Of a stretch of 64,000 bases of DNA, positions 1 through 64,000 are shown piece by piece (position 1 is the first letter of the stretch; the number at the start of each line of letters is the position of its first letter). This DNA is from Pseudomonas iranensis (GTDB lineage Bacteria; Pseudomonadota; Gammaproteobacteria; Pseudomonadales; Pseudomonadaceae), in assembly GCF_014268585.2 (NCBI RefSeq), contig NZ_CP077092.1:2480001-2544000 (forward strand), written 5' to 3'. The notes under the pieces are model-generated. The model was not told the origin of the DNA. It saw only the letters and a list, made by a program, of their open reading frames with translations, and did no database searches. A program made the translations under genes and the position numbers.

Positions 1-2
1 AT

Positions 3-491
3 TTCGCTCATTTGCGCCTGCGTTCGCAGCAGGGGCATTTGCATCATTTCGCTCTGGATGCGGCAGTGATAACGCTGGTGCGCAACATTGCCCGTCGATT
101 GGGCGGGGCGCCTGGAGATTCGTTTGTGAGTGTCAGCCTGCGCCCGACGCAAATGGCCGGTGGCTGGCTGCGTGGAGTGGGTATCGCGGTGGAGCAGGGC
201 GAACATCTGTGCCTGACCTTGCCGCGATATAACCTCGATCAGGTCTTGCTTGGCGCCAACCCGTTTCTGCACCAGAGCATGCTGCGCCACTGGCACGCTG
301 AAACTCGCGCACCTGCGCGTGAGGACAATCTGACAATGGCGCGGCATTGGCTGACGGCGGGTGATCAACCGATCGAACGGATAGCTGAGCGGCTGGGTTA
401 TCGCCAGCCGAGCAACTTTATCCGCGCGTTTCGCAAACAGTTCGGGATTACGCCGAAGCAGTTCCGGTTGAATCCGGGGCAGGTTTGTTGA
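3..491 (+). CDS. AraC-family transcriptional regulator, C-terminal part (5' end outside window)
   Basis: The reading frame is open back to the first bases of the window, so this is the C-terminal ~162 residues of a longer protein. The last ~60 residues form an AraC/XylS helix-turn-helix domain: the segment around IERIAERLGYRQPSNFIRAF followed by RKQFGITPKQFR is the conserved second helix-turn-helix and its C-terminal arm. The part before it matches the linker and ligand-binding side of longer AraC proteins, but not enough is present to say what it senses. It is followed by a repeat-filled gap and a convergent sulfatase gene, so its targets probably lie upstream of the window. Family assignment is firm; the role is unknown. 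Confidence 0.85.
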   Translation, partial: FAHLRLRSQQGHLHHFALDAAVITLVRNIARRLGGAPGDSFVSVSLRPTQMAGGWLRGVGIAVEQGEHLCLTLPRYNLDQVLLGANPFLHQSMLRHWHAETRAPAREDNLTMARHWLTAGDQPIERIAERLGYRQPSNFIRAFRKQFGITPKQFRLNPGQVC

Positions 492-540
492 AAGCAGGAT
501 TGAGGTGATTGATCGTTATCGAGGGTGCCAGCAAGATTTA

Positions 541-812
541 CCCCCTCACCCCAGCCCTCTCCCCCAAGGGGGCGAGGGGGAAAGGGAGCCGATCTTCATG
601 GCGTTCGGAATCTGAGTTCAACTCGGTATCCCACCTCGGCGTATCTCGTACATCCAACGCGGTCAGCCCCTCCCCCAAGGGGTGAGGGGGAAAGGGAGCC
701 GATCTTCGTGGCGTTCGGAATCTGAGTTCAACTCGGTATCCCACGTCGGCGTATCTCGTACATGCAACTCGGTCGGTCCCCTCTCCCTCCGGGAGAGGGC
801 TAGGGTGAGGGG
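541..812. repeat. MITE-like intergenic repeat with inverted ends and an internal 110-bp tandem duplication
   Basis: This fills most of the gap between the AraC gene and the sulfatase gene. The left end (ccccctcaccccagccctct) and the right end (gggagagggctagggtgagg) are inverted copies of each other. Inside, a unit of about 110 bp is present twice, starting near 561 and 671, with only a few differences between copies. A shorter relative with the same ends and no duplication lies at 45815-45992. No coding potential is credible; short ORFs here are artefacts of the repeat. Confidence 0.75.
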
Positions 813-820
813 CTTTTGAC

Positions 821-2794
821 TTACGGCGTGACGATATTGAACTGCGGCCCGAAGGTATCCAGGCTGCCCATCAATAATCCGAATTTCTGACCATTGCCCT
901 GCAACTTCACCAGTCCTTTTTGCATCGCCGTCGGGAAATCCAATTGTTTCAGGCTGATCTTCTCCAGCGTATCGCGGCTCAGGCTGACGCTCGCATCCGC
1001 CGCCGGATTCATACCGGCACGGTGAGTCAGCACGCCGTTGCGCAAGGTCAGGGTGAAATCCTTTTGCACATCGTCGAACGTCCAGTTCAGCGTCAGGTCA
1101 TGGGCCACGGCTTTGTCGCTGTCCAGGCGTACCGCGAGGTAATCGAAGAACATTTCCGGACTCATGGCCCGGACCATATCCACCGACACGGTATTGGCTG
1201 ACTGCGGCGGCACGCCGTTGCGCAGTTCCATCGCACCGGTCAGGTACATGTTGCGCCAGGTGGCGTTCTCGCTTTGATAACCCAACTGCTCCAGCGTCTC
1301 GGCTTGAGCCTTGCGTGCATCCGCGTTGTCCGGATCGGCGAACAGCAACTGGTTGCCCAACTGCGCGGCCCAGCGGTAGTCAGCGCTGGCCATCGCACTG
1401 CGCATTTTCTCCAGCACCGACGCGGTACCGCCCATGGCCTCGACCGAACGTTTGGCCGCATCGACCGGGGGCAGCGGATTGAGGTTGGCCGGGTTGCCGT
1501 CGTAGAAACCCATGTAGCGCTGATACACCGCGCGCGTATTGAAACTCAGCGAGCCGTAATAGCCACGGGTGTACCACTTCTGATCGAGCGAGCCGGGCAG
1601 TTTCTTGATTGCTTCGGCAATTTCCAGCGGCGTCAGGCCCTGGTTGAGCAAGTGCAGGGTGCGGTCGTTGATGAACGCGTACATGTCGCGCTGATCGGCG
1701 AGCAAAGTACGAATCCGCTCGCCACCCCAGGTCGGCCAGTTGTGCTGAGCGAACAGCACGTCGGCCTTGTCGCCGTAGCGCATGAGGCTGTCGTCGAGGT
1801 ATTGCGACCAGGCTTTGGCATCACGCACTTGCGCGCCGCGCGGGGTGAGGATGTTGTGCATCATCTGCGTGGCGTTTTCGGCCATGCACAAGGCTTTCAA
1901 CTCCGGTAGATAAAGGTTCATTTCTGCTGGCGCTTCGGTGCCCGGCGTCAGCTGGAATTCGACTTGCAGACCAGCGATGGTGCGAGTTTCCAACGGCTCG
2001 GCAATCAGATCGGTAGGCGCGATCAGTGTGACCGTGCCACCGCTGGGCGCACTCTTGCCGAGGCCGGCATCGACCTGACCTTTTTCACTGCGCGGCAATA
2101 GGCTGCCGAACTGGTACTGCGCGCGGCGGCTCATGGCGTTGCCGGCCATGACGTTCTCGCTCATCACGTGTTCCATGAAGCCGACCGGCGCGTAGACCTT
2201 GACCTTGCCGGACTTGACATCGGCCTCGTCGATCACCCCGCGCACGCCGCCGAAATGATCGACATGGGTGTGGCTGTAGATCACCGCGACGACCGGTTTG
2301 CGCGGGCGATTGGCGTAGTACAGGTCCAGCGCCGTCCTGGCGGTTTCGGCCATGGTCAGCGGATCGATGATGATCAGCCCGTCGTCACCTTCGATGATGG
2401 TCATGTTGGCCAGGTCGAGACCGCGTACCTGATAGAGCTTGGGGCTGACCTCGAACAGACCGGCGTGGGCATTGAGCTGGGCCAGCCGCCACAGGCTCGG
2501 ATTGACCGATTCCGGCGCCTTGTCTTTGGCGAGGAAGTCATAGGCGTTGACGTTCCAGATGACTTTGCCGGCGGCATCCTTGATCTGGCCCTTGAACGGT
2601 GCGATCAAGCCTTTGCTGACGGATTCGAAATCGGTGCGGTCGCTGAAAGGCAGGGTTTGCAGCACGGCAGCGTTGCTTGCAGCGGTTTGCACGCTCGGCG
2701 CCACCGGACCGTCAGCAGCGAGCAACGGCTGGCTCAGGCAAGTGGTGATCAGGCAGGTCAGCAGGCCACGCGGGCTCAGGATGAAACGGGGCAT
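821..2794 (-). CDS. Secreted alkyl/aryl sulfatase of the SdsA1 type (metallo-beta-lactamase fold)
   Basis: 657 residues with an N-terminal signal peptide (hydrophobic stretch at about residues 10-26, ending near LLAADG). The Zn-binding motif SHTHVDH is at residues 174-180 (H175, H177, D179, H180), and further acidic and His ligands fit the region around AEMNLYLPELKALCMAENAT. The order is that of SdsA1 and related enzymes: metallo-beta-lactamase domain, alkylsulfatase dimerisation domain (about 390-530), then an SCP2-like domain at the C-terminus that binds the alkyl chain. Such enzymes hydrolyse primary alkyl sulfates such as dodecyl sulfate to alcohol and sulfate outside the cytoplasm, for carbon or sulfur supply. 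Full length for the family, with no adjacent regulator visible. I am sure of the family and less sure of the substrate range. Confidence 0.92.
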   Translation of the reverse strand: MPRFILSPRGLLTCLITTCLSQPLLAADGPVAPSVQTAASNAAVLQTLPFSDRTDFESVSKGLIAPFKGQIKDAAGKVIWNVNAYDFLAKDKAPESVNPSLWRLAQLNAHAGLFEVSPKLYQVRGLDLANMTIIEGDDGLIIIDPLTMAETARTALDLYYANRPRKPVVAVIYSHTHVDHFGGVRGVIDEADVKSGKVKVYAPVGFMEHVMSENVMAGNAMSRRAQYQFGSLLPRSEKGQVDAGLGKSAPSGGTVTLIAPTDLIAEPLETRTIAGLQVEFQLTPGTEAPAEMNLYLPELKALCMAENATQMMHNILTPRGAQVRDAKAWSQYLDDSLMRYGDKADVLFAQHNWPTWGGERIRTLLADQRDMYAFINDRTLHLLNQGLTPLEIAEAIKKLPGSLDQKWYTRGYYGSLSFNTRAVYQRYMGFYDGNPANLNPLPPVDAAKRSVEAMGGTASVLEKMRSAMASADYRWAAQLGNQLLFADPDNADARKAQAETLEQLGYQSENATWRNMYLTGAMELRNGVPPQSANTVSVDMVRAMSPEMFFDYLAVRLDSDKAVAHDLTLNWTFDDVQKDFTLTLRNGVLTHRAGMNPAADASVSLSRDTLEKISLKQLDFPTAMQKGLVKLQGNGQKFGLLMGSLDTFGPQFNIVTP

Positions 2795-2933
2795 GGGTGT
2801 CTCCGGTTTTTTTATCGTTATGGCCGAACAGCCAGCAGCTTAGGGCGCGTCCCGGAGTTGGCGATGATCATCAGCGGACAAAAACCATTCAGGGCCGCTA
2901 TCCTAGGCCCAGGTTCACTGATCGGGTTTGCCC

Positions 2934-3587
2934 ATGCTTGAGGTTCGCGACGTTTTCAAAAGCTATGCCACGCCACAGGGATTGTTGCCGGTGCTGCAAG
3001 GCGTCGACCTGACGCTGGAGGCCGGTGGCAGCCTGGCACTGATGGGCGAATCGGGCAGTGGCAAAAGCACGCTGCTGCATCTGGTGGCGGGGCTGGACAA
3101 GGTCGACAGCGGCAGTATTCGCAGCGGCGAACATCGCCTGGAAGCCATGAGCGAAGCGCAACTGGCCAACTGGCGACGCACGGAAATCGGTCTGGTGTTT
3201 CAGCAGTTCAACCTGATCGGCAGTCTGCGCGTGGAAGACAACCTGGCCTTTCAGGCGCGCCTCGCCGGGCGCCATGAGCCGCGCTGGCAAGCGCATCTGG
3301 TGCAGCGTCTGGGTCTGGGCGATCTGCTCTCGCGGTATCCCGAGCAACTCTCTGGCGGCCAGCAGCAACGAGTCGCATTGGGCCGCGCATTGGCTTCGCA
3401 GCCGAAATTGCTCTTGGCCGATGAACCCACCGGCAGCCTCGATGAAGCGACCAGCGATGAAGTGCTGCGGCTGTTGCTGGAGTTGCTCGATGATACGCCG
3501 ACGACCCTGCTGATGGTCACCCACAGTCAGCGCGTGGCGGCGCGATTGGCCCAGCGTGTAGTGTTGTCGAACGGACGGGTCGCCTGA
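2934..3587 (+). CDS. ABC transporter ATP-binding protein (AttE/LolD-like, MacB-type exporter)
   Basis: 217 residues from the ATG at 2934; a TTG two codons earlier is possible but has no better ribosome site. Walker A GESGSGKST is at residues 38-46, the signature LSGGQQQR starts at 139 and Walker B LLLADE at 159. It belongs to the LolD/MacB/FtsE class, which pairs with FtsX-type permeases and moves lipids, lipoproteins or drugs mechanically rather than through a channel. The stop codon overlaps the start of the permease gene (TGATG), so the two are translationally coupled. With the permease and the lipocalin-like lipoprotein downstream, the set resembles AttEFGH. The substrate is unknown. Confidence 0.9.
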   Translation: MLEVRDVFKSYATPQGLLPVLQGVDLTLEAGGSLALMGESGSGKSTLLHLVAGLDKVDSGSIRSGEHRLEAMSEAQLANWRRTEIGLVFQQFNLIGSLRVEDNLAFQARLAGRHEPRWQAHLVQRLGLGDLLSRYPEQLSGGQQQRVALGRALASQPKLLLADEPTGSLDEATSDEVLRLLLELLDDTPTTLLMVTHSQRVAARLAQRVVLSNGRVA

Positions 3588-6055
3588 TGATCTGGCGGCA
3601 GACCCTGCGCGCGCTGCTCAGCCACTGGCGGCGCCATCCCGTGCAGTTTTTCAGTGTGCTGACCGGGCTGTGGCTGGCCACCAGTCTGCTCACCGGCGTC
3701 GAGGCGCTGAACAGTCAGGCGCGCGACAGCTACGCGCGGGCCAGCCAGATGATCGGCGGTGAACCACAGGCCAGCCTGAGCACGCCAAATGGGGCACTGT
3801 TTCCCCAGCGCTGGTTTATCGAATTGCGCCGTCAGGGCTGGCCGGTGTCGCCGGTGTTGCAGGGCCGGCTGACGCTCAAGGGCCACGAAGACCAGCGGAT
3901 TCAGGTGATGGGCATCGAGCCGGTGTCGCTGCCGACGGATTCGGCAGTGGCCGGGCAGGCGATGCCGATCGAGCGCATCGTCGAATTTTTCAGCCCGCCG
4001 GGCGGCACCTGGATTTCCCCGGACACGATGCAAATGCTCGGCTTGCGCGAAGGCGATACAGCGCAAACCGTGAACGGCCAGACCCTGCCGCCGCTGCTCG
4101 CGCAGAAGGACATGGCGCCGGGGTTGTTGCTGGTCGACATCGGCGTAGCGCAACGCCTGCTCGAACAACCTGAGCAACTGTCGCGACTGCTGCTGCCCAA
4201 GGACTTTCATCAAGAATTACCAGCGAGTTTCACCGATCGCTTGCAGCTCAAAAGCAGCGGCGAAGAAAACAATCTCGCGCGGCTGACCGAGAGCTTTCAC
4301 CTCAATCTCGATGCCCTTGGATTTTTGTCGTTTCTGGTCGGCCTGTTCATCGTCCACGCTGCCATCGGCCTCGCTCTGGAACAGCGCCGAGGCTTGCTGC
4401 GCACGTTGCGTGCCTGTGGCGTCAGTGCACGAATGCTGATCGCGTGTCTGGTGGTTGAACTGGGCGTGCTGGCGCTGATCGGTGGATTGTTCGGTGTGAT
4501 CAGCGGCTATTGGCTGGCCAGCGTGCTGCTGCCGGACGTCGCCGCCAGCCTGCGCGGTCTGTATGGCGCGGAAGTGGCGGGGCAGTTGCGTTTGAGCCCC
4601 TGGTGGTGGTTCAGCGGCATCGGTCTGAGCCTGCTTGGCGCGTTGCTGGCCGGGGCCAATAGTCTGCTGCGGGCGGCGCGCTTGCCGTTGCTGGCGGTGG
4701 CCGATCCGCAGGCGTGGCATCAACAGTATTCGCGCTGGTTGCGCCGGCAGGGTTGGTTGGCGACAGCGCTGCTGGCGATTGCGCTGGCGGCGCTGATCTG
4801 GGGCGACAGCCTGAGCAGCGGTTTCGTGCTCATGGCCGGGCTGTTGCTCGGTGCCGCGCTGGCCTTGCCGGTGTTGCTCAGCGCGTTGTTGAACCCGTTG
4901 CTCGGGCGCAGTCGTTCGGTGCTCGGCCAGTGGTTTCTCGCCGACTGCCGCCAGCAACTGCCAGCCCTGAGTCTGGCGCTGATGGCGCTGCTGCTGGCGC
5001 TCGCCGCCAATATCGGCGCCGGCAGCATGACCGCCGGTTTTCGGCAGACCTTCAACGACTGGCTCGAACAACGCCTGAGCGCCGAGTTGTACATCAACCC
5101 GGCCAATCCGGCGCAGGCCCGCGAGATGCACAGTTGGCTCAAGCAGCAGCCCAATGTGACCGCTGTGCTGCCCAACTGGCAGGTTTCGGTGACGCTGCAA
5201 GGCTGGCCGGCCGATGTCTACGGCATCATCGACCACTCTTACTATCGCCAGCATTGGCCGTTGCTCGACAGCAGTGGCAGCGATCCGTGGGGCAAACTGG
5301 CCACGGATGATGCGGTGATGCTCAGCGAACAACTGGCACGACGCCTGAAGTTGCGGCCGGGCGAGCATCTGAACATTCCCACGCCGAACGGCACGTGGTC
5401 GCCGCGCATCGTCGGCATCTACGCCGACTACGGCAATCCGAAGGGGCACCTGCTGATCAGCAGTGAGCACCTGCTGCGCGGCTGGCCGCAACTCACGCCC
5501 AACCGCTTCAATCTGCGTATCGATCCAGCACAGATTCCGGCGCTGCTCACCGCCTTGCAGGCGCGTTTTGCGCTGGATGACAACCGCATCGTCGATCAGG
5601 CGCGGCTCAAGGGCTGGTCGGTGCAGGTCTTCGAACGCACCTTTGCCGCGACGGCGGCGTTGAACAGCCTGACCTTGGCCGTGGCTGGCGTGGCGCTGTT
5701 CATCAGTCTGCTGACCCAGAGCCAGAGTCGCCTCAGTCAACTCGCACCGCTGTGGGCGCTGGGCGTGACGCGCAAACAGTTGATGCTGCTTAACCTCGGC
5801 CAGACCTGGCTGCTCGCCGTATTGACGTTGCTGTTGGCGCTGCCGTTGGGCATCGCTTTGGCGTGGTGCCTGGATGCGGTGATCAATGTGCAGGCGTTCG
5901 GCTGGCGCTTGCCGTTGCGGGTGTTTCCGTTGCAGTTGTTGCAACTGATGGGCCTGGCGTTGCTGGCGACTCTGTTGGCTTCGGCATGGCCGCTGTATTC
6001 GCTGTACCGCACGCAACCGGCGGACTTGCTGAGGACGTTTGCCCATGAGGACTAA
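3587..6055 (+). CDS. FtsX-like ABC transporter permease, fused two-half form (AttF-AttG-like)
   Basis: 822 residues. One transmembrane segment near the N-terminus (about 15-35) is followed by a periplasmic domain, a first group of membrane helices (about 240-390), further helices (about 395-480), a second large periplasmic region and a final helix group (about 690-810). This looks like two FtsX/MacB-type halves in one chain. The gene starts inside the stop codon of the ATPase gene and its 3' end overlaps the lipoprotein start by 11 bases, so the three genes form a tight operon. In AttEFGH the permease is usually described as two proteins (F and G); here one long protein seems to do both jobs. 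Membrane topology is my reading, not a computed prediction. Confidence 0.88.
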   Translation: MIWRQTLRALLSHWRRHPVQFFSVLTGLWLATSLLTGVEALNSQARDSYARASQMIGGEPQASLSTPNGALFPQRWFIELRRQGWPVSPVLQGRLTLKGHEDQRIQVMGIEPVSLPTDSAVAGQAMPIERIVEFFSPPGGTWISPDTMQMLGLREGDTAQTVNGQTLPPLLAQKDMAPGLLLVDIGVAQRLLEQPEQLSRLLLPKDFHQELPASFTDRLQLKSSGEENNLARLTESFHLNLDALGFLSFLVGLFIVHAAIGLALEQRRGLLRTLRACGVSARMLIACLVVELGVLALIGGLFGVISGYWLASVLLPDVAASLRGLYGAEVAGQLRLSPWWWFSGIGLSLLGALLAGANSLLRAARLPLLAVADPQAWHQQYSRWLRRQGWLATALLAIALAALIWGDSLSSGFVLMAGLLLGAALALPVLLSALLNPLLGRSRSVLGQWFLADCRQQLPALSLALMALLLALAANIGAGSMTAGFRQTFNDWLEQRLSAELYINPANPAQAREMHSWLKQQPNVTAVLPNWQVSVTLQGWPADVYGIIDHSYYRQHWPLLDSSGSDPWGKLATDDAVMLSEQLARRLKLRPGEHLNIPTPNGTWSPRIVGIYADYGNPKGHLLISSEHLLRGWPQLTPNRFNLRIDPAQIPALLTALQARFALDDNRIVDQARLKGWSVQVFERTFAATAALNSLTLAVAGVALFISLLTQSQSRLSQLAPLWALGVTRKQLMLLNLGQTWLLAVLTLLLALPLGIALAWCLDAVINVQAFGWRLPLRVFPLQLLQLMGLALLATLLASAWPLYSLYRTQPADLLRTFAHED

Positions 6056-7112
6056 ATGGCTCGTGCTGATGATTGCACTGCTGCTCGGTGGCTGCGATCA
6101 GCCTGCACCTGAGGAAAAGGGCTTTGCCGGCATGGGCGATCAGGCGCAATCCTTCACCCCGGTGGTGCCCGGTCGGGTGTTCAGCTTCCCCGCCGATCAC
6201 GGCGCGCATGATGGTTTTCGCATCGAGTGGTGGTACGTCACCGCCAATCTCAAGGATCAGCAGGGCAATGATTTCGGTGTGCAATGGACGCTGTTTCGCA
6301 GCGCCCTGAAACCCGTCGCTGAGCAGGCCGGTTGGGGCAACCAAACGATCTGGCTGGGCCATGCGGCAGTCACTTCGCCCTCGGTGCATCACGCCGCCGA
6401 GCGCTACGCCCGGGGCGGAGTAGGCCAGGCCGGCGTGCGCCTGGTGCCGTTCGAAGCGTGGATCGATGACTGGATGTTTGCCAGTCAGGCGCAGGATCCG
6501 TTGCGCGATATGCAACTCAGTGCTCGTGACAAGAATTTCGCCTATCAACTGCGCCTCACCTCCAGCCGCCCGCTGGTGCTGCAGGGCGATCAGGGTTTCA
6601 GCCAGAAATCCGAAGAAGGCCAGGCGTCGTATTACTACAGCCAGCCATTTTTCCAGGCCAGCGGCACGCTGCAGATCGACGGCCAGACCTATAACGTCAG
6701 CGGCCCGGCATGGCTCGATCGCGAGTGGAGCAGTCAGCCACTCACCGCCAATCAGACTGGCTGGGACTGGTTCTCGCTGCATCTGGACAGCGGCGAACAC
6801 GTGATGCTTTATCGCATGCGGCAGAAGGACGGCGCGCCTTATCTGACCGGCACCTGGATCGCCGCTGACGGGCAGATTCAGACGTTGCACAGCGAGCAGA
6901 TCAGTCTTGTGCCGCAGGACACTGCCAAGGTGGCTGATCGACCGATGCCGGTGAAATGGTCGATCCGCATTCCAGACAAGAAACTCGATATCAGCGTTGA
7001 CGCGATCAACCGCAATGCCTGGATGGATTTGCGTATTCCGTACTGGGAAGGGCCGGTGAAAATCAATGGCAGCCATCCTGGCCAGGGCTATCTGGAAATG
7101 ACCGGGTATTAA
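6045..7112 (+). CDS. Lipocalin-like lipoprotein of the AttH / carotenoid 1,2-hydratase family
   Basis: 355 residues from the ATG at 6045, which lies inside the end of the permease gene. A short basic and hydrophobic leader ends in a lipobox (LLLGGC), so the mature protein is expected to be an outer- or inner-membrane lipoprotein. The body carries the CrtC/AttH lipocalin-like fold, with the family signatures FRIEWWYVTANL early on and GPAWLDREWSSQP in the second half. The hydratase name comes from distant relatives in carotenoid synthesis; no carotenoid genes are present, so a lipid-handling role with the ABC exporter is more likely. Operon position supports AttH. Confidence is high for the family and low for the function. 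Confidence 0.88.
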   Translation: MRTKWLVLMIALLLGGCDQPAPEEKGFAGMGDQAQSFTPVVPGRVFSFPADHGAHDGFRIEWWYVTANLKDQQGNDFGVQWTLFRSALKPVAEQAGWGNQTIWLGHAAVTSPSVHHAAERYARGGVGQAGVRLVPFEAWIDDWMFASQAQDPLRDMQLSARDKNFAYQLRLTSSRPLVLQGDQGFSQKSEEGQASYYYSQPFFQASGTLQIDGQTYNVSGPAWLDREWSSQPLTANQTGWDWFSLHLDSGEHVMLYRMRQKDGAPYLTGTWIAADGQIQTLHSEQISLVPQDTAKVADRPMPVKWSIRIPDKKLDISVDAINRNAWMDLRIPYWEGPVKINGSHPGQGYLEMTGY

Positions 7113-7130
7113 CGGTAGGTGCAGTTTCCC

Positions 7131-7157
7131 TGTGGGAGCGAGCTTGCTCGCGAAGGC
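7131..7157 (+). repeat. REP palindrome
   Basis: Copy of the common Pseudomonas palindrome with core GAGCTTGCTCGCGA, just after the lipoprotein gene. It is the left edge of a composite repeat module that recurs at 60764-61328. Confidence 0.8.
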
Positions 7158-7193
7158 TTTTTGTCGAGCGATGATTTGTTCTGCTTGACCGGG

Positions 7194-7490
7194 TACATAT
7201 CCGTTGCTGCGGTAACGGCTGCTTAGGGTTTCGCCCTTACGGCGACTTACTTTTTTACAAGCGCCAAAAAAAGTAAGCAGAAAACGCTAGCTCCTACGTT
7301 CGGCCCTCGCAGGCTCGGGTTCCTTCGCTGCGGGATCGATCCGGGCGCAGCGGCTACGGTTTGCTTCGCTGCACCTCCTTCCGCTGTGTCTGGCTTCGCC
7401 AGACGGTCGCTGCGCTCCCACGCCCGGATCAATCCCTCCACTCAGCCTTCCGACGTCGCCGGTGGATCAAGATCAAGAGCAGGCGAGCTG
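7194..7490. repeat. Long dispersed intergenic repeat, copy A
   Basis: About 295 bp that recur, with high similarity, at 60825-61120. Both start at acatatccgttgctgcggta and end near tcaagatcaa. Each holds a hairpin: here CTTACTTTTTT pairs with AAAAAAAGTAAG around 7247-7278. In the other copy the paired bases differ but still pair. Short ORFs across both copies give near-identical peptides only because the DNA is repeated; I do not call a gene. Confidence 0.8.
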
Positions 7491-7518
7491 ACATTCGGCC
7501 TATAGGTGAACGTGGGAC

Positions 7519-7600
7519 TGTAGGAGCTGCCGAAGGCTGCGATCTTTTGCTTTTGCTCTTGCTCTTGCTCTTGTAGGAGCGAGCCTGCTCGCGATGGCTA
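7519..7600. repeat. Two REP palindromes flanking a short hexanucleotide tract
   Basis: A GAGCTGCCGAAGGCTGCGATC-type palindrome (from 7519) runs into about five hexamers of TTTTGC/TCTTGC (about 7545-7573) and then a GAGCCTGCTCGCGA palindrome (from 7573). The same order, with a different and longer hexamer, is seen at 61132-61259. Confidence 0.8.
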
Positions 7601-7640
7601 TCTCAAAGACACCGATGATTAACAGCTTAACCCCAATCCC

Positions 7641-7669
7641 TGTGGGAGCTGGCTTGCCAGCGATGGCGT
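7641..7669 (+). repeat. REP palindrome
   Basis: Core GAGCTGGCTTGCCAGCGATG, the right edge of the composite module. The rest of the gap up to 7756 holds only the upstream region of the next small gene. Confidence 0.75.
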
Positions 7670-7756
7670 CAGCAAGGTCGCCACTAATCAAACCGCTCGG
7701 AACTCTCCCTTCGCCAATAGGCTCTACCCAGAAACCCGCCATTTTCGGACTCACTC

Positions 7757-7999
7757 ATGAGCGACGACGTGCAACTCCCGGACCTCAACACCTGGCAACG
7801 CCTGTTCGACGATCAGACCCTATGGCAGCAATCGCCCGACGCTCACTATTTCGATCTGCAGCGCATCGCCGATGACCTGCTCGGCCAAGGCGCGATTGAT
7901 CTTGAGCAATGGCAGTTGTTGCGCGCCAAAGCCGATGATCTGCACAAGCAGTCACCCGAGGTCAACGTCGCCCGCGAACTCGACGATCCCGAAGCCTGA
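7757..7999 (+). CDS. Small helical protein of unknown function (type A of a recurring small-gene pair)
   Basis: 80 residues, acidic and probably all helical, with no signal peptide. I do not recognise a named family. The segment FDLQRIADDLLGQGAIDLEQWQLLRAKADD resembles the first half of the protein at 33515 (IQRADELLLHEWITRDDWQL and on), so the two are paralogues. It is followed after 11 bases by a short disordered protein, the same order as in the 33.5-kb locus. The repeated pairing suggests the two products work together or are expressed under the same condition. The ATG at 7757 is the only reasonable start. Confidence 0.75.
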   Translation: MSDDVQLPDLNTWQRLFDDQTLWQQSPDAHYFDLQRIADDLLGQGAIDLEQWQLLRAKADDLHKQSPEVNVARELDDPEA

Positions 8000-8010
8000 G
8001 GACTCCTGCC

Positions 8011-8211
8011 ATGAATACCACCAGCAACCATAACGACAATCCCGACGAACCACGCCCGGCCGGCGAAACCGAGCGCGACAACGACGCCCTGCGCCCGACC
8101 GATCCCAAGCAGCGGCAGGACAGCGGCAAGGGCACGCCGAGTGGCGAATCCACCGCGCAAGAGACCGCCAAGCCACACACCCGAGGGCCACAAACCCAAG
8201 TCAAGCCCTGA
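8011..8211 (+). CDS. Small disordered hydrophilic protein (type B of the pair)
   Basis: 66 residues, rich in Asn, Asp, Glu, Pro, Gln, Thr and Lys, with no hydrophobic core and no motif. It is probably intrinsically disordered. It starts 11 bases after the type A gene, with GAGGACTCC ahead of the ATG as a ribosome site, so the two form an operon. Similar composition is seen in the tail of the 33515 protein and in the 91-residue protein at 53438. Coding is supported by the ribosome site, the tight spacing and the parallel locus; function is unknown. Confidence 0.6.
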   Translation: MNTTSNHNDNPDEPRPAGETERDNDALRPTDPKQRQDSGKGTPSGESTAQETAKPHTRGPQTQVKP

Positions 8212-8291
8212 ACAGCGTCTATGCTCACTGGCACGCCCGCCGCTGAAGTCGTTTCGGTGGCGGGCGTCGCCATTTCATCACAGGGAAAGTA

Positions 8292-8882
8292 ATGCATATG
8301 AAGCTCGACGCTCTGGCCAAGGCCATTACCCTCGCAACGCTGCTTTCTGTCACGAGTTTCGGCGCTCTGGCTGCCGACATTCCGTTATCCGCCGTCGTTG
8401 AGGCCGATTCCGTTAACACCAAAGTGCTCGCCGTCGACCCGGCCAATCACCAGGTCGTGCTGGAAGGCCCCGAGGGACGTCAGGTCCACGTTCAGCTCAG
8501 CGACAAAGCGAAAAACCTCGCCAAACTTAAAGTTGGCGATTCGGTGACGATCGAGGTGCAGCGATCTGTCGCCGCTTATCTCGATACGGATGTGGATAAA
8601 GGTCTCCCAGGCACCACCGAACGTACCGGCGAACTGCGCAAGGCTCCGGGCAGCGATAACCCTGGCGGCGAGGCTTATCGTCAGGTTCAGGTGCAGCTGA
8701 AAATCAGCAAAATCGATTTGAAGACCAATCAGGTCACTCTCCAGAATCCGTCCGGTCAATCGAAGACGCTCGATGTGAAGAAGCCGGAGATTCAGGCCAA
8801 GTTGAAGGATCTGAAAGTAGGGCAGAGCGTTATTGTCACTTATACCGATATCCTGAAAGTGACCAGTCAGCACGATAGTTGA
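8292..8882 (+). CDS. Exported protein of unknown function with two beta-rich repeats
   Basis: 196 residues with a clear signal peptide (hydrophobic ALAKAITLATLLSVTSFGA, cleaved near ALA-AD). The mature part has two similar halves, each with a pattern of the type V-x-A-V-D-x-x-N-x-x-V-x-L-x-x-P-x-G followed by L-K-V-G-x-S-V (residues about 45-90 and 135-185), which suggests two small beta-barrel-like units. No catalytic motif is seen. A good ribosome site (AGGGA at 8283-8287) precedes the ATG at 8292; a second ATG at 8298 is equally usable. It is a periplasmic protein of a type common in Pseudomonas and usually left hypothetical. Confidence 0.8.
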   Translation: MHMKLDALAKAITLATLLSVTSFGALAADIPLSAVVEADSVNTKVLAVDPANHQVVLEGPEGRQVHVQLSDKAKNLAKLKVGDSVTIEVQRSVAAYLDTDVDKGLPGTTERTGELRKAPGSDNPGGEAYRQVQVQLKISKIDLKTNQVTLQNPSGQSKTLDVKKPEIQAKLKDLKVGQSVIVTYTDILKVTSQHDS

Positions 8883-9060
8883 GTATTAGCTCTACAAGTT
8901 TATTGCTCTTGTACAACTTTATGTATGAGAGCAATCATATAAAGTTTTTTGTAAGACAATTCCCGGGGAAAATCGGTAAAACACAGTTTTTAACTTTTCA
9001 GTTCAAAAATTTCATGTTTCCCCATGACGACATGTCCACTTGTTTGAATTAAAATCCTCG

Positions 9061-9194
9061 GCGTTCGCCCAGTGTCAGGGCTCTTTACCGGTGCATGGAT
9101 TGCCAGGCCATTACACTGGGCGAACTCCACTACTTGCAAAAGTTGTATACAGAATCTGCAAACAAAAAGGGCGACTTTGCAGTCGCCCTTTTTT
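9061..9194 (+). ncRNA. Candidate structured small RNA, about 134 nt
   Basis: In the 323-bp AT-rich gap after the exported protein gene, a -10-like TAAAAT (9050-9055) is followed at the right distance by GTTCGCCCAGTGT (9063-9075). This pairs perfectly with ACACTGGGCGAAC (9113-9125), giving a 13-bp stem with a 37-nt loop. After an unpaired A-rich stretch comes a strong terminator hairpin (stem 9169-9188) and a run of T. Promoter-like box, long perfect stem, single-stranded region and terminator in about 140 nt is the layout of a bacterial regulatory RNA. No good -35 box is seen, and I cannot match it to a named Pseudomonas sRNA. Confidence 0.45.
9164..9194. terminator. Bidirectional rho-independent terminator
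   Basis: Stem GGGCGACT (9169-9176) and AGTCGCCC (9181-9188) with a 4-nt loop, preceded by five A and followed by six T. It can end the candidate sRNA on the plus strand and the glycosyltransferase transcript on the minus strand, whose stop codon is 12 bases away. Confidence 0.9.
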
Positions 9195-9205
9195 ATTGTT
9201 TTCGA

Positions 9206-10048
9206 TCAAGTCGAAGCTTGCATGCCGGCTTTGCCGTGCTGCCCCTGCAAGCGTTTGAGGGTCTGCTGGTACATTTTTGTCCGGCGATGATCCTTGCCAT
9301 ACGTGCCCGCAGCCGCGACGGTACCGGCCTGGATGTGATCAAGGTAGCGGAAGATCTTCCGCGGCGAGAGGAATCTGACGCCATAGCCCAACCCGACCAT
9401 TCGATCCTGAAGCGTGTAACCCGGCACCTCCTCATCCATGCAGAAGTGCAAACCCAGCGACTTCATCAAACGCGCATTCCACAGCGTGCAGAAACTTTTC
9501 AGATGCGTTTCTTTATACGGGCGTGGCGGTTTCGAACGCAGGCCGAAATGAACTTTTAGCCGACGAACATGATGTTTGCAGAACCGCGAAGTTAAACGCC
9601 AGGTATCACGCAGTAACCCACGATCAAGTTGCTCAACACAACCGACCGCCGCCATGTCCGCACTTTTCGTGCATTCGCGCATCATCATCGCGAACACTTC
9701 CATGTCGTAGACAAAGGTGTCGGTGTGCAGCAGAAACAAGTAATCGGTCTCAACTTTCGCCAAGGCCAGATCCAACGCCTTGCCATGGGCAATATGCCCC
9801 ATTTCCTTGCCCGGCGACGGCCGCTCGATCAGATTGATCCAGTCCAGCGAACGCAAATAATCGAGGCTGGCATCCGCCGAATCGTTGTCCACCACCCACA
9901 CTGCAATGCCCTGCGCCTGAACATGCTCGCGCAACAGTTCCAGACACATGCGGGTGATGTCCGGGGTTTTGTAATTGACCAGGACGAGGCTGAAGTTGGA
10001 TTGCGGCTGGGAGGGTAGATCGAAGGCTTTCATGTCGGAGGGACTCAT
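9206..10048 (-). CDS. Glycosyltransferase family 2
   Basis: 280 residues. The N-terminal part is a GT-A nucleotide-sugar domain: SLVLVNYKTPDITRMCLELL, then VWVVDNDSADAS, and an aspartate pair in LLHTDTFVYD (about residues 106-115) that would hold the metal and sugar nucleotide. It has no membrane helices, so it is likely soluble or peripheral. Acceptor and sugar cannot be told from sequence, and it stands alone with no polysaccharide genes next to it. The ATG at 10048 is used; a second ATG five codons later would remove only the first five residues. It ends at the shared terminator. Confidence 0.85.
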   Translation of the reverse strand: MSPSDMKAFDLPSQPQSNFSLVLVNYKTPDITRMCLELLREHVQAQGIAVWVVDNDSADASLDYLRSLDWINLIERPSPGKEMGHIAHGKALDLALAKVETDYLFLLHTDTFVYDMEVFAMMMRECTKSADMAAVGCVEQLDRGLLRDTWRLTSRFCKHHVRRLKVHFGLRSKPPRPYKETHLKSFCTLWNARLMKSLGLHFCMDEEVPGYTLQDRMVGLGYGVRFLSPRKIFRYLDHIQAGTVAAAGTYGKDHRRTKMYQQTLKRLQGQHGKAGMQAST

Positions 10049-10190
10049 CCACGGCTCAAGACGACAGGTTGATGAGCCGGGATGCTAGCGGGGGAAGCTT
10101 AGGTGAAGCTTAATTTGGCAGGGTCGGACACTGGAGAAGTGTGAGGACGTAAAACGGTTGGGATGCGTACCGGATGTAGCCATGCGTTCA

Positions 10191-10688
10191 TCAGGTTGCG
10201 AAGTAAAGCTCATCCAGTTGGCGCTTGCGGATTGCCAAGTATTCCTCCCACAAATTGGGAAAATCCTCATCTCTGGTTAGCGGAAAGGTCAGATAGATGT
10301 GTTTTCCGACAACACTGATGTACTGGCGCGCACGTTTGAAGGCGGGCTGCTCGTACAGCGCAAGGGTCTCGTCGTAAGCGTCGTGATGGTGGCGAATCGT
10401 TACTCGATGAGGAGCAATCATCCCTCGCTCAAAATCGATCACCCAGTCGCCGTCTACGGCCGTATGCAAACAGCCGTAAACACCATCGACCGAGAGCAGG
10501 ATGCAGGTGTTGGCCTGGTTGCCGTCCTCGTCGTTCGCTAGAACAATCTGGTCTGCGAAGTATTTGATCGTCCGGTTATCCGGACCCTTTAGAAGCAAGC
10601 CCCAGCCCTCGACGCCCATGCGAAACTCGCCGATGTTATGAAAGGTTGCGGTCCATCGATTGGCAAGCGTTATCTGACGGGTATTCAT
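10191..10688 (-). CDS. Putative orphan immunity protein behind a decayed Rhs cassette
   Basis: 165 residues from the ATG at 10688, which has GAGGA placed well ahead of it. The frame is open further upstream, but that part is leftover Rhs sequence (KYPAYNNLATL is equivalent to KYRAYGNLAAL in the intact gene). Soluble, mixed alpha/beta, no signal peptide and no motif I know. Position is the main clue: like the genes at 11654 and 13711 it sits directly after an Rhs C-terminal segment. Here the toxin part is missing, so this could be immunity kept without its toxin. Function is inferred from position only. Confidence 0.6.
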   Translation of the reverse strand: MNTRQITLANRWTATFHNIGEFRMGVEGWGLLLKGPDNRTIKYFADQIVLANDEDGNQANTCILLSVDGVYGCLHTAVDGDWVIDFERGMIAPHRVTIRHHHDAYDETLALYEQPAFKRARQYISVVGKHIYLTFPLTRDEDFPNLWEEYLAIRKRQLDELYFAT

Positions 10689-10699
10689 TTGGGTCCTCA

Positions 10700-11598
10700 G
10701 TCTCAAATTCCCTGGTTTATTTTTTTCTAGCGATGCTAGCGAGTTCGCTGAGTACAGCGTCGCGAGATTATTGTAGGCCGGGTACTTCACGACCACATGA
10801 TCTTGCCGGTGTAGCAGATGAGTCCTTGAGGGACACCGACGTGCTTGAGTTGGTAGTAGACGAGCCGGCTTTCCACGGGCCTTCGCCGTCGAGCAGCGCC
10901 AACGGGCGGAAGGTGCCCGGTTCGTAAATGTAGCTGCGGTAGCGGTTCTCGGCGCTTTCGGCGATCAGGCGTTCGCCTTGCCAAGGGAACTCGGTGGTGC
11001 GGCCGTCGACTGTTTTCTCGATGCGACGGCCGAAAGCGTCATATTTATAAATTTCGATGCTGCCTCCCGGCAGGCTGACGCCGATCAAGCGGTGTTGGCA
11101 GTCGTAGCGGTATTCGGTGACGAGCCTTTGGCCGGTGCCGCGACGTTCGCGGATCAGGTTGCCGTAGGCGTGGTAGTCGTAGTGGCGGTCGCCTTGCATC
11201 AGCAGGCGATTACCTTATACGTCGGCGAGGTTGGCTGCGGGCAGGTCATTCTGGCCGAGGAGGTTGCCTGCCGGGTCATGGGCGAAGCTCTCCGGCATAG
11301 CGCCGCGTACGCTGATCAGCCGATCCAGTGGATCGTAGTGAAAGCTGCGGCTGCCTTTGCGGCTGTCGTTAATACCGGCGAGGTTGCCGTTGGCGTCGTA
11401 GTTGTAGCGACGCTGGAACAGGTATTTGTCCCGCTGACTGACGCTGTGAACATGCAGTTGTCCTTGTTCATCGTATTGGCATTGGCTGAGCAGCAAGCCT
11501 TGTTGGCGTTGTTGCTCGCGACCGGCGCTGAACTGTTGGCTGGTCAGGCGCGAGCCGTTGAGGTCGCCGCTGCTGAGTTGCCCGCGATAGGCAGTCAC
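10700..11598 (-). pseudogene. Decayed Rhs C-terminal core fragment (third cassette)
   Basis: This is homologous to the last part of the Rhs core at 14.5-15.6 kb. Damage visible against that copy: a Lys codon changed to TAA at 11215-11217, a one-base deletion near 10860-10880, and another near 10790 that creates a TGA just after the MWS motif. Core homology stops around KYPAYNNLATL, before the DPLGL junction, and no toxin domain follows. It has no start codon of its own. It is the oldest-looking of three Rhs copies and is followed by an immunity-like gene. Confidence 0.85.
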
Positions 11599-11653
11599 CG
11601 ATCAAAATCCAAAAGCAGTCTAGATTTAATTCAATGCCGCCCATCGATCATTA

Positions 11654-12040
11654 TTAAAGCGGGTATTCGCACCGCCATGGAGGTGTGAATGATTCTGAGT
11701 CTATTCCTAGTTTTCCTAGGGTAGTATAGATCTCCTCTTCAGAATTCATTGTGTGTAGGTCGGAAATGTTGATGTCGCGATCGTCAATGCCATCGTTTGT
11801 ATCGATTATCTCGCTAGGTATAGTGAATATTATTAATGCATATTTTGAATTTTTTGATTTGTGAATAAATTCATAATATTGATGTGGGTCGTTCGAAAAT
11901 TTGTACTTGTAAATTGCATATATTGAGGCCCATCTTCGTAGCAATGGGTCTTCTGAGGGGAGTTCCTGTGCAATGTTGTCGTAGCTCGCTCCGTCGAGTC
12001 CATGCCATACACTCCGAGGAATTTTCTTTTGTTCTGTCAT
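11654..12040 (-). CDS. Putative immunity protein for the second Rhs toxin tip
   Basis: 128 residues, acidic, soluble, with base composition clearly more AT-rich than the neighbouring genes. Its ATG overlaps the stop codon of the Rhs fragment at 12037 (ATGA), the usual arrangement for a toxin and its cognate immunity gene. I do not recognise a family. The C-terminal part (DINISDLHTMNSEEEIY) is strongly acidic, which would suit binding to a basic toxin surface; this is inference. Confidence 0.7.
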   Translation of the reverse strand: MTEQKKIPRSVWHGLDGASYDNIAQELPSEDPLLRRWASIYAIYKYKFSNDPHQYYEFIHKSKNSKYALIIFTIPSEIIDTNDGIDDRDINISDLHTMNSEEEIYTTLGKLGIDSESFTPPWRCEYPL

Positions 12041-13257
12041 TTTTGACCTGCAAATGAGTTTGGCCAGTAGATTCGAATTACTTTTCCGTCTTTAGGGTGC
12101 AGTTGTAAATGTGGCATGGCAGCATGTGGGTCGGTAGGGCTGTGATTGGCCATGTAAACCTTCCGAGTTTCAATATCAGACACTGGAGTGTCATCCCAGT
12201 GGTAATAGGATTCTTTTCCTTGAGGTGTTTGGAAGTAATCCTTGGCTGTTACGGAGTTAAATTCTTCAGCATTTCTATATCCCTGCCCTACATATTTTCC
12301 TCTAAACAATTCTTCAGCTTCCGCTCGACTGTTTACCGTAACGTCCTTAGCGCCTTGGTCAAGTTGTGCAGAGGCTCTTTTGACGCTAGGACTTGACCAG
12401 TCCACATCCGGTGGAAGCGGTTCTTTGGTATCGACCTTTGCATTTCCAGTCGTTGTCGTTGGACTTCCTTTTCCATCTCCATCTGGCGGGCACCCGTTCA
12501 GCCCCAACGGATCCACCCACCCCGTAGGGTTCGTCACGTACTGGTAGCTATTCAACCCACCCGCAAGCTTGATCGGATCGGGCGTCAAAAACCGTCCAGT
12601 TCCCGGATTGTAGTAGCGGTGACGGTTGTAATGTAAGCCTGTCTCCGCGTCGAAATACTGACCTTGGAAGCGCAGCGGATTATCGATTTCGCTGACATCC
12701 AGCGCAGCGAGGTTGCCGTACGCTCGGTACCTCGCGGACCACATGATTTCGCCGCTGTAGTCGGTGAGCTCTTGCGGAGTGCCGAGGTGGTCGAGTTGGT
12801 AGTAGAACGGGGCCGCTTTTAGCGGGCCTTCGCCGTCGAGCATTGCCAACGGGCGGAAGGTGCCCGGTTCGTAGATGTAACTGCGGTAGCGGTTCTCGGC
12901 GCTTTCAGCGATGAGGCGTTCGCCTTGCCATAGAAATTCAGTGGTATGGCCGTCGACGGTTTTCTCGATGCGGCGGCCAAAGGCGTCGTATTTGTAGCTT
13001 GCGGTGCTGCCACCCGGCAGGCTGACGCCGATCAGGCGGTGCTGGCAGTCGTAGCGGTACTCGGTGACGAGCTTTTGGCCGGTGCCACGGCGTTCGCGGA
13101 TCAGGTTGCCGTAGGCGTCGTAATCGTAATGGCGGTCGCCTTGCATCAGCAGGCGGTTGCCTTTGACGTTTGCGGGGTTCGCAACGGGCAGGTCATTTTG
13201 TCCGAGGAGGTTGCCTGCCGGGTCGTGAGCGAAGCTCTCTGGCATGGCGCCGCGCAC
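12037..13257 (-). CDS. Displaced Rhs C-terminal cassette: core fragment plus toxin tip (second cassette)
   Basis: The open frame holds the end of an Rhs core, with YD repeats, the RFLTPDPIKLAGGLNSYQYV segment and the DPLGL junction, then a tip of about 150 residues. Core homology continues upstream to about 13540, but one extra base near 13421 breaks the frame, and there is no natural start codon, so 13257 is only where the frame can nominally begin. The tip has conserved-looking stretches (AEELFRGKYVGQGYRN, YYHWDDTP, PHLQLHPKDGKVIRIYW) with several His and acidic residues typical of nucleases; I cannot name its family. It is probably silent unless recombined onto the full-length gene. Confidence 0.8.
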   Translation of the reverse strand: MRGAMPESFAHDPAGNLLGQNDLPVANPANVKGNRLLMQGDRHYDYDAYGNLIRERRGTGQKLVTEYRYDCQHRLIGVSLPGGSTASYKYDAFGRRIEKTVDGHTTEFLWQGERLIAESAENRYRSYIYEPGTFRPLAMLDGEGPLKAAPFYYQLDHLGTPQELTDYSGEIMWSARYRAYGNLAALDVSEIDNPLRFQGQYFDAETGLHYNRHRYYNPGTGRFLTPDPIKLAGGLNSYQYVTNPTGWVDPLGLNGCPPDGDGKGSPTTTTGNAKVDTKEPLPPDVDWSSPSVKRASAQLDQGAKDVTVNSRAEAEELFRGKYVGQGYRNAEEFNSVTAKDYFQTPQGKESYYHWDDTPVSDIETRKVYMANHSPTDPHAAMPHLQLHPKDGKVIRIYWPNSFAGQK

Positions 13258-13316
13258 GCTGATCAGGCGATCCAGCGGGTCGTAGTGATAGCTGCGGTTG
13301 CCTTTGCGGCTGTCGT
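12779..13316. repeat. 538-bp tract identical to 14782-15319 (Rhs core)
   Basis: Reading both copies side by side, I see no difference over this tract, while the sequence on each side differs by roughly one base in ten. The offset is a constant 2003 bases. This sharp change in divergence is the mark of a recent gene-conversion or recombination event between the displaced cassette and the full-length rhs gene. Confidence 0.8.
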
Positions 13317-13710
13317 CGATGCCGGCGAGGTTGCCATTGGCGTCGTATTGGTAGCGGCGCTGGAACAGGTGTTTGTCCCGCTGGCTGACGCTTTGCGCTT
13401 GCAGTCGGCCCTGTTCATCGTTATTGGTACTGACTGAGCAGCAAGCCTTGCTGCCGCTCTTGCTCGCGACCGGCGTTGAATTGGTGAGACGTGAGGCGTG
13501 AACCTTGAGGCCGATGCTAGTCAGGTGACCGCCAGCTGGCGGTTATACAGTTTTCATTTGATCTGCGTGAATGATTTAGTTTGTATCCCTAAATTCGTAG
13601 GGGTTGAAGCCTCTCCGAAGCCCAAGATTTTGTAGGTAACAGTGTTGAGGTTGGTTTTGTTTTTGATGAAAAATAGCATGCGTAGTTTATTAATGATTGG
13701 CTCGTTGTTT

Positions 13711-14052
13711 TCAATTTTCGCGCATGTATTGCTCTATTTTCTCAATATATTTTTTTTTGCATGTTGTTCGGAATATTTCCAAGGTTTTGGCAGAGTCGCC
13801 GATTGGTTCGCCTTTTCGATCGTATTTAATTGTAAGAAACTCTACCACGAACTCGCCCTTTGGGTCTCCCTCAGGTTCTACTCTAGAATCGAAGCAATAG
13901 CCTGTGCTTTGTCTTGCACCACCTAATAAAACAGAACTGCTAAACCAGTGCGCGGTTTCCGGTGTTAGTTCTATTTCGTACAAATTATTTATGGTTATTG
14001 TCCAGTCACTAGGCACTCGGAGTGGCTGTAGTTCGAATTCTAGTTTTTTCAT
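13711..14052 (-). CDS. Putative immunity protein for the full-length Rhs toxin
   Basis: 113 residues, soluble, AT-rich, with its ATG overlapping the stop of the rhs gene (ATGA). The C-terminus is Lys-rich (CKKKYIEKIEQYM). No family is recognised. It sits exactly where the immunity gene is expected in hcp-vgrG-tap-rhs islands. The 165 bp after its stop, up to the next Rhs remnant at about 13545, are AT-rich with no coding feature I can support. Confidence 0.7.
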   Translation of the reverse strand: MKKLEFELQPLRVPSDWTITINNLYEIELTPETAHWFSSSVLLGGARQSTGYCFDSRVEPEGDPKGEFVVEFLTIKYDRKGEPIGDSAKTLEIFRTTCKKKYIEKIEQYMREN

Positions 14053-17000
14053 TTTGCTTTACCCATGTATTTTTTCACTTGCTGTGGTGATGCCGGAAAG
14101 CTGTGGATCACAGGCTTATTTCCTCCATCAGTTAGTTCAATTCTTATCCAGTTTGTAAGTTGTCCCTCGTTGTAGCCCACAGGGTGTTCGGATCTGTAAA
14201 ACATGAATCGAGTGCCACCGTGGTCGAATACGTTTCCATCTTTTATCGCCCCATATGCAGCTTGTTTTTCGAATCCTTTAACATTGTTTGCGATGTCGGG
14301 CAGATAAGAAGCTTCGGGTTGACCACCACGTGATCCATTACCCAAACTCAATTCTCTGGCTTGGTCGGCAGATTTCGCATTCAGATGTTTCGTTTTATGG
14401 AAACCTCCTGGCCTCTGCGCGTTATAGACGTCGGATCTTAACTCTTTCCGCGTCTGGTAATCGCTAGTGTCAACGCGCTTGGGAGGGCAGTTATTGCTGC
14501 TCAGCCCCAACGGATCCACCCACCCAGTAGGGTTAGGCACGTACTGGTAGCTATTCAACCCGCCCGCAAGCTTGATCGGATCCGGCGTTAAGAACCGGCC
14601 AGTCCCGGGATTGTAGTAGCGGTGGCGGTTGTAATGTAACCCTGTCTCGGCGTCGAAATACTGCCCTTGAAAACGCAGCGGATTATCGATTTCGCTCACA
14701 TCCAGCGCCGCGAGGTTGCCGTAGGCGCGGTATTTTGCCGACCACATGATTTCGCCGCTGTAGTCGGTCAGTTCCTGCGGCGTGCCGAGGTGGTCGAGTT
14801 GGTAGTAGAACGGGGCCGCTTTTAGCGGGCCTTCGCCGTCGAGCATTGCCAACGGGCGGAAGGTGCCCGGTTCGTAGATGTAACTGCGGTAGCGGTTCTC
14901 GGCGCTTTCAGCGATGAGGCGTTCGCCTTGCCATAGAAATTCAGTGGTATGGCCGTCGACGGTTTTCTCGATGCGGCGGCCAAAGGCGTCGTATTTGTAG
15001 CTTGCGGTGCTGCCACCCGGCAGGCTGACGCCGATCAGGCGGTGCTGGCAGTCGTAGCGGTACTCGGTGACGAGCTTTTGGCCGGTGCCACGGCGTTCGC
15101 GGATCAGGTTGCCGTAGGCGTCGTAATCGTAATGGCGGTCGCCTTGCATCAGCAGGCGGTTGCCTTTGACGTTTGCGGGGTTCGCAACGGGCAGGTCATT
15201 TTGTCCGAGGAGGTTGCCTGCCGGGTCGTGAGCGAAGCTCTCTGGCATGGCGCCGCGCACGCTGATCAGGCGATCCAGCGGGTCGTAGTGATAGCTGCGG
15301 TTGCCTTTGCGGCTGTCGTTAATGCCGGCAAGGTTGCCGTTGGCATCGTAGTTGTAGCGACGCTGGAGCAGGTGCTCGTCCCGCTGGCTGACACTGTGTG
15401 CTTGAAGTCGGCCCTGTTCGTCGTATTGGTACTGGCTGAGCAGCAAGCCTTGTTGGCGCTGTTGTTCGCGGCCGGCACTGAACTGGTGGCTGGTCAGGCG
15501 CGAGCCGTTGAGGTCGATGCTGCTGAGTTGCCCGCCAGGTTGGTGGCGGTAATCGAGTTTGCTGCCATCGGGCAAACGGCAGTGCTTGAGCTGGCCGACG
15601 CTGTCGTATTCGTAGCGCAGAGTGCCCCAGCCTTGGTGTTCCTCGATGAGTCGGTCTTGGAGATCGTATTTGTAGGCGAGCGGCCAATGGCCGTCGTCAA
15701 CGTTAACGAGGCGGCCAAGCGCGTCGTAGCTGTAGTGAATCTCTTCGCCGTCGGGTAGCGTTTTTACAAGCAGACGACCTGCGGCGTCACGCTGATATTC
15801 GGTGACCAGTTCGCTGCCGTCATCGCCGAACTCGGCTTTCTTCAGCAGTTGGCCGTTGAGGTCGTACTCGTAGGCGGTCCGACGACCATCGAAGCCTGTT
15901 TCCTGTTGGATCAGGCCGTTGGCGTAGTAATCGAGGTGGTAGTGCTCGCCGCGCTCGTTTTCGATTTCAGTGAGCAGCAGGCGCGAGTTGTCGTAGCGAT
16001 AGCGCAGTTGGCTGCCGTCGGGATTGATGCGGCGGCTGACGAGGTGAAGATTGTTGGCATATTCATAGCGGGTGATACGGCCAAGTTCGTCACGTTCAGC
16101 AGTGACATTGCCGTAGGCGTTGTAGCTGAATGCGCGAGTGGCGCCGCCGGGCAGCGTAACTTGGGCAAGGCGATTGGCAGCATCCCATTGGTAATGAGTG
16201 ATCGCGCCGGACTCTTCCTGGCGAGTGATCTGCCTGCCTAGTGCATCGTAACGGTACTTGCGCTGACCGCCGTCGGGAAGACGTTCTTCAAGCAGTTGAC
16301 CGAGATTGTTCCAACCGAGTTGATGACGGCTGCCGTCCGGGTGACGGATTTCCAACAGACGACCCTGCGGGTCATAGCTGTAATGGGTGGCATTGCCGTC
16401 CGGGTCAATCTGCGCAGTGACATCACCCTGTCGGTTGCGTTGATACTTCCAACTGGCTTTGCCGCGACGAACGTCGCTGACGAAGCCGTTGATATATTCG
16501 TAAGTTGTAGCTTCGTCTTCTGGGGGGATGACAGCGGTCATCAGTCCGTTGTCGTCGTAGCGGTATTCGGTAACGGCGCCCAATGGGTCCTTTTCCGCGA
16601 TCAATTGACCCTTGTCGTTATAGGCTTTTTGATGCTCGGCACCATCGGGATCAATTTTGCTGATCAGTCGCGCCTGATCATCGTGGGTGTAGACCTCTTC
16701 GCTACCATCGGCGTTGGTAACGGTAACGCTGCCTTTGTCGTCCCAGGCGTATTGCGCTTCCATCTGGGAAAAGTTGGCCCAGTGACGTGTACACCGAGAC
16801 AGTTTGCCTTCGTTTTCCCACTCCCAGTAGAACGCCGCGCCGCCTGCCAATTGCCGCTCGAGAATGACGTGCTGGTCGTTGTAGCGATAGCGTTCGGCTT
16901 CGTCGGCGGCATTCTTCGCCTCGATCAGGCGATGCTGCGTGTCGTAGCTGTAAGTGACCAGCGTCTGCACTGTGTTCCATGCGGCCTCAAGATTGTCCGC

Positions 17001-18740
17001 TGGCAGGAACTGTTGATAGTCGACGGCGATGATGTGCTTGCGATCGTAGCGCAGGAGCAGGGCGCGGCCGGCACCGTTGTCGAGACGTTTGATGCGCCCA
17101 TGGATGTCTCGAGTAACGTGCAAGCGGTTGCCATAGCTATCGCTGATGGCGATCAGGGTCGCGCCTTTGCTGTCGAAGCGGAAGTGATAGAACGATGGTC
17201 GCTTGCCAGCCTGCGCGAGAATCAGCTCGGATGGATCGTCACCTAGAAAAATGGCCGCGTGCGATAGGCTGTTGGTGATGGCGGGACGCTGCTCGCTCGG
17301 AAGTGGGAGAACGGTGGAGCGGTTTTCCTGATCGGTCCAGATGACTTCATCGCCATTGATCTCGATGCGATGAGCGAGCGCGTGGCTCCAGCCATAGCCG
17401 AGACCGCAGTCGATTTCCACAGCACTGGTGCGATAGAGGCGGCTCCATTCAAACGGGAGCAGGCCGTCGAGGTGGCCGTCAGTTAACGTCAGTAATTCTT
17501 CGCCAGTGACCATCGAAACAGGGCAGCCGCTAGTGCAAGTCTTTGCAGCAGGCTCTGCGCTCTTTTCGGCGGGATTTGTCGCCTGGGTCGATACATCATC
17601 AGCGACTCTGCCTTCAGCAAGTCTGGCGTTTCTCTTGCCATCAAAACGCAACTCGGAAATCCCGTTCCTGACCTTCGCCGTCACCCCTCGGGCCGCCACT
17701 GCGGTGTACTTGGCGACATACTCCATAAAGCCGTTGATGATCTTGAACACCGACTTCACGAAGCCGATCACAGCCTTGATGACAAGCTCTCCGTACTTCT
17801 TCAGTCGGGCCGCAAGGTAGATGACGCCGGTACCTTCTGCCGCGATGGTCAATACCACGCCGATCACGATGTCGATTGCAATGCCTACGACAATGGCCGT
17901 GGTCATCTTCGCTACATCACCCGCCATCTTCATCGGCGGCAAGCCCGCCAGCCAGATTACCGCACTGCGTACCAGCAAAAACAAAGCCGCTTCGTCACTG
18001 GCCAGCAACATGGCTTTTTTCATGATGTCAGGCGAGCTTTTGGCGACTTTGATCAGCTCGTCTGCGCCAGCGCCGAGATCTTTCGCAAACTTTCCTGGGT
18101 CCTGGAGGATGTCGAGCACGAGACTGATGCCGTCCCACACGCCCTTGATCGCTTCCCAGCCACCTTCAAGAATGCCGTTGCCGATGGCCATGGCTGTGCC
18201 GGAGGTCGAAAGATTCGACCATTGCGGTTTGAAGCCGGCCCATTCCTTGCGCAGGAAACCTTCAAGGTCCGCAGTCACGCCGCTGTAAGAACTGAAGAGG
18301 GCGTTGATCTGCGCCGGGGTCACTTCGTTATGGACGCGAATTGTGTAGAACTTGCCGGGCATACCGCCGGTCCATGCGGCTTTGCCTTGGGCGTCGAGTT
18401 TGACCTTGCTGACAGCACCACCGTCCACGGCCACGATTTCGACTTCGATATCGCCGACGGGAATGTCGTAAACCGATTCGAATTTGCTTTCGATCAGCAA
18501 CGGACCCTTGAGCGGACATTGAGCTACGTTCGAGGTGAAGTTACCGTCGGTCATGCTCACTGCTTTACTGGTGTTGCCCACCTTGATGGCACGCTCCATA
18601 CCCAACAAGGACGGCATGTCAGCGGCACGGCTACCCTTGTCGAGGGCCTGTGCGTACCAGGTTTTGGTTTGTTCCTGATACAGCTTCAAACTGTCCTTGA
18701 AGGTGTTCAGTTGGTTGTCAACAAAGGCAACGCGATCCAT
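14049..18740 (-). CDS. Full-length Rhs-repeat polymorphic toxin (type VI secretion effector)
   Basis: 1563 residues. The N-terminal ~400 residues include a hydrophobic region (about 285-320) that may help the toxin enter or pass a membrane. A DUF6531-type segment (CPVSMVTGEELL and on, near 410-480) opens the Rhs shell; many YD repeats follow (about 540-1300), and the core ends with the RFLTPDP and DPLGL motifs near residue 1412, where Rhs proteins cleave off their tip. The last ~150 residues are the toxin. It contains HKTKHLNAK, FMFYRSEHPVGY and VIHSFPAS stretches, with several His that could be catalytic, but I cannot place it in a known toxin family. Its start overlaps the stop of the DUF4123 gene, and an immunity gene overlaps its end. 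Confidence 0.92.
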   Translation of the reverse strand: MDRVAFVDNQLNTFKDSLKLYQEQTKTWYAQALDKGSRAADMPSLLGMERAIKVGNTSKAVSMTDGNFTSNVAQCPLKGPLLIESKFESVYDIPVGDIEVEIVAVDGGAVSKVKLDAQGKAAWTGGMPGKFYTIRVHNEVTPAQINALFSSYSGVTADLEGFLRKEWAGFKPQWSNLSTSGTAMAIGNGILEGGWEAIKGVWDGISLVLDILQDPGKFAKDLGAGADELIKVAKSSPDIMKKAMLLASDEAALFLLVRSAVIWLAGLPPMKMAGDVAKMTTAIVVGIAIDIVIGVVLTIAAEGTGVIYLAARLKKYGELVIKAVIGFVKSVFKIINGFMEYVAKYTAVAARGVTAKVRNGISELRFDGKRNARLAEGRVADDVSTQATNPAEKSAEPAAKTCTSGCPVSMVTGEELLTLTDGHLDGLLPFEWSRLYRTSAVEIDCGLGYGWSHALAHRIEINGDEVIWTDQENRSTVLPLPSEQRPAITNSLSHAAIFLGDDPSELILAQAGKRPSFYHFRFDSKGATLIAISDSYGNRLHVTRDIHGRIKRLDNGAGRALLLRYDRKHIIAVDYQQFLPADNLEAAWNTVQTLVTYSYDTQHRLIEAKNAADEAERYRYNDQHVILERQLAGGAAFYWEWENEGKLSRCTRHWANFSQMEAQYAWDDKGSVTVTNADGSEEVYTHDDQARLISKIDPDGAEHQKAYNDKGQLIAEKDPLGAVTEYRYDDNGLMTAVIPPEDEATTYEYINGFVSDVRRGKASWKYQRNRQGDVTAQIDPDGNATHYSYDPQGRLLEIRHPDGSRHQLGWNNLGQLLEERLPDGGQRKYRYDALGRQITRQEESGAITHYQWDAANRLAQVTLPGGATRAFSYNAYGNVTAERDELGRITRYEYANNLHLVSRRINPDGSQLRYRYDNSRLLLTEIENERGEHYHLDYYANGLIQQETGFDGRRTAYEYDLNGQLLKKAEFGDDGSELVTEYQRDAAGRLLVKTLPDGEEIHYSYDALGRLVNVDDGHWPLAYKYDLQDRLIEEHQGWGTLRYEYDSVGQLKHCRLPDGSKLDYRHQPGGQLSSIDLNGSRLTSHQFSAGREQQRQQGLLLSQYQYDEQGRLQAHSVSQRDEHLLQRRYNYDANGNLAGINDSRKGNRSYHYDPLDRLISVRGAMPESFAHDPAGNLLGQNDLPVANPANVKGNRLLMQGDRHYDYDAYGNLIRERRGTGQKLVTEYRYDCQHRLIGVSLPGGSTASYKYDAFGRRIEKTVDGHTTEFLWQGERLIAESAENRYRSYIYEPGTFRPLAMLDGEGPLKAAPFYYQLDHLGTPQELTDYSGEIMWSAKYRAYGNLAALDVSEIDNPLRFQGQYFDAETGLHYNRHRYYNPGTGRFLTPDPIKLAGGLNSYQYVPNPTGWVDPLGLSSNNCPPKRVDTSDYQTRKELRSDVYNAQRPGGFHKTKHLNAKSADQARELSLGNGSRGGQPEASYLPDIANNVKGFEKQAAYGAIKDGNVFDHGGTRFMFYRSEHPVGYNEGQLTNWIRIELTDGGNKPVIHSFPASPQQVKKYMGKAK

Positions 18741-19477
18741 CAGCCTTGCTCCAGAATCAGGTGGTTTATCAATGCTTCTTTAAGATTTTGCGGCGCATCC
18801 GGGCGGCGCACGAAGCGGGTGATTTTCAGCTTCAGATTGTTCTCGGGCCACGCGGTGTAGAGGTCCGGACGGTCTTCTTCCAGCCATTGCATCAGGTTGC
18901 TGACCAGCGTCGCCGGATTGTCCTTGCTCAACCCTTCCAACAACCCCTTCGGCACCTCCCACCACGGCCAGTCCCGCACCTTTGGCACCACCCGCGTGCC
19001 CACTTCCAGCGCCTGCCCATTGATCAGATACCGCTCAAACACCGGCAGCACTTCTCCAGCCTTCTCCCCAAGCCCCCGCAGAATCGGATAAATATGCCGC
19101 CCATCCCAAAACCGGAAAAACACCTCGGTGCCATCCGGCATTTTCACCTGCGTCAGGCTGCGCAGATGTTCGAACACTTCGTTCGGCTCTGAACGCGACA
19201 CCGCCAGCCAGCCCCAGTCGAGGGCGTCGGTTTCGGCGATCCATGGCAGGAAGGCGGAGTTGGCTTTGAGCTCGGTGAGGTAGGGCATCACCGGTTGCCA
19301 GGTGGAGTAGGGCGTGCCGCCCCAGATCGGGATGAGCTGGGCGGTGGGTTCGGTGAGGTACAGGGTTTTCAGGGCGTCTGCATCGCTGGCCGCGCTGACG
19401 ATCAGGTACAGGCGCTCGCCGCTTTGCAGCGGCTGGCGCGCCAGCCAGTCCTTGGGGGTGATTCGTTCAGATGGCAC
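18740..19477 (-). CDS. DUF4123 chaperone (Tap/TEC-type effector adaptor)
   Basis: 245 residues from a GTG at 19477. That start has an AAGGCAGG ribosome site five bases upstream; a GTG at 19510 in the same frame has none. DUF4123 proteins bind a specific effector and load it on its VgrG. The order vgrG-DUF4123-rhs, with a short overlap with vgrG (11 bases) and a TGATG overlap with rhs, is the standard layout. Family features are the conserved aromatic and Trp-rich central part (ETDALDWGWLAVSRSEP, FFRFWDGRHIYPILRGL). Cytoplasmic. The specificity for the Rhs product is inferred from position. Confidence 0.88.
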   Translation of the reverse strand: MPSERITPKDWLARQPLQSGERLYLIVSAASDADALKTLYLTEPTAQLIPIWGGTPYSTWQPVMPYLTELKANSAFLPWIAETDALDWGWLAVSRSEPNEVFEHLRSLTQVKMPDGTEVFFRFWDGRHIYPILRGLGEKAGEVLPVFERYLINGQALEVGTRVVPKVRDWPWWEVPKGLLEGLSKDNPATLVSNLMQWLEEDRPDLYTAWPENNLKLKITRFVRRPDAPQNLKEALINHLILEQG

Positions 19478-21509
19478 AGGCACCTGCCTTGCATTTTTCG
19501 CATTCTTCACAGAATGGCGCGTTACGTTTTAGGGTGTTGATCTGCGCCGGGGTCAGGACTTGGCCAGCCTTGTCGGCATCCGCCTGTTTCAACACGCCGG
19601 GCATCAATGGCGCGGCGCCCGTACCAACGCCCGGGCTACCACCAGAGTTCATGTTGATCACCGGCCCGCTCAGGGTCACGCCGCCAGCATCGATCTTGAT
19701 AAAGCTGCCACCACCCACCAGCGTGAGTTCCGCACCAGCTTCCATCACCACTTTCATGCCGCTGCTCAGGTGGATTTCTTGACCTGCGTCGATGAACTGG
19801 CCGGTGCCGATCTTGATGTGCTGGTTGACGCCGACGGTGAGGTGGTCGTTGGCGCGGGTTTCGACTTTGCGATCGGCGTAGACGGTGTGGTGTTCTTCGG
19901 CTTTGAACTCGGTGTAGCTGTTCTTTTCGACGGTGTCGTGGCGTTCGTTGCCGACGCGGATTTTCTGGTCGTGCTCGATGTTTTCGTCCCAGTCGCGCTG
20001 GGCGTGCAGGTAGATCTGTTCCTGGCCTTTTTTGTCTTCGATGCGCAGTTCGTTGTAGCCGCCACCACCCATCGAACTCAGGGTCTTGAAGGTGCTGCGG
20101 GTCTTGTTCGCCGGCAGTGGATAGGGGACGGTGTTTTCCTTGTGGTACAGGCAGCCGCTGATCAAGGGCTGATCGGGGTCGCCTTCAAGGAAGGTCACCA
20201 GCACTTCCATGCCGATGCGCGGGATGGCGATGCCGCCGTACTGGGCGCCGGCCCAGGCGCTGGAGACGCGCAGCCAGCAGCTGGTCTTGTCGTCGGCCTG
20301 GCCTTCGCGGTCCCAGTGAAACTGGACTTTGACCCGGCCGTATTCGTCGCAGTGGATTTCTTCGCCTTTCGGGCCGGTAACCACCGCGCTCTGGCTGCCG
20401 AGAATGCGCGGTTTCGGATGGCGTAGCGGCGGGCGATTGGGCACGTCCCACGGCGTGGCCTGGAAGCGGTTGCGGTAACCCTGATGGAAATCGTCTTTCA
20501 GCGCGGTGGTGTCGCTGGTCACCGACTCCTCGAGCACTTGCGGTTGCTTGCCTTCATGCAGGACTTCAGTGAGCAGCCAGAGGTCGTTCCATTTGGCTTT
20601 CGGGTGTTCGGTCAGGGCGAGGAAATGGCCGCTGACCAGCAGTGGCTGATCACTCTTGCCTTCGGCCAATTGGAAGTCGCTGCGATGGCGTTCGAGGGCG
20701 CGTTTGGCCAGGTGCTTGCCGCGCTCGCGGTCGATGAAACGGCCCGGGTAATCGTAGTCTTCGAGGTCGGGCAGGGCGTCGCCACGGTTTTCGCTTTCCA
20801 GGGTCAGGCGCGGTTTTTCGAAGTCGTAGTCGCGGCGCGTGGTGCGGCTGGTGCGGGTTTCCAGGCGCAGGTCGAAACGCTTGATCACCGGGTTGCTGGC
20901 GACCATGCCGGAGTCTTGCTGATAGGGCACCGGGGCGAGTTTCGGGAACACCGTCTGGTCATCGCCGAAAACGAGCTTGTGCGCGTTGGCGCTGTGCTGG
21001 AAGTGGAAGTGAATGCCTTCTTCTTCACACAGGCGCTGGATGAAGTGCAGATCCGACTCGTCGTATTGCACGCAGTAGATGCGTTCGGGATAGATCGAGC
21101 CGGTCTTGAATTCGTAGGCGTTGCCTTGAATGCCGTGCTCTTCCAGCACCATGCCGATGATTTTCGGCACGCTGAGGTTCTGAAAGATGCGCTGGTTGAT
21201 GCGGTGCGCGAGGTAGGACAGTTGCGGGCGCAAGGTCACCGAATAACGGGTCAGGCGCTTGCCGGAATCGCCTTGCGCGGCGCGGTAGATCTGGCCATGG
21301 ATGCCGCTGCCGTCAGGCGACAGCTGCAGAAAGGCCGGTTTGTGCAGCAGGGTTTCGAGGTCCAGCGACGGCTGCTCACTGACCAGCTCCACCTCAAAGA
21401 CAAAAGGCTGGCTGATGGCTTCCCGGCCGGTGAGGGTAAACACCTGAAAGTCGGCGGAAAGCCCTTCGATGGTCAGGGCAAAGTGGGTTTCATTGGCCGG
21501 CGCGAACAT
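19467..21509 (-). CDS. vgrG: Type VI secretion tip protein VgrG
   Basis: 680 residues from the ATG at 21509, which is preceded by GAGGAACAAGG; the open frame goes 15 codons further back to a weak TTG. The N-terminal gp27-like part covers about residues 1-380, then an OB-fold (DEYGRVKVQFHWDREG) and the gp5-like needle with short repeats (TEFKAEEHHTVYADRKVETR and on). The last ~40 residues after the needle contain four Cys (FCEECEKCKAGAC), a small extension that could bind metal or dock the chaperone-effector. It forms the membrane-piercing spike that carries the Rhs effector. No sheath or baseplate genes are nearby, so it must use a T6SS encoded elsewhere. Confidence 0.94.
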   Translation of the reverse strand: MFAPANETHFALTIEGLSADFQVFTLTGREAISQPFVFEVELVSEQPSLDLETLLHKPAFLQLSPDGSGIHGQIYRAAQGDSGKRLTRYSVTLRPQLSYLAHRINQRIFQNLSVPKIIGMVLEEHGIQGNAYEFKTGSIYPERIYCVQYDESDLHFIQRLCEEEGIHFHFQHSANAHKLVFGDDQTVFPKLAPVPYQQDSGMVASNPVIKRFDLRLETRTSRTTRRDYDFEKPRLTLESENRGDALPDLEDYDYPGRFIDRERGKHLAKRALERHRSDFQLAEGKSDQPLLVSGHFLALTEHPKAKWNDLWLLTEVLHEGKQPQVLEESVTSDTTALKDDFHQGYRNRFQATPWDVPNRPPLRHPKPRILGSQSAVVTGPKGEEIHCDEYGRVKVQFHWDREGQADDKTSCWLRVSSAWAGAQYGGIAIPRIGMEVLVTFLEGDPDQPLISGCLYHKENTVPYPLPANKTRSTFKTLSSMGGGGYNELRIEDKKGQEQIYLHAQRDWDENIEHDQKIRVGNERHDTVEKNSYTEFKAEEHHTVYADRKVETRANDHLTVGVNQHIKIGTGQFIDAGQEIHLSSGMKVVMEAGAELTLVGGGSFIKIDAGGVTLSGPVINMNSGGSPGVGTGAAPLMPGVLKQADADKAGQVLTPAQINTLKRNAPFCEECEKCKAGACAI

Positions 21510-21643
21510 CCCTTGTTCCTCGTGCTGTACAGCGGCGCTCGTCGACGACCGCAAAAAAGCGGCTCAACGTACGCGAAATTCTGGAGGGGCGTAAACAACA
21601 TCGACCAGCAGAGCTGGCCGATGCGTGTAACGGTCAGCCGTAA

Positions 21644-22159
21644 TTAAACGACTGGAGCACGCCAGTCATCGGAACCCGAAGTACCGGATACTTCGTGGGT
21701 CCAGGTGATTTTGCGGTAGGTGAACTGCACTTCTTCCAGGTGGGTGAAGTGCGCGTTGCCTGGATCCTGGCAGTTGTGCATTTTGTTGTTGATGGCGACG
21801 ATGATCGCGTCTTCCAGTTTGGTGGTGTAGTAGTGCTCTTGGGTGCCTTGAGCCGAAGTGCGGTACCACTGGATAACGATTTCGCTCATGCGCTCGCCGG
21901 AAGTCAGTGCTGCTTGCAGCAGTGGCGAAGCCTTGTCGTAGACCTTGGTGATCACGACTGGCTTGTGTACGCGCTGACCGGTTGGCTGACCGGATTGCGG
22001 GTCACGCGGGATGATCACGTCGTGGGTGAAAGCCTGAACCATGACCTGGTCTTCGTGGCCTTCCTGGTAGGTGTTGCCAACGGAGTCGGCGGTGAAAGCG
22101 CCGGCAGTGATCAGGCCTTGTTTTTCGCCGGTAACCGACATGTACGCTGGTGTTGCCAT
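21644..22159 (-). CDS. hcp: Type VI secretion tube protein Hcp
   Basis: 171 residues, of the Hcp1 family size, starting at the ATG at 22159 behind a strong AAGGAGAG site. Family features are the early AYMSVTGEKQGLI, the middle HKPVVITKVYDKASPLL and the late EEVQFTYRKITWTHE. It forms hexameric rings that stack as the inner tube. It is the first gene of the island, and the promoter described at 22229-22245 lies about 70 bases upstream. The gap to vgrG is about 135 bases, so vgrG may have its own signals or be expressed at a lower level. Confidence 0.95.
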   Translation of the reverse strand: MATPAYMSVTGEKQGLITAGAFTADSVGNTYQEGHEDQVMVQAFTHDVIIPRDPQSGQPTGQRVHKPVVITKVYDKASPLLQAALTSGERMSEIVIQWYRTSAQGTQEHYYTTKLEDAIIVAINNKMHNCQDPGNAHFTHLEEVQFTYRKITWTHEVSGTSGSDDWRAPVV

Positions 22160-22228
22160 GGGGTGCTCTCCTTGCGGATAAAGTTAGGGTGCCCGGAGGC
22201 GAAATCGCCCGGTGGGTGGCTGAGGGTT

Positions 22229-22245
22229 ATCAAGGAGCGTGCCAG
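22229..22245 (-). promoter_or_regulatory. Sigma-54 (-24/-12) promoter upstream of hcp
   Basis: On the minus strand the sequence reads CTGGCACGCTCCTTGAT. This matches the consensus TGGCACG-N4-TTGCA at both boxes except that the -12 box has GA instead of GC. Spacing of the GG and GA dinucleotides is right. Start of transcription would fall near 22218, about 60 bases before the hcp start codon. In P. aeruginosa the second and third T6SS clusters are linked to sigma-54 and dedicated Sfa activators, which fits. Confidence 0.65.
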
Positions 22246-22327
22246 GTTTTGCGCGGTGCCCGGATGGCGGGGGCGCGACGTTGGTTGGTCATCATTCGGG
22301 GCGATTTTCAGCGGAAAAGTCGGGAGG

Positions 22328-22373
22328 AAGTGCGCAAGAAGTTGCGCAGTACTGCGCAACTTCTTGCGCACTT
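22328..22373. promoter_or_regulatory. 46-bp perfect palindrome holding two activator-like boxes
   Basis: Two copies of the 18-bp box TGCGCAAGAAGTTGCGCA lie head to head at 22331-22348 and 22353-22370. Each box is itself an inverted repeat (TGCGCAA, 4 bases, TTGCGCA), and the pair forms one perfect palindrome. It sits 83-145 bases upstream of the -24/-12 promoter, the usual place for an enhancer bound by a sigma-54 activator. Confidence 0.6.
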
Positions 22374-22435
22374 GGCTGCAGGCCCTGACCCGCTTGGGCT
22401 ACGGGGGATTTAGGCCCTGAAATATTACGACCTAC

Positions 22436-22453
22436 TGCGCAACTTCTTGCGCA
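22436..22453. promoter_or_regulatory. Third copy of the 18-bp box
   Basis: TGCGCAACTTCTTGCGCA, the same box as in the palindrome at 22328-22373 but alone, 83 bases further upstream (close to eight turns of DNA). Three identical boxes in 125 bases argue for a protein-binding array. Confidence 0.6.
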
Positions 22454-22522
22454 CAATGGCCAGATGCCTTTGTGGAGGCAAAGATTGCTATGGAGGCAAA
22501 GATTGCCTCATAGCTTCAGATC

Positions 22523-22600
22523 AAAAGATCGCAGCCTGCGGCAGCTCCTACATTTGGAATGCGTTTCCCCTGTAGGAGCTGCCGTAGGCTGCGATCTTTT
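22523..22600. repeat. Pair of inverted REP palindromes (BIME-like)
   Basis: Two copies of the AGCTGCCG-type palindrome face each other (22523-22551 and 22571-22600). They lie just after the stop of the hglS gene and may also slow or end its transcript before the hcp control region. Confidence 0.8.
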
Positions 22601-22606
22601 AATGTT

Positions 22607-23986
22607 TTAACGCGCGAGTCGGGTCAAACACTCCTCAACCGACCGCCGTTGCGTCTCGGCGTACAACCCCAACTCATCAATGGTCGAACGCCCCAGCGCC
22701 TGTTCGAAAGCCTGGCGATTGGAATGTTCGGCGTAATGCGTCTGCGCAGAATCGCCGAGGTTCGACTGAAAAATCCCCGCTGCGCTCACCGGCAGGAAAT
22801 CTTCGTACACCAGCGGCTCCGCTTTCACGTAGCCATCGCGCAGCAAGTCCTCCAGGGACGACTCACCAAGTCCTCCAGCGGCCAAACCCTTTTCCGTGAG
22901 GAAATAACGAAAGTACGCCAGCCCCTGTTCGCGCATGCCCTCAGTGCTGTCAGGAAATTCGGCAAAGTGCTGAGTCATCAGCGCGTCGTAGCGTGCGGCA
23001 TTGGCTTCATTGGGGAAGTCGCCCAGTTCATCGCGAGCGGCATTCAACAAGCGGTCATACAGCGCTCGGCCCTTGGGCGTGAGGGCGGCGCCGCGTTGTT
23101 CGATTTCGCCGAAGCGCGCGCTGTGGCTGCCACGGGTTTCGGGCTGATCGGTGAAGGCGATCGGCTCGTCCAGCGCTTTGAAGCTGGTCTGGCGCAGCAG
23201 GATCGGGCAGTTGCGACGCGGTGGGCCTTCGATCACCGCTTTTGGTGTAATGCCATGGGCAGGCATCTGTTGCTGCACGGTGTCGATGTCCAGCGTGCGT
23301 GGGGTCAGGTGGTTGATGTGCGGGCCTTTGAACGCAACGACATCGGCGATCAAGCGGTGCTGAGCGCTGAGTTTCTGGTACTGCGCGGCGCTGACGGTGG
23401 CGCTGTGGTGCCAGCGAAAAGTCTCCAGTGCCTGTCGGACGAATTCCACGGCCTCCGCTTCATTCAGTCCGCCCGCCGTTTCCGCCTGTTCAATCAGGCG
23501 CAACGCCTCTTCAGTAAAAATCGAACGACGGGCCAGTACCGACTCGGCAAACGAACGCAATTCAGGATCTTCAATCAGCTCCAGGCGCAGCAACGAGGTA
23601 AACACGCGAAACGGGCTGACCTGCAGCGCCTCTTCATGCACCGCGCGAAACGCCGTTGAATGCACCGGCACGCCCGCCGGGGTCAGGTCGTAATAACCCA
23701 CCGGTTGCATGCCCATCACCGCGAACAAGCGGGCGAGGGTGGCCAATTCGGTCGCGGTGCCTACCCGGATGGCGCCGTGGCGTTCCATGTCCAGGCGTTC
23801 GATTTCGCCGGTGCGCTTGAGTTGACCGGCAATGTCAGGCTGACGTGCCAGCACTTCGCAATTGGTTTTCTCCACCAGTTCCATCAGCGCGCCGTACAGC
23901 GGCACCTCTTCGCGGTACATGTCGGACATCGCTCGGGAGAAGCGTTGGCGGATCAGGTCGGGGCTGACGAACGGTTGCACGGTCAT
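22607..23986 (-). CDS. hglS: 2-oxoadipate dioxygenase/decarboxylase HglS (DUF1338, YdcJ family)
   Basis: 459 residues from the ATG at 23986, behind an AGGA site; the frame runs on upstream but that part has no family features. With this start, the metal and substrate residues I recall for HglS fall at the same numbers: His70 and Arg74 in ERHGAIRVG, His226 in GPHINHLT and Glu294 in RFGEIEQ. The enzyme converts 2-oxoadipate, O2 and an internal decarboxylation to D-2-hydroxyglutarate, in the D-lysine/aminoadipate route of Pseudomonas. It is a Fe(II) enzyme of the VOC fold, cytoplasmic. It lies 88 bases after glcF in the same direction and could share its transcript. Confidence 0.92.
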   Translation of the reverse strand: MTVQPFVSPDLIRQRFSRAMSDMYREEVPLYGALMELVEKTNCEVLARQPDIAGQLKRTGEIERLDMERHGAIRVGTATELATLARLFAVMGMQPVGYYDLTPAGVPVHSTAFRAVHEEALQVSPFRVFTSLLRLELIEDPELRSFAESVLARRSIFTEEALRLIEQAETAGGLNEAEAVEFVRQALETFRWHHSATVSAAQYQKLSAQHRLIADVVAFKGPHINHLTPRTLDIDTVQQQMPAHGITPKAVIEGPPRRNCPILLRQTSFKALDEPIAFTDQPETRGSHSARFGEIEQRGAALTPKGRALYDRLLNAARDELGDFPNEANAARYDALMTQHFAEFPDSTEGMREQGLAYFRYFLTEKGLAAGGLGESSLEDLLRDGYVKAEPLVYEDFLPVSAAGIFQSNLGDSAQTHYAEHSNRQAFEQALGRSTIDELGLYAETQRRSVEECLTRLAR

Positions 23987-24074
23987 GAAAAAAATTCCTG
24001 CCACGGTGACGAAATGGATGCCGGAAAAGATCGCAGCCTTCGCCCACGCGGGCAAACGAAGAATCCTACGAACT

Positions 24075-25295
24075 TCATTCTGCCAACGACTGATCCATCA
24101 GTTCGATCCAGTGCCTGACCGGCGTGCGCCCGGCGCTCGCCAGATGGCTCTGACAGCCCACGTTGGAAGTGACGATCAACTCCGGCCGGCCGCTTTCCAG
24201 GGCGTTGAGTCGATGGTCACGCAGTTGCCGCGCCAGCACCGGTTGGGTCAGCGAGTAAGTGCCCGCCGAGCCGCAGCACAAATGGCCATCCGGTACCGGC
24301 GTGAGGTTGAAGCCGAGTCGGGTCAGCACTGTTTCCACGGCGCCGCCGAGTTTCAGCGCGTGCTGCAAAGTGCACGGGCAATGCACGGCGATGCGTCGTT
24401 CGCTGGCGGCGCAGACCTGTTCCAGCGGTTCCTGCGCGATGACTTGCACCAGGTCCCGAGTCATTTCGCTGATCTGCCGAGCCTTGTCGGCATAGACCGG
24501 ATCGTCCGCAAGCAAATGCCCGTAATCCTTGATGAACGCGCCGCAACCGCTGGCCGTCTGCACGATGGCTTCGGCGCCGTTCTGCAGATGCGGCCACCAG
24601 GCGTCGATGTTCTGTCGAGCGCGGTCGAGACCTTTGCCCTGAGCGTCGAGGTGATAGTCGAGGGCGCCGCAGCAACCGGCCTCGCTCACCGGGGTGACGC
24701 TGATGCCCAAGCGATCGAGCACCCGCGCGGTCGCGTCATTGGTGTTCGGCGACAGGCCCGGTTGCACGCAACCTTCGAGCAACAACACCCGGCGCGCATG
24801 CCGAGGAGCAGGGCGCGACCCCATAACATCCAAGCGCTGCGGCAGTTTGCTTTCCAGCAGGCGCGGCAGCAGCGGCCGAAAGGTCGCGCCGATGCGCAGC
24901 AAGCCTTTGAACACAGCCGGATTCGGCGCCAACGCGCGCAAGCCTTCGCGCAGCAAGCGCTGGGCGGCGGGGCGCGGCACCGCGCTGTCGACTACCGCGC
25001 GGCCAATGTCGAGCAGGTTGTGATAATCGACGCCGGACGGGCAGGTGGTTTCGCAGTTGCGGCACGACAGGCAACGATCCAGATGCAGTTGCGTCTGCTC
25101 GGTGGCCGGTGCGCCTTCCAGCACTTGCTTGATCAGATAAATGCGTCCCCGCGGGCCATCGAGTTCATCGCCGAGCAATTGATAGGTCGGGCACGTCGCG
25201 TTGCAGAAGCCGCAATGCACGCAGGTGCGCAGGATCTTTTCCGCTTCGCCAGCGCGGGGCAATTGCCGCGATTGCTCGCTGAGGGTGGTTTGCAT
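24075..25295 (-). CDS. glcF: Glycolate oxidase iron-sulfur subunit GlcF
   Basis: 406 residues from the ATG at 25295, three bases after the glcE stop and behind GGAGG. Two [4Fe-4S] motifs are present: CVHCGFCNATCP and CLSCRNCETTCP. The rest holds two CCG-type Cys-rich domains (around EAGCCGALDYH and HLCCGSAGTY) typical of this subunit. Together with GlcD and GlcE it oxidises glycolate to glyoxylate and passes electrons to the membrane quinone pool. No glcC regulator, glcG or malate synthase gene lies next to it here. The longer frame upstream overlaps glcE and is not the real start. Confidence 0.95.
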   Translation of the reverse strand: MQTTLSEQSRQLPRAGEAEKILRTCVHCGFCNATCPTYQLLGDELDGPRGRIYLIKQVLEGAPATEQTQLHLDRCLSCRNCETTCPSGVDYHNLLDIGRAVVDSAVPRPAAQRLLREGLRALAPNPAVFKGLLRIGATFRPLLPRLLESKLPQRLDVMGSRPAPRHARRVLLLEGCVQPGLSPNTNDATARVLDRLGISVTPVSEAGCCGALDYHLDAQGKGLDRARQNIDAWWPHLQNGAEAIVQTASGCGAFIKDYGHLLADDPVYADKARQISEMTRDLVQVIAQEPLEQVCAASERRIAVHCPCTLQHALKLGGAVETVLTRLGFNLTPVPDGHLCCGSAGTYSLTQPVLARQLRDHRLNALESGRPELIVTSNVGCQSHLASAGRTPVRHWIELMDQSLAE

Positions 25296-25297
25296 GG

Positions 25298-26347
25298 CTA
25301 GACCTCCGCGTACATTCGTCCGGGGTTGAACAGCCCTTGCGGGTCGAGTTGCGCCTTGAGTTGCCGGTGGTAGCGCAGCAGGGTTGGCGCCAAGGGTTGA
25401 AACGGCGAGTCGGTGGCACCGTGGGTAAAGCACGTTGCATGGCCGCCCAAGGAATGGGCGAGTGCGTGAATCTCAGGGCGTTCGGATTTCACCCAGCGTT
25501 GCGCACCGGCCCAATCGATCAGTTGCTCGCCGGGCAGTTCGAGCGGGCCGAGATTGTTCGGCAATGACAGGCGCCACAACGGCAAACCTTCGTCGAAAAA
25601 ACTCAGGCGCTGTTCGTTGAGGTCGCGCCAGAAAACCGAATCCAACGGCTCGCCGCCGAGGCGTTGATGCGCCGCCGTTACCGAGCCTTCGCCACCTTCC
25701 AGACGCAGGTACAGGCTCCGGCCATCGTGGCACGCGGCGCTGATCGGCAGCGGTTGCTGGCCCCATTCGGCAAGTTTGCTCAAGGCCCGAGCGCAGTCGA
25801 TATCGAGGCGAATGCTCAGGCACTGGCGTGGTTTCGGCAGGACTTTCAGCGACACTTCGGTGAGCACGCCGAGGCAACCGAAACTGCCGGCCATCAGCCG
25901 CGACAGGTCATAACCGGCGACGTTTTTCATCACTTCGCCGCCGAAGCGCAGATGTTGACCGAGGCCGGTGATTACCCGCGTGCCGAGAACGAAGTCGCGT
26001 ACCGAGCCGGACCACGGCCGGCGTGGCCCGGACAACCCTGCGGCGACCATGCCGCCGACCGTGGCGCTGTCGGCAAAGGATGGCGGTTCGCAGGGCAACA
26101 TTTGCCCAGCGTCATCCAGCGCCGCGAGCAGCTCGGACAACGGCGTGCCGGCACGTGCGGTGACCACCAGTTCGGTCGGGTCGTACTGAACGATGCCGCG
26201 ATGGGCGCGGGTGTCGAGCACTTCGCCGGCCACCTCGCGGCCGAGAAAGGCCTTGCTGTTGCCGCCCTGAATCTTCAGCGGCGTGGCATTGGTCCGCGCG
26301 GCGTTGACCTGGTCGAGCAGGGCCGCGGCGGCGTCGAAATCAGCCAT
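25298..26347 (-). CDS. glcE: Glycolate oxidase FAD-binding subunit GlcE
   Basis: 349 residues from the ATG at 26347, which shares bases with the glcD stop (TGATG). It is a truncated FAD-binding type-4 protein: PLKIQGGNSKAFLG and the SATVGGMVAAGLSGPRRP segment fit the FAD domain, and the C-terminus ends with LDPQGLFNPGRMY as in GlcD relatives. It is required with GlcD and GlcF for glycolate oxidase activity. Spacing shows a glcDEF operon. Confidence 0.95.
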   Translation of the reverse strand: MADFDAAAALLDQVNAARTNATPLKIQGGNSKAFLGREVAGEVLDTRAHRGIVQYDPTELVVTARAGTPLSELLAALDDAGQMLPCEPPSFADSATVGGMVAAGLSGPRRPWSGSVRDFVLGTRVITGLGQHLRFGGEVMKNVAGYDLSRLMAGSFGCLGVLTEVSLKVLPKPRQCLSIRLDIDCARALSKLAEWGQQPLPISAACHDGRSLYLRLEGGEGSVTAAHQRLGGEPLDSVFWRDLNEQRLSFFDEGLPLWRLSLPNNLGPLELPGEQLIDWAGAQRWVKSERPEIHALAHSLGGHATCFTHGATDSPFQPLAPTLLRYHRQLKAQLDPQGLFNPGRMYAEV

Positions 26348-27846
26348 CAGAATCGCTCCAGCTCGGGGAAGGGCAGTTGCCCGGCGTGAATGTGCATCGC
26401 GCCGAATTCGGCGCAGCGGTGCAGGGTCGGAATGTTCTTGCCGGGATTGAGCAGGCCCTGCGGATCGAACGCGGCTTTCACCGCATGAAACAGCAATAAC
26501 TCGTCGCTGTTGAACTGCGCGCACATCTGATTGATTTTCTCGCGACCGACGCCGTGCTCGCCGGTGATGCTGCCGCCTACCTTGACGCACAGTTCGAGGA
26601 TCTTGCCGCCCAGTGCCTCGGCCCGATGCAGCTCCCCTGGCTGGTTGGCGTCGAACAGAATCAGCGGATGCATGTTGCCGTCGCCGGCATGGAACACGTT
26701 GGCCACGCGCAAGCCATATTCTTCGCCGAGGCTGGCGATACCTTGCAGCACAGCGGGCAATTCGCGGCGCGGGATGGTGCCGTCCATGCAGTAATAATCC
26801 GGCGACAACCGGCCGATCGCCGGAAACGCGTTTTTGCGCCCGGCCCAGAAACGCGCGCGTTCAGCCTCGTTCTGGGCCTGGCGCACTTCAGTGGCGCCGG
26901 CCGCTGTCATGACTTCCCGTACGCGCTGGCAATCGTCGTGCACGTCGGCTTCGACACCGTCCAGTTCGCACAGCAGAATCGCCTCGGCGTCGACCGGATA
27001 GCCGGCGTGGATAAAATCTTCGGCGGCGCGGATGGCCAGGTTGTCCATCATTTCCAGACCACCCGGAATGATCCCGGCTGCGATGATTTCGGCAACCGCG
27101 CGGCCGGCCTTTTCCACTGAATCGAAACTGCCGAGCAGGACCTTGGCGACTTGCGGTTTGGGCAATAACTTCACCGTGACTTCGGTGATGATCCCCAGCA
27201 GGCCTTCGGAGCCGGTGAACAAGGCGAGCAGGTCGAAACCGGCTGAATCGAGCGCCTCGGAGCCTAGCGTCAGGCGTTCGCCCTCAATGGTCAGCACTTC
27301 GATTTTCAGCACGTTGTGCACGGTCAGGCCGTACTTGAGGCAATGCACGCCACCAGCGTTTTCCGCGACGTTGCCGCCGATCGAACAGGCGATCTGCGAT
27401 GACGGATCCGGTGCGTAATACAAGCCGAACGGGGCCGCCGCCTGGGAGATGGCGAGATTGCGCACCCCCGGCTGAACCCGCGCGATACGTGCAGCGGGGT
27501 CGATGTGCAGGATGCTGTTGAACCGCGCCATCACCAGCAACAGGCCCTTTTCCAGCGGCAGCGCGCCGCCGGACAATCCAGTGCCGGCACCCCGCGCGAC
27601 CACGGGCACGTTGTTCTGATGGCAGAGTTTCAGCAGGGTTTGCACTTGCTCCAGACGCCGGGGCAGGGCGACCAGCATCGGCGTGGTGCGGTAGGCGGAG
27701 AGGCCGTCGCATTCGTAGGGTTTGAGTTCATCTTCGCGCCAGAGGATGTCCAGGTCCGGCAGGGCGTGTTGCAGAGCCTTGAGCAATTCGCCCTTGTTCA
27801 CCTCGGGCAACGGACCGTCGAGGCGTTCGTCGTAAAGGATGTTCAT
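26347..27846 (-). CDS. glcD: Glycolate oxidase catalytic FAD subunit GlcD
   Basis: 499 residues. FAD type-4 domain in the N-terminal half (PVVARGAGTGLSGGALP, then SQIACSIGGNVAENAGG) and an FAD-oxidase C-terminal domain with FHAGDGNMHPLILFD and GEHGVGREK. This is the subunit that oxidises glycolate, and D-lactate in some cases. It is the first gene of glcDEF. The region upstream (27847-28009) holds a repeat and no clear regulator site. Confidence 0.96.
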   Translation of the reverse strand: MNILYDERLDGPLPEVNKGELLKALQHALPDLDILWREDELKPYECDGLSAYRTTPMLVALPRRLEQVQTLLKLCHQNNVPVVARGAGTGLSGGALPLEKGLLLVMARFNSILHIDPAARIARVQPGVRNLAISQAAAPFGLYYAPDPSSQIACSIGGNVAENAGGVHCLKYGLTVHNVLKIEVLTIEGERLTLGSEALDSAGFDLLALFTGSEGLLGIITEVTVKLLPKPQVAKVLLGSFDSVEKAGRAVAEIIAAGIIPGGLEMMDNLAIRAAEDFIHAGYPVDAEAILLCELDGVEADVHDDCQRVREVMTAAGATEVRQAQNEAERARFWAGRKNAFPAIGRLSPDYYCMDGTIPRRELPAVLQGIASLGEEYGLRVANVFHAGDGNMHPLILFDANQPGELHRAEALGGKILELCVKVGGSITGEHGVGREKINQMCAQFNSDELLLFHAVKAAFDPQGLLNPGKNIPTLHRCAEFGAMHIHAGQLPFPELERF

Positions 27847-27871
27847 GGGAACGCCAACCTTCTGTCTCCGC

Positions 27872-27976
27872 TGATCGTTCCCACGCTCTGCGTGGGAATG
27901 TAGCCCGTGACGCTCTGCGTCACTGGACGCACAGCGTCCCCTGAGGCATTCCCACGCAGAGCATTGGAACGATCAG
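27872..27976. repeat. Intergenic palindromic repeat (GATCGTTCCCACGC type)
   Basis: The two ends are inverted copies (TGATCGTTCCCACGCTCTGC at left, complement at right), with further nested palindromes inside. Relatives lie at 48738-48840 and 58440-58514. It occupies most of the 163-bp gap between glcD and the hydrolase gene. Confidence 0.8.
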
Positions 27977-28009
27977 TTGCGCCACCTGAGGCATCGCGAA
28001 TATCTATCT

Positions 28010-28936
28010 TCATCGCTTTCGTTCCAGAAATTCCCCGTACAGCCGCGCGGTATTTCCCGGCTGTTCGACCATCGGCATGTGCCCGACGTGATCCCACACA
28101 TCCACTTCGAGATTGGCGATGCCTTTGCTCCACACCGGCACGCTGCTGACGTCGATCAGGCGATCCTTGCGCCCCCACAGCAACAGCGCCGGGCATTTGA
28201 TCTCGGCCAGTTTCGGCTCCATCGGCGGGCTGGCGCGGAAGTCGCGGAAGATTTCTTCGAGCTCGTCACGTTGTTGCTCATAGCGCTGGGCGACGGCGTC
28301 CAGCACCAGCTTCGGTACCCACGGCGGCGACTCCATGGTCATCGCATAAAAGCGCTGAAATTCTTCGCGGGAGTTGATCAGGAACGGATTATGCCCGCGC
28401 GCCAGATGGCGCTCCATGTCGCTTGGCTCCGGTGCGGTGACGCCGGCCGGGTCGATCAATGCCAGCGAGGCGATTCGCTCCGGATAGGTCGCCGCCAGCC
28501 ACGCGGCAATGTAGCCGCCCATGGAGTTGCCGATGACGTGGACTTTCTCCACGCCGCAGACGTCGAGCAGTTGAATCATGCGTTTGGCCTGAACCGCAAT
28601 GTCGTAACCGCCGCCAGCCTTGAAGCCAGTCTCACCGTGGCCGGCCAGATCCGGAATGATCACCCGATACTGACGGACGAAGTGCCGGGCGCAGCGCAGC
28701 CAGAGGTTTTTATCGGCGCTGAAGCCGTGCAGCATCAGGATCGCGCTGGACGCCTCATACGGCCCGCCTTGCCAGGTCGACACGGTCATCTCGGCGATCG
28801 GCACTTCGATCTTGTGCAATTTGTACAACCTGGCCTCGCTGGCCATGGCCAGGTTGTACAACCAATGGCCGACCGCCGGGTAACTCAACCAGCTCCAGGC
28901 CACGAAAACCGCGAGTGCGACAAACAGCAAAAGCAT
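28010..28936 (-). CDS. Alpha/beta hydrolase (esterase/lipase) with N-terminal membrane anchor
   Basis: 308 residues. Residues about 2-20 form one hydrophobic segment, so the enzyme is probably membrane-anchored. Triad: Ser in GNSMGG, Asp in GRKDRL and His in HVGHMP; oxyanion region LMLHGFSADK. Similar Pseudomonas proteins are annotated as lipases. It lies 21 bases after the monooxygenase gene, in the same direction. A Baeyer-Villiger enzyme makes esters from ketones, so a hydrolase next to it could open those esters; this coupling is inference from context. Confidence 0.88.
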   Translation of the reverse strand: MLLLFVALAVFVAWSWLSYPAVGHWLYNLAMASEARLYKLHKIEVPIAEMTVSTWQGGPYEASSAILMLHGFSADKNLWLRCARHFVRQYRVIIPDLAGHGETGFKAGGGYDIAVQAKRMIQLLDVCGVEKVHVIGNSMGGYIAAWLAATYPERIASLALIDPAGVTAPEPSDMERHLARGHNPFLINSREEFQRFYAMTMESPPWVPKLVLDAVAQRYEQQRDELEEIFRDFRASPPMEPKLAEIKCPALLLWGRKDRLIDVSSVPVWSKGIANLEVDVWDHVGHMPMVEQPGNTARLYGEFLERKR

Positions 28937-28957
28937 CGACGTCTTCCTTTTACGTGT

Positions 28958-30412
28958 TCAGGACAAAATATGGTCGGCCGGTTTCAGCGCCCGGGTCAGC
29001 AGGTGATAGCTGAAACTGAAGCCGGGAAACATCGCGATCACATGACCGCTCTTGCTCTGGTACCAACTGTGGCAACCACCGGACTTCCACACCGTGCGCT
29101 GCATTTCCCGGTGGATCATTGCAGTGTAGGTACGTTCTGCGTCACGGCGCACTTCGATGCTGCGCAGGCCTTTGGCCCGTACGGTGCGGATGCAGTCGAG
29201 GATGTAGTTCATCTGCGATTCGATGATGAACAGCGCCGAGGTGTGGCCAATGCCGGTGTTCGGCCCGGTGACGATAAACAGGTTGGGGAAATCCGGCAGG
29301 CTGGTGCCGAGGTACGCGCGCGGGTATTCGGCCCAGACATCTCTGAGTTGCACCGCGTTTTTACCGCTGACCGGGTAGGAAATCACCCCGTCGGTGGCGT
29401 CGTAACCGGTGGACCAGACGATCAGGTCTACATCGAGATGCTCGCCGTCCACGGTGTTGATCCCGCTATCGTCGATCGAAGCGATGCCGTGCTCGCGACT
29501 GTGCAACGTGACGTTGGCGCGGCTCAGCGCCGGGTAGTACGTGCTGGAGACCAAAACGCGTTTGCAGCCGATGGTGAAGTCCGGGGTGAGTTTCTGTCGC
29601 AGTACCGGGTCTGGAACCTGGCGCTTGAGGAACCGCAGCGCATGTCGCTGGACCAGATGAATCGCTGGTCTCGAGTATTTGAAGGCGATCACCCGGGTTT
29701 CGAATTGCCAGTAAATCAGCCAGCGCAGCAGCTTGTACGCCGGCTTCAGGCCAAGCAGCCAGCGCTGTAAACGGCCGAATTTGCGATCGGCACGCGGCAG
29801 CACCCAATGCGGCGTGCGTTGGAACACATGCAGATGTTCGACCTGGGGTGCAATCGCCGGGATCACCTGGGCGGCGCTGGCCCCGCTGCCGACGATCGCC
29901 ACGCGTTTACCGCGATAGTCGTAGCTGTGATCCCAATTATTTGTGTGAAAAGTCTTGCCTTGAAAGCGATCCATCCCAGGAAAGTGCGGGATGACCGGCT
30001 GACTCAACGGCCCGGAAGCATTGATCAGGAATTGGGTATGGAAGATGCCCTTGGCGCGGGTTTGCACCGTCCAGTGTTTTTCCGCTTCGTCCCACTCGAC
30101 GCGCTCGACATCGGCCCCCAGTTCCACGCGCTCGCGTAAACCGAACTGCTCGATCAGCTGTTCGGTGTAGCGCCGCAGTTCCGCCTGTTCGGCGAACATC
30201 TGCGACCAGCGGTAGGGCGCGAATGACAGCGAATAGAGCGGCGACGGCACGTCCACCGCTGCGCCGGGGTAGGTGTTCTGGCACCAGGTGCCGCCGAAGA
30301 AGTCGCGTCTTTCCAGGATGCGAAAATCGTCGATCCCGGCCTTGAGCAGGTTGACCGCCGCGCACTGGCCGCCGAAACCGCTGCCGATGATCAACACAGC
30401 GTAGGTATGCAT
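28958..30412 (-). CDS. Flavin-dependent monooxygenase, Baeyer-Villiger type
   Basis: 484 residues. FAD-binding GSGFGG lies near residue 10, a second Rossmann motif in VAIVGSGASAAQ near 170, and between them the Baeyer-Villiger fingerprint FQGKTFHTNNW (pattern F-x-G-x-x-x-H-x-x-x-W). Such enzymes insert oxygen next to a ketone using NADPH and O2. EthA-like and other flavin monooxygenases of this size are the nearest group. Substrate unknown; long-chain or cyclic ketones are common in the family. Probably one operon with the downstream hydrolase. The upstream region is shared with the divergent diguanylate cyclase gene. Confidence 0.88.
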   Translation of the reverse strand: MHTYAVLIIGSGFGGQCAAVNLLKAGIDDFRILERRDFFGGTWCQNTYPGAAVDVPSPLYSLSFAPYRWSQMFAEQAELRRYTEQLIEQFGLRERVELGADVERVEWDEAEKHWTVQTRAKGIFHTQFLINASGPLSQPVIPHFPGMDRFQGKTFHTNNWDHSYDYRGKRVAIVGSGASAAQVIPAIAPQVEHLHVFQRTPHWVLPRADRKFGRLQRWLLGLKPAYKLLRWLIYWQFETRVIAFKYSRPAIHLVQRHALRFLKRQVPDPVLRQKLTPDFTIGCKRVLVSSTYYPALSRANVTLHSREHGIASIDDSGINTVDGEHLDVDLIVWSTGYDATDGVISYPVSGKNAVQLRDVWAEYPRAYLGTSLPDFPNLFIVTGPNTGIGHTSALFIIESQMNYILDCIRTVRAKGLRSIEVRRDAERTYTAMIHREMQRTVWKSGGCHSWYQSKSGHVIAMFPGFSFSYHLLTRALKPADHILS

Positions 30413-30576
30413 GTGCCCCCTTTTTATAGTTGTTTTTCCATTTCCCCTCTTTCATTTATAGCCAACTCCTGGCCATGTGTGCGGCGCTGATGGCGCTCTA
30501 TTCAGGCCGCTGGCCGGTGATGGCTATTTAACGGCGCCCTGATAGACTCCGGACACATCCTTGTCGGGATGTAACC

Positions 30577-31674
30577 ATGCATCGCGCGGTCGAGGCCCTT
30601 ATGGGAAATACGCGGGGAAAGGGACTTTCACTGGCCAGGAGGCTGTACAGGTCGCGGGTGTTCGGGCTGCTGCTCGGGCTGATGTGTGTCGGCGTGGCGA
30701 TGTATGCCCTCGATCCGCCGCTGTGGGTGTGGGGCCTGATGCTGTTCAACGGCCTGATCTGGCCGCATCTGGCGTTTCAATGGGCGCGCAGCTCGAGCGT
30801 GCCGTTTCGCGCCGAACACCGCAATTTGCTGATCGACGCATTCATGGGCGGCTTCTGGGTCGCCGCCATGCAGTTCAATCCCTTGCCCAGCGCGACCACG
30901 ATTTCGATGATGGCAATGAACAACGTCGCCATTGGCGGTGGGCGGTTTCTACTCGCCGGGACGGCGGCGCAGCTATTGGGCATCGGCGTCGGGCTGGTGG
31001 TGTTTGCGCCGACGTTCATCCCGCCAACAACGCCGCTGCAGTTGTACGCCTGTTTGCCGCTGCTGTTGCTGTATCCGCTGGCGCTGGGCTGGATCTGCTT
31101 TCGTCAGGCCTCGACCCTCGGTCGGCACAAGCGTGAGCTGTTGGCGTTGAGTCGCACCGACAGCCTGACCGGCCTGCTCAATCACGGCGCGTGGAAGGAT
31201 CAACTGAACCTCGCGTTCCAGCGCTGCAAACGCCAGCAGCAGGGGGCGGCGATTGCGCTGATCGACATCGACCACTTCAAAGCGATCAATGACACCTATG
31301 GGCATGTCGCTGGCGATATCGTCCTGCGCCAGTTGAGCAAACTGCTCAAACATAATCTGCGCGCCACGGACGTGGCCGGGCGATACGGCGGGGATGAGTT
31401 CTGCGTGATCCTGCCGGAACTGCCGCTGTTCAATGCCGCTCAGGCCATGGAAGCCTTGCGCGAGCGTTTTGCGGTGATGGGCTACGAGCAGAACCCGGCG
31501 TTGAAGGTCAGTCTGAGCATTGGCCTGGCCGCCTACGACCCGAGCCATGCCGACGCCACGCGTTGGCTGGATGAGGCCGATCAGGCGTTGTACGAAGCCA
31601 AGGCCAGTGGGCGCAATCGGGTGATCTGCAACAGTGACAACAAACCGAGGCAGGCGCTGCTGGATTCGGTTTGA
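30577..31674 (+). CDS. Diguanylate cyclase with MASE2 membrane sensor (AdrA-like)
   Basis: 365 residues. About six hydrophobic helices in residues 25-185 form a MASE2 domain, followed by a GGDEF domain. The active-site motif is YGGDEF near residue 270, and an RATD motif five residues before it matches the product-inhibition I-site (RxxD), so the enzyme should be active and feedback controlled. It makes c-di-GMP from GTP at the inner membrane and so would favour attachment and biofilm. The ATG at 30577 is used; a GTG or later ATG would cut the N-terminus by only about nine residues. Confidence 0.93.
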   Translation: MHRAVEALMGNTRGKGLSLARRLYRSRVFGLLLGLMCVGVAMYALDPPLWVWGLMLFNGLIWPHLAFQWARSSSVPFRAEHRNLLIDAFMGGFWVAAMQFNPLPSATTISMMAMNNVAIGGGRFLLAGTAAQLLGIGVGLVVFAPTFIPPTTPLQLYACLPLLLLYPLALGWICFRQASTLGRHKRELLALSRTDSLTGLLNHGAWKDQLNLAFQRCKRQQQGAAIALIDIDHFKAINDTYGHVAGDIVLRQLSKLLKHNLRATDVAGRYGGDEFCVILPELPLFNAAQAMEALRERFAVMGYEQNPALKVSLSIGLAAYDPSHADATRWLDEADQALYEAKASGRNRVICNSDNKPRQALLDSV

Positions 31675-31690
31675 CGAGGGTTGCTGATGC

Positions 31691-31781
31691 CTGTGGGAGC
31701 GAGCCTGCTCGCGAAAGCGCTGGGTCAGTCGGTATCAATATGGTTTGCCACGACGCCTTCGCGAGCAGGCTCGCTCCCACC
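31691..31781. repeat. Pair of inverted REP palindromes
   Basis: Core GAGCCTGCTCGCGAAAGCG on one side and its inverted partner on the other, about 35 bases apart. It sits directly after the cyclase gene and could act as a transcript end or RNA stabiliser. Confidence 0.8.
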
Positions 31782-31884
31782 GGGGGTATGTGTTGTCGGT
31801 TAGATCAGTGTCGCATCCGCTATAGAGCCTCGCGCCGATGTCGGTTACGGTTGAAGTCCCCCGACACGAAACAAGGACTGCTTC

Positions 31885-33123
31885 ATGACGTTCTCATTTC
31901 CCCGCTCTCTGCTGGCCGCCAGTCTCGGTCTGTCCCTCGCGTTCTCGGCCGTGAACGCTTGCGCCGAACCGCATAAACAAGTGCTCGCCGATGCCGAGCA
32001 GTACCAGCCCGAAGCCCTGAAGTTACTGGAACGGCTGGTCAATATCGACTCCGGCTCAGGTTATGAGCCGGGCCTGAAACAGGTCAGCGATATCGCCATC
32101 GATGAGCTGAAAAAAATCGGCGCCACCATCGAACTGGTACCCAACACCCCGGAAAAATCCAACCACGTGCTGGCCACGCTCAAAGGCACCGGCAAGGCGA
32201 AAATCCTGCTGATGGCGCACATGGACACGGTGTTCAAGGAAGGCTCCGCGGCCGAGCGGCCATTCCACATCAAGGACGGGCGTGCCTACGGGCCGGGGGT
32301 GATGGACGACAAGGGCGGCATCGTCGCCGGCATCTACGCGCTTAAAGTGCTGAAGAACCTCGACTTCAAAGACTACGCGCAGATCACCTTCCTGCTCGAC
32401 GCCAGCGAAGAAACCGGCTCGGACGTCGCCACCGACCTGATCAAGAAAACCGCCAAACAGCACGACGTCACCCTCAACCTCGAACCGGGCCGCCCGGCTG
32501 ATGGCCTGGTGGTGTGGCGCAAGGGCAGTGCGACGGCGCTGGTCGAAGTCAAAGGCAAAGCCGCCCACGCCGGGGTCGCGCCAGAGCTCGGACGGAACGC
32601 GGCGATGGAAGCGGCGCATCAGATTCTGCAACTGGGCAAGCTTGGCGACGAGGCGAAGAAGACCACCATCAACTTCACCGTGCTCAAGGCCGGCGATCGC
32701 ACCAACGTAATTCCTGATCAGGCCACGGCCAAGGCGGATGTGCGTGCGGCGGTGCCGGAGGAGTTTGATCGCATCGAGAAGGATCTGGCGCGGGTGTCGC
32801 AGGACAAGTTGATTGCCGAGACCGAAGTGAAAACGTCCTTGCAGCGCGGTTTGCCGCCGATGCCGCAGACCGCTGAGTCGGATCGCCTGATGGCCATGGC
32901 CCAGGGAATTTACGGCGAGATTGGCCGCAAGCTGACCGAGGAGGGCAGTGGTGGCGCGGCGGATGCCAGTCTGTCCGCAGGCGTCGGGACGCCGACGCTG
33001 GATGGCTTCGGGATCGTCGGCGGCAATATTCACACGCCTGAGGAATATGCCGAAGTGGCGAGCGTGGCGCCGCGGATTTATCTGTTGTCGCGGATGATCA
33101 TCGAACTGGCCAAGCCGCGTTGA
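31885..33123 (+). CDS. Secreted M20 metallopeptidase, glutamate carboxypeptidase (CPG2-like)
   Basis: 412 residues with a signal peptide cut near NACAE. Zn-site residues of the family are visible: His in LMAHMDTV, bridging Asp in PGVMDDKGG, catalytic Glu and ligand Glu in DASEETGS, a further acidic ligand in NLEPGRP and the last His in NIHTPEE. The dimerisation domain lies in the middle (about 210-320). CPG2 removes C-terminal glutamate from folates and from other N-acylglutamates in the periplasm. Whether folate is the real substrate here is not certain. No operon partner. Confidence 0.92.
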   Translation: MTFSFPRSLLAASLGLSLAFSAVNACAEPHKQVLADAEQYQPEALKLLERLVNIDSGSGYEPGLKQVSDIAIDELKKIGATIELVPNTPEKSNHVLATLKGTGKAKILLMAHMDTVFKEGSAAERPFHIKDGRAYGPGVMDDKGGIVAGIYALKVLKNLDFKDYAQITFLLDASEETGSDVATDLIKKTAKQHDVTLNLEPGRPADGLVVWRKGSATALVEVKGKAAHAGVAPELGRNAAMEAAHQILQLGKLGDEAKKTTINFTVLKAGDRTNVIPDQATAKADVRAAVPEEFDRIEKDLARVSQDKLIAETEVKTSLQRGLPPMPQTAESDRLMAMAQGIYGEIGRKLTEEGSGGAADASLSAGVGTPTLDGFGIVGGNIHTPEEYAEVASVAPRIYLLSRMIIELAKPR

Positions 33124-33514
33124 AGCTACGGGTGTCTTGATTGTAGGTACGATCAGAACACCAGTCGGTAAAAAACAGAGCGCGGCTGCTTGAGTGAGCT
33201 GCGCCTGTGCTTGAGACGGTTCCGGGCGCACTGGAAAACCGGCACAAGCGCTGAGATTGTGCCTGTTGTGCCAACCTCGCTGCGCTTCAATCCCATTAAA
33301 GCTACACACCGCTCATCGGTTTTCAGTGCAAAAAAACCGAAGCTTCCTGATTGCTTGCTTGTCATCTCCATGAGACCGCAGCCCTTTCAATACGGCCGTT
33401 TCGCTGTATCACGCCGCCCGTCGACGCAGAGGAATGAGCGCACGATAGGCGCAGTCGACTTTGCACGGTGAGCCTCGACAGGCGCTGCGTGTTGACTGAT
33501 GAGGAGAACGACAG
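33124..33514. other. 391-bp non-coding gap before the small-protein/HPF cluster
   Basis: Two weak hairpins are seen: GGCACAA (33241-33247) with TTGTGCC (33257-33263), and TCGGTTTT (33316-33323) with AAAACCGA (33333-33340). No clear -35/-10 pair and no convincing ORF. The promoter of the downstream cluster is probably in the last ~150 bases. Confidence 0.5.
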
Positions 33515-33979
33515 ATGACAAGTCTTGAAATGGAACTGAAAGCGTGGCGTCTGTTGCTGGAGGACGACGCCTATCGCCTGGATTTCCCCGAGGATTATCA
33601 CCGCACCCTGATCCAGCGTGCCGACGAATTGCTGCTGCACGAATGGATCACCCGTGACGATTGGCAGTTGCTGATAAACGTGGCGGATGACGCGCGTGAA
33701 TTTACCCTCGAGAGCCTTGCGCGTGAGCAGCGCGATTGTTTGAAAATCTCGTCGCTTCGACTACCGAAAGGCCACGAAGACGAACAGCCTCAGCGATCGC
33801 AAGGCGCCGCACGTGTAGCAACCAACGGGAGCGTCATCATGACTGATGAAAAGAAAGATCAACCGAACAACCCGCCGAACAATCAGCCGAACGACACCTT
33901 GCCTGCGCATTCCACCGAACAGGAGCGCGAGCGCTTTAAGGACTTCAACAAGGACGGCATCCCGCCGGGAAGCTGCTGA
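33515..33979 (+). CDS. Small-protein pair A-B in one reading frame, function unknown
   Basis: 154 residues behind a strong GAGGAGAA site. Residues 1-75 are helical and resemble the 80-residue type A protein at 7757. The last ~46 residues, from an internal ATG at 33839, are Asn-, Pro-, Gln- and Asp-rich like the type B protein at 8011. That ATG has its own GGGAG ribosome site seven bases upstream, so the B part may also be made separately. At 7.7-8.2 kb the same two parts are separate genes. No catalytic motif. It leads a cluster with HPF and baeRF3-like genes. Confidence 0.7.
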   Translation: MTSLEMELKAWRLLLEDDAYRLDFPEDYHRTLIQRADELLLHEWITRDDWQLLINVADDAREFTLESLAREQRDCLKISSLRLPKGHEDEQPQRSQGAARVATNGSVIMTDEKKDQPNNPPNNQPNDTLPAHSTEQERERFKDFNKDGIPPGSC

Positions 33980-34016
33980 TTGCCTCTCAAGCCCAGAGCA
34001 CGCGGAGTATTTCACC

Positions 34017-34442
34017 ATGCAAGTACAAGTAGACAGCAACCATATCGAAGGCAGCGCCGAACTGCAGGACTGGGTGGGCAGTACGGTGGTCGATGAACTG
34101 GACCGCTATACGTCTTTTCTGACCCGATTGGAAATTCACGTTGGCGACGTCAACGCACAGAAATCCGGTGCGCAAGACAAGCGCTGCCAGATCGAGGCGC
34201 ATCCCAAGGGGCACACCTCGCTGTCGGCCAGCCATCATGCCGAAAGTCTGGAGCTGGCCGTCGCAGGAGCGGCAAAAAAGATTGCCCATGCGCTGGAGCA
34301 CCTGGTGGGGCGCCTGTCGCCGCGCGTCGAATCGACCGGACGCCTGACGGCACCGCCGGTACGGGAGGATTCGCCAGCGGAAATCGACGCCATGCTCGAA
34401 GACGAGTTTCTCGCCAGACAAGTTGACCTGGAGAAAGAGTAA
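34017..34442 (+). CDS. HPF/RaiA-family ribosome hibernation factor (S30AE domain)
   Basis: 141 residues from the ATG at 34017, with GGAG nine bases before; an open frame 57 codons longer is not coding. The S30AE-type fold is supported by the opening VQVDSNHIEGSAELQDWV, LTRLEIHVGDVNA and a long helix AGAAKKIAHALEHLVGRL. After about residue 110 there is a short acidic tail and not the second domain of long HPF. These proteins bind the 30S decoding centre in stationary phase and shut down translation. It is a second, divergent family member, not the rpoN-linked hpf. The next gene starts 12 bases on. Confidence 0.82.
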   Translation: MQVQVDSNHIEGSAELQDWVGSTVVDELDRYTSFLTRLEIHVGDVNAQKSGAQDKRCQIEAHPKGHTSLSASHHAESLELAVAGAAKKIAHALEHLVGRLSPRVESTGRLTAPPVREDSPAEIDAMLEDEFLARQVDLEKE

Positions 34443-34453
34443 GGAGTGTCGTC

Positions 34454-35629
34454 ATGGCCCGGATTCAAACCTTTACCCACGAAACGCTGAGCACACTGTT
34501 GGCCCTGAATGACCGTCTCAACCTCAGCCTGTACATGCCGGCGCATCGAACCTTTCCGGAACGCTCGCAAGACCCGATCCGTTTCAAGAATCTGGTCAGG
34601 CAACTCGAAAGTTTGCTCGAACAACATTCTCCCGAGTCGCCCAGGGACATCGTGCTCGCGCCATTTCATGAGCTGCTGGACGATCAGTCCTTCTGGAACA
34701 CCTGCCCCGAGTCCATCGCAGTTTTCGGCGGCGAGGAGCATTTCATCGTGGTCGGCCTGCATCAGGCGGTTCGCGAAGCGGTCATCGTCAACAGCCATCC
34801 GTATCTCAAGCCGTTGCTGCGCCTGGCGCCGGTGATTGATCGTTGCCAAGTGCTGTGCCTGTCCCGTGACAGCGTGCAGATGTATCAAGGGACGGGGCAG
34901 CAGATGCAGGAGGTCGAGCTGCCCGAAGCGGTGCCCACCCGACTGGCGGATGCGCTCGGTAACGAGCTCACGCCACGCGATCAGCAGGGCCATCCCGATG
35001 GCTTCAGCGGTGGGGGGGAGCGTGGTGATCCGATGATCCACGAGTCGGGCGGTGGCGGTAAGCAGGATGAAATCAACCTCGATCGAGAGCGGTTTTTCCG
35101 CGCGGTCGATAAAGCTGTCACTGAGCATTGCTCGCGCCAGTCCAGCCTGCCGCTGGTGCTCGTTGCGCTGCCGGAGAACCAGGCGGTCTTCCGTACGGTG
35201 AGCCATAACCCGTTTCTGTTACCCGACGGCATCGAGCGGGATCCGGCAACGCTTCAGCCCGCGCAACTGGCGGCAGCCTGCGCGGTTGTGTTACGCAAGC
35301 GTCATGACGATGGGCTGAACAAAGCATTCGATCGCTATGGCGTGGCGCTCGGTCAGGGAGCGGTGGGGCAACATTTGTCGGAGATTGCCCAGGCAGCGGT
35401 AGAGGGCAGGGTAGCTTTGTTGCTGGTTGAGGCCGAGCGTGAAATTGCCGGGACCATTGCGGCCAATGCGCTGAACCGCGAGGCTGCTGATAGCCGCAAA
35501 ATTCATTCGAAGGACGTACTCGACGAACTGATTCTGGCGGTGATCCGCCAGGGCGGTGAGGTGGTGGTTGTACCGCCGGAACGCTCGATGCCGACTGAGA
35601 CGGGGGCGGCAGCGGTTTATCGGTATTGA
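34454..35629 (+). CDS. Bacterial release-factor-like protein (baeRF3 family)
   Basis: 391 residues behind AAGGAG. It resembles the bacterial eRF1-like group (baeRF family 3): an N-terminal domain with LSLYMPAHR, a middle part with IAVFGGEEHFIVV, and a C-terminal part with VGQHLSEIAQAAVEGRVALLLVEAE and a final VVVVPPERSMPTETGAAAVYRY. There is a low-complexity Gly/Gln/Asp-rich linker around residue 185. Related proteins have been linked by gene context to HPF-type hibernation factors, as here. Their role in bacteria is not settled; ribosome binding or rescue during stress is likely. I am fairly sure of the family. Confidence 0.75.
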   Translation: MARIQTFTHETLSTLLALNDRLNLSLYMPAHRTFPERSQDPIRFKNLVRQLESLLEQHSPESPRDIVLAPFHELLDDQSFWNTCPESIAVFGGEEHFIVVGLHQAVREAVIVNSHPYLKPLLRLAPVIDRCQVLCLSRDSVQMYQGTGQQMQEVELPEAVPTRLADALGNELTPRDQQGHPDGFSGGGERGDPMIHESGGGGKQDEINLDRERFFRAVDKAVTEHCSRQSSLPLVLVALPENQAVFRTVSHNPFLLPDGIERDPATLQPAQLAAACAVVLRKRHDDGLNKAFDRYGVALGQGAVGQHLSEIAQAAVEGRVALLLVEAEREIAGTIAANALNREAADSRKIHSKDVLDELILAVIRQGGEVVVVPPERSMPTETGAAAVYRY

Positions 35630-35754
35630 TCGATTAGCCGAGACGTTGCTCAGTTACTTACGTCGGTTCAGCGCTGTGACGGCTACCCTCATCTCTGGCA
35701 AGCCAGGCTCCACAGGTTGCGCGTTAAACCTCAATCGATGGTTCAACGCAAACC

Positions 35755-35788
35755 CTGTGGGAGCTGGCTTGCCAGCGATGGCGTCAGC
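35755..35788 (+). repeat. REP palindrome
   Basis: Core GAGCTGGCTTGCCAGCGATG, between two convergent genes. The remaining ~130 bases of the gap show nothing further. Confidence 0.75.
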
Positions 35789-35800
35789 TCGGGCAAACCG

Positions 35801-36670
35801 TCACTCCTTGACGCTCATATATTCCTTGGCCCAGAGGATGTATTCCTCGGGCTGGGTGTAGGTGTGGGTCAACTCGGTCGCGCTCAAATCGGCGGCCTGG
35901 GTGAAGATTTGCCGCTGTTCGCGCAGGCTGTCGTAGGTGGCCTTGATCGCGGCGAAGTAGGCGCCGTGGCCGTCGATGGTCACGCGTACTCCCAGTTCGG
36001 CCAGGCGTTTGTCGTCGCGCAGGGCCGGGTTGCCGTAGGTGACCAGCATCAACGGCACGGTCAGATGTTCGGCGATTTGTTCCAGTTGATCGAAGTCCTG
36101 CACGCCGACCATGCAGATACCGTCAGCGCCCGCCGCTTGATATTGGCGGGTGCGGCTGATGATTTCCTGGTTCGGCAGAATGCCGGCATTGGTGCGGGCG
36201 ATGATGGCCATCTCGGTGTCAACCCGGGCTTCCAGCGCCGCGCGGATCTTGCCGACGCCTTCGGCCACGGTGATCAGGTCGGTGGATTTGCGCCCGAATT
36301 GCGCGGGCAGCAGGGTGTCTTCGATGGTCAGTGCAGCGACGCCGGCGCGTTCCAGTTCGACGATGGTGCGCATCACGTTGAGGGCATTGCCGTAGCCGTG
36401 GTCGGCGTCGGCGATCACTGGCAATTGGGCGACGCGACCGATGCGCGTGGCCTGTTCGGCGAATTCGCTGAGGGTGATCAGGGCGAAGTCCGGTGCGCCG
36501 AGCACCTGTAGCGAAGCCACGGAACCGCCGAGGATACCTACTTCAAAACCCAGGTCAGCGGCGATACGGGCCGACATCGGGTCGAACACCGAAGCCGTGT
36601 GGTAGCAGGTGTCGGAGGCCAGCAGCTGACGGAAATTGCGGCGCAAATCTTGATGGGAAAGCCTGGTCAT
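35801..36670 (-). CDS. Oxaloacetate decarboxylase (isocitrate lyase/PEP mutase superfamily)
   Basis: 289 residues from the ATG at 36670; the frame continues 17 codons upstream, but this start gives the family's usual length. The sequence closely follows the P. aeruginosa enzyme PA4872 in [46 protein letters not shown] and [18 protein letters not shown]. Active-site features are DADHG, the Mg-binding acidic residues and RTNAG. It decarboxylates oxaloacetate to pyruvate. It lies last in the RpiR cluster, 153 bases after the AruG-like gene, and may be cotranscribed or independent. Confidence 0.9.
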
Positions 36671-36823
36671 ACGAGTTCCACCAATACATAAGGAATGGAA
36701 AGGCTTGAGCAAAGGTGTCAACGCCGAAGAATGAAAAGGCTATCACGCGAATGGGTCAAGAATCATGACGAATTTGCGCGGCAGGACTGGCGGCTGAAAG
36801 GTTTAATCTCCCGTGCTGGAAAA

Positions 36824-37858
36824 TCAGGCCGCCACGGCATGTTGCTGTTGATGGGGCAGGAGCACCGCACGCACCGAATTGCCCGGCTGCAATTGCAGGC
36901 GTTTGGCGGTGAGTCGGTCGACCACCAGGCTGTTGCCGACAAGTCGACCGTGGGCCGCGGTGATGCGGCAGTTTTCCAGCCGGCGGTTGTGAATCAGCCA
37001 CAGTGGCGCCTGCTCGTCGGGGGTGCCGAGGCTCAGGGTCAGTTCGAGGCTGTCGCGTACCGTGCGGATGCTGCGGATTGGCGCCTCGATGACCGGGCCA
37101 CCGTCGAAAATGTCGATATAGCCTTTGTGCGCGAAGCCTTCAGCTTGAAGAATTTTCAACGCCGGCTGGGTGTTCGGATGCGTCTGGCCGATCGCCGCCT
37201 GCGCCTGTTCGGTGAGCAGGCAGGTGTACAGCGGCTGGCGCGGCATCAGTTCGGCGATAAAGGCTTTGTTGCCCAGGCCCGACAAGTGATCGGCGTGGGT
37301 GAAATCCATCTGGAAGAAATGCCGGCCGAGGCTGTCCCAGAACGGCGAGCAACCGTTTTCATCGGCACTGCCGCGCAGTTCGGCGATCATCTTCTCGCCA
37401 AACAGGTGCGGAAATTCGGCGACGAACAACAGACGACCCAGCGACAACAGGCGGCCATTGCTGCCGTTGCGCTGGTCATGGCGCAGGAACAGCGAGCACA
37501 GCTCCGATTGGCCCGTCAGTTCGTTGTTCAGGAACAATGTCGGGATCTGCCGCTGAATGCCCAGATCCGGCGCCGAACTGACGGTCACCCCGAGCCGGTA
37601 GTTGTACCAGGGCTCGCGCAAGCCAACGGCGCCGGCCATCGCGCTGACACCGACCACGCGCTGCTCATCATCCTCAAGGACAAACAGGTAATCGGCATCG
37701 GCGCGCTCCACCTGTTCGGCGAATGCGCGCTGTGCCCAACGCACTCGGTGCGCCAAGCGGTCTTCGTTCGCCGGAAGGGTGGTGAAACCTGGCCCTGCCT
37801 GTTCAACGAGGGTCATCAAGGCAGGCAGGTCGCTGACTTTTACCGGACGGACAATCAT
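36824..37858 (-). CDS. Arginine/ornithine N-succinyltransferase-like protein, AruG-type subunit
   Basis: 344 residues behind AAGGAG. Sequence features of the AstA/AruG family include CSLFLRHDQRNGSNGRLLSL, SPFWDSLGRHFFQMDF and IDIFDGGPVIEAP. In Pseudomonas the arginine succinyltransferase is a dimer of two related proteins, AruF and AruG; the gene after this in the operon order (upstream on the map) is the other half. But the normal aruCFGDBE neighbours are absent, and an amine importer and a PuuA-like ligase are present instead. So this pair may be a paralogue acting on another amine. Confidence 0.85.
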   Translation of the reverse strand: MIVRPVKVSDLPALMTLVEQAGPGFTTLPANEDRLAHRVRWAQRAFAEQVERADADYLFVLEDDEQRVVGVSAMAGAVGLREPWYNYRLGVTVSSAPDLGIQRQIPTLFLNNELTGQSELCSLFLRHDQRNGSNGRLLSLGRLLFVAEFPHLFGEKMIAELRGSADENGCSPFWDSLGRHFFQMDFTHADHLSGLGNKAFIAELMPRQPLYTCLLTEQAQAAIGQTHPNTQPALKILQAEGFAHKGYIDIFDGGPVIEAPIRSIRTVRDSLELTLSLGTPDEQAPLWLIHNRRLENCRITAAHGRLVGNSLVVDRLTAKRLQLQPGNSVRAVLLPHQQQHAVAA

Positions 37859-37907
37859 GCTCCAACTCCTTTGGCGTACCGATTCAGGCGCGGATGGCTA
37901 ACGCGGC

Positions 37908-38924
37908 TCACAGAGCGACCAGCCGTATCGAGCTGCCATCGCTGACCTTCAGCGCCGCGCAGATGGCGGGTGTCAGGGGCAGCGGCTGACCGGGGTGATA
38001 GTCGAGTTCGGTGACCATCGCGCGGTAGTCATGCAGGGCGTCGTTGCTCAGCAGGTAACGGCCACGGGCGTCGGTCGATGCTTGTTGGCGGACGATGGCC
38101 GTTTGGCTGTCGGCGATCGAGCGAATGTTCGCGGTGCGCGCATACAGGGTCGGGCCGGCGTCGAACAGGTCGATGTAGCTGTTGGTTTCGAAGCCTTCCC
38201 GCGCGAGGATGTCGAAGGCTTCCTGGCCGTCCGGATGCACGCGGCCGATGCAGTCCTGCGCTGCTGGCGGCAGCATCGGTACGTAGATCGGGTATTGCGG
38301 CATCAGTTCGGCGAGGAACGTGCGGCTCTGCAAACCGCACAGACGCTCGGCTTCCGCGTAGGGCAGATCGAAAAAGTGCTTGCCCAGCGCATCCCAGAAT
38401 GGCGAATGACCCTGCTCGTCGCTATAGCCGACGATTTCGGTGATCACCGCCTCGGAGAACCGCTGTGCATGCGCAGCAACGAACAGCAGGCGCGCCCGCG
38501 ACAACAGTTCGGAAAACGGCGTACGCACCAGCGCGGCGTCAATGTGGAAACCGCGTAGCAAGGTATGCCCGCTGAGGTCATGGCATAGCGACAACGCCGG
38601 TACGCCGTGCTCGATGTTCAATTCCCGCGAAGCACTGGTGAAATGGCGGTTGCGCAGGCTGTAGAACGGCTCCTTGAAGCCGGCGGTGGCGAGGATTTCC
38701 GAGCAGCCGACCAATTGCCGGCGTTCGAGATCTTCCAGCACGAAGAAGTAGTTCTCCGGCCCCTGCGCCTTGGCGGCGCTATCGAAGGACGCGCACGACG
38801 CGGCGATTTTTTCGCGCAGGTGCTCGCTGTCATCCGGCAGCGAGGTCACGCCGATCAGGCTCTCGCGGGCCAGGCGCTGTAGCTGGGGCAGATCATTCTG
38901 CTCGACTGGGCGTAAGACCAGCAT
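37908..38924 (-). CDS. Arginine/ornithine N-succinyltransferase-like protein, AruF-type subunit
   Basis: 338 residues behind AGGAG eight bases from the ATG. Paralogue of the AruG-like protein and of AruF: HSPFWDALGKHFFDLPYAEA, LSRARLLFVAAHAQRF and SYIDLFDAGPTLYAR are shared family features. The acetyl/succinyl-CoA fold is the GNAT type. It would form a heterodimer with the next gene (49 bases gap). The context differs from the true aru operon, so the substrate could be arginine, ornithine or another amine. Family sure, substrate open. Confidence 0.85.
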   Translation of the reverse strand: MLVLRPVEQNDLPQLQRLARESLIGVTSLPDDSEHLREKIAASCASFDSAAKAQGPENYFFVLEDLERRQLVGCSEILATAGFKEPFYSLRNRHFTSASRELNIEHGVPALSLCHDLSGHTLLRGFHIDAALVRTPFSELLSRARLLFVAAHAQRFSEAVITEIVGYSDEQGHSPFWDALGKHFFDLPYAEAERLCGLQSRTFLAELMPQYPIYVPMLPPAAQDCIGRVHPDGQEAFDILAREGFETNSYIDLFDAGPTLYARTANIRSIADSQTAIVRQQASTDARGRYLLSNDALHDYRAMVTELDYHPGQPLPLTPAICAALKVSDGSSIRLVAL

Positions 38925-39042
38925 GGATGTACTCCTGTATCAAAAGGTTTGGCCCATTCGCCGAACCTGACTATCACTGTCGGTTTCCACGCGTTGAATC
39001 GGCGGTCGCCTGATTTGTTGTCAGGCGCCGCTCTTTTTCTTG

Positions 39043-40392
39043 TCAGCCTTTGCTCGGATCGGGCAGCGCTGTGCTGGCGCCGAGCTTGTTGAGGAAGAAC
39101 AGGTACACCAGGCCCAGGGCAATCCAGATCAGGCCGAGTTTCTGCGCATCGACGCCCATGTTGTACATGATAGCGGCGACGATGATGAAGCCGATCACCG
39201 GGCAGAGCAGATGGCGCACAAACTGCCCCGACTTCTGCCGACGCCAGTAGTGGTTGATCACCGTCAGGTGCAGCAGCATGAAACCGCTGAGGGCGCCGAA
39301 GTTGATCAGCGAGGTGAGAATGTCGACCGCGTCGATGAACAGGTAGCAGATCAGCAGTGACAATACCGCTACCAGATAAATGCTCAGGTACGGCGTGTTG
39401 TGTTTCGGGTGGACCTTGGCCAGCACCTTCGGCAGCTTGCCGTCGCGGGCCATGCCGAACAGCAGGCGCGAGACGGCGGCCTGCGAGGTGATCGCTACAG
39501 CAACGCCCCAGGCCAGCGCCGTGGCGACGGCGGTCAGGGTCGCCAGCCAGCTGCCAGCGGCGATTTCGGCAATTTCATAAAACGCGGTGTCGGCGGATTT
39601 GAAACCCATGCCTGCCGCCAGATCGGTGGCGATCCACGTTTGTACGACGAAAATCGTGCCCATCACTGCCAGAGTGATCAGCGCTGCCTTGCCGACACTG
39701 CGGCCCGGATCTTCCTTGATTTCTTCGGCGAGGGTGGAGATCGCGTCGAAGCCGAGGAACGACAGCACGGCGATCGACACCGCTTGCATCAGCAGAGCGA
39801 AGTTGAAGGTTTCCGGGTGATACAGCGGCGCCAGTGTCAGCTCACCGTTTCCGCCACCGTTGTGCAGGGCGTTCCAGGCGTAGAACAGGAAGATGCCCAG
39901 CACCACCAGTTGTGCCAGCAGGAACAGCATGTTCATCCGCGCGGTGAAGGTGATGCCGCGCAGGTTGACGAATGTTGCGCTGACCAGAAACGCCAGGATG
40001 AAGCCGACCTTGGGAATGTCCGGGTAAAAATGGTTGAGCGCCATCGCCGAATACAGGTACAGCAGCGGCGGAATCAGCAGGTAATCGAGCAGCATCAGCC
40101 AGCCAGCGATGAAACCGACGTGTTGATTAAGCCCGCGTTGCGCGTAGGAATATACGGAACCGGCAACCGGAAAGGCCTTGGCCATGCTGCCGTAACTCAG
40201 CGCGGTGAACAGCATCGCCACCATGCCGATGATGTACGCCAGCGGCACCATCCCCGGTGCTTCGGCGTTGACGTAGCCATACACACCGAACGGGGCGATG
40301 GGGATCATGAAGATCATCCCGTACACCACCAGATCGGTCAGCGTCAGGCTACGTTTCAACTCTTGCTTGTAGCCGAATTCTTCAATTTCCAT
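39043..40392 (-). CDS. APC-family amine/amino-acid permease (PuuP-like)
   Basis: 449 residues from the ATG at 40392, behind AAGGAG. About 12 membrane helices. Family signatures are the first helix MIFMIPIAPFGVYGYV with its unwound region, VAGSVYSYAQRG, and FLGFDAISTLAEE in helix 6. It is closest in type to putrescine and other amine importers, located in the inner membrane. In the operon it lies between the formylglutamate-type hydrolase and the AruF-like gene, so it probably imports the substrate of the pathway. Confidence 0.88.
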   Translation of the reverse strand: MEIEEFGYKQELKRSLTLTDLVVYGMIFMIPIAPFGVYGYVNAEAPGMVPLAYIIGMVAMLFTALSYGSMAKAFPVAGSVYSYAQRGLNQHVGFIAGWLMLLDYLLIPPLLYLYSAMALNHFYPDIPKVGFILAFLVSATFVNLRGITFTARMNMLFLLAQLVVLGIFLFYAWNALHNGGGNGELTLAPLYHPETFNFALLMQAVSIAVLSFLGFDAISTLAEEIKEDPGRSVGKAALITLAVMGTIFVVQTWIATDLAAGMGFKSADTAFYEIAEIAAGSWLATLTAVATALAWGVAVAITSQAAVSRLLFGMARDGKLPKVLAKVHPKHNTPYLSIYLVAVLSLLICYLFIDAVDILTSLINFGALSGFMLLHLTVINHYWRRQKSGQFVRHLLCPVIGFIIVAAIMYNMGVDAQKLGLIWIALGLVYLFFLNKLGASTALPDPSKG

Positions 40393-40446
40393 GAAGCGCA
40401 ACTCCTTGTCAGCTATCGGTCGGTTTATGTTTTATCGGTCCATCGT

Positions 40447-41199
40447 TTACAGCAAAGGTGCGAGGTAACCTGCCCAGCGCGAGACCGCTTCGGGGCTGCG
40501 CAGCAGATCATTGCGCACCTCGATCAGCACCGCCTCAAGGCCCCTTGCATCACCGTGCACGGGCACGGTCATGTCGCCCAAGGGATCAATTTTGTACGGC
40601 TGGTTGCCCGCGACTTTCAGCGGGTGCGCTTGCAGCCCGTCGAGCAGGCACTGAGCATAGTCCTGGGCCTGGCCGAACAACACGCCGACTTCCAGTGGTC
40701 GCGGCTGGCCGTAATACACCGGGGTGAAACTGTGAATACCGACTACACGCACCGGCAGACCTCTGGCAATGCGCTCGTCGATCAACATCTGCAAGCGCGC
40801 ATGAAACGGTTTGAACAATGTCTGTCGCCGGTACTCGCGGGTCGCCTCATCCAGCTCGCGGTTGCCGGGTATCGGGTAGATCTCGCTCTGCAGCGGGATG
40901 CTGTCCGGGGCATGGCGCGGGCGGTTGAGGTCGATCAGCAGCCGTGAATAATTGGCGCTGAGCAACGTGGCGCCGAGCTGTTCCGATAACTGTTCGGCCA
41001 GTTGCAGCGCGCCGATGTCCCAGGCGATATGTTCGCGGGCGGCTGCCTCGTCCAGGCCCAGATTGTTCAGGGCGTCGGGGATGTAGCGACTGGCGTGTTC
41101 GCACACGAGGATCAACGGATTCGTCGAATCCTCGCGGCTCAGGTTGTAGACCGGGCGGGTGTACAACCCAAGCTCGGCGGATTCAGTACAGGCGTGCAT
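40447..41199 (-). CDS. N-formylglutamate amidohydrolase-family protein
   Basis: 250 residues from the ATG at 41199, which overlaps the GS-like gene by 17 bases; a GTG three codons earlier is an alternative. Family features are CEHASRYIPDALN (metal site), DIGALQLAEQLSEQL, SRLLIDLNRP and GIHSFTPVYYG. HutG-type enzymes cleave N-formyl-glutamate in histidine breakdown, but no other hut genes are here. Next to a glutamate-amine ligase, it may cleave another N-acyl- or gamma-glutamyl compound. That is inference. Cytoplasmic metalloenzyme. Confidence 0.85.
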   Translation of the reverse strand: MHACTESAELGLYTRPVYNLSREDSTNPLILVCEHASRYIPDALNNLGLDEAAAREHIAWDIGALQLAEQLSEQLGATLLSANYSRLLIDLNRPRHAPDSIPLQSEIYPIPGNRELDEATREYRRQTLFKPFHARLQMLIDERIARGLPVRVVGIHSFTPVYYGQPRPLEVGVLFGQAQDYAQCLLDGLQAHPLKVAGNQPYKIDPLGDMTVPVHGDARGLEAVLIEVRNDLLRSPEAVSRWAGYLAPLL

Positions 41200-42514
41200 A
41201 GTGCTCACACAGGTCAGCGGGCGAGAGCTGTTCCGTCAGCGCCAATTCCTCGGTTTTCAGGGCGTAATAAGTGTCGAGCAACGGCTTGGGCAGCCATTCG
41301 TTGAAGGCTGCACTGTCACGCAGGCAATCCAGCGCCTGGGCCAGCGAGGCGGGCAGGGCGACGATGCCCCGGGCCTTGCGTTGCTCGTCGTTGAGTGAAT
41401 CGGGAATTTCATCGGTAACCGCGTTCAGCGCCAGACGCTGTTCGATGCCCAGCCGCCCGGCAATCAGCAGCGCAGCCATGGCCAGATGCGGCGAGGCAGT
41501 GGCGTCCATGGCGCGGAATTCCAGGTTGAACTGCTGCGCGGCGGACTTGCCGCCCAAGGTCACAGTCGGGCAGATGCGCAGCGCCGCTTCACGGTTCTGC
41601 TGCCCCAGACACGCATACGACGCGCTCCAGTGGTGCGGCTGCAACCGCTGGTACGACAGCGGCGTCGGCGCGGTGAACGCGCACAGCGCCGGCAAATAGT
41701 GCAGGACGCCGGCAGCCCAGTGCTGACCGATGCTCGACAGACCATTGCTGGTGCCGGCGTCGTAGAGCATCGGCTGACCGGCCAGATCGAGCAGGCTGAC
41801 GTGCAGATGGACACCGTTGCACACCGCCTCGGCGGCGGTCTTCGGCGCAAAACTCAGCTCCAGGCCCATCTGCCGGGCGATTTCCCGGCTGATTTCCCGC
41901 ACGTTGACCGCGCGATCCGCCGCCGCCACGCCAAGGGTCGGGCGGCAGGTGATTTCGTATTGATGCTTGCCGTATTCCGGCAGGAACATTTCCGGCTCGA
42001 CCCCGCCGGCGCGCAGGGCGCTGAGCAGCCAGCCGCCGAATTCGGCGCCTTGGCGCTGCGCCTCGAGAGAGAACGCCGCGTGTTCGGCAATACCTGCGTG
42101 CAGGTTGAATTCATGTTCGAAGGCGGCGTTGACCTGCAACCCCAACTCATCGTGATAGCGCTCGATTTCATCACTCAGCAGCGTGCGCGGGCAGGCACCC
42201 CACGCCTGGCCATCGGTTTCGCGAATATCGGCGTGAATGAAATCCAGCACCGGTGCATTGGCGTCCGGGCCGCTGCCGACAGTGACGCGGCTGCTCAGAT
42301 CCGGAATCAGCCGCAGGTCGCCGTACGCGCCCCACGGATTGCTCGAAGCGATGATGTCTTGCGGCGTCAACGCACTGTTGGCCGGTACCCAACCGCAACC
42401 CGCGGCCTGGTAGTGCTCCAGCTCATCGCTGGGAAACGAGCGGCCACGGGTGATGCCGATCAGGTCGGTTGTCACCAGTGTGGTCATCGGCAACGGCGTC
42501 AGGCGCGGGCTCAT
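41183..42514 (-). CDS. Glutamine synthetase-family ligase (PuuA-like, gamma-glutamyl-amine synthetase)
   Basis: 443 residues from the ATG at 42514, which overlaps the stop of the isochorismatase gene (ATGA). Family motifs are present in altered form: NGVHLHVSLLD for the glutamate/ATP loop, NREAALRIC in place of the usual NRxxxxRIP, and EFRAMDATASPHLAMAALL for the last metal site. These proteins ligate glutamate to an amine with ATP. The real amine is unknown. Its neighbours (an amine importer and acyltransferase) favour a polyamine or guanidino compound over ammonia assimilation. Confidence 0.88.
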   Translation of the reverse strand: MSPRLTPLPMTTLVTTDLIGITRGRSFPSDELEHYQAAGCGWVPANSALTPQDIIASSNPWGAYGDLRLIPDLSSRVTVGSGPDANAPVLDFIHADIRETDGQAWGACPRTLLSDEIERYHDELGLQVNAAFEHEFNLHAGIAEHAAFSLEAQRQGAEFGGWLLSALRAGGVEPEMFLPEYGKHQYEITCRPTLGVAAADRAVNVREISREIARQMGLELSFAPKTAAEAVCNGVHLHVSLLDLAGQPMLYDAGTSNGLSSIGQHWAAGVLHYLPALCAFTAPTPLSYQRLQPHHWSASYACLGQQNREAALRICPTVTLGGKSAAQQFNLEFRAMDATASPHLAMAALLIAGRLGIEQRLALNAVTDEIPDSLNDEQRKARGIVALPASLAQALDCLRDSAAFNEWLPKPLLDTYYALKTEELALTEQLSPADLCEHYARLY

Positions 42515-43155
42515 GGCTGCATCTCCTGTAAACGCCCGAGCACAGTGTCGGTGTCGGTGATCCAGCAATAACCCTTGATCGCGTTGAGGCAGGCGTGATG
42601 GCGTTCGGCGCTGTACGTGGCGCACGCGTCTTCAACCAGCGTCACCAGATAGCCCCGGTCAGCGGCATCGCGCACGGCCATGTCGACACATTGGTCGGTG
42701 ACGATGCCGGCGATGATCAGATGGCGGGTTTGCAGGTTGCGCAGTACGTAATCGATGTTGGTCGAGTTGAACACTCCGGAGGAGGTCTTCGGCAGCACGA
42801 TTTCGTTCTCGGTCGGGGTCAGCTCAGCGATGACCTGCGCTTGCACGCTGCCCTTGGGCAAGTGCATGTCAGACAGTTTGTGATCCAGCGAGCGGTCGCG
42901 ACCGTCGGCGGTCAGGCTTTCGATGATCGTGTGCAGCACGTTCTGCTGCGCCCGGCGAAAGGCGCCAAGCAGACGTTGCTGATTGGGCACCACTTGCTTG
43001 CGCGTGCGCTGGAGAAAATACTCGGCATCCGGCTCGCTCAGGTGCGGGTCGAATTGCGGTTCGAGCCAGGCGCGCTGCATGTCCACCAGCAGCAAAGCGG
43101 TGTGGTCGGTCGCAAACGGCAGGTCCCGAGGCGAGCGGTGGGGAAGGCTGAACAT
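42511..43155 (-). CDS. Isochorismatase-family hydrolase (amidase-like)
   Basis: 214 residues from the ATG at 43155, two bases after the RpiR stop, behind GGAGG; the longer frame upstream overlaps the regulator. The catalytic triad of the family is clear: Asp in LLLVDMQRAW, Lys in LPKTSSGVF and Cys in GIVTDQCVDMAVRDA, with a cis-peptide region before the Cys. Members that carry this Cys cleave small amides such as carbamoyl compounds, ureido acids and nicotinamide. Within this operon it could release ammonia or CO2 from a nitrogen compound. Confidence 0.88.
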   Translation of the reverse strand: MFSLPHRSPRDLPFATDHTALLLVDMQRAWLEPQFDPHLSEPDAEYFLQRTRKQVVPNQQRLLGAFRRAQQNVLHTIIESLTADGRDRSLDHKLSDMHLPKGSVQAQVIAELTPTENEIVLPKTSSGVFNSTNIDYVLRNLQTRHLIIAGIVTDQCVDMAVRDAADRGYLVTLVEDACATYSAERHHACLNAIKGYCWITDTDTVLGRLQEMQP

Positions 43156-43157
43156 CC

Positions 43158-44012
43158 TTATTTGTCCTCCAGCAGGTGAGTCGCAAAGTCGTTGCGCAGG
43201 GCATCGATGCCTTCCAGGCGATCGGCCGGGTCCGGCACGCGCAAGGTCAGGCAGGCGATCAACGCCTCGACCTGCGCCAGCGCCGGTACCATGGTGTCGA
43301 AAGGCGACGCCGATTCCACCGGCGCGCTGATGATCAGATCGGCCAACTCGCGCAGCGGCGAGGCGTAGACATCGGTGAACAGCACCACCCGCGCGTTGTT
43401 GTTCTTCGCCGCCTGCGCAACGCGCAAAGCTTGGGTCTGATAGCGCCGGTAGTCGAACACGAGCACCACGTCCTGACGTTGCAGATCGTATAAACGATCG
43501 GGCAGCAGGGCGTTGTCTTCCAGGGCGAAGCAGCCGGGACGCAGCAGGCGCAAGTGGTTGAGCAGGTAATTGGCCAGCAGAATGCTGAAGCGGCCACCGA
43601 AACAGTAGACCTGATGGCGGCTGTCGAGCAGCCATTCCACGAGGATGCGCACATCTTCAGGCTGGGTCAGGGCTTGGGTGTCGACCAGCAAACGGTGACT
43701 GTCGGCGAGGTAATGCGTCCAGGCATCGTCCTTGTTCTGCTGCGAGCGCGGCTGCAACAAGGTGCGCGGGGAACGCAGGCGATGGTCCATGTCGCTGAGC
43801 AGGGCTTCCTGGAATTCGGCATAACCGCCGAAACCGAGCTTTTTCACCAGACGCACGATGGTCGGATCGCTGACGCCGGCATGTTCGGCCAGTCGCGCCA
43901 TAGGCCCGAGACCGTTGCGCGGATACTGATCGAGCAGGGCGCGAACGACTTTGCGCTCCGACGGCGTCAGGTCCAGGCCGGGATCGGTGATCAGGTCTCT
44001 GAGAGGGGGCAT
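43158..44012 (-). CDS. RpiR-family transcriptional regulator (HTH plus SIS domain)
   Basis: 284 residues from the ATG at 44012, with an AGGAG site five bases before; the open frame begins 13 codons earlier at a GTG. N-terminal HTH_6 domain (LAEHAGVSDPTIVRLVKKLGF, about residues 40-60) and a C-terminal sugar-isomerase-like SIS domain (about 115-250, VYCFGGRFSILLANYL). RpiR proteins are often repressors that sense a phosphosugar or other small ligand. It is the first gene of the operon and is likely to control it. The 260-320 bp in front are shared with the histidine phosphatase gene. Confidence 0.9.
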   Translation of the reverse strand: MPPLRDLITDPGLDLTPSERKVVRALLDQYPRNGLGPMARLAEHAGVSDPTIVRLVKKLGFGGYAEFQEALLSDMDHRLRSPRTLLQPRSQQNKDDAWTHYLADSHRLLVDTQALTQPEDVRILVEWLLDSRHQVYCFGGRFSILLANYLLNHLRLLRPGCFALEDNALLPDRLYDLQRQDVVLVFDYRRYQTQALRVAQAAKNNNARVVLFTDVYASPLRELADLIISAPVESASPFDTMVPALAQVEALIACLTLRVPDPADRLEGIDALRNDFATHLLEDK

Positions 44013-44271
44013 CCGGGCTCCTGCTGGATGGGGGTGTCGAATTCGTTTCACAATCCGTTAAACGAGTATTTATGTAATGGGCATTACATGTCTAGCGAAT
44101 TTTTGTACAGGTTTTCCGAGCACCAAAAGTGTGCAAGGTGCCCGTGTAATAAGGGCTACGTCGAAGTAACGCGCTGTTGTAGTCCTTTGCCGATTGCTAT
44201 GTCAGACATTGCCTATCCCAAGCTCAGCGACTGGCCGGTGATAACCCTGAACGCCGAGGTTTTACGGCACA

Positions 44272-44901
44272 ATGCGACGCGTATCGGCTGTGTGCCATTG
44301 TTTGTTTTATCATTCGACCGAGAACCTGCTCGTGCCAAGTAGCCGTTTGACACTGATTTGCCATGCGCGAACCGTCGCACAGAAACTGGCGCGTTTTCCT
44401 ACGGACGAGCCTGTTGAAAATCTGGCTGTTCCGTCCGACGCGTTCAGGGCGCGATTGGCGGTAACGCGGCGGCTGGTGTGTGCCCCGGAGTTGCGGACTC
44501 AGCAAACGGCGGTGTGGTTTGGCGCTGATGCAGAGATTGATCAAGCCCTGCGCGATTGCGATTGGGGACGCTGGCACGGCCAATCGATCAAGGATCTGCA
44601 AGCCAACGAAAACCAGGCTTTGCAAGCCTGGCTGGCCGATCCTGAAGCGGCACCCCATGGCGGCGAGTCAGTCAGGCAACTGACGCAGCGGGTGGCAAAG
44701 TGGCTGGACACAATCGCTGCAACGCCTGGGCATGTCGTGGCGGTGACTCATCCGTTCGTCATGCGCGCGGCGCTGATGCAGGTGCTGCAGGGCGCGGCGT
44801 TCCACGCAATCGACATCGAACCGCTGGCGATGATCGACTTGCGCTTCAATGGCATCTGGCGGCTACGCTTGCCGGGCATGGCCCTTGACGAGGAATTCTG
44901 A
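44272..44901 (+). CDS. Histidine phosphatase-family protein, with altered RHG motif, upstream of cobF
   Basis: 209 residues from the ATG at 44272; a GTG at 44332 would remove 20 non-conserved residues and is a good alternative. The usual catalytic L-x-x-R-H-G is LICHARTVAQK here: the His is kept but Arg is Cys and Gly is Ala. The second catalytic His (VAVTHPFVMR) and the acidic DCDWGRWHG region remain. Such proteins often sit next to cobF or cobalamin genes in Pseudomonas, where an alpha-ribazole phosphatase role has been proposed. Its stop overlaps the cobF start (TGATG). I see no cobalamin riboswitch in front. Confidence 0.8.
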   Translation: MRRVSAVCHCLFYHSTENLLVPSSRLTLICHARTVAQKLARFPTDEPVENLAVPSDAFRARLAVTRRLVCAPELRTQQTAVWFGADAEIDQALRDCDWGRWHGQSIKDLQANENQALQAWLADPEAAPHGGESVRQLTQRVAKWLDTIAATPGHVVAVTHPFVMRAALMQVLQGAAFHAIDIEPLAMIDLRFNGIWRLRLPGMALDEEF

Positions 44902-45656
44902 TGAAGCAGCTGCTGGTCATCGGCATTGGCGCCGGCAATCCGGACTACATCACCATGCAGGCGGTGAAAGCGCTGAATCGGGTCGATGTGTTCTTTCTGC
45001 TGGATAAAGGCCAGAGCAAGCAGACGCTGATCGATCTGCGCCGGGAGGTCTGCGAGCGCTACATCACCGGCCACGCTTATCGCTTTGTCGAAGCCAGCAG
45101 CCCGGAGCGCGAGCGCGGCGATGTCGACTACACGGCGAGCGTCGATGCACTGAATCGCGCCAAGCAGCAGACGTTCGAACAGCTGATCAATGAAGAGTTG
45201 TCCGAAGGCCAGTGTGGCGGATTCCTGATCTGGGGCGATCCGGCGTTATACGACAGCACATTGCGGATTCTTCAGGCGATTCAGGCATCAGGCCGCTGTC
45301 AGTTTGAATACGAAGTGATACCCGGGATCACCAGCGTTCAGGCCCTGGCTGCGCAGCACAAAATACCTTTGAACACGATTGGTCGCTCAGTAGAAATCAC
45401 CACAGGCCGGCGATTGGCGGCGGGGCAGGTGAGTGAAGCGGACAGTCTGGTGGTGATGCTCGATGCCGAGGATTCCTACCAGCGGGTGGCGGATCGGCAG
45501 ACCGAGATTTTCTGGGGCGCTTACCTGGGCACGCCGGACGAGATACTGATCAGCGGCCGGCTGGCGGATGTCGCCGATGAGATCGAACGGGTGCGCAAAG
45601 CGGCGCGGGCCGAGCATGGGTGGATCATGGATACCTATCTGTTGCGCAAGCCTTGA
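44901..45656 (+). CDS. cobF: Precorrin-6A synthase (deacetylating) CobF
   Basis: 251 residues. SAM-dependent methyltransferase of the tetrapyrrole (corrin/porphyrin) class: GIGAGNPDYITMQAVKAL at the N-terminus, then GGFLIWGDPALYDSTLRIL and the VIPGITSVQALAAQ segment. CobF methylates precorrin-5 at C-1 and releases acetate, in aerobic B12 synthesis. It is coupled to the phosphatase gene by the overlap. Other cob genes are not in the window. Confidence 0.93.
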   Translation: MKQLLVIGIGAGNPDYITMQAVKALNRVDVFFLLDKGQSKQTLIDLRREVCERYITGHAYRFVEASSPERERGDVDYTASVDALNRAKQQTFEQLINEELSEGQCGGFLIWGDPALYDSTLRILQAIQASGRCQFEYEVIPGITSVQALAAQHKIPLNTIGRSVEITTGRRLAAGQVSEADSLVVMLDAEDSYQRVADRQTEIFWGAYLGTPDEILISGRLADVADEIERVRKAARAEHGWIMDTYLLRKP

Positions 45657-45680
45657 GTTCTCAGTGGCTGTACCGGCCCT

Positions 45681-45748
45681 ATCGCGAGCAGGCTCACTCC
45701 TACATTTGAAATGCGTCCCCCCTGCAGGAGTGAGCCTGCTCGCGATGA
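45681..45748. repeat. Pair of inverted REP palindromes
   Basis: Cores GCGAGCAGGCTCACTCC and GAGTGAGCCTGCTCGCGA face each other about 20 bases apart, just after cobF. Confidence 0.8.
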
Positions 45749-45814
45749 CGGTGGTCCATTCGATACGAATTTCGGACAGGCAAAAAGAAACCCGATGCAA
45801 CGCAGTCACCAGTT

Positions 45815-45992
45815 CCCCTCACCCCAGCCCTCTCCCGGGGGGAGAGGGAGCCGACCGAGGTGTCTTGCGTCAGACATCGACCTGAATGACCGAGTCGATT
45901 ATGGATTCAACTCAGCTCGTTCAGGCCGACATCACTCCTGCGCATTCCCCGATCAGTTCCCTCTCCCTCTGGGAGAGGGCTAGGGTGAGGGG
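45815..45992. repeat. MITE-like repeat, single form
   Basis: 178 bp with inverted ends (cccctcaccccagccctctc at left, complement at right). It has the same ends as the element at 541-812 but lacks the internal 110-bp duplication. It fills the rest of the gap between cobF and the thiolase gene. Confidence 0.75.
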
Positions 45993-46022
45993 CTTTTGAG
46001 CAGGCTAACGCGGATGTCGTGG

Positions 46023-47204
46023 CTAAACGCGTTCCAGCGCCAGCGCCACACCCTGACCGCCGCCAATGCACAAGGTCGCCAGTCCTTTTTTCGCATCACG
46101 CTTGAGCATTTCATGCAGCAATGTCACCAGCACGCGGCAGCCCGATGCGCCGATCGGATGACCGAGGGCGATGGCGCCGCCGTTGACGTTGACTTTGTCC
46201 AGATCCCATTGCAGGTCTTTGGCCACGGCCAGCGATTGCGCGGCGAACGCTTCGTTGGCTTCGATCAGGTCGAGCTGGTCGATGTTCCAGCCGGCCTTTT
46301 CAAGGCAGCGACGGGTCGCCGATACCGGGCCGATGCCCATGATCGCCGGGTCGACGCCAGCGTTGGCGTACGCAGCGATTTTGGCCAGAACCGGCAGGCC
46401 CAGCGCTTTGGCTTTCTCGGCACTCATCAGAATCACAGCGGCGGCACCGTCGTTCAGCGACGAGGCATTGCCAGCGGTGACGCTGCCGTCCTTTTTGAAC
46501 GCCGGACGCAGTTTTGCCAGGGATTCTGCGCTGGTATCGCCGCGTGGCTGCTCGTCGACCTTGAACGCGACAGGATCGCCTTTGCGCTGCGGGATCAGGA
46601 TCGGCGTGATCTCATCAACGAAGCGCCCGGCCTCGATCGCAGCGGCAGCTTTCTGCTGAGACGCGGCAGCAAAGGCGTCCTGCTGTTCGCGGCTGATCTG
46701 GTATTTGTCGACCAGATTCTCGGCAGTGATGCCCATGTGGTAATCGTTGAACGCATCCCACAGGCCATCGCTGATCATGGTGTCGACGATTTGCGCGTGA
46801 CCCATGCGCAAACCGGTGCGCGCGCCCGGCATGATGTAGTTGGACAGGCTCATGTTCTCCTGACCGCCGGCGATGATCACCTCGGCGTCGCCGCAACGGA
46901 TCGCTTGCGCGCCCAGGTGCAGAGCCTTGAGGCCCGAACCGCAAACCTTGTTCAGGGTCATGGCCGGTACGGCATGGGGCAGGCCAGCCTTGATCGCGGC
47001 CTGACGTGCCGGGTTCTGCCCGGCGCCAGCGGTCAGCACCTGACCCATGATCACTTCATCGACCTGCGCAGCGTCGAGGCCGGTCTGCTCAAGCAACTGG
47101 CGGATCACCGCCGCGCCCAGATCTACGGCGGACACGCTGGTCAGGGAGCCCTGAAAACTGCCGATCGCGGTACGCGTGGCGGCAACAATGACGACGTCTT
47201 GCAT
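46023..47204 (-). CDS. Acetyl-CoA C-acetyltransferase (thiolase)
   Basis: 393 residues from the ATG at 47204; a GTG five codons upstream has no better ribosome site. Nucleophilic Cys88 in [10 protein letters not shown], the GHPIGASG motif, and the second catalytic Cys in CIGGGQGVA. Splits acetoacetyl-CoA into two acetyl-CoA. It is the last gene of an operon with the two CoA-transferase subunits, so it completes acetoacetate use: activation, then cleavage. It may also serve short-chain or aromatic catabolism. Confidence 0.95.
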
Positions 47205-47215
47205 TTTCGAATTCC

Positions 47216-47881
47216 TCACTCGGCAGCGAACTGCATTTCCGGTACGTGATCCGGGACGATCAGTTTACCAGCGGTTTTGGCGACGATTTCCTCGACGCTG
47301 ACGCCAGGTGCGCGTTCCTTGAGGACAAAAGCGCCATTTTCGATTTCCAGATAGGCGAGGTCGGTCAGCACGCGCTTGATGCAGCCGGCACCGGTCAGCG
47401 GCAGGCTGCATTTGGCCAGCAGCTTGGACTCACCGTCCTTGGACGCGTGGGTCATGATGACAATGATGTTGTCGGCGCCGGCCACCAGATCCATCGCGCC
47501 GCCCATGCCCTTGACCAGTTTGCCGGGGATCATCCACGAAGCGATGTTGCCTTCAACATCCACTTCAAAGGCGCCAAGCACGGTCAGGTCGACATGGCCG
47601 CCACGGATCATCGCGAAGGATTCGGCGGAATTGAATATCGACGCGCCGATCCGTGCCGTCACCGTTTGTTTACCGGCGTTGATCATGTCGGCATCGATGG
47701 TTTCTTCGGTCGGGAACGGACCCATGCCGAGCAGGCCGTTTTCCGATTGCAGCATGACTTCCATGCCTTCGGGGATGTAGTTGGCGACCAGCGTCGGAAT
47801 GCCGATGCCGAGGTTGACGTAGTAGCCGTCCTGCATTTCGCGGGCGACGCGCTGAGCCATTTGTTCGCGGGTAAGTGCCAT
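47216..47881 (-). CDS. 3-oxoacid CoA-transferase subunit B (AtoA/ScoB-like)
   Basis: 221 residues. Catalytic Glu in [11 protein letters not shown], the family-specific [15 protein letters not shown], and [20 protein letters not shown]. Works with subunit A as a heterotetramer that transfers CoA from succinyl- or acetyl-CoA to acetoacetate. Its 3' end lies 11 bases before the thiolase start, and the gap to subunit A is 24 bases. Orthologues are called atoA, scoB or dhcB depending on the organism, so I give no symbol. Confidence 0.94.
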
Positions 47882-47905
47882 GTTGTTGTTCTCCGTAGGC
47901 CTGAA

Positions 47906-48604
47906 TTATTTGCGGATGGTGCGCTGTTCGATGCGTTTTTCGAACGTGCCGCAAATGACCCGGTCGACGTAGATGCCCGGGGTGTGGATCTGCGTCGGGT
48001 CGAGTTCGCCGGGCTCGACGATTTCTTCGACTTCGACCACGGTGATCTTGCCGGCGGTGGCGGCCAGCGGGTTGAAGTTCTGCGCGGTGTGGCGGTAAAC
48101 GACGTTACCGAAATGGTCGGCCTTCCAGCCTTTGACGATAGCGAAGTCGCCGGTGATGGACTCTTCCATCAGGTACTTGCGACCCTTGAATTCACGCACT
48201 TCCTTGCCTTCGGCAACTGGAGTGCCGACGCCAGTGGCGGTGAAGAACGCCGGAATGCCAGCGCCGCCCGCGCGCATTTTCTCGGCGAGGGTGCCTTGCG
48301 GGGTGAGGATAACTTCAATCTCGCCCTTGAGCAGTTGCTCTTCGAACAGCTTGTTTTCGCCGACGTAAGAGGCGATGACCTTGCTGATCTGGCGGTCGGT
48401 GAGCAGCACGCCAAGGCCGAAACCATCAACGCCGCAGTTGTTGGAGACGACGGTGAGATCGCGGGTGCCCTTGCGCTTGATCTCGGCGATCAGGTTTTCC
48501 GGAATGCCGCACAGACCAAAGCCGCCGGCGATAACGGTCATACCGTCTTCCAGCCCGGCCATCGCTTCCTCGTAGGAATACACACGCTTGTCGAAACCTG
48601 CCAT
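47906..48604 (-). CDS. 3-oxoacid CoA-transferase subunit A (AtoD/ScoA-like)
   Basis: 232 residues from the ATG at 48604, with AGAGG five bases ahead. Family features are [40 protein letters not shown] and [16 protein letters not shown]. First gene of the CoA-transferase/thiolase operon; the divergent LysR gene at 48901 probably controls it. An element of the GATCGTTCCC type lies between them. Confidence 0.94.
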
Positions 48605-48737
48605 AGGCACCTCTTTTATTATTTGCGGGCGGCTGGCTAGCCGAATGACTGGAGTGTCTCTCTGTGGAATATATTTGTTAAGTTGATTTTTGCGGTTGAT
48701 TGATTGATAAATCTCACTAATACGCGTTCGGCGATGA

Positions 48738-48840
48738 TCGTTCCCACGCTCCGCGTGGGAATGCCTCCAGGGACGCTCCGCGTCCAGTGACGCGGAGCGT
48801 CACGGGCTGCATTCCCACGCAGGAGCGTGGGAACGATCAG
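48738..48840. repeat. Intergenic palindromic repeat (GATCGTTCCCACGC type)
   Basis: Same family as 27872-27976 and 58440-58514: ends are inverted copies with nested palindromes between. It lies in the gap shared by the divergent CoA-transferase operon and the LysR gene, leaving about 130 bases on the operon side and 60 on the LysR side for promoters. Confidence 0.8.
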
Positions 48841-48900
48841 GGCCATCGCATCACGGCTTGCAGCTTGACGCTTGCGGCTTAGAACTGGAGCAAAGCGACC

Positions 48901-49836
48901 ATGACCATCAAACAGATCCGTGCCTTTCTCGCCGTGGCCCATAGCCTGAGCTTCGCCGTGGCCTGCGAGCGTCTGCACCTGTCGCAGTCAGCGCTCAGCC
49001 TGACCATCAAGGCGCTGGAGGAGGGTTTGGGCGGGCGTTTGTTCAGTCGCAACACGCGCAATGTCGCGCTGACCCCGGAAGGCGAATCCCTGCTGCCACT
49101 GGCGCGCCGCTTGATCGCCGATTGGGACAACGCCGAAGACGAGATGCGCCAGCGTTTCAGCCTCCAGCGCGGACGCGTGACGCTGGCGGCGATGCCGTCA
49201 TTTGCCGGCAATCTGCTGCCGCCGATTCTCAAGAGCTTCCGCGCGCGTTATCCGAACGTCAACGTCACGGTCAACGACGTGATCAACGAGCAAGTGCTGG
49301 AAATGGTCCGCGATCGTCAGGTTGAACTCGGTGTGGCGTTCGCGCCGATGCAGAGCACTTCGATGACATTCACGCCTTTGTATGTCGATCGCTTTGTCGC
49401 CGTGGTGCCGGCCGATTCAGCACTGGCCGGTCGCGCCGACATCGATTGGCAGACCTTGCTGGAGCAACCGTTCATCACCCTGCAGCGGCCATCGACCGTG
49501 CGGGTCATGCTGGAAGAGCATTTGCAGGCGCGCGGAATGAAGTTGCCGGTGGAGTTCGAGAGCCATCAATTGGCGACCGTCGGGCGCATGGTTGCCAGCG
49601 GGCTTGGGGTCAGCGCGGTGCCGGCATTGTGCGCGGGGCAGATGCGCGAGCTCGGTGCGCATTGCCTGACCTTGAATGACTCTGTGGAGCGGGCGATTGG
49701 CGTGTTGACCGAGCCGGGCAATGAGCTGTCGGCGGCGGCGCAGGCGTTGTTCGAGATTCTCAAGGCTGAAGATTTGCAGCGCCAGTTCGATTTCCCCCTC
49801 ACCCCGGGAGCGCGGAAACAGAGCGCCGAACGCTGA
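48901..49836 (+). CDS. LysR-family transcriptional regulator
   Basis: 311 residues. N-terminal winged helix-turn-helix (LAVAHSLSFAVACERLHLSQSALSLTIKALE, residues about 10-40) and a periplasmic-binding-type effector domain (about 90-295, with GVAFAPMQS). It is divergent from the CoA-transferase operon, the usual arrangement for a LysR protein and its target, and would respond to acetoacetate or a related acid. The C-terminal tail after residue 300 is poorly conserved. Confidence 0.9.
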   Translation: MTIKQIRAFLAVAHSLSFAVACERLHLSQSALSLTIKALEEGLGGRLFSRNTRNVALTPEGESLLPLARRLIADWDNAEDEMRQRFSLQRGRVTLAAMPSFAGNLLPPILKSFRARYPNVNVTVNDVINEQVLEMVRDRQVELGVAFAPMQSTSMTFTPLYVDRFVAVVPADSALAGRADIDWQTLLEQPFITLQRPSTVRVMLEEHLQARGMKLPVEFESHQLATVGRMVASGLGVSAVPALCAGQMRELGAHCLTLNDSVERAIGVLTEPGNELSAAAQALFEILKAEDLQRQFDFPLTPGARKQSAER

Positions 49837-49841
49837 TTCAG

Positions 49842-49866
49842 TGTGGGAGCGAGCCTGCTCGCGAAG
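49842..49866 (+). repeat. REP palindrome
   Basis: Core GAGCCTGCTCGCGAAG between the convergent LysR and AlkA-like genes. Confidence 0.75.
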
Positions 49867-49880
49867 AACGATAACGCGGT

Positions 49881-50498
49881 CTAAGCCTTGGCCACTCGCC
49901 ACAGATACCAGGCCGCGACCGTCCGATAAGGCGTCCACGCCTGGCCAATCTCGATCATCTGTTTGCGCGTCGGCTGCACCTCCAGTCCCTTCAGGCGCCG
50001 ATAACCCTCGCGCACGCCAAAATCATCCGCCGGCAGGATATCCATGCGTTCGAGGCTGTAGATCAACAGCATCTCCACGGTCCAGCGGCCGACACCGCGC
50101 AGGCTGGTCAGGCGTTCGATCAGGGTTTCATCGTCCATCGCCCGTGCAGTCGGGTAATCCGGCACCACGCCGTCCAGAGTCGCCTGGGCTATCCCTTGAA
50201 TCGTCGCAATCTTGCTCGCCGAGAAACCACAAGCACGCAGGCGCTCGACCTCGGTAGCCAGAATCTGCTGCGGACGCGGAAACGCCTGGCCGGGGAATAA
50301 CTCCACCAAACGCCCAAGGATCGCATCGCCGGCCTTGGCGTGCAGTTGCTGATAGGCAATCGCCCGGACCAGCGATTCATAGGGATCGCGCGCCGGATGT
50401 GGCTGATGCAGGCACGGGCCGACGGCGCTGACATGGCGCTGCCAGTCAGTGTCTATCGCGGCCAGAAAAGCGCTGGCCATCTCACACATGTCAGCCAT
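49881..50498 (-). CDS. DNA-3-methyladenine glycosylase II (AlkA-like, HhH-GPD)
   Basis: 205 residues. Helix-hairpin-helix motif LTSLRGVGRWTVEMLLI with the catalytic Asp in LPADDFGV, the AlkA arrangement. It lacks the N-terminal beta domain of E. coli AlkA, so it is the short form common in Pseudomonas. It removes alkylated purines from DNA. It lies 58 bases after the ada-like gene in the same direction, which supports a joint adaptive response to alkylation damage. Confidence 0.92.
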   Translation of the reverse strand: MADMCEMASAFLAAIDTDWQRHVSAVGPCLHQPHPARDPYESLVRAIAYQQLHAKAGDAILGRLVELFPGQAFPRPQQILATEVERLRACGFSASKIATIQGIAQATLDGVVPDYPTARAMDDETLIERLTSLRGVGRWTVEMLLIYSLERMDILPADDFGVREGYRRLKGLEVQPTRKQMIEIGQAWTPYRTVAAWYLWRVAKA

Positions 50499-50556
50499 GT
50501 TGCGGTGATTCGGACATACCCATCGAAATCCCTGTTTGCGCGTTGGATTGCATGGC

Positions 50557-51639
50557 TCAAAAAGCCAATTGTTGAGTCATTTGCAGCGCGGCGTTTTCCA
50601 GCCTGAGCAGGAACGCCTTGCGCGGTTGTCCGCCACCATAACCGGTCAGCGAGCCGTCTGCGCCGATCACTCGGTGACACGGGACCACGATCGACAGACG
50701 ATTGTGCCCGTTGGCCAGGCCGACCGCGCGGCTGGCGCCGGGTTTGCCCAGGCCCGCCGCGATAGCGCCGTAAGTGCTGGTATGGCCGTAGGGGATTTGC
50801 CGCAGCGCCGCCCACACCTCTTGGGCGAATGCGCTGCCGGGCAGGTGCAACGCCACGCTGAACTCGGTGAGTTTGCCGGCGAAGTAATCCGCCAGTTGCA
50901 CTTCGATTTGCTGCAAGTGCGCGTTATGCCCCGGCGCGACTGCGTAGCCATAACGGTTTTGCAGGGCTTCGACTTCGCGGGTCAGTGCCGGTCGATCGAG
51001 AAATTCCAGCAACACCAGCCCACGGCGCTCGGCCATGGCGATCATCGGCCCCAGCGGCGTGGTCAGGCGGGTGAACAGCAACGGTTCACTATTGGCCGCG
51101 CGGCCCGGGGTGATATGGAAGGACTTCTGAAACGCGTCGCGAAAACCACTGAGCGACTCGTAGCCGGAGTCGAACGCGGCGTGATCGATCGAAGTGCCTT
51201 GCCTGATCCCGCCCAGGGCCATGCCGAGGCGCCGTGTGCGCAGCCAGGCGTGGAAAGTCATACCGAAGTGCTGCTTGAACCAGCGTCGCAGTTTCAGCGG
51301 TTCGATGCCCTCGCCGAGCAATTGCGCATCGCTCCAGCGCCGTTCGGGATCGGCGTCCACCGCATTCAGCAGGCGCTGCACCCAGTCCGGGGCGATGGCC
51401 GCTGCGTCCAGCGGTTTGCAGCGCAGGCAGGCGCGGTAACCGGCGCACAGGCATTCGTCGGCGTGGGCGAAGAATTCGACGTTCTCCGGTTTCGGCTTGC
51501 GCGCCGTGCAACTGGGGCGGCAAAAGATCCCGGTGGTTTTCACGGCGGTGAAGAACACGCCTTCATAGGCAGTGTCGCGCTCGAGCATGGCGCGAACCAT
51601 TTCGGCGTGGGGCGGCAGGACAGCGGCTGGTATGTTCAT
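50557..51639 (-). CDS. ada: Bifunctional DNA repair protein/regulator Ada
   Basis: 360 residues from the ATG at 51639. The N-terminal Ada domain has four zinc-site Cys at residues 40, 44, 71 and 74 (IFCRPSCTARKP and ACLRCKP); Cys40 is the phosphotriester acceptor, equivalent to Cys38 in E. coli. An AraC-type helix-turn-helix follows (LKLRRWFKQHFGMTFHAWLR), then the methyltransferase domain with the acceptor Cys in VPCHRVIG. So it both repairs methylated DNA and, once methylated, activates its regulon, most likely including the alkA-like gene behind it. The longer open frame upstream is not the start. Confidence 0.95.
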   Translation of the reverse strand: MNIPAAVLPPHAEMVRAMLERDTAYEGVFFTAVKTTGIFCRPSCTARKPKPENVEFFAHADECLCAGYRACLRCKPLDAAAIAPDWVQRLLNAVDADPERRWSDAQLLGEGIEPLKLRRWFKQHFGMTFHAWLRTRRLGMALGGIRQGTSIDHAAFDSGYESLSGFRDAFQKSFHITPGRAANSEPLLFTRLTTPLGPMIAMAERRGLVLLEFLDRPALTREVEALQNRYGYAVAPGHNAHLQQIEVQLADYFAGKLTEFSVALHLPGSAFAQEVWAALRQIPYGHTSTYGAIAAGLGKPGASRAVGLANGHNRLSIVVPCHRVIGADGSLTGYGGGQPRKAFLLRLENAALQMTQQLAF

Positions 51640-51748
51640 GGCCAGAGAGTAAATCCGCTTTGTCGATGGCTCCACCGAAAAATCGACAGTGAATTTTTTC
51701 CCTTGTGCAGCACAATGAGCGGGTTGCCGCTTTCCAGGAAGCCAAACC

Positions 51749-52180
51749 ATGCAGCCGTTTTCCATTCAGCACATCGATCATATCGTCCTGCGCGTCGCCG
51801 ACCTGCAACGCAGCATCGATTTCTACGCCAGGGTGTTCGGCGCCGAAGTGGTCAGGCATAACCAGCCGCTGGGGCTAGTGCACCTGCGGGCCGGCACGTC
51901 GATGATCGATCTGGTCGACTTGCACGGCGAACTCGGGCGCAAGGGCGGTGGCGCGGCGCAGGAGCAGCGACGCAATGTCGATCACTTCTGCCTGCGCATC
52001 GAGCCGTTCGACGAAGCGGCGCTGGTCGCTCACTTGCAATCCTTTGGCTTGAGCGTGGAAAAAGCCGCCAGGCGTTTCGGCGCCGAAGGTTACGGCCTGT
52101 CGCTGTACTGCTTCGACCCGGACGGCAATCAGATCGAACTCAAGGGCGCGTCCGAGACTGCTCAGCCAGACGTTTCCTGA
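51749..52180 (+). CDS. VOC-superfamily (glyoxalase-like) protein
   Basis: 143 residues made of two beta-alpha-beta-beta-beta repeats: the first begins IQHIDHIVLRVADLQRSIDFY and the second has VDHFCLRIEPFDE and SLYCFDPDGNQIELK. Metal residues are the early His and the Glu near the C-terminus. The exact reaction (glyoxalase, dioxygenase or resistance protein) cannot be assigned. Divergent from ada and overlapping the 3' end of the ybdK-like gene by 19 bases. Confidence 0.85.
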   Translation: MQPFSIQHIDHIVLRVADLQRSIDFYARVFGAEVVRHNQPLGLVHLRAGTSMIDLVDLHGELGRKGGGAAQEQRRNVDHFCLRIEPFDEAALVAHLQSFGLSVEKAARRFGAEGYGLSLYCFDPDGNQIELKGASETAQPDVS

Positions 52181-53280
52181 AGCAACAGTTCGCTCACTTG
52201 CGCCAGCGCCGAGCGGCTGTTTTGCGGTTGTTCAGACGCTTGCCCGAACAGCGCCAACTGCCGGTCGGCGCTGGTGCCGCTGGCGATGATCGCCCGCGCA
52301 CGTTCGAACAACTGCGGCGCGTCCAACGCATGCGCGGTATCGGCAAAGCGCTGCTCGGCCAGTTCCAGCCACTGCGCGATCGAACAGTCGCCGTCGATGC
52401 CTTCGACCAGAAAACGCGCATGAATCCCTAAACGTTTGGCGCGCCAGCGGTTCTCTTCCAGCATCGAACGTGCGGTCTGGTCATACAGCAAGCCCGGCCG
52501 CCGTTGTGCACTGGCGTGCGCGACCAATACGCGAAAAAACGCCGCCAGGGTCAGTGCATCGTCGACCCGAGGGCAGGCGTCGGTCATGCGCAATTCGAGA
52601 GTCGGGTAACGCGCTGCCGGACGCACGCCCCACCAACATTCGCCCGGCTGGCTGATCGCACCGATGCGGATGAGAAACGCCAGATGCTCGTCGTAATGGC
52701 GCTGATCGGCAAACAGCGGCGGGATGCCCATGCGTGGCCACTCGTCACACGCGGTCTGCCGATAGCTCATGAACCCGCTGGCGGCGCCATCCCAGATCGG
52801 CGACGAGCAGCTCAATGCCAGGAGTAACGGCGTCCACGGCAGCACTTCGTTCATCACCGCGACGCGATCCAGCGGCTCTGCCACCTCGACGTGCACGTGC
52901 AGGCCGGACAGCACGCTGCGCCGGGCAACATGGCCGTAGTGTTCGAACAGGTGATGGAAATGCTCTTCGTCAGTCGGGACTTGTTCGCGCCAGTCGGCCA
53001 GCGGGTGACTGCCGGCGCTGAGCACGCCCAGACCAAACGGCTCAAGGGCGGCGCGCAAGGCTTGACGGCTGCCGCGGAGGAAATCGCCGGCGTGCTCGAA
53101 GTCGCTGAACACCGGCGAAGCCACTTCGATCTGCCCCTGAAACATTTCCGTGGCAAACCGCGGACCCAGCCTCGCCCGGCACGCCTCGATGGCCTGCAGC
53201 GACGGGCTGCCGACCATGCATAGGGTCTGCAGGTCAGTGATGAAATATTCTTCCTCAATGCCGAATCGCGGGGCGCTCAT
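52162..53280 (-). CDS. Carboxylate-amine ligase, YbdK family (glutamate-cysteine ligase type 2)
   Basis: 372 residues from the ATG at 53280; four codons earlier a TTG is possible. GCS2 features: PRFGIEEEYFI at the start, SGLHVHVEVAEPLDRV and LELRMTDACPRVDDAL. In E. coli YbdK has weak glutamate-cysteine ligase activity, and its real role is unclear. Cytoplasmic ATP-dependent ligase. No partner gene. Confidence 0.9.
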   Translation of the reverse strand: MSAPRFGIEEEYFITDLQTLCMVGSPSLQAIEACRARLGPRFATEMFQGQIEVASPVFSDFEHAGDFLRGSRQALRAALEPFGLGVLSAGSHPLADWREQVPTDEEHFHHLFEHYGHVARRSVLSGLHVHVEVAEPLDRVAVMNEVLPWTPLLLALSCSSPIWDGAASGFMSYRQTACDEWPRMGIPPLFADQRHYDEHLAFLIRIGAISQPGECWWGVRPAARYPTLELRMTDACPRVDDALTLAAFFRVLVAHASAQRRPGLLYDQTARSMLEENRWRAKRLGIHARFLVEGIDGDCSIAQWLELAEQRFADTAHALDAPQLFERARAIIASGTSADRQLALFGQASEQPQNSRSALAQVSELLLQETSG

Positions 53281-53437
53281 GGCGGTGCTCAAAGACTGTT
53301 TCTCATGGGAACCGCGCGTGACAGCCGTGGTTCAAGCCAGGCGACCAGCGCCCGAATGCACCGTTGGTCTTTTCCATTGCACTTGAGCGATAACGGCGAT
53401 TCCAAACAAGTCCGATCAACGTTTTCTGGAGGCAGAA

Positions 53438-53713
53438 ATGACCCATCCATCCAGCAACGACAAAGCGCTCAACGAAGACATTAATCCCAACGACGACGGT
53501 TTCGTCATCGGCACCGCCGGGCGCGATGAAGACCCCAACGCCACCACCGACGGGCAGGTCCGTCGTGACAACGAAGATGTCATGACACCCGAAGATACTC
53601 GCGGTCTGCCCGGTTATCCCGGCGCGGAAAAGAACAACCCTTCGAAACCGGTTCCCGACAGCAGCGTACCGGCCAATGGTGATCCATCCGTGCAAAACGA
53701 CAGCGCCGACTAA
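53438..53713 (+). CDS. Small disordered hydrophilic protein
   Basis: 91 residues behind GGAGG six bases from the ATG. Very rich in Asp, Asn, Pro, Glu, Ser and Thr with no hydrophobic segment, so likely unfolded in solution. Similar in type, but not clearly in sequence, to the protein at 8011 and the tail of that at 33515. Many Pseudomonas small stress-related proteins look like this. Coding is supported by the ribosome site and by clear separation from the neighbouring genes. Confidence 0.65.
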   Translation: MTHPSSNDKALNEDINPNDDGFVIGTAGRDEDPNATTDGQVRRDNEDVMTPEDTRGLPGYPGAEKNNPSKPVPDSSVPANGDPSVQNDSAD

Positions 53714-53749
53714 ACTGGCGCTATCGCCGACAGAGCCCAAGGAGGCCCC

Positions 53750-55399
53750 ATGAACAACCCGATGCGCCATTGGGCGCTGCTCGCCTTGACCCTTTCGGTC
53801 GGTATCAGCCAGGCCTATGCCGAACCCGCCAAACGCGTCGACGTGATGCTGGTCGGCGGCGGCATCATGAGTTCGACGCTGGCGGTCTGGCTCAGTGAAC
53901 TGGAGCCGGGTTGGTCGATGGAAATGGTCGAGCGTCTGGACAAGGTCGCCGAGGAAAGCTCCAACGGCTGGAACAACGCCGGCACCGGCCACTCGGCGCT
54001 TGCCGAACTGAACTACACGCCGGAAAAGGACGGCAAGGTCGATATCACCAAGGCTGTCGAGATCAACGAGGCGTTCCAGATCACCCGGCAGTTCCTCGCC
54101 TGGCAGGTGAAAACCGGCGTGCTGAAGAATCCGCGCTCGTTCATCAACTCCACGCCGCACATGAGTTTTGTCTGGGGCGACGACAACATTCGTTTCCTGA
54201 AGAAACGCTACGAGGCGCTGCAGGCCAGTCCGCTGTTCCGCCCGATGCAATATTCGGAAGACCCGCAGCAGATCAAACAATGGGTGCCGCTGATGATGGA
54301 AGGGCGCGACCCGACACAGAAAATCGCCGCCACCTGGACGCCGATCGGCACCGACGTCAATTTCGGCGAGATCACCCGCCAGTTCGTCAGCCATCTGCAA
54401 AGCCGCGACAACTTCAACCTCAAGCTGTCCACGGAAGTGCGCGACATCACGCGCAACGACGATGGCTCGTGGCACGTTGAGTACAAGAACCTCAAGGACG
54501 GCACCACGGCCGCCACCGACGCGAAATTCCTGTTTATCGGAGCGGGCGGGGCGGCGTTGCCGCTGCTGCAGAAGTCCGGTATTGAGGAAGCGAAAGACTA
54601 CGCCGGGTTCCCGGTGGGTGGTTCTTTCCTGGTCACGGATAATCCCGAAGTCGCGCAACAGCACATGGCCAAGGCCTATGGGATCGCTTCGACCGGCGCG
54701 CCACCGATGTCGGTGCCGCACCTCGATACGCGAGTGCTCGATGGCAAACGGGTAATTCTGTTTGGGCCGTTCGCGACGTTCTCCACCAAGTTCTTGAAAG
54801 AGGGTTCGTATTTTGATCTGCCGGCCAGTACGACCCTGCACAATCTTTGGCCGATGGTTCGGGTCGGCGTGCGCGAGTTCGATCTGGTGCAATACCTCGC
54901 CGGCCAGTTGATGCAGTCCGATGACGACCGTTTCGAGGCGCTGCGCACCTACTTCCCCCATGCGAAGAAAGAGCAGTGGCGACTGTGGCAGGCCGGCCAG
55001 CGCGTGCAGATCATCAAGAAGGATGAGCAGCAGGGCGGGGTGCTCAAGCTCGGTACCGAAGTGGTCGCGTCGAAGGATGGCAGCATTGCCGGACTGCTCG
55101 GCGCGTCGCCCGGGGCCTCGACAGCCGCGCCGATCATGCTCGACCTGATGGGCAAAGTGTTCAAGGAAAAACTGGCCTCGGCGCCGTGGCAGGACAAGCT
55201 GCGCCAGATCGTGCCCAGCTATGGCACGCGCCTGAACGAGCACCCGGACAAGGTCATGGAGGAGTGGCGCTACACCAGCGAAGTGTTGCAACTCACGCCG
55301 CCACCGGGCATCGATCAGGCTCCGGCGCAAAACCCTCCGGGCAATATCGACGCTGTGCAGCAGAAGAATCTGGACAGCGATCCCGACCTCAAGCCCTGA
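53750..55399 (+). CDS. mqo: Malate:quinone oxidoreductase
   Basis: 549 residues. FAD-binding [19 protein letters not shown] near residue 30, then the typical [24 protein letters not shown] and [15 protein letters not shown] stretches. It oxidises malate to oxaloacetate and reduces membrane quinone. Unlike many MQO proteins, it begins with a signal-like segment ([17 protein letters not shown]) and has a Pro-rich C-terminal tail (about residues 515-549), so it may be exported or membrane-held by its N-terminus. Pseudomonads often carry more than one mqo gene. It is close to the small gene ahead, but no promoter is evident between them. Confidence 0.94.
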
Positions 55400-55582
55400 G
55401 ACTGGCAGATGTGGCGCGGGTCGAACTTTTTTGATCCGGCGCCACTCTGAACGTGTCGTAGGGTCGCGGTTCGACAGAAAAAACGCTTCGGCAGGCAGAA
55501 AAAGCTGCGTGGCGTGATAAATTCCCCCCACGTCGAGCCCACCCAGAATGGCCCCTGCCGGGTCCCACCAAGAGCGATCTAC

Positions 55583-56188
55583 ATGCAAGCAAAGGCCCGT
55601 GAGGTTTATGTGCCACCGGTGCTGCAGGATCTGCGGGCCGGCACAGCCGAACTGCACATCGCACTGGAAAAACGCCTTCCTTTTTTCTCCGACACCCTCG
55701 ATACCCCCGCTTTCGAGCGCTTGATGCAGGCCTATTACGGGTTCTATCAGCCGCTCGAACAGGCGTTGCTCGCCAGTGGCGCGGTCCCGGACGATTTCAA
55801 TCTGCTGCCTCGTCTGAAGGCTGACACCCTGCGCGCCGACCTGCGCGCACTGGGGGCAACCGCTGATGATTTGCCGCTGTGTGAAGATCTGCCAGTCATT
55901 GACTCCAGCGCCGCCAGTCTCGGCGTTTTGTACGTGCTCGAAGGCGCGACTCTCGGCGGGCAGATCCTGCGTCGGGAGATCGCCGCGCGGCTGAATCTGG
56001 ACGCCGACAATGGCGCTGCCTTCCTCGATGTCTACGGCGCGGCCACCGGGCGGCGCTGGCGCGAGTTCATCGAATACCTGAGCAACCGGCCCATGGCGGC
56101 CAGCGAACGCGCGGCCGTGGTCAGCGCAGCACAAATCACATTCAGCTGTTTCGAGCAGTGGCTCGAGCGCCAGGAGGTACTGGCATGA
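55583..56188 (+). CDS. bphO: Biliverdin-producing heme oxygenase BphO
   Basis: 201 residues from the ATG at 55583. Heme-oxygenase fold: proximal His in AELHIALEKRLPFF and the distal helix LEGATLGGQIL with its glycines. It opens heme to biliverdin, the chromophore of the phytochrome encoded next. Its stop overlaps the bphP start (ATGA), so the pair is coupled, as in P. aeruginosa. The frame continues 23 codons upstream, but that part lacks family features. Confidence 0.93.
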   Translation: MQAKAREVYVPPVLQDLRAGTAELHIALEKRLPFFSDTLDTPAFERLMQAYYGFYQPLEQALLASGAVPDDFNLLPRLKADTLRADLRALGATADDLPLCEDLPVIDSSAASLGVLYVLEGATLGGQILRREIAARLNLDADNGAAFLDVYGAATGRRWREFIEYLSNRPMAASERAAVVSAAQITFSCFEQWLERQEVLA

Positions 56189-58422
56189 ACCCGCAAGACC
56201 CACAAGCCTTTGAAGAACTGCTGGCCAACTGTGCCGACGAGCCGATCCGCTTTCCCGGCGCGATCCAGCCCCATGGACTGCTGCTGACCCTGACCGAGCC
56301 TGCGCTGCAGATCATTCAGGTCAGCGCCAACGTCGCAACCCTGCTGGCCCGTGCGCCCGAATCCTTGATCGGCCAGCCGCTGCCCAGCCTGATCGGCGCC
56401 GAACACACCGCGCAAGTGCTGCAAGCCTTGCAACAGGAGACGTTCTCCGAGGCGGCGCCCCTGCGTTTCGAGCTCAACGGCACTGAATTCGAAGGTTTGC
56501 TGCACCGCCATCAGGGCGTGCTGATTCTCGAGCTTGAGATTCATGTAAAGAATTTCCAGCCGCGCAACGTCGCCGGGGTCAATACCCACTTGGGCCGCAT
56601 GCTCCAGCGCCTGCAAGCGGCGACCACGCTGCAGGCCCTGTACGACATCAGCGTCAAGGAAATCCAGGCGATGACCGGTTACGACCGGGTGCTGATCTAT
56701 CGCTTCGAGGAGGAGGGCCACGGTCAGGTCATCGCCGAAGCGTCCGATCCGTCGATGGAAGTGTTCAACGGCCTGTTTTTCCCGGCTTCGGACATTCCCG
56801 AGCAGGCGCGCGAGCTGTACCGCACCAATTGGCTGCGGATCATCCCCAACGCCGATTATCAGCCGGTGCCACTGGTGCCGAAGCTGCGCCCGGACACGCA
56901 GACGCCGCTGGACCTCAGTTTCGCCACGCTGCGCAGCGTCTCGCCGATTCACTGCCAGTACATGAAGAACATGGGCGTGCTGTCGTCGATGAGCATTTCC
57001 CTGCTCAAGGGCGACAAGCTCTGGGGCCTGATCAGCTGCGGCAATCGCCAGCCGCTGCACGTGCCGCATGAATTGCGCATGGCCTGCCAGACCATCGGCC
57101 AGGTCTTGTCGTTGCAGATCAGCGCCATGGAAACCCTTGAACTGACCCGCCAGCGTGAAGAGAAGGTCGAAGCGCTGGCGCGGCTCAATCAGGCGATGGT
57201 CGATTCGCCGCAAAACGTCTTCGACGGCCTCGCCCAGCAGCCAGCGACGCTGATGGCGCTGGTCAATGCCGGCGGCATTGCGATCATCGAAGACAAGCAG
57301 TTGCACCGTTACGGCAACTGCCCTGAACCGGAAGAAATTCGCGCGCTGCACAAATGGTTGCAGGCGCGCGGCGAGCCGGTGTTCGCCAGCCATCACCTGT
57401 CCAGCGTTTACCCGCCGGCGGCGCAGTATCAGTCGGTGGCCAGTGGTGTGCTCGCCATGAGCCTGCCCAAACCGGTGGACAACGGCGTGCTGTGGTTCCG
57501 TCCGGAAGTGAAGGAAAACATCAACTGGAGCGGCGACCCGCGCAAGCCGCTGGATCTGGAAAACTCCGACGCCGGCCTGCGCCTGCGTCCGCGTACCTCG
57601 TTCGAGATCTGGAAAATCGAGATGGCCGGGATCTCCACCAAGTGGAGCCACGGTGACCGGTTCGCCGCCAACGATCTGCGCCGCTCGGCGCTGGAAAACG
57701 ATCTGGCCCGTCAGGTACGTCGCGAGCAGGAGGCCGTGCAGGCACGGGATGATCTGGTGGCGGTGGTTTCCCACGACCTGCGCAACCCGATGACGGTGAT
57801 TTCCATGCTCTGCGGCATGATGCAGAAAGCCTTCAGTTCGGAAGGCGCGCACACCTCGCGGCGCATCTCCACGGCGATCGACACCATGCAACAGGCCACG
57901 GCGCGGATGAACACGTTGCTGGAAGACCTGCTCGATACCTCGAAAATCGACGCCGGGCGCTACTCCATCACCCCGCAGGCGCTGGAGGTCGGGCACATCT
58001 TTGAAGAGGCCCAAGCGTTGCTGTCGCCGCTGGCCCATGACAAGGACATCAGCATTTCCTTCCTGGCCGATCCTGACCTGCGCATCCACGCCGACCCTGA
58101 GCGGCTGTTTCAGGTGTTGTCGAACCTGGTGGGCAACGCCATCAAATTCACCCCGCGCATGGGCACCGTGGGCGTACACGCGAAATCGGTGGGCGATGAG
58201 ATCGTGTTTATCGTGCGTGACAGTGGCGAAGGCATTCCCAAGGAGCACTTGCCGCATGTGTTCGATCGTTACTGGACGATGAAGGAAGGCAACCCGACCG
58301 GCACGGGCCTGGGTTTGTATATTACCCAAGGCATCGTCGAAGCCCATGGCGGCCAGATCGTCGCCGAGAGCGAGCCGGGGCAGGGCAGCGAATTCCGCTT
58401 CACCGTGCCGCGCCTGGCCTGA
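56185..58422 (+). CDS. bphP: Bacteriophytochrome sensor histidine kinase BphP
   Basis: 745 residues from the ATG at 56185, behind AGGAGG. Order: PAS (with Cys16 in LLANCADEP, the residue that binds biliverdin, then RFPGAIQPHG), GAF (PASDIP near 201), PHY with the tongue motif PRTSF near 469, HisKA (VVSHDLRNP near 528) and HATPase (NLVGNAIKF near 649, GTGLGLY near 706). Senses red and far-red light and autophosphorylates. No response regulator gene follows, so its partner is encoded elsewhere. All main catalytic residues are present. Confidence 0.95.
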   Translation: MNPQDPQAFEELLANCADEPIRFPGAIQPHGLLLTLTEPALQIIQVSANVATLLARAPESLIGQPLPSLIGAEHTAQVLQALQQETFSEAAPLRFELNGTEFEGLLHRHQGVLILELEIHVKNFQPRNVAGVNTHLGRMLQRLQAATTLQALYDISVKEIQAMTGYDRVLIYRFEEEGHGQVIAEASDPSMEVFNGLFFPASDIPEQARELYRTNWLRIIPNADYQPVPLVPKLRPDTQTPLDLSFATLRSVSPIHCQYMKNMGVLSSMSISLLKGDKLWGLISCGNRQPLHVPHELRMACQTIGQVLSLQISAMETLELTRQREEKVEALARLNQAMVDSPQNVFDGLAQQPATLMALVNAGGIAIIEDKQLHRYGNCPEPEEIRALHKWLQARGEPVFASHHLSSVYPPAAQYQSVASGVLAMSLPKPVDNGVLWFRPEVKENINWSGDPRKPLDLENSDAGLRLRPRTSFEIWKIEMAGISTKWSHGDRFAANDLRRSALENDLARQVRREQEAVQARDDLVAVVSHDLRNPMTVISMLCGMMQKAFSSEGAHTSRRISTAIDTMQQATARMNTLLEDLLDTSKIDAGRYSITPQALEVGHIFEEAQALLSPLAHDKDISISFLADPDLRIHADPERLFQVLSNLVGNAIKFTPRMGTVGVHAKSVGDEIVFIVRDSGEGIPKEHLPHVFDRYWTMKEGNPTGTGLGLYITQGIVEAHGGQIVAESEPGQGSEFRFTVPRLA

Positions 58423-58439
58423 GTGCCCCCTGTAGGTTT

Positions 58440-58514
58440 CGATCGTTCCCACGCTCTGAATGGGACGCAGAGCGTCCCGGGCTGCATTCCCACGCAGAGC
58501 GTGGGAACGATCAG
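58440..58514. repeat. Intergenic palindromic repeat (GATCGTTCCCACGC type)
   Basis: Shortest of the three copies (others 27872-27976, 48738-48840). Inverted ends with a GGGACGCAGAGCGTCCC hairpin inside. It follows bphP and may end its transcript. Confidence 0.8.
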
Positions 58515-58604
58515 ATTCGCATCCTCAGGGTCATTTTCTTCAATACCGCAAATCCCCCGCTCGCTACCGTAGCCACCTCGTTCCTCGTTTGAAGCAGGTG
58601 TGCA

Positions 58605-59192
58605 ATGAGTCTGATTCTTTCCATGGCGGCCTTTGCCCTCGCCGCATCCATCACCCCCGGGCCGGTCAATATCGTCGCCTTGAGTTCAGGCGCGCAGTAC
58701 GGTTTCCGCGCCAGCCAGCGGCATGTGGCCGGGGCGACGCTGGGGTTTGTGCTGTTGCTGGTGCTGATGGGGCTGGGCCTGCATGAAGTTCTGCAGTTGT
58801 GGCCATTCATGACCCGCGTGGTGCAATGGGCCGGGGTGGCGTTTCTGTTGTTCATGGCCTGGAAACTGGCCAGCGATGACGGCCAGCTGCACGCCAGCGA
58901 GTCCGGCCGCGCGCCGTCGATGCTCTATGGCGCGGTGATGCAATGGCTTAACCCCAAGGCCTGGCTGGCATGCGTGGCCGGCATGGGCGCATTTGTCGCT
59001 GATGGCGAGGCGCGGCTGGTCTGGCAGTTTGCGGCGGTGTATCTGGTGATCTGTTATCTGTCGGTGGGCTGCTGGGCATATGCCGGGACGTTCTTGCGCG
59101 GGTATCTGAGCAATGCGGCGGTGATGCGCTGGTTCAATCGGTTGATGGCGTTGTTGCTGGCGGTGAGTGCGCTTTATTTGCTGTTCACTTGA
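58605..59192 (+). CDS. LysE/RhtB-family amino-acid exporter
   Basis: 195 residues with about five or six membrane helices. Family features are ASITPGPVNIVALSSGAQYG near the N-terminus and QWLNPKAWLACVAGM in the middle. Exports amino acids or their analogues across the inner membrane. Convergent with the AraC gene that follows; the usual regulator of such exporters would be divergent, so the link to that AraC is uncertain. Confidence 0.9.
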   Translation: MSLILSMAAFALAASITPGPVNIVALSSGAQYGFRASQRHVAGATLGFVLLLVLMGLGLHEVLQLWPFMTRVVQWAGVAFLLFMAWKLASDDGQLHASESGRAPSMLYGAVMQWLNPKAWLACVAGMGAFVADGEARLVWQFAAVYLVICYLSVGCWAYAGTFLRGYLSNAAVMRWFNRLMALLLAVSALYLLFT

Positions 59193-59215
59193 TTCACAGG
59201 CTCACCACAACCCCC

Positions 59216-59303
59216 TGTGGGAGCGAGCCTGCTCGCGAATGCGGTGGATCAGTCAGTGAAGTGTTGAATGACACACCGCTTTCGCGAGCAGGCTCGCTCC
59301 CAC
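59216..59303. repeat. Pair of inverted REP palindromes
   Basis: GAGCCTGCTCGCGAATGCG and its inverted partner in the 142-bp gap between convergent genes; it may act as a shared transcript end. Confidence 0.8.
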
Positions 59304-59334
59304 AAGGGTTCAGTGTTCAACTTCGTGTATGAAG

Positions 59335-60168
59335 TCAGCCGCGATACTGCCCCGGCGTCGCCGCCAGATGCTGTTTGAACGCTCGCTGAAAATGCGCCTG
59401 ATCGGCGAATCCAGCCTCTAGCGCTACATCGGCAATCAACCGCCCGCTGCGCAAGCGCTCGCGGGCGAACTGGATGCGCTGGTTGACCAGGAAGGCATGG
59501 GGCGTCATCCCGTAGCGCTGTTTGAACGCACGAATCAGGTATGACGGCGATAGTTGCGCCGCCGCGCAAATTGCCTCGAGGCTGAGCACTTCGGTGCAAT
59601 GTTCACGAATGAAATCAGCGGCGCGTTCCAGCTTGAAATTCGGCTCGGCAACGGGCTCGTCCGCCGGATTCAGGCGCCCCTGCAAATCACTGAAAAACTC
59701 AACCGCCGCGCTGTGTTTCGCCAGCGCCTCCAACTGGTCGTCGAGCAGAACCTCATACAACCCCATCAATTTGCCAAACAGCTCGGCATCGGTCAGATGC
59801 GTGTCGGAGAACCGTCGAAATTCCAGCTCCGCCGCAAACCCCAGCTGATGCTGCAAATCCGTCAGCCACGGCGTTTCGACATACAGCATCACATACGACC
59901 AAGGCTGATCATCGATAGGATTGCAGGCATGCACATCACCGGGATTCATCAGCACCACGGTGCCGGCCGCCACCTCATACTGCGCCTGCTCATGCACATA
60001 GGTGCTGCGCCCAGCGGTGATCGCGCCGATGGAAAAGTGCGCATGGGAATGTCGCGCGTAACAGACTTCACGCCCATCCGCGATGGCCCGCGCCTCGATG
60101 AAGGGCAGGGCGTCGTCGCGCCAGAAACGCGGGGCTTTCTCGGGGTTTTTCGCTGTGGGGTGTTTCAT
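59335..60168 (-). CDS. AraC-family transcriptional regulator with N-terminal cupin
   Basis: 277 residues. The N-terminal half has a cupin-like ligand domain (YARHSHAHFSIGAIT, GTVVLMNPGDVHACN). The C-terminal half holds both helix-turn-helices (LEAICAAAQLSPSYLIRAFKQ and IADVALEAGFADQAHFQRAF). AraC proteins of this type, placed beside a LysE-type exporter, often control it, but here the two genes converge. Regulator of a small-molecule response; ligand unknown. Confidence 0.9.
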   Translation of the reverse strand: MKHPTAKNPEKAPRFWRDDALPFIEARAIADGREVCYARHSHAHFSIGAITAGRSTYVHEQAQYEVAAGTVVLMNPGDVHACNPIDDQPWSYVMLYVETPWLTDLQHQLGFAAELEFRRFSDTHLTDAELFGKLMGLYEVLLDDQLEALAKHSAAVEFFSDLQGRLNPADEPVAEPNFKLERAADFIREHCTEVLSLEAICAAAQLSPSYLIRAFKQRYGMTPHAFLVNQRIQFARERLRSGRLIADVALEAGFADQAHFQRAFKQHLAATPGQYRG

Positions 60169-60202
60169 CGTGATCGTCCCGGCAGGTCAGCGTCTGAGTG
60201 TA

Positions 60203-60274
60203 TTAGCTCTGGCCAGCGAATGCCCGTTGCAGTGTCGTCACATCAAGCTTTTTCATCTGAAACATCGCCTGCAT
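60203..60274 (-). pseudogene. Remnant of a VOC/PhnB-family gene (3' end only)
   Basis: The 23 codons read MQAMFQMKKLDVTTLQRAFA and three more residues to the stop. The pattern AM-x-QMKKLD-x-x-x-LQRA is the typical C-terminus of PhnB-like VOC proteins. Nothing of the rest of such a gene is left upstream, where stops appear in all frames. I read it as the tail of a deleted gene. Confidence 0.5.
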
Positions 60275-60336
60275 TGCAGCGCCGACTGTTATAGGCTCTG
60301 GGGAGCGTCACACCACGGGCGCGATGGAGCTAAACC

Positions 60337-60729
60337 ATGACTGCATTTACCGGCGGATGCCTGTGCGGCGATGTGCGTTTTCAAGCCACTGGCGAGCCTT
60401 ACCGGGTTGGACTGTGCCATTGCCTGGACTGTCGCAAGATCCACGGTGCGCTGTTTCATGCTTCGGCGATTTTTCCTGAGGACGCGGTGACCCTCAGCGG
60501 TGAAACCCATGAGTATCAAGGGCGGCACTTTTGCCCGCGCTGTGGCTCGTCGGTGTTCAACCGCAGTGGTGATGAGGTTGAGGTGAACCTCGGCGCGCTG
60601 GATGCGCCGAATCAGTTGAAGCCGACCTATGAGAGCTGGATTGTGCGGCGTGAATCGTGGTTGCCGGATTTTCCGCTGGCCAGGCATTACCGTGGTGATA
60701 GGGACGGCACGGGGCGGCGAGAGGAATAG
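60337..60729 (+). CDS. GFA-family (CENP-V/glutathione-dependent formaldehyde-activating) protein
   Basis: 130 residues. Zinc-site cysteines in GGCLCGDVRF, LCHCLDCRK and FCPRCGSSVF, the standard order of the family. The formaldehyde-glutathione adduct activity is documented for Gfa of Paracoccus; most bacterial members have no proven role. The ATG has a GGAG site about eight bases before. No neighbour suggests a pathway. Confidence 0.9.
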   Translation: MTAFTGGCLCGDVRFQATGEPYRVGLCHCLDCRKIHGALFHASAIFPEDAVTLSGETHEYQGRHFCPRCGSSVFNRSGDEVEVNLGALDAPNQLKPTYESWIVRRESWLPDFPLARHYRGDRDGTGRREE

Positions 60730-60763
60730 GATTTATTGCATTCCTGAGCCCACCGAGGCCCCC

Positions 60764-60790
60764 TGTAGGAGTGAGCCTGCTCGCGAAGGC
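60764..60790 (+). repeat. REP palindrome
   Basis: Core GAGCCTGCTCGCGAAGGC; it corresponds to the REP at 7131-7157 as the left edge of the second composite repeat. Confidence 0.75.
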
Positions 60791-60824
60791 TTTTTATGGG
60801 GCGGTGGGGTATTTTTTGAGTGAG

Positions 60825-61120
60825 TACATATCCGTTGCTGCGGTAACGGCTGCTTATGGTTCCGCCCTTACGGCGGGTCACCTTTTTCAAACGCCAAAAA
60901 GGTAACCCAAAAGGCTTGCTCCTACGTTCGGCCCTCGCAGGCTCGGGTTCCTTCGCTGCGGGATCGATCCGGGCGCAGCGGCTCCGGTTTGCTTCGCTGC
61001 ACCTCCTTCCGCTGTGTCTGGCTGCGCCAGACGGTCGCTGCGCTCCCACGCCCGTATCAATCCCTCCACTCAGCCTTCCGACGTCGCCGGTGGATCAAGA
61101 TCAAAAGCGGTACTCGAGCT
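60825..61120. repeat. Long dispersed intergenic repeat, copy B
   Basis: Second copy of the repeat at 7194-7490. In the hairpin the arms are GGTCACCTTTTT and AAAAAGGTAACC, different bases from copy A but still paired. Together with flanking REPs and a hexamer tract it fills most of the 779-bp gap between the GFA and hydrolase genes. Confidence 0.8.
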
Positions 61121-61131
61121 AACGCTCATCG

Positions 61132-61259
61132 TGTAGGAGCTGCCGAAGGCTGCGATCTTTTGATCTTGATCTTGATCTTGATCTTGATCTTGATCTTGAT
61201 CTTGATCTTGATCTTGATCTTGATCTTGATCTGGTAGGAGTGAGCCTGCTCGCGATTGC
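61132..61259. repeat. REP palindromes flanking a GATCTT microsatellite
   Basis: A GAGCTGCCGAAGGCTGCGATC-type palindrome runs into 11.8 copies of GATCTT (61162-61232), and then a GAGCCTGCTCGCGA-type palindrome. The hexamer tract looks like a slippage expansion of the GATCTTTTGATC end of the first REP. Confidence 0.9.
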
Positions 61260-61300
61260 TATCTCAAGGTACGAAAGAACAGCGGATCTACCCTGATCCC

Positions 61301-61328
61301 TGTGGGAGCTGGCTTGCCAGCGATGGCG
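61301..61328 (+). repeat. REP palindrome
   Basis: Core GAGCTGGCTTGCCAGCGATG, the right edge of the second composite module; equivalent to 7641-7669. Confidence 0.75.
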
Positions 61329-61374
61329 GCCTTATAGCCGACCAGTCCCTGGCGGATATATACCCAATATCAAC

Positions 61375-61462
61375 TGTGGGAGCGAGCCTGCTCGCGAAGG
61401 CGTTGGGTCAGTCAACATGCAAGTGGCTGAACGAACGCTTTCGCGAGCAGGCTCGCTCCCAC
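61375..61462. repeat. Pair of inverted REP palindromes
   Basis: GAGCCTGCTCGCGAAGGCG and its inverted partner, 34 bases apart, just downstream of the 3' end of the hydrolase gene. Confidence 0.8.
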
Positions 61463-61508
61463 AATTTGTTTTGTGGTGTCCGCTGCTATGGGTACATCCT
61501 CAGCTCCG

Positions 61509-62339
61509 TCACCCGCGAATAAACGCCAACAAATCCGCATTGATCGTTTCCGCTTGCGTCGTCGGCATGCCATGCGGGAAGCCGGGATACGACTTCAGTG
61601 TGCCGTTGGGCAGCAGTTTCGCCGATAACGGTGCGGAGTTGGCGTAGGGCACGATCTGGTCATCCTCGCCGTGCATGACCAGCACCGGCACGGTGACTTT
61701 TTTCAGGTCTTCGGTGAAGTCGGTCTGCGAGAACGCGACGATGCCGTCGTAGTGCGCCTTGGCGCCGCCGATCATGCCCTGGCGCCACCAGTTGGCGATG
61801 ATCCCTTCCGCCGGCTCGGCGCCCGGGCGGTTGTAGCCGTAGAAAGGTCCGCTCGGCACATCGCGATAGAACTGCGCGCGATTCGCCGCCAACTGCGCTT
61901 GAAAGCCATCGAACACCGATTTCGGCAAACCGCCGGGGTTGCTTTCGGTCTGCACCATCAGCGGTGGCACGGCGCTGATCAATACCGCTTTGCTGACCTT
62001 GTCCTGACCATGCCGGGCGATGTAATGGATCACTTCGCCGCCGCCGGTGGAATGGCCGACGTGCACCACGTTGCTCGTACCCAGATGATTGACCACGGCC
62101 AGCACATCGTCGGCGTAGTGGTCCATGTCGTGGCCGTCCCAGACCTGGCTGGAGCGCCCGTGCCCGCGTCGATCATGGGCAATCACCCGAAAGCCCTGTG
62201 CCAGGAAAAACAGCATCTGCGCGTCCCAGTCATCCGAACTGAGGGGCCAGCCGTGGTGGAAGTGGATCACCGGCGCGTCGCGCGGGCCCCAGTCCTTATA
62301 GAAGATATCGACGCCGTCTCGAGTGGTGACAAAGCCCAT
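61509..62339 (-). CDS. Alpha/beta hydrolase (non-heme chloroperoxidase/arylesterase type)
   Basis: 276 residues. Triad: Ser in VGHSTGGG, Asp in HGEDDQIVPY and His in GFPHGMP; oxyanion stretch HHGWPLSSDDWD. Non-heme haloperoxidase-type esterases have exactly this set (FYKDWG, DRRGHGRSSQ). They hydrolyse small esters and can make peracids; the natural substrate is unknown. Cytoplasmic. The upstream 247 bp lie between it and the divergent iorA-like gene and hold the promoters of both. Confidence 0.9.
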   Translation of the reverse strand: MGFVTTRDGVDIFYKDWGPRDAPVIHFHHGWPLSSDDWDAQMLFFLAQGFRVIAHDRRGHGRSSQVWDGHDMDHYADDVLAVVNHLGTSNVVHVGHSTGGGEVIHYIARHGQDKVSKAVLISAVPPLMVQTESNPGGLPKSVFDGFQAQLAANRAQFYRDVPSGPFYGYNRPGAEPAEGIIANWWRQGMIGGAKAHYDGIVAFSQTDFTEDLKKVTVPVLVMHGEDDQIVPYANSAPLSAKLLPNGTLKSYPGFPHGMPTTQAETINADLLAFIRG

Positions 62340-62586
62340 ATTCGTTACTCCTGACCTGTGATGGACAACCGCGATGTACGCGGACCGTTTGCGCAGAGGT
62401 ACGACGACTCACTGCGAGCCGCTATCAACTGTAGGAGCAATGCCGGGGTCTGCATGACCGCTGGTCACAACGTCTGGCTTCAAGCGCAAATTAGGCTTTG
62501 CTGAAAGGGATAAGCGCGGGCGTCCGTAGGTTTTTGCGATCACAGCGACGCCCCTTTGCAATACGTGAGTCTGAGGAAATCACCCG

Positions 62587-63042
62587 ATGCTGACCCTGAA
62601 TATCAATGGCAAGGATCAGGAGCTCGATGTCCCCGCCGACATGCCGCTGCTCTGGGTTCTGCGCGATGTCGCGCACCTGACCGGGACCAAGTTCGGTTGC
62701 GGCATGGCCCAGTGCGGCGCCTGCACCGTACATGTCGACGGCGCGCCATTACGTTCCTGTATCACTCCGGCCACTGCGGTCGCCCACGGGCAGAAAATCC
62801 TCACCATCGAGGGCCTTTCCACCGATGGCTCGCACCCGGTGCAGCAGGCCTGGGCCGAGCTGGACGTGGTGCAGTGCGGTTATTGCCAGTCCGGGCAGAT
62901 CATGTCCGCCGCCGCGTTGCTGGCGAAAATCCCCAAACCCACCGACAGCGATATCGATCAGGCGCTCTCCGGCAATATCTGCCGCTGCGGCACCTATCCG
63001 CGCATTCGCGCAGCGGTCAAACGCGCCGCCGAAATCGGCTGA
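62587..63042 (+). CDS. [2Fe-2S] small subunit of a molybdenum hydroxylase (IorA-like)
   Basis: 151 residues. N-terminal plant-type [2Fe-2S] site ([15 protein letters not shown]) and the second C-terminal cluster ([10 protein letters not shown] and CRCGTYPRI). Carries electrons from the molybdenum centre in the large subunit encoded next, 22 bases on. Such pairs (isoquinoline 1-oxidoreductase type) hydroxylate N-heterocycles or aldehydes; the substrate here is open. Confidence 0.93.
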
Positions 63043-63064
63043 GTCATTCTCTGGGAGAGGAACG

Positions 63065-64000
63065 ATGGACAGTCCCGTATCGCGTCGCGGGTTTCTCAAG
63101 GGCAGCGCACTGTTAAGCGGCGGCTTGATGGTGGCGTTCGTGGTGCCGGGGGCCAATCGCTTTGCCCGGGCGGCAGAAAATCAGAACAAGACCTTCGCGC
63201 CCAACGCGTTCCTGCGCATCGCGGCGGACAACAGCGTCACCGTGCTGCTCGGCCATTCAGAAATGGGCCAGGGCATCTGGACCGGCCTGACCATGCTGAT
63301 CGCCGAAGAACTGGACGCCGACTGGTCGAAAATCCGCGTTGAGCACTCGCCAGCCTCGGCGGCCGATTACGGCTTGCCGGCGTTTGGCGGCATGCAGATC
63401 ACCGGCGGCTCGACGTCGACCTGGATGGAATTCGACCGCTACCGACTGGCCGGGGCGACGGCGCGGCAGATGCTCGTGGAAGCCGCAGCGAAACGCTTCG
63501 ACGTCGCGCCATCGACGATTCGCACGGAGTCCGGCGTGGTCATCGCCGGGGACCAACGCGCGACCTACGGCGAACTGGCCGATGCCGCCGGGCAACTGCC
63601 GGTGCCGGATCCGAAAACCATTACCTTCAAGGAAGCCAAGGACTGGAAAGTCATCGGCAAACCGACCAAGCGCCTCGACACCCCGGAAAAGATCACCGGC
63701 CGCGCCAGGTTCGGCATGGACGTGCAGTTCGAAGGCCTGATGACCGCGATGGTCGCCCGCGCCCCGGTGTTCGGTGCCACGGTGAAATCCTTCGAAGGCG
63801 CCGCAGCGCTGGCGATTCCCGGCGTGCACAAGGTGGTGCAGGTGCCCAGCGGAGTAGCGGTGGTGGCCGAGCATTTCTGGGCGGCGAAGCTGGGCCGTGA
63901 TGCGCTCAAGGTTGACTGGGATCTCGGGGCGCTGGCCGACATGAGCAGTGAAAAACTGCTGGAGAGTTTCCGCAAACTGGCGGCGACGCCGGGCACTTCC
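63065..64000 (+). CDS. Molybdopterin large subunit of the hydroxylase (IorB-like), cut by window end
   Basis: First 312 codons of a longer gene, open to the last base. The ATG at 63065 is preceded by GAGAGGA. A Tat signal is present (SRRGFLKG, then a hydrophobic stretch SALLSGGLMVAFVVPG), so the complex is exported folded to the periplasm. Next come the early family motifs GHSEMGQGIWTGL and the FGGMQITGGSTST segment. The molybdopterin-binding half lies outside the window. Substrate unknown. Confidence 0.92.
   Translation, partial: MDSPVSRRGFLKGSALLSGGLMVAFVVPGANRFARAAENQNKTFAPNAFLRIAADNSVTVLLGHSEMGQGIWTGLTMLIAEELDADWSKIRVEHSPASAADYGLPAFGGMQITGGSTSTWMEFDRYRLAGATARQMLVEAAAKRFDVAPSTIRTESGVVIAGDQRATYGELADAAGQLPVPDPKTITFKEAKDWKVIGKPTKRLDTPEKITGRARFGMDVQFEGLMTAMVARAPVFGATVKSFEGAAALAIPGVHKVVQVPSGVAVVAEHFWAAKLGRDALKVDWDLGALADMSSEKLLESFRKLAATPGTS

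Follow-up and report, generated by a model that had tools for sequence, protein, structure and literature searches.

How does an island of T6SS genes come to be switched on along with a machine that is encoded elsewhere in the genome? Scattered hcp, vgrG and effector islands all face this need, and the window analyzed here (64,000 nucleotides, bases 2480001-2544000 of one 6.07-Mb contig) contains a case in point, an orphan minus-strand operon with the gene order hcp, vgrG, DUF4123 adaptor and rhs (Table 1). Ahead of its hcp gene lie a sigma-54-like -24/-12 element and, further upstream, three 18-bp dyads of the form TGCGCAA-N4-TTGCGCA, called boxes below. We consider it probable that the three boxes are upstream enhancer sites of a sigma-54 promoter that drives the hcp-vgrG-DUF4123-rhs operon, and that they are most likely bound by an activator of the Sfa2/VasH type. 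At the other end of the operon, the C-terminal tail of the rhs protein matched none of the Pfam and NCBIfam families. A second rhs C-terminal fragment with another tail lies downstream of the full rhs gene (12037-13257), with a small open frame behind it (11654-12040), and by their sequence these look like an alternative Rhs tip and a putative immunity gene.

Table 1. Features of the orphan hcp island and its upstream region (window coordinates)
Feature	Position	Strand	Pfam match or placement	Conservation
rhs protein	14049..18740	minus	PF05593, PF03527, PF20148	
DUF4123 adaptor/chaperone	18740..19510	minus	PF13503	
vgrG (spike)	19467..21554	minus	PF05954, PF04717, PF22178	
hcp (T6SS tube protein, 171 aa)	21644..22159	minus	PF05638	
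Ribosome binding site AAGGAG	22168..22173	minus		conserved among relatives
Sigma-54-like -24/-12 element CTGGCACGCTCCTTGAT (GG-N10-GA)	22229..22245	minus		conserved among relatives
46-bp perfect palindrome	22328..22373		middle and proximal boxes	
Proximal box, inverted copy	22331..22348		from -190 (hcp ATG); starts 22 bp from middle box	conserved
Middle box	22353..22370		from -212 (hcp ATG)	conserved
Distal box TGCGCAACTTCTTGCGCA	22436..22453		-295 to -278 from hcp ATG	conserved

All three boxes in the window match TGCGCAANNNNTTGCGCA exactly, and they are copies of a single 18-mer two in one orientation and the third, at 22331, in the opposite one. The original prediction had named these three boxes, a perfect palindrome formed by two of them and a minus-strand element about 70 bp ahead of hcp, and each of these is borne out. 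Three exact boxes in this window are far beyond chance; when up to two mismatches were allowed the window gave 6 sites against 1.09 expected, a number reached in 1 of 100 shuffles. Measured from the -24 element, the array extends upstream from 86 bp (end of the proximal box) to 209 bp (start of the distal box). Enhancer sites of sigma-54 promoters lie some 80-200 bp upstream, a range that the distance of the window array fits, and this spacing is conserved in relatives.

Exact copies of TGCGCAANNNNTTGCGCA are present at six places in the 6.07-Mb genome, and these make up two arrays of three. The second array (boxes at 1403200, 1403222 and 1403305) has spacing equal to that of the window array and precedes a second orphan hcp gene (G000:C1:1402516-1403028) whose protein is identical to the window Hcp; with up to one mismatch the genome search gave 23 places, compared with 1 for the backwards pattern. 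In a comparison of 1519 aligned columns the islands are identical at 96.7%. Although the query ran 1500 bases further, the BLAST match between them stops exactly where the distal box does, so that the outermost box marks the boundary of the shared module. Within the 294 bp from hcp to the end of the distal box the islands differ at 20 positions, all of them outside both the boxes and the -24/-12 element. If the count is restricted to bases upstream of the element, the two promoters differ at 18 of 154 non-box positions, compared with 0 of 54 in the boxes (Fisher P 0.004). We also note short repeats, on the distal side of the second island, that have matches at several places in the window. The genome has three relatives of the window Hcp, the two orphans and one that is 53% identical and lies near the other tssC. 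When up to four mismatches were allowed, no box was found in the 420 bp upstream of this third hcp or in the 726 bp that precede the main cluster's tssA frame. The check named in the original prediction, a search for the box in the rest of the genome, thus finds it ahead of the second orphan hcp and not at the main-cluster tssA or the third hcp.

Conservation ahead of related hcp genes was followed among the best 80 of 394 hcp relatives, all of them Pseudomonas, of which 76 have at least 320 bp of upstream sequence (the four shorter ones were left out of the box count). When up to two mismatches are allowed, 75 of these 76 loci have three boxes, no more and no fewer, and the remaining locus has four. 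The middle and proximal boxes are spaced 22 bp apart in 74 of the 75 and the distal and middle boxes 82-83 bp apart in 73, and TGGCACGNNNNTTG is found with no more than one mismatch in 73 of the 76. A second set, chosen from all fetched loci to reduce shared ancestry, consists of 48 upstream regions less than 72% identical; hcp matches were left out of it if they were below 68% identity, began late or had under 330 bp of upstream sequence, and L160, which is misaligned by an insertion, was kept. Across these 48 regions the window's base is shared at 90% in the half-sites, 67% in the cores, 79% in the -24/-12 element and 92% in the ribosome binding site, compared with 45% in the other 251 columns. 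The insertion in L160 has moved its array upstream, to about 0.8 kb from the -24/-12 element. Between array and promoter, 29 of the 48 regions carry an IHF-like site (at most one mismatch) in one orientation against 1.7 in mononucleotide shuffles, and 23 of these 29 sites fall within five positions, -119 to -115; in the other orientation the count is 5 of 48, with about 2.6 expected. The window promoter has no IHF-like site in this interval, its best match having four mismatches.

Such fixed placement bears on whether the boxes might be a mobile or structural repeat of some kind (a REP, a phage or recombination site, or a cruciform), an idea to which the palindrome and the end of the inter-island match at the distal box lend some color. 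The spacing to hcp is fixed in nearly all loci, which counts against it, and where a repeat would be expected in many scattered copies the genome holds six exact ones in the two hcp arrays. A REP-like inverted repeat (33-nt arms, 94%) does lie at 22520-22603, in the stretch that separates the distal box from the next gene, but its sequence is different, and the boxes were rejected as copies of it. No phage match was found. The middle and proximal boxes have 4-base cores that mirror each other as reverse complements in 56 of 75 loci (among the best 80 of 394 relatives) against 38 in shuffles, which would also suit a repeat; since this mirroring holds in only 12 of 26 distinct pairs we treat it as an aside, and it may perhaps reflect palindrome correction or relatedness, with the CTTC/GAAG orientation swapped between loci. 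The random scatter or restriction to REP-like repeats that would have told against the original prediction is thus not what the genome displays, and we find a repeat of this kind hardly credible as an account of the boxes.

The -24/-12 element, TGGCACGCTCCTTGAT, lies 69 bp ahead of the hcp ATG (22159) and has the pattern TGGCACG-N4-TTGAT. The GG at -24 is present within TGGCAC. The -12 dinucleotide is GA, not GC, and the RpoN feature of a GC ten bases after the GG is therefore absent; since the available text of PMC9993120 defines the minimal RpoN site as GG-N10-GC, the window element fails that definition. The absence of the GC pair would suit a reading in which the boxes are repressor operators, transcription starts at a sigma-70-type promoter and the TGGCAC element is incidental, and the same text says that transcription of most T6SS genes is sigma-70-dependent (PMC9993120). 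The string alone is no guide here, a match as good having been found in 75 of 100 shuffles; taken by itself it could be chance, and its support comes from conservation. When the best TGGCAC match near -85 was picked as the element in each of the 48 diverged regions, TGG was present in all 48 and the -13 G in 47, which an incidental element would not lead one to expect, and the base after TTG was A in 35, C in 7, T in 3 and G in 3. A GC does stand at -12, in the same place, in four of five loci whose hcp is 72-73% identical (L214-L217; L218 is without it), and this too speaks for a sigma-54 element. A location upstream of the promoter is moreover a better fit for activator sites than for operators. 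No sigma-70-like match was found in 22130-22640, which is weak evidence since shuffles gave 0.2. We therefore regard repressor operators as very improbable, and prefer to see the element as a sigma-54 promoter with what its relatives suggest is a lineage-specific change at -12. A third TGGCACG-N4-TTGAT in the genome, at 2615013, was taken as chance because it lies inside a long open frame and no box is listed nearby.

If the boxes are enhancer sites, a candidate for the protein that binds them is encoded in T6SS cluster 1 of the same genome (about 58-93 kb), which has tssC, vgrG and a bEBP gene, with clpV, FHA, tssA, tssB, tssE, tssF, tssG, tssK and tssM named by eye from translations. The bEBP is sfa2-like (G000:C1:78852-80381; L024:2852-4381, minus strand) and has matches to PF00158 (AAA+ sigma-54 interaction) and PF02954 (Fis-type HTH); its GAF match is weak and below the cut-off, and the domain search found no receiver domain. 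The genome search placed no relative of the window Hcp in cluster 1, and the orphan Hcp presumably serves that cluster. To judge from its layout, which resembles those of F2-T6SS (F113) and HSI-II (P. syringae), cluster 1 is probably of the H2 type. Within the cluster 1 loci, the sequences closest to the box (L024:7590 and L026:2387) differ from it by two mismatches, and both fall in long open frames.

Box pairs and the activator gene tend to occur in the same genomes. A pair of boxes 22 bp apart, with up to three mismatches, occurs in 131 of 398 genus genomes, with no occurrence of the backwards pattern among the matches listed. The pair is present in 116 of the 159 genomes with an Sfa2 N-terminal match and in 15 of the 239 others, and in 72 of the 74 with a match of 1e-100 or better; the cut-off of 1e-54 was picked after the values had been seen, and some co-occurrence would be expected in any case, since the genomes are related and hcp depends on its machine. 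Among the 159 sfa2-bearing genomes, 43 failed the pair pattern, and weaker boxes were found in three of these, G128 and G366 having decayed boxes at the same positions ahead of hcp and G117 a pair ahead of hcp under a looser pattern. The recognition helix of Sfa2 was much the same in box-positive and box-negative genomes, with no telling differences, and so no co-variation of specificity is seen.

The 15 box-bearing genomes with no Sfa2 match as good as 1e-54 have to be weighed against this, since boxes that persist without Sfa2 would point to the enhancer array of another regulator, either a different bEBP of the genome or a global regulator. Two of them (G105 and G387) have a distant Sfa match at about 1e-49 and the other 13 show none at 1e-10. 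Leaving aside G222, which is fragmentary, 12 of these 13 remain, and all 14 of their pairs lie directly ahead of hcp. Candidates for such a regulator are not scarce, the genome having 20 strong matches to the sigma-54 activator domain of which sfa2 is just one, and FleQ and AmrZ are described in the available text of PMC7970981 as affecting T6SS genes in P. fluorescens F113. However, the tssC search in the same 12 genomes found none that is intact and close: eight gave no match, three gave 41-42%, and G324 gave 93% over 387 of 491 residues, while as controls four box-bearing genomes gave 88-100% and two box-free genomes 40% and 66%. The genomes G315 and G317 are 78% and 87% complete. A full-length Sfa2 search of the 12 was empty but had no positive control, and the N-terminal search is relied on instead. 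With no Sfa2 match and no intact, close tssC, activator and machine seem to be missing together from these genomes, and their islands look like leftovers. A global regulator should in addition have more than two target loci, and apart from those at the two hcp copies the genome has no exact boxes. Control by a regulator other than Sfa2 strikes us as unlikely, and we continue with Sfa2 as the probable ligand of the boxes.

The pair is not confined to hcp genes or to this genus. A looser pair pattern was found in 86 of 298 family genomes and in 8 of 19 genera; the sets of genomes used in this work overlap in part. From among the places where pairs occur, 71 loci were fetched; 57 hold hcp, seven have contig ends near the boxes (L136, L139, L149, L275, L282, L292 and L295), and seven others remain. 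In L143 the pair lies ahead of a VasX_N gene and in L155 ahead of a PAAR gene, both without hcp, and in L192 and L286 it accompanies large open frames that by eye resemble the frame behind the PAAR gene of L155 (a Pfam search with the large frame of L192 gave no match). On their sequence, these four are candidates for unlinked cargo of the same T6SS machine. In L202 a box array and TGGCATGGACCTTGAT stand ahead of a frame that is thioredoxin-like by eye, with no hcp seen in a genome (G222) that is 73% complete, and the pairs of L284 and L287 look like chance matches. A further island lies on a 371-kb mobilizable plasmid of P. frederiksbergensis (NZ_CP017887.1, L247), where an hcp-vgrG pair has three boxes with 1, 2 and 0 mismatches.

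The spacing of the array and the -24/-12 element suits an enhancer-dependent promoter, and from it we infer a sequence of events in which Sfa2 dimers would occupy the middle and proximal boxes, whose 22-bp spacing amounts to two helical turns, with another dimer on the distal box about eight turns further. A DNA loop of some 90 bp, which in many relatives would include an IHF-like site, would then bring the activator to RpoN-RNA polymerase at -24/-12. The original prediction had read the boxes as an activator's binding array and the island as switched on by RpoN together with a T6SS encoded elsewhere; the recurrence of the box at orphan hcp genes, its spacing and the sigma-54 activator in a cluster elsewhere support that reading, while the GA at -12 and the lack of a box at the main tssA do not, and binding by Sfa2 and dependence on RpoN are predictions of it. 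More tentatively, as something possible rather than probable, TGCGCAA-N4-TTGCGCA arranged as a 22-bp-spaced pair plus a third site might be the recognition code of Sfa2, and might form the upstream border of a module, complete in itself with enhancer, promoter and hcp or effector, that moves among chromosome sites and plasmids, so that an island would join the machine's regulon on arrival; the conserved, weakened -12 (GA) would keep the promoter off without the activator. If this were so, the box could be read genome by genome for the unlinked cargo genes of a T6SS type, and the VasX_N and PAAR examples suggest that the dyad would give such a sequence handle.

Among known systems, NtrC enhancer sites are dyads of similar length with TGC outer half-sites and are bound by a Fis-type HTH; they differ from the window boxes in their inner bases, and no receiver domain was found in the activator of the window genome. 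The closest solved Hcp, 3he1, which we take to be from P. aeruginosa, is 87% identical to the window Hcp over 170 residues. A direct link to the P. aeruginosa promoter was not made because no fetched locus encodes the exact 3he1 Hcp (the best is 95.3%). In the literature searched, with most subscription papers and all supplements outside it, no defined Sfa2 or VasH site was found, and neither full 18-mer letter string is present among the matches listed.

In Vibrio, VasH, sigma-54 and IHF drive hcp operons (PMC5963220, PMC10482370), and the likeness is that an activator drives hcp operons outside the core cluster (PMC5963220). An IHF site lies upstream of the sigma-54 element there, whereas the window promoter has no IHF-like site, and the available text gives no sequence for the VasH site (PMC5963220). 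The F2-T6SS of P. fluorescens F113 is similar in having a cluster with sfa2 and an hcp2 elsewhere in the genome, and the word "promoter" is absent from the available main text of that paper (PMC7970981). The layout of cluster 1 is also like that of HSI-II of P. syringae, where Sfa2 acts on the main T6SS operons and Hcp2 is absent or little without it (PMC7283901); the lack of a box at the main-cluster tssA of the window genome does not sit easily with such action on main operons. Reports on RpoN are not uniform: an earlier P. aeruginosa study has RpoN repressing, with no RpoN consensus at H2-T6SS in the text available (PMC3804575), and a predicted RpoN box of the P. putida K1-T6SS, again in a source available in part, proved to be without effect.

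The nearest parallel is the set of hcp2ABC-vgrG islands of P. aeruginosa, which are likewise orphan, with sfa2 in the H2-T6SS cluster and an RpoN site and repeats ahead of hcp (PMC8855297); the sfa2-bearing cluster of the window genome differs in being without hcp. An RpoN ChIP signal lies ahead of those islands and their expression is lost in sfa2 and rpoN mutants (PMC8855297), so control of orphan hcp islands by RpoN and Sfa2 is already known in kind. Conserved or inverted repeats upstream of the islands are mentioned there as possible regulator sites with the binder not assigned, and the single site that ChIP found for Sfa2 lay about 2 kb from a promoter, with no clear site at the islands, according to the available text (PMC8855297). 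The 18-bp dyad with its fixed spacing is a candidate for the Sfa2 site that ChIP did not clearly locate in P. aeruginosa (PMC8855297).
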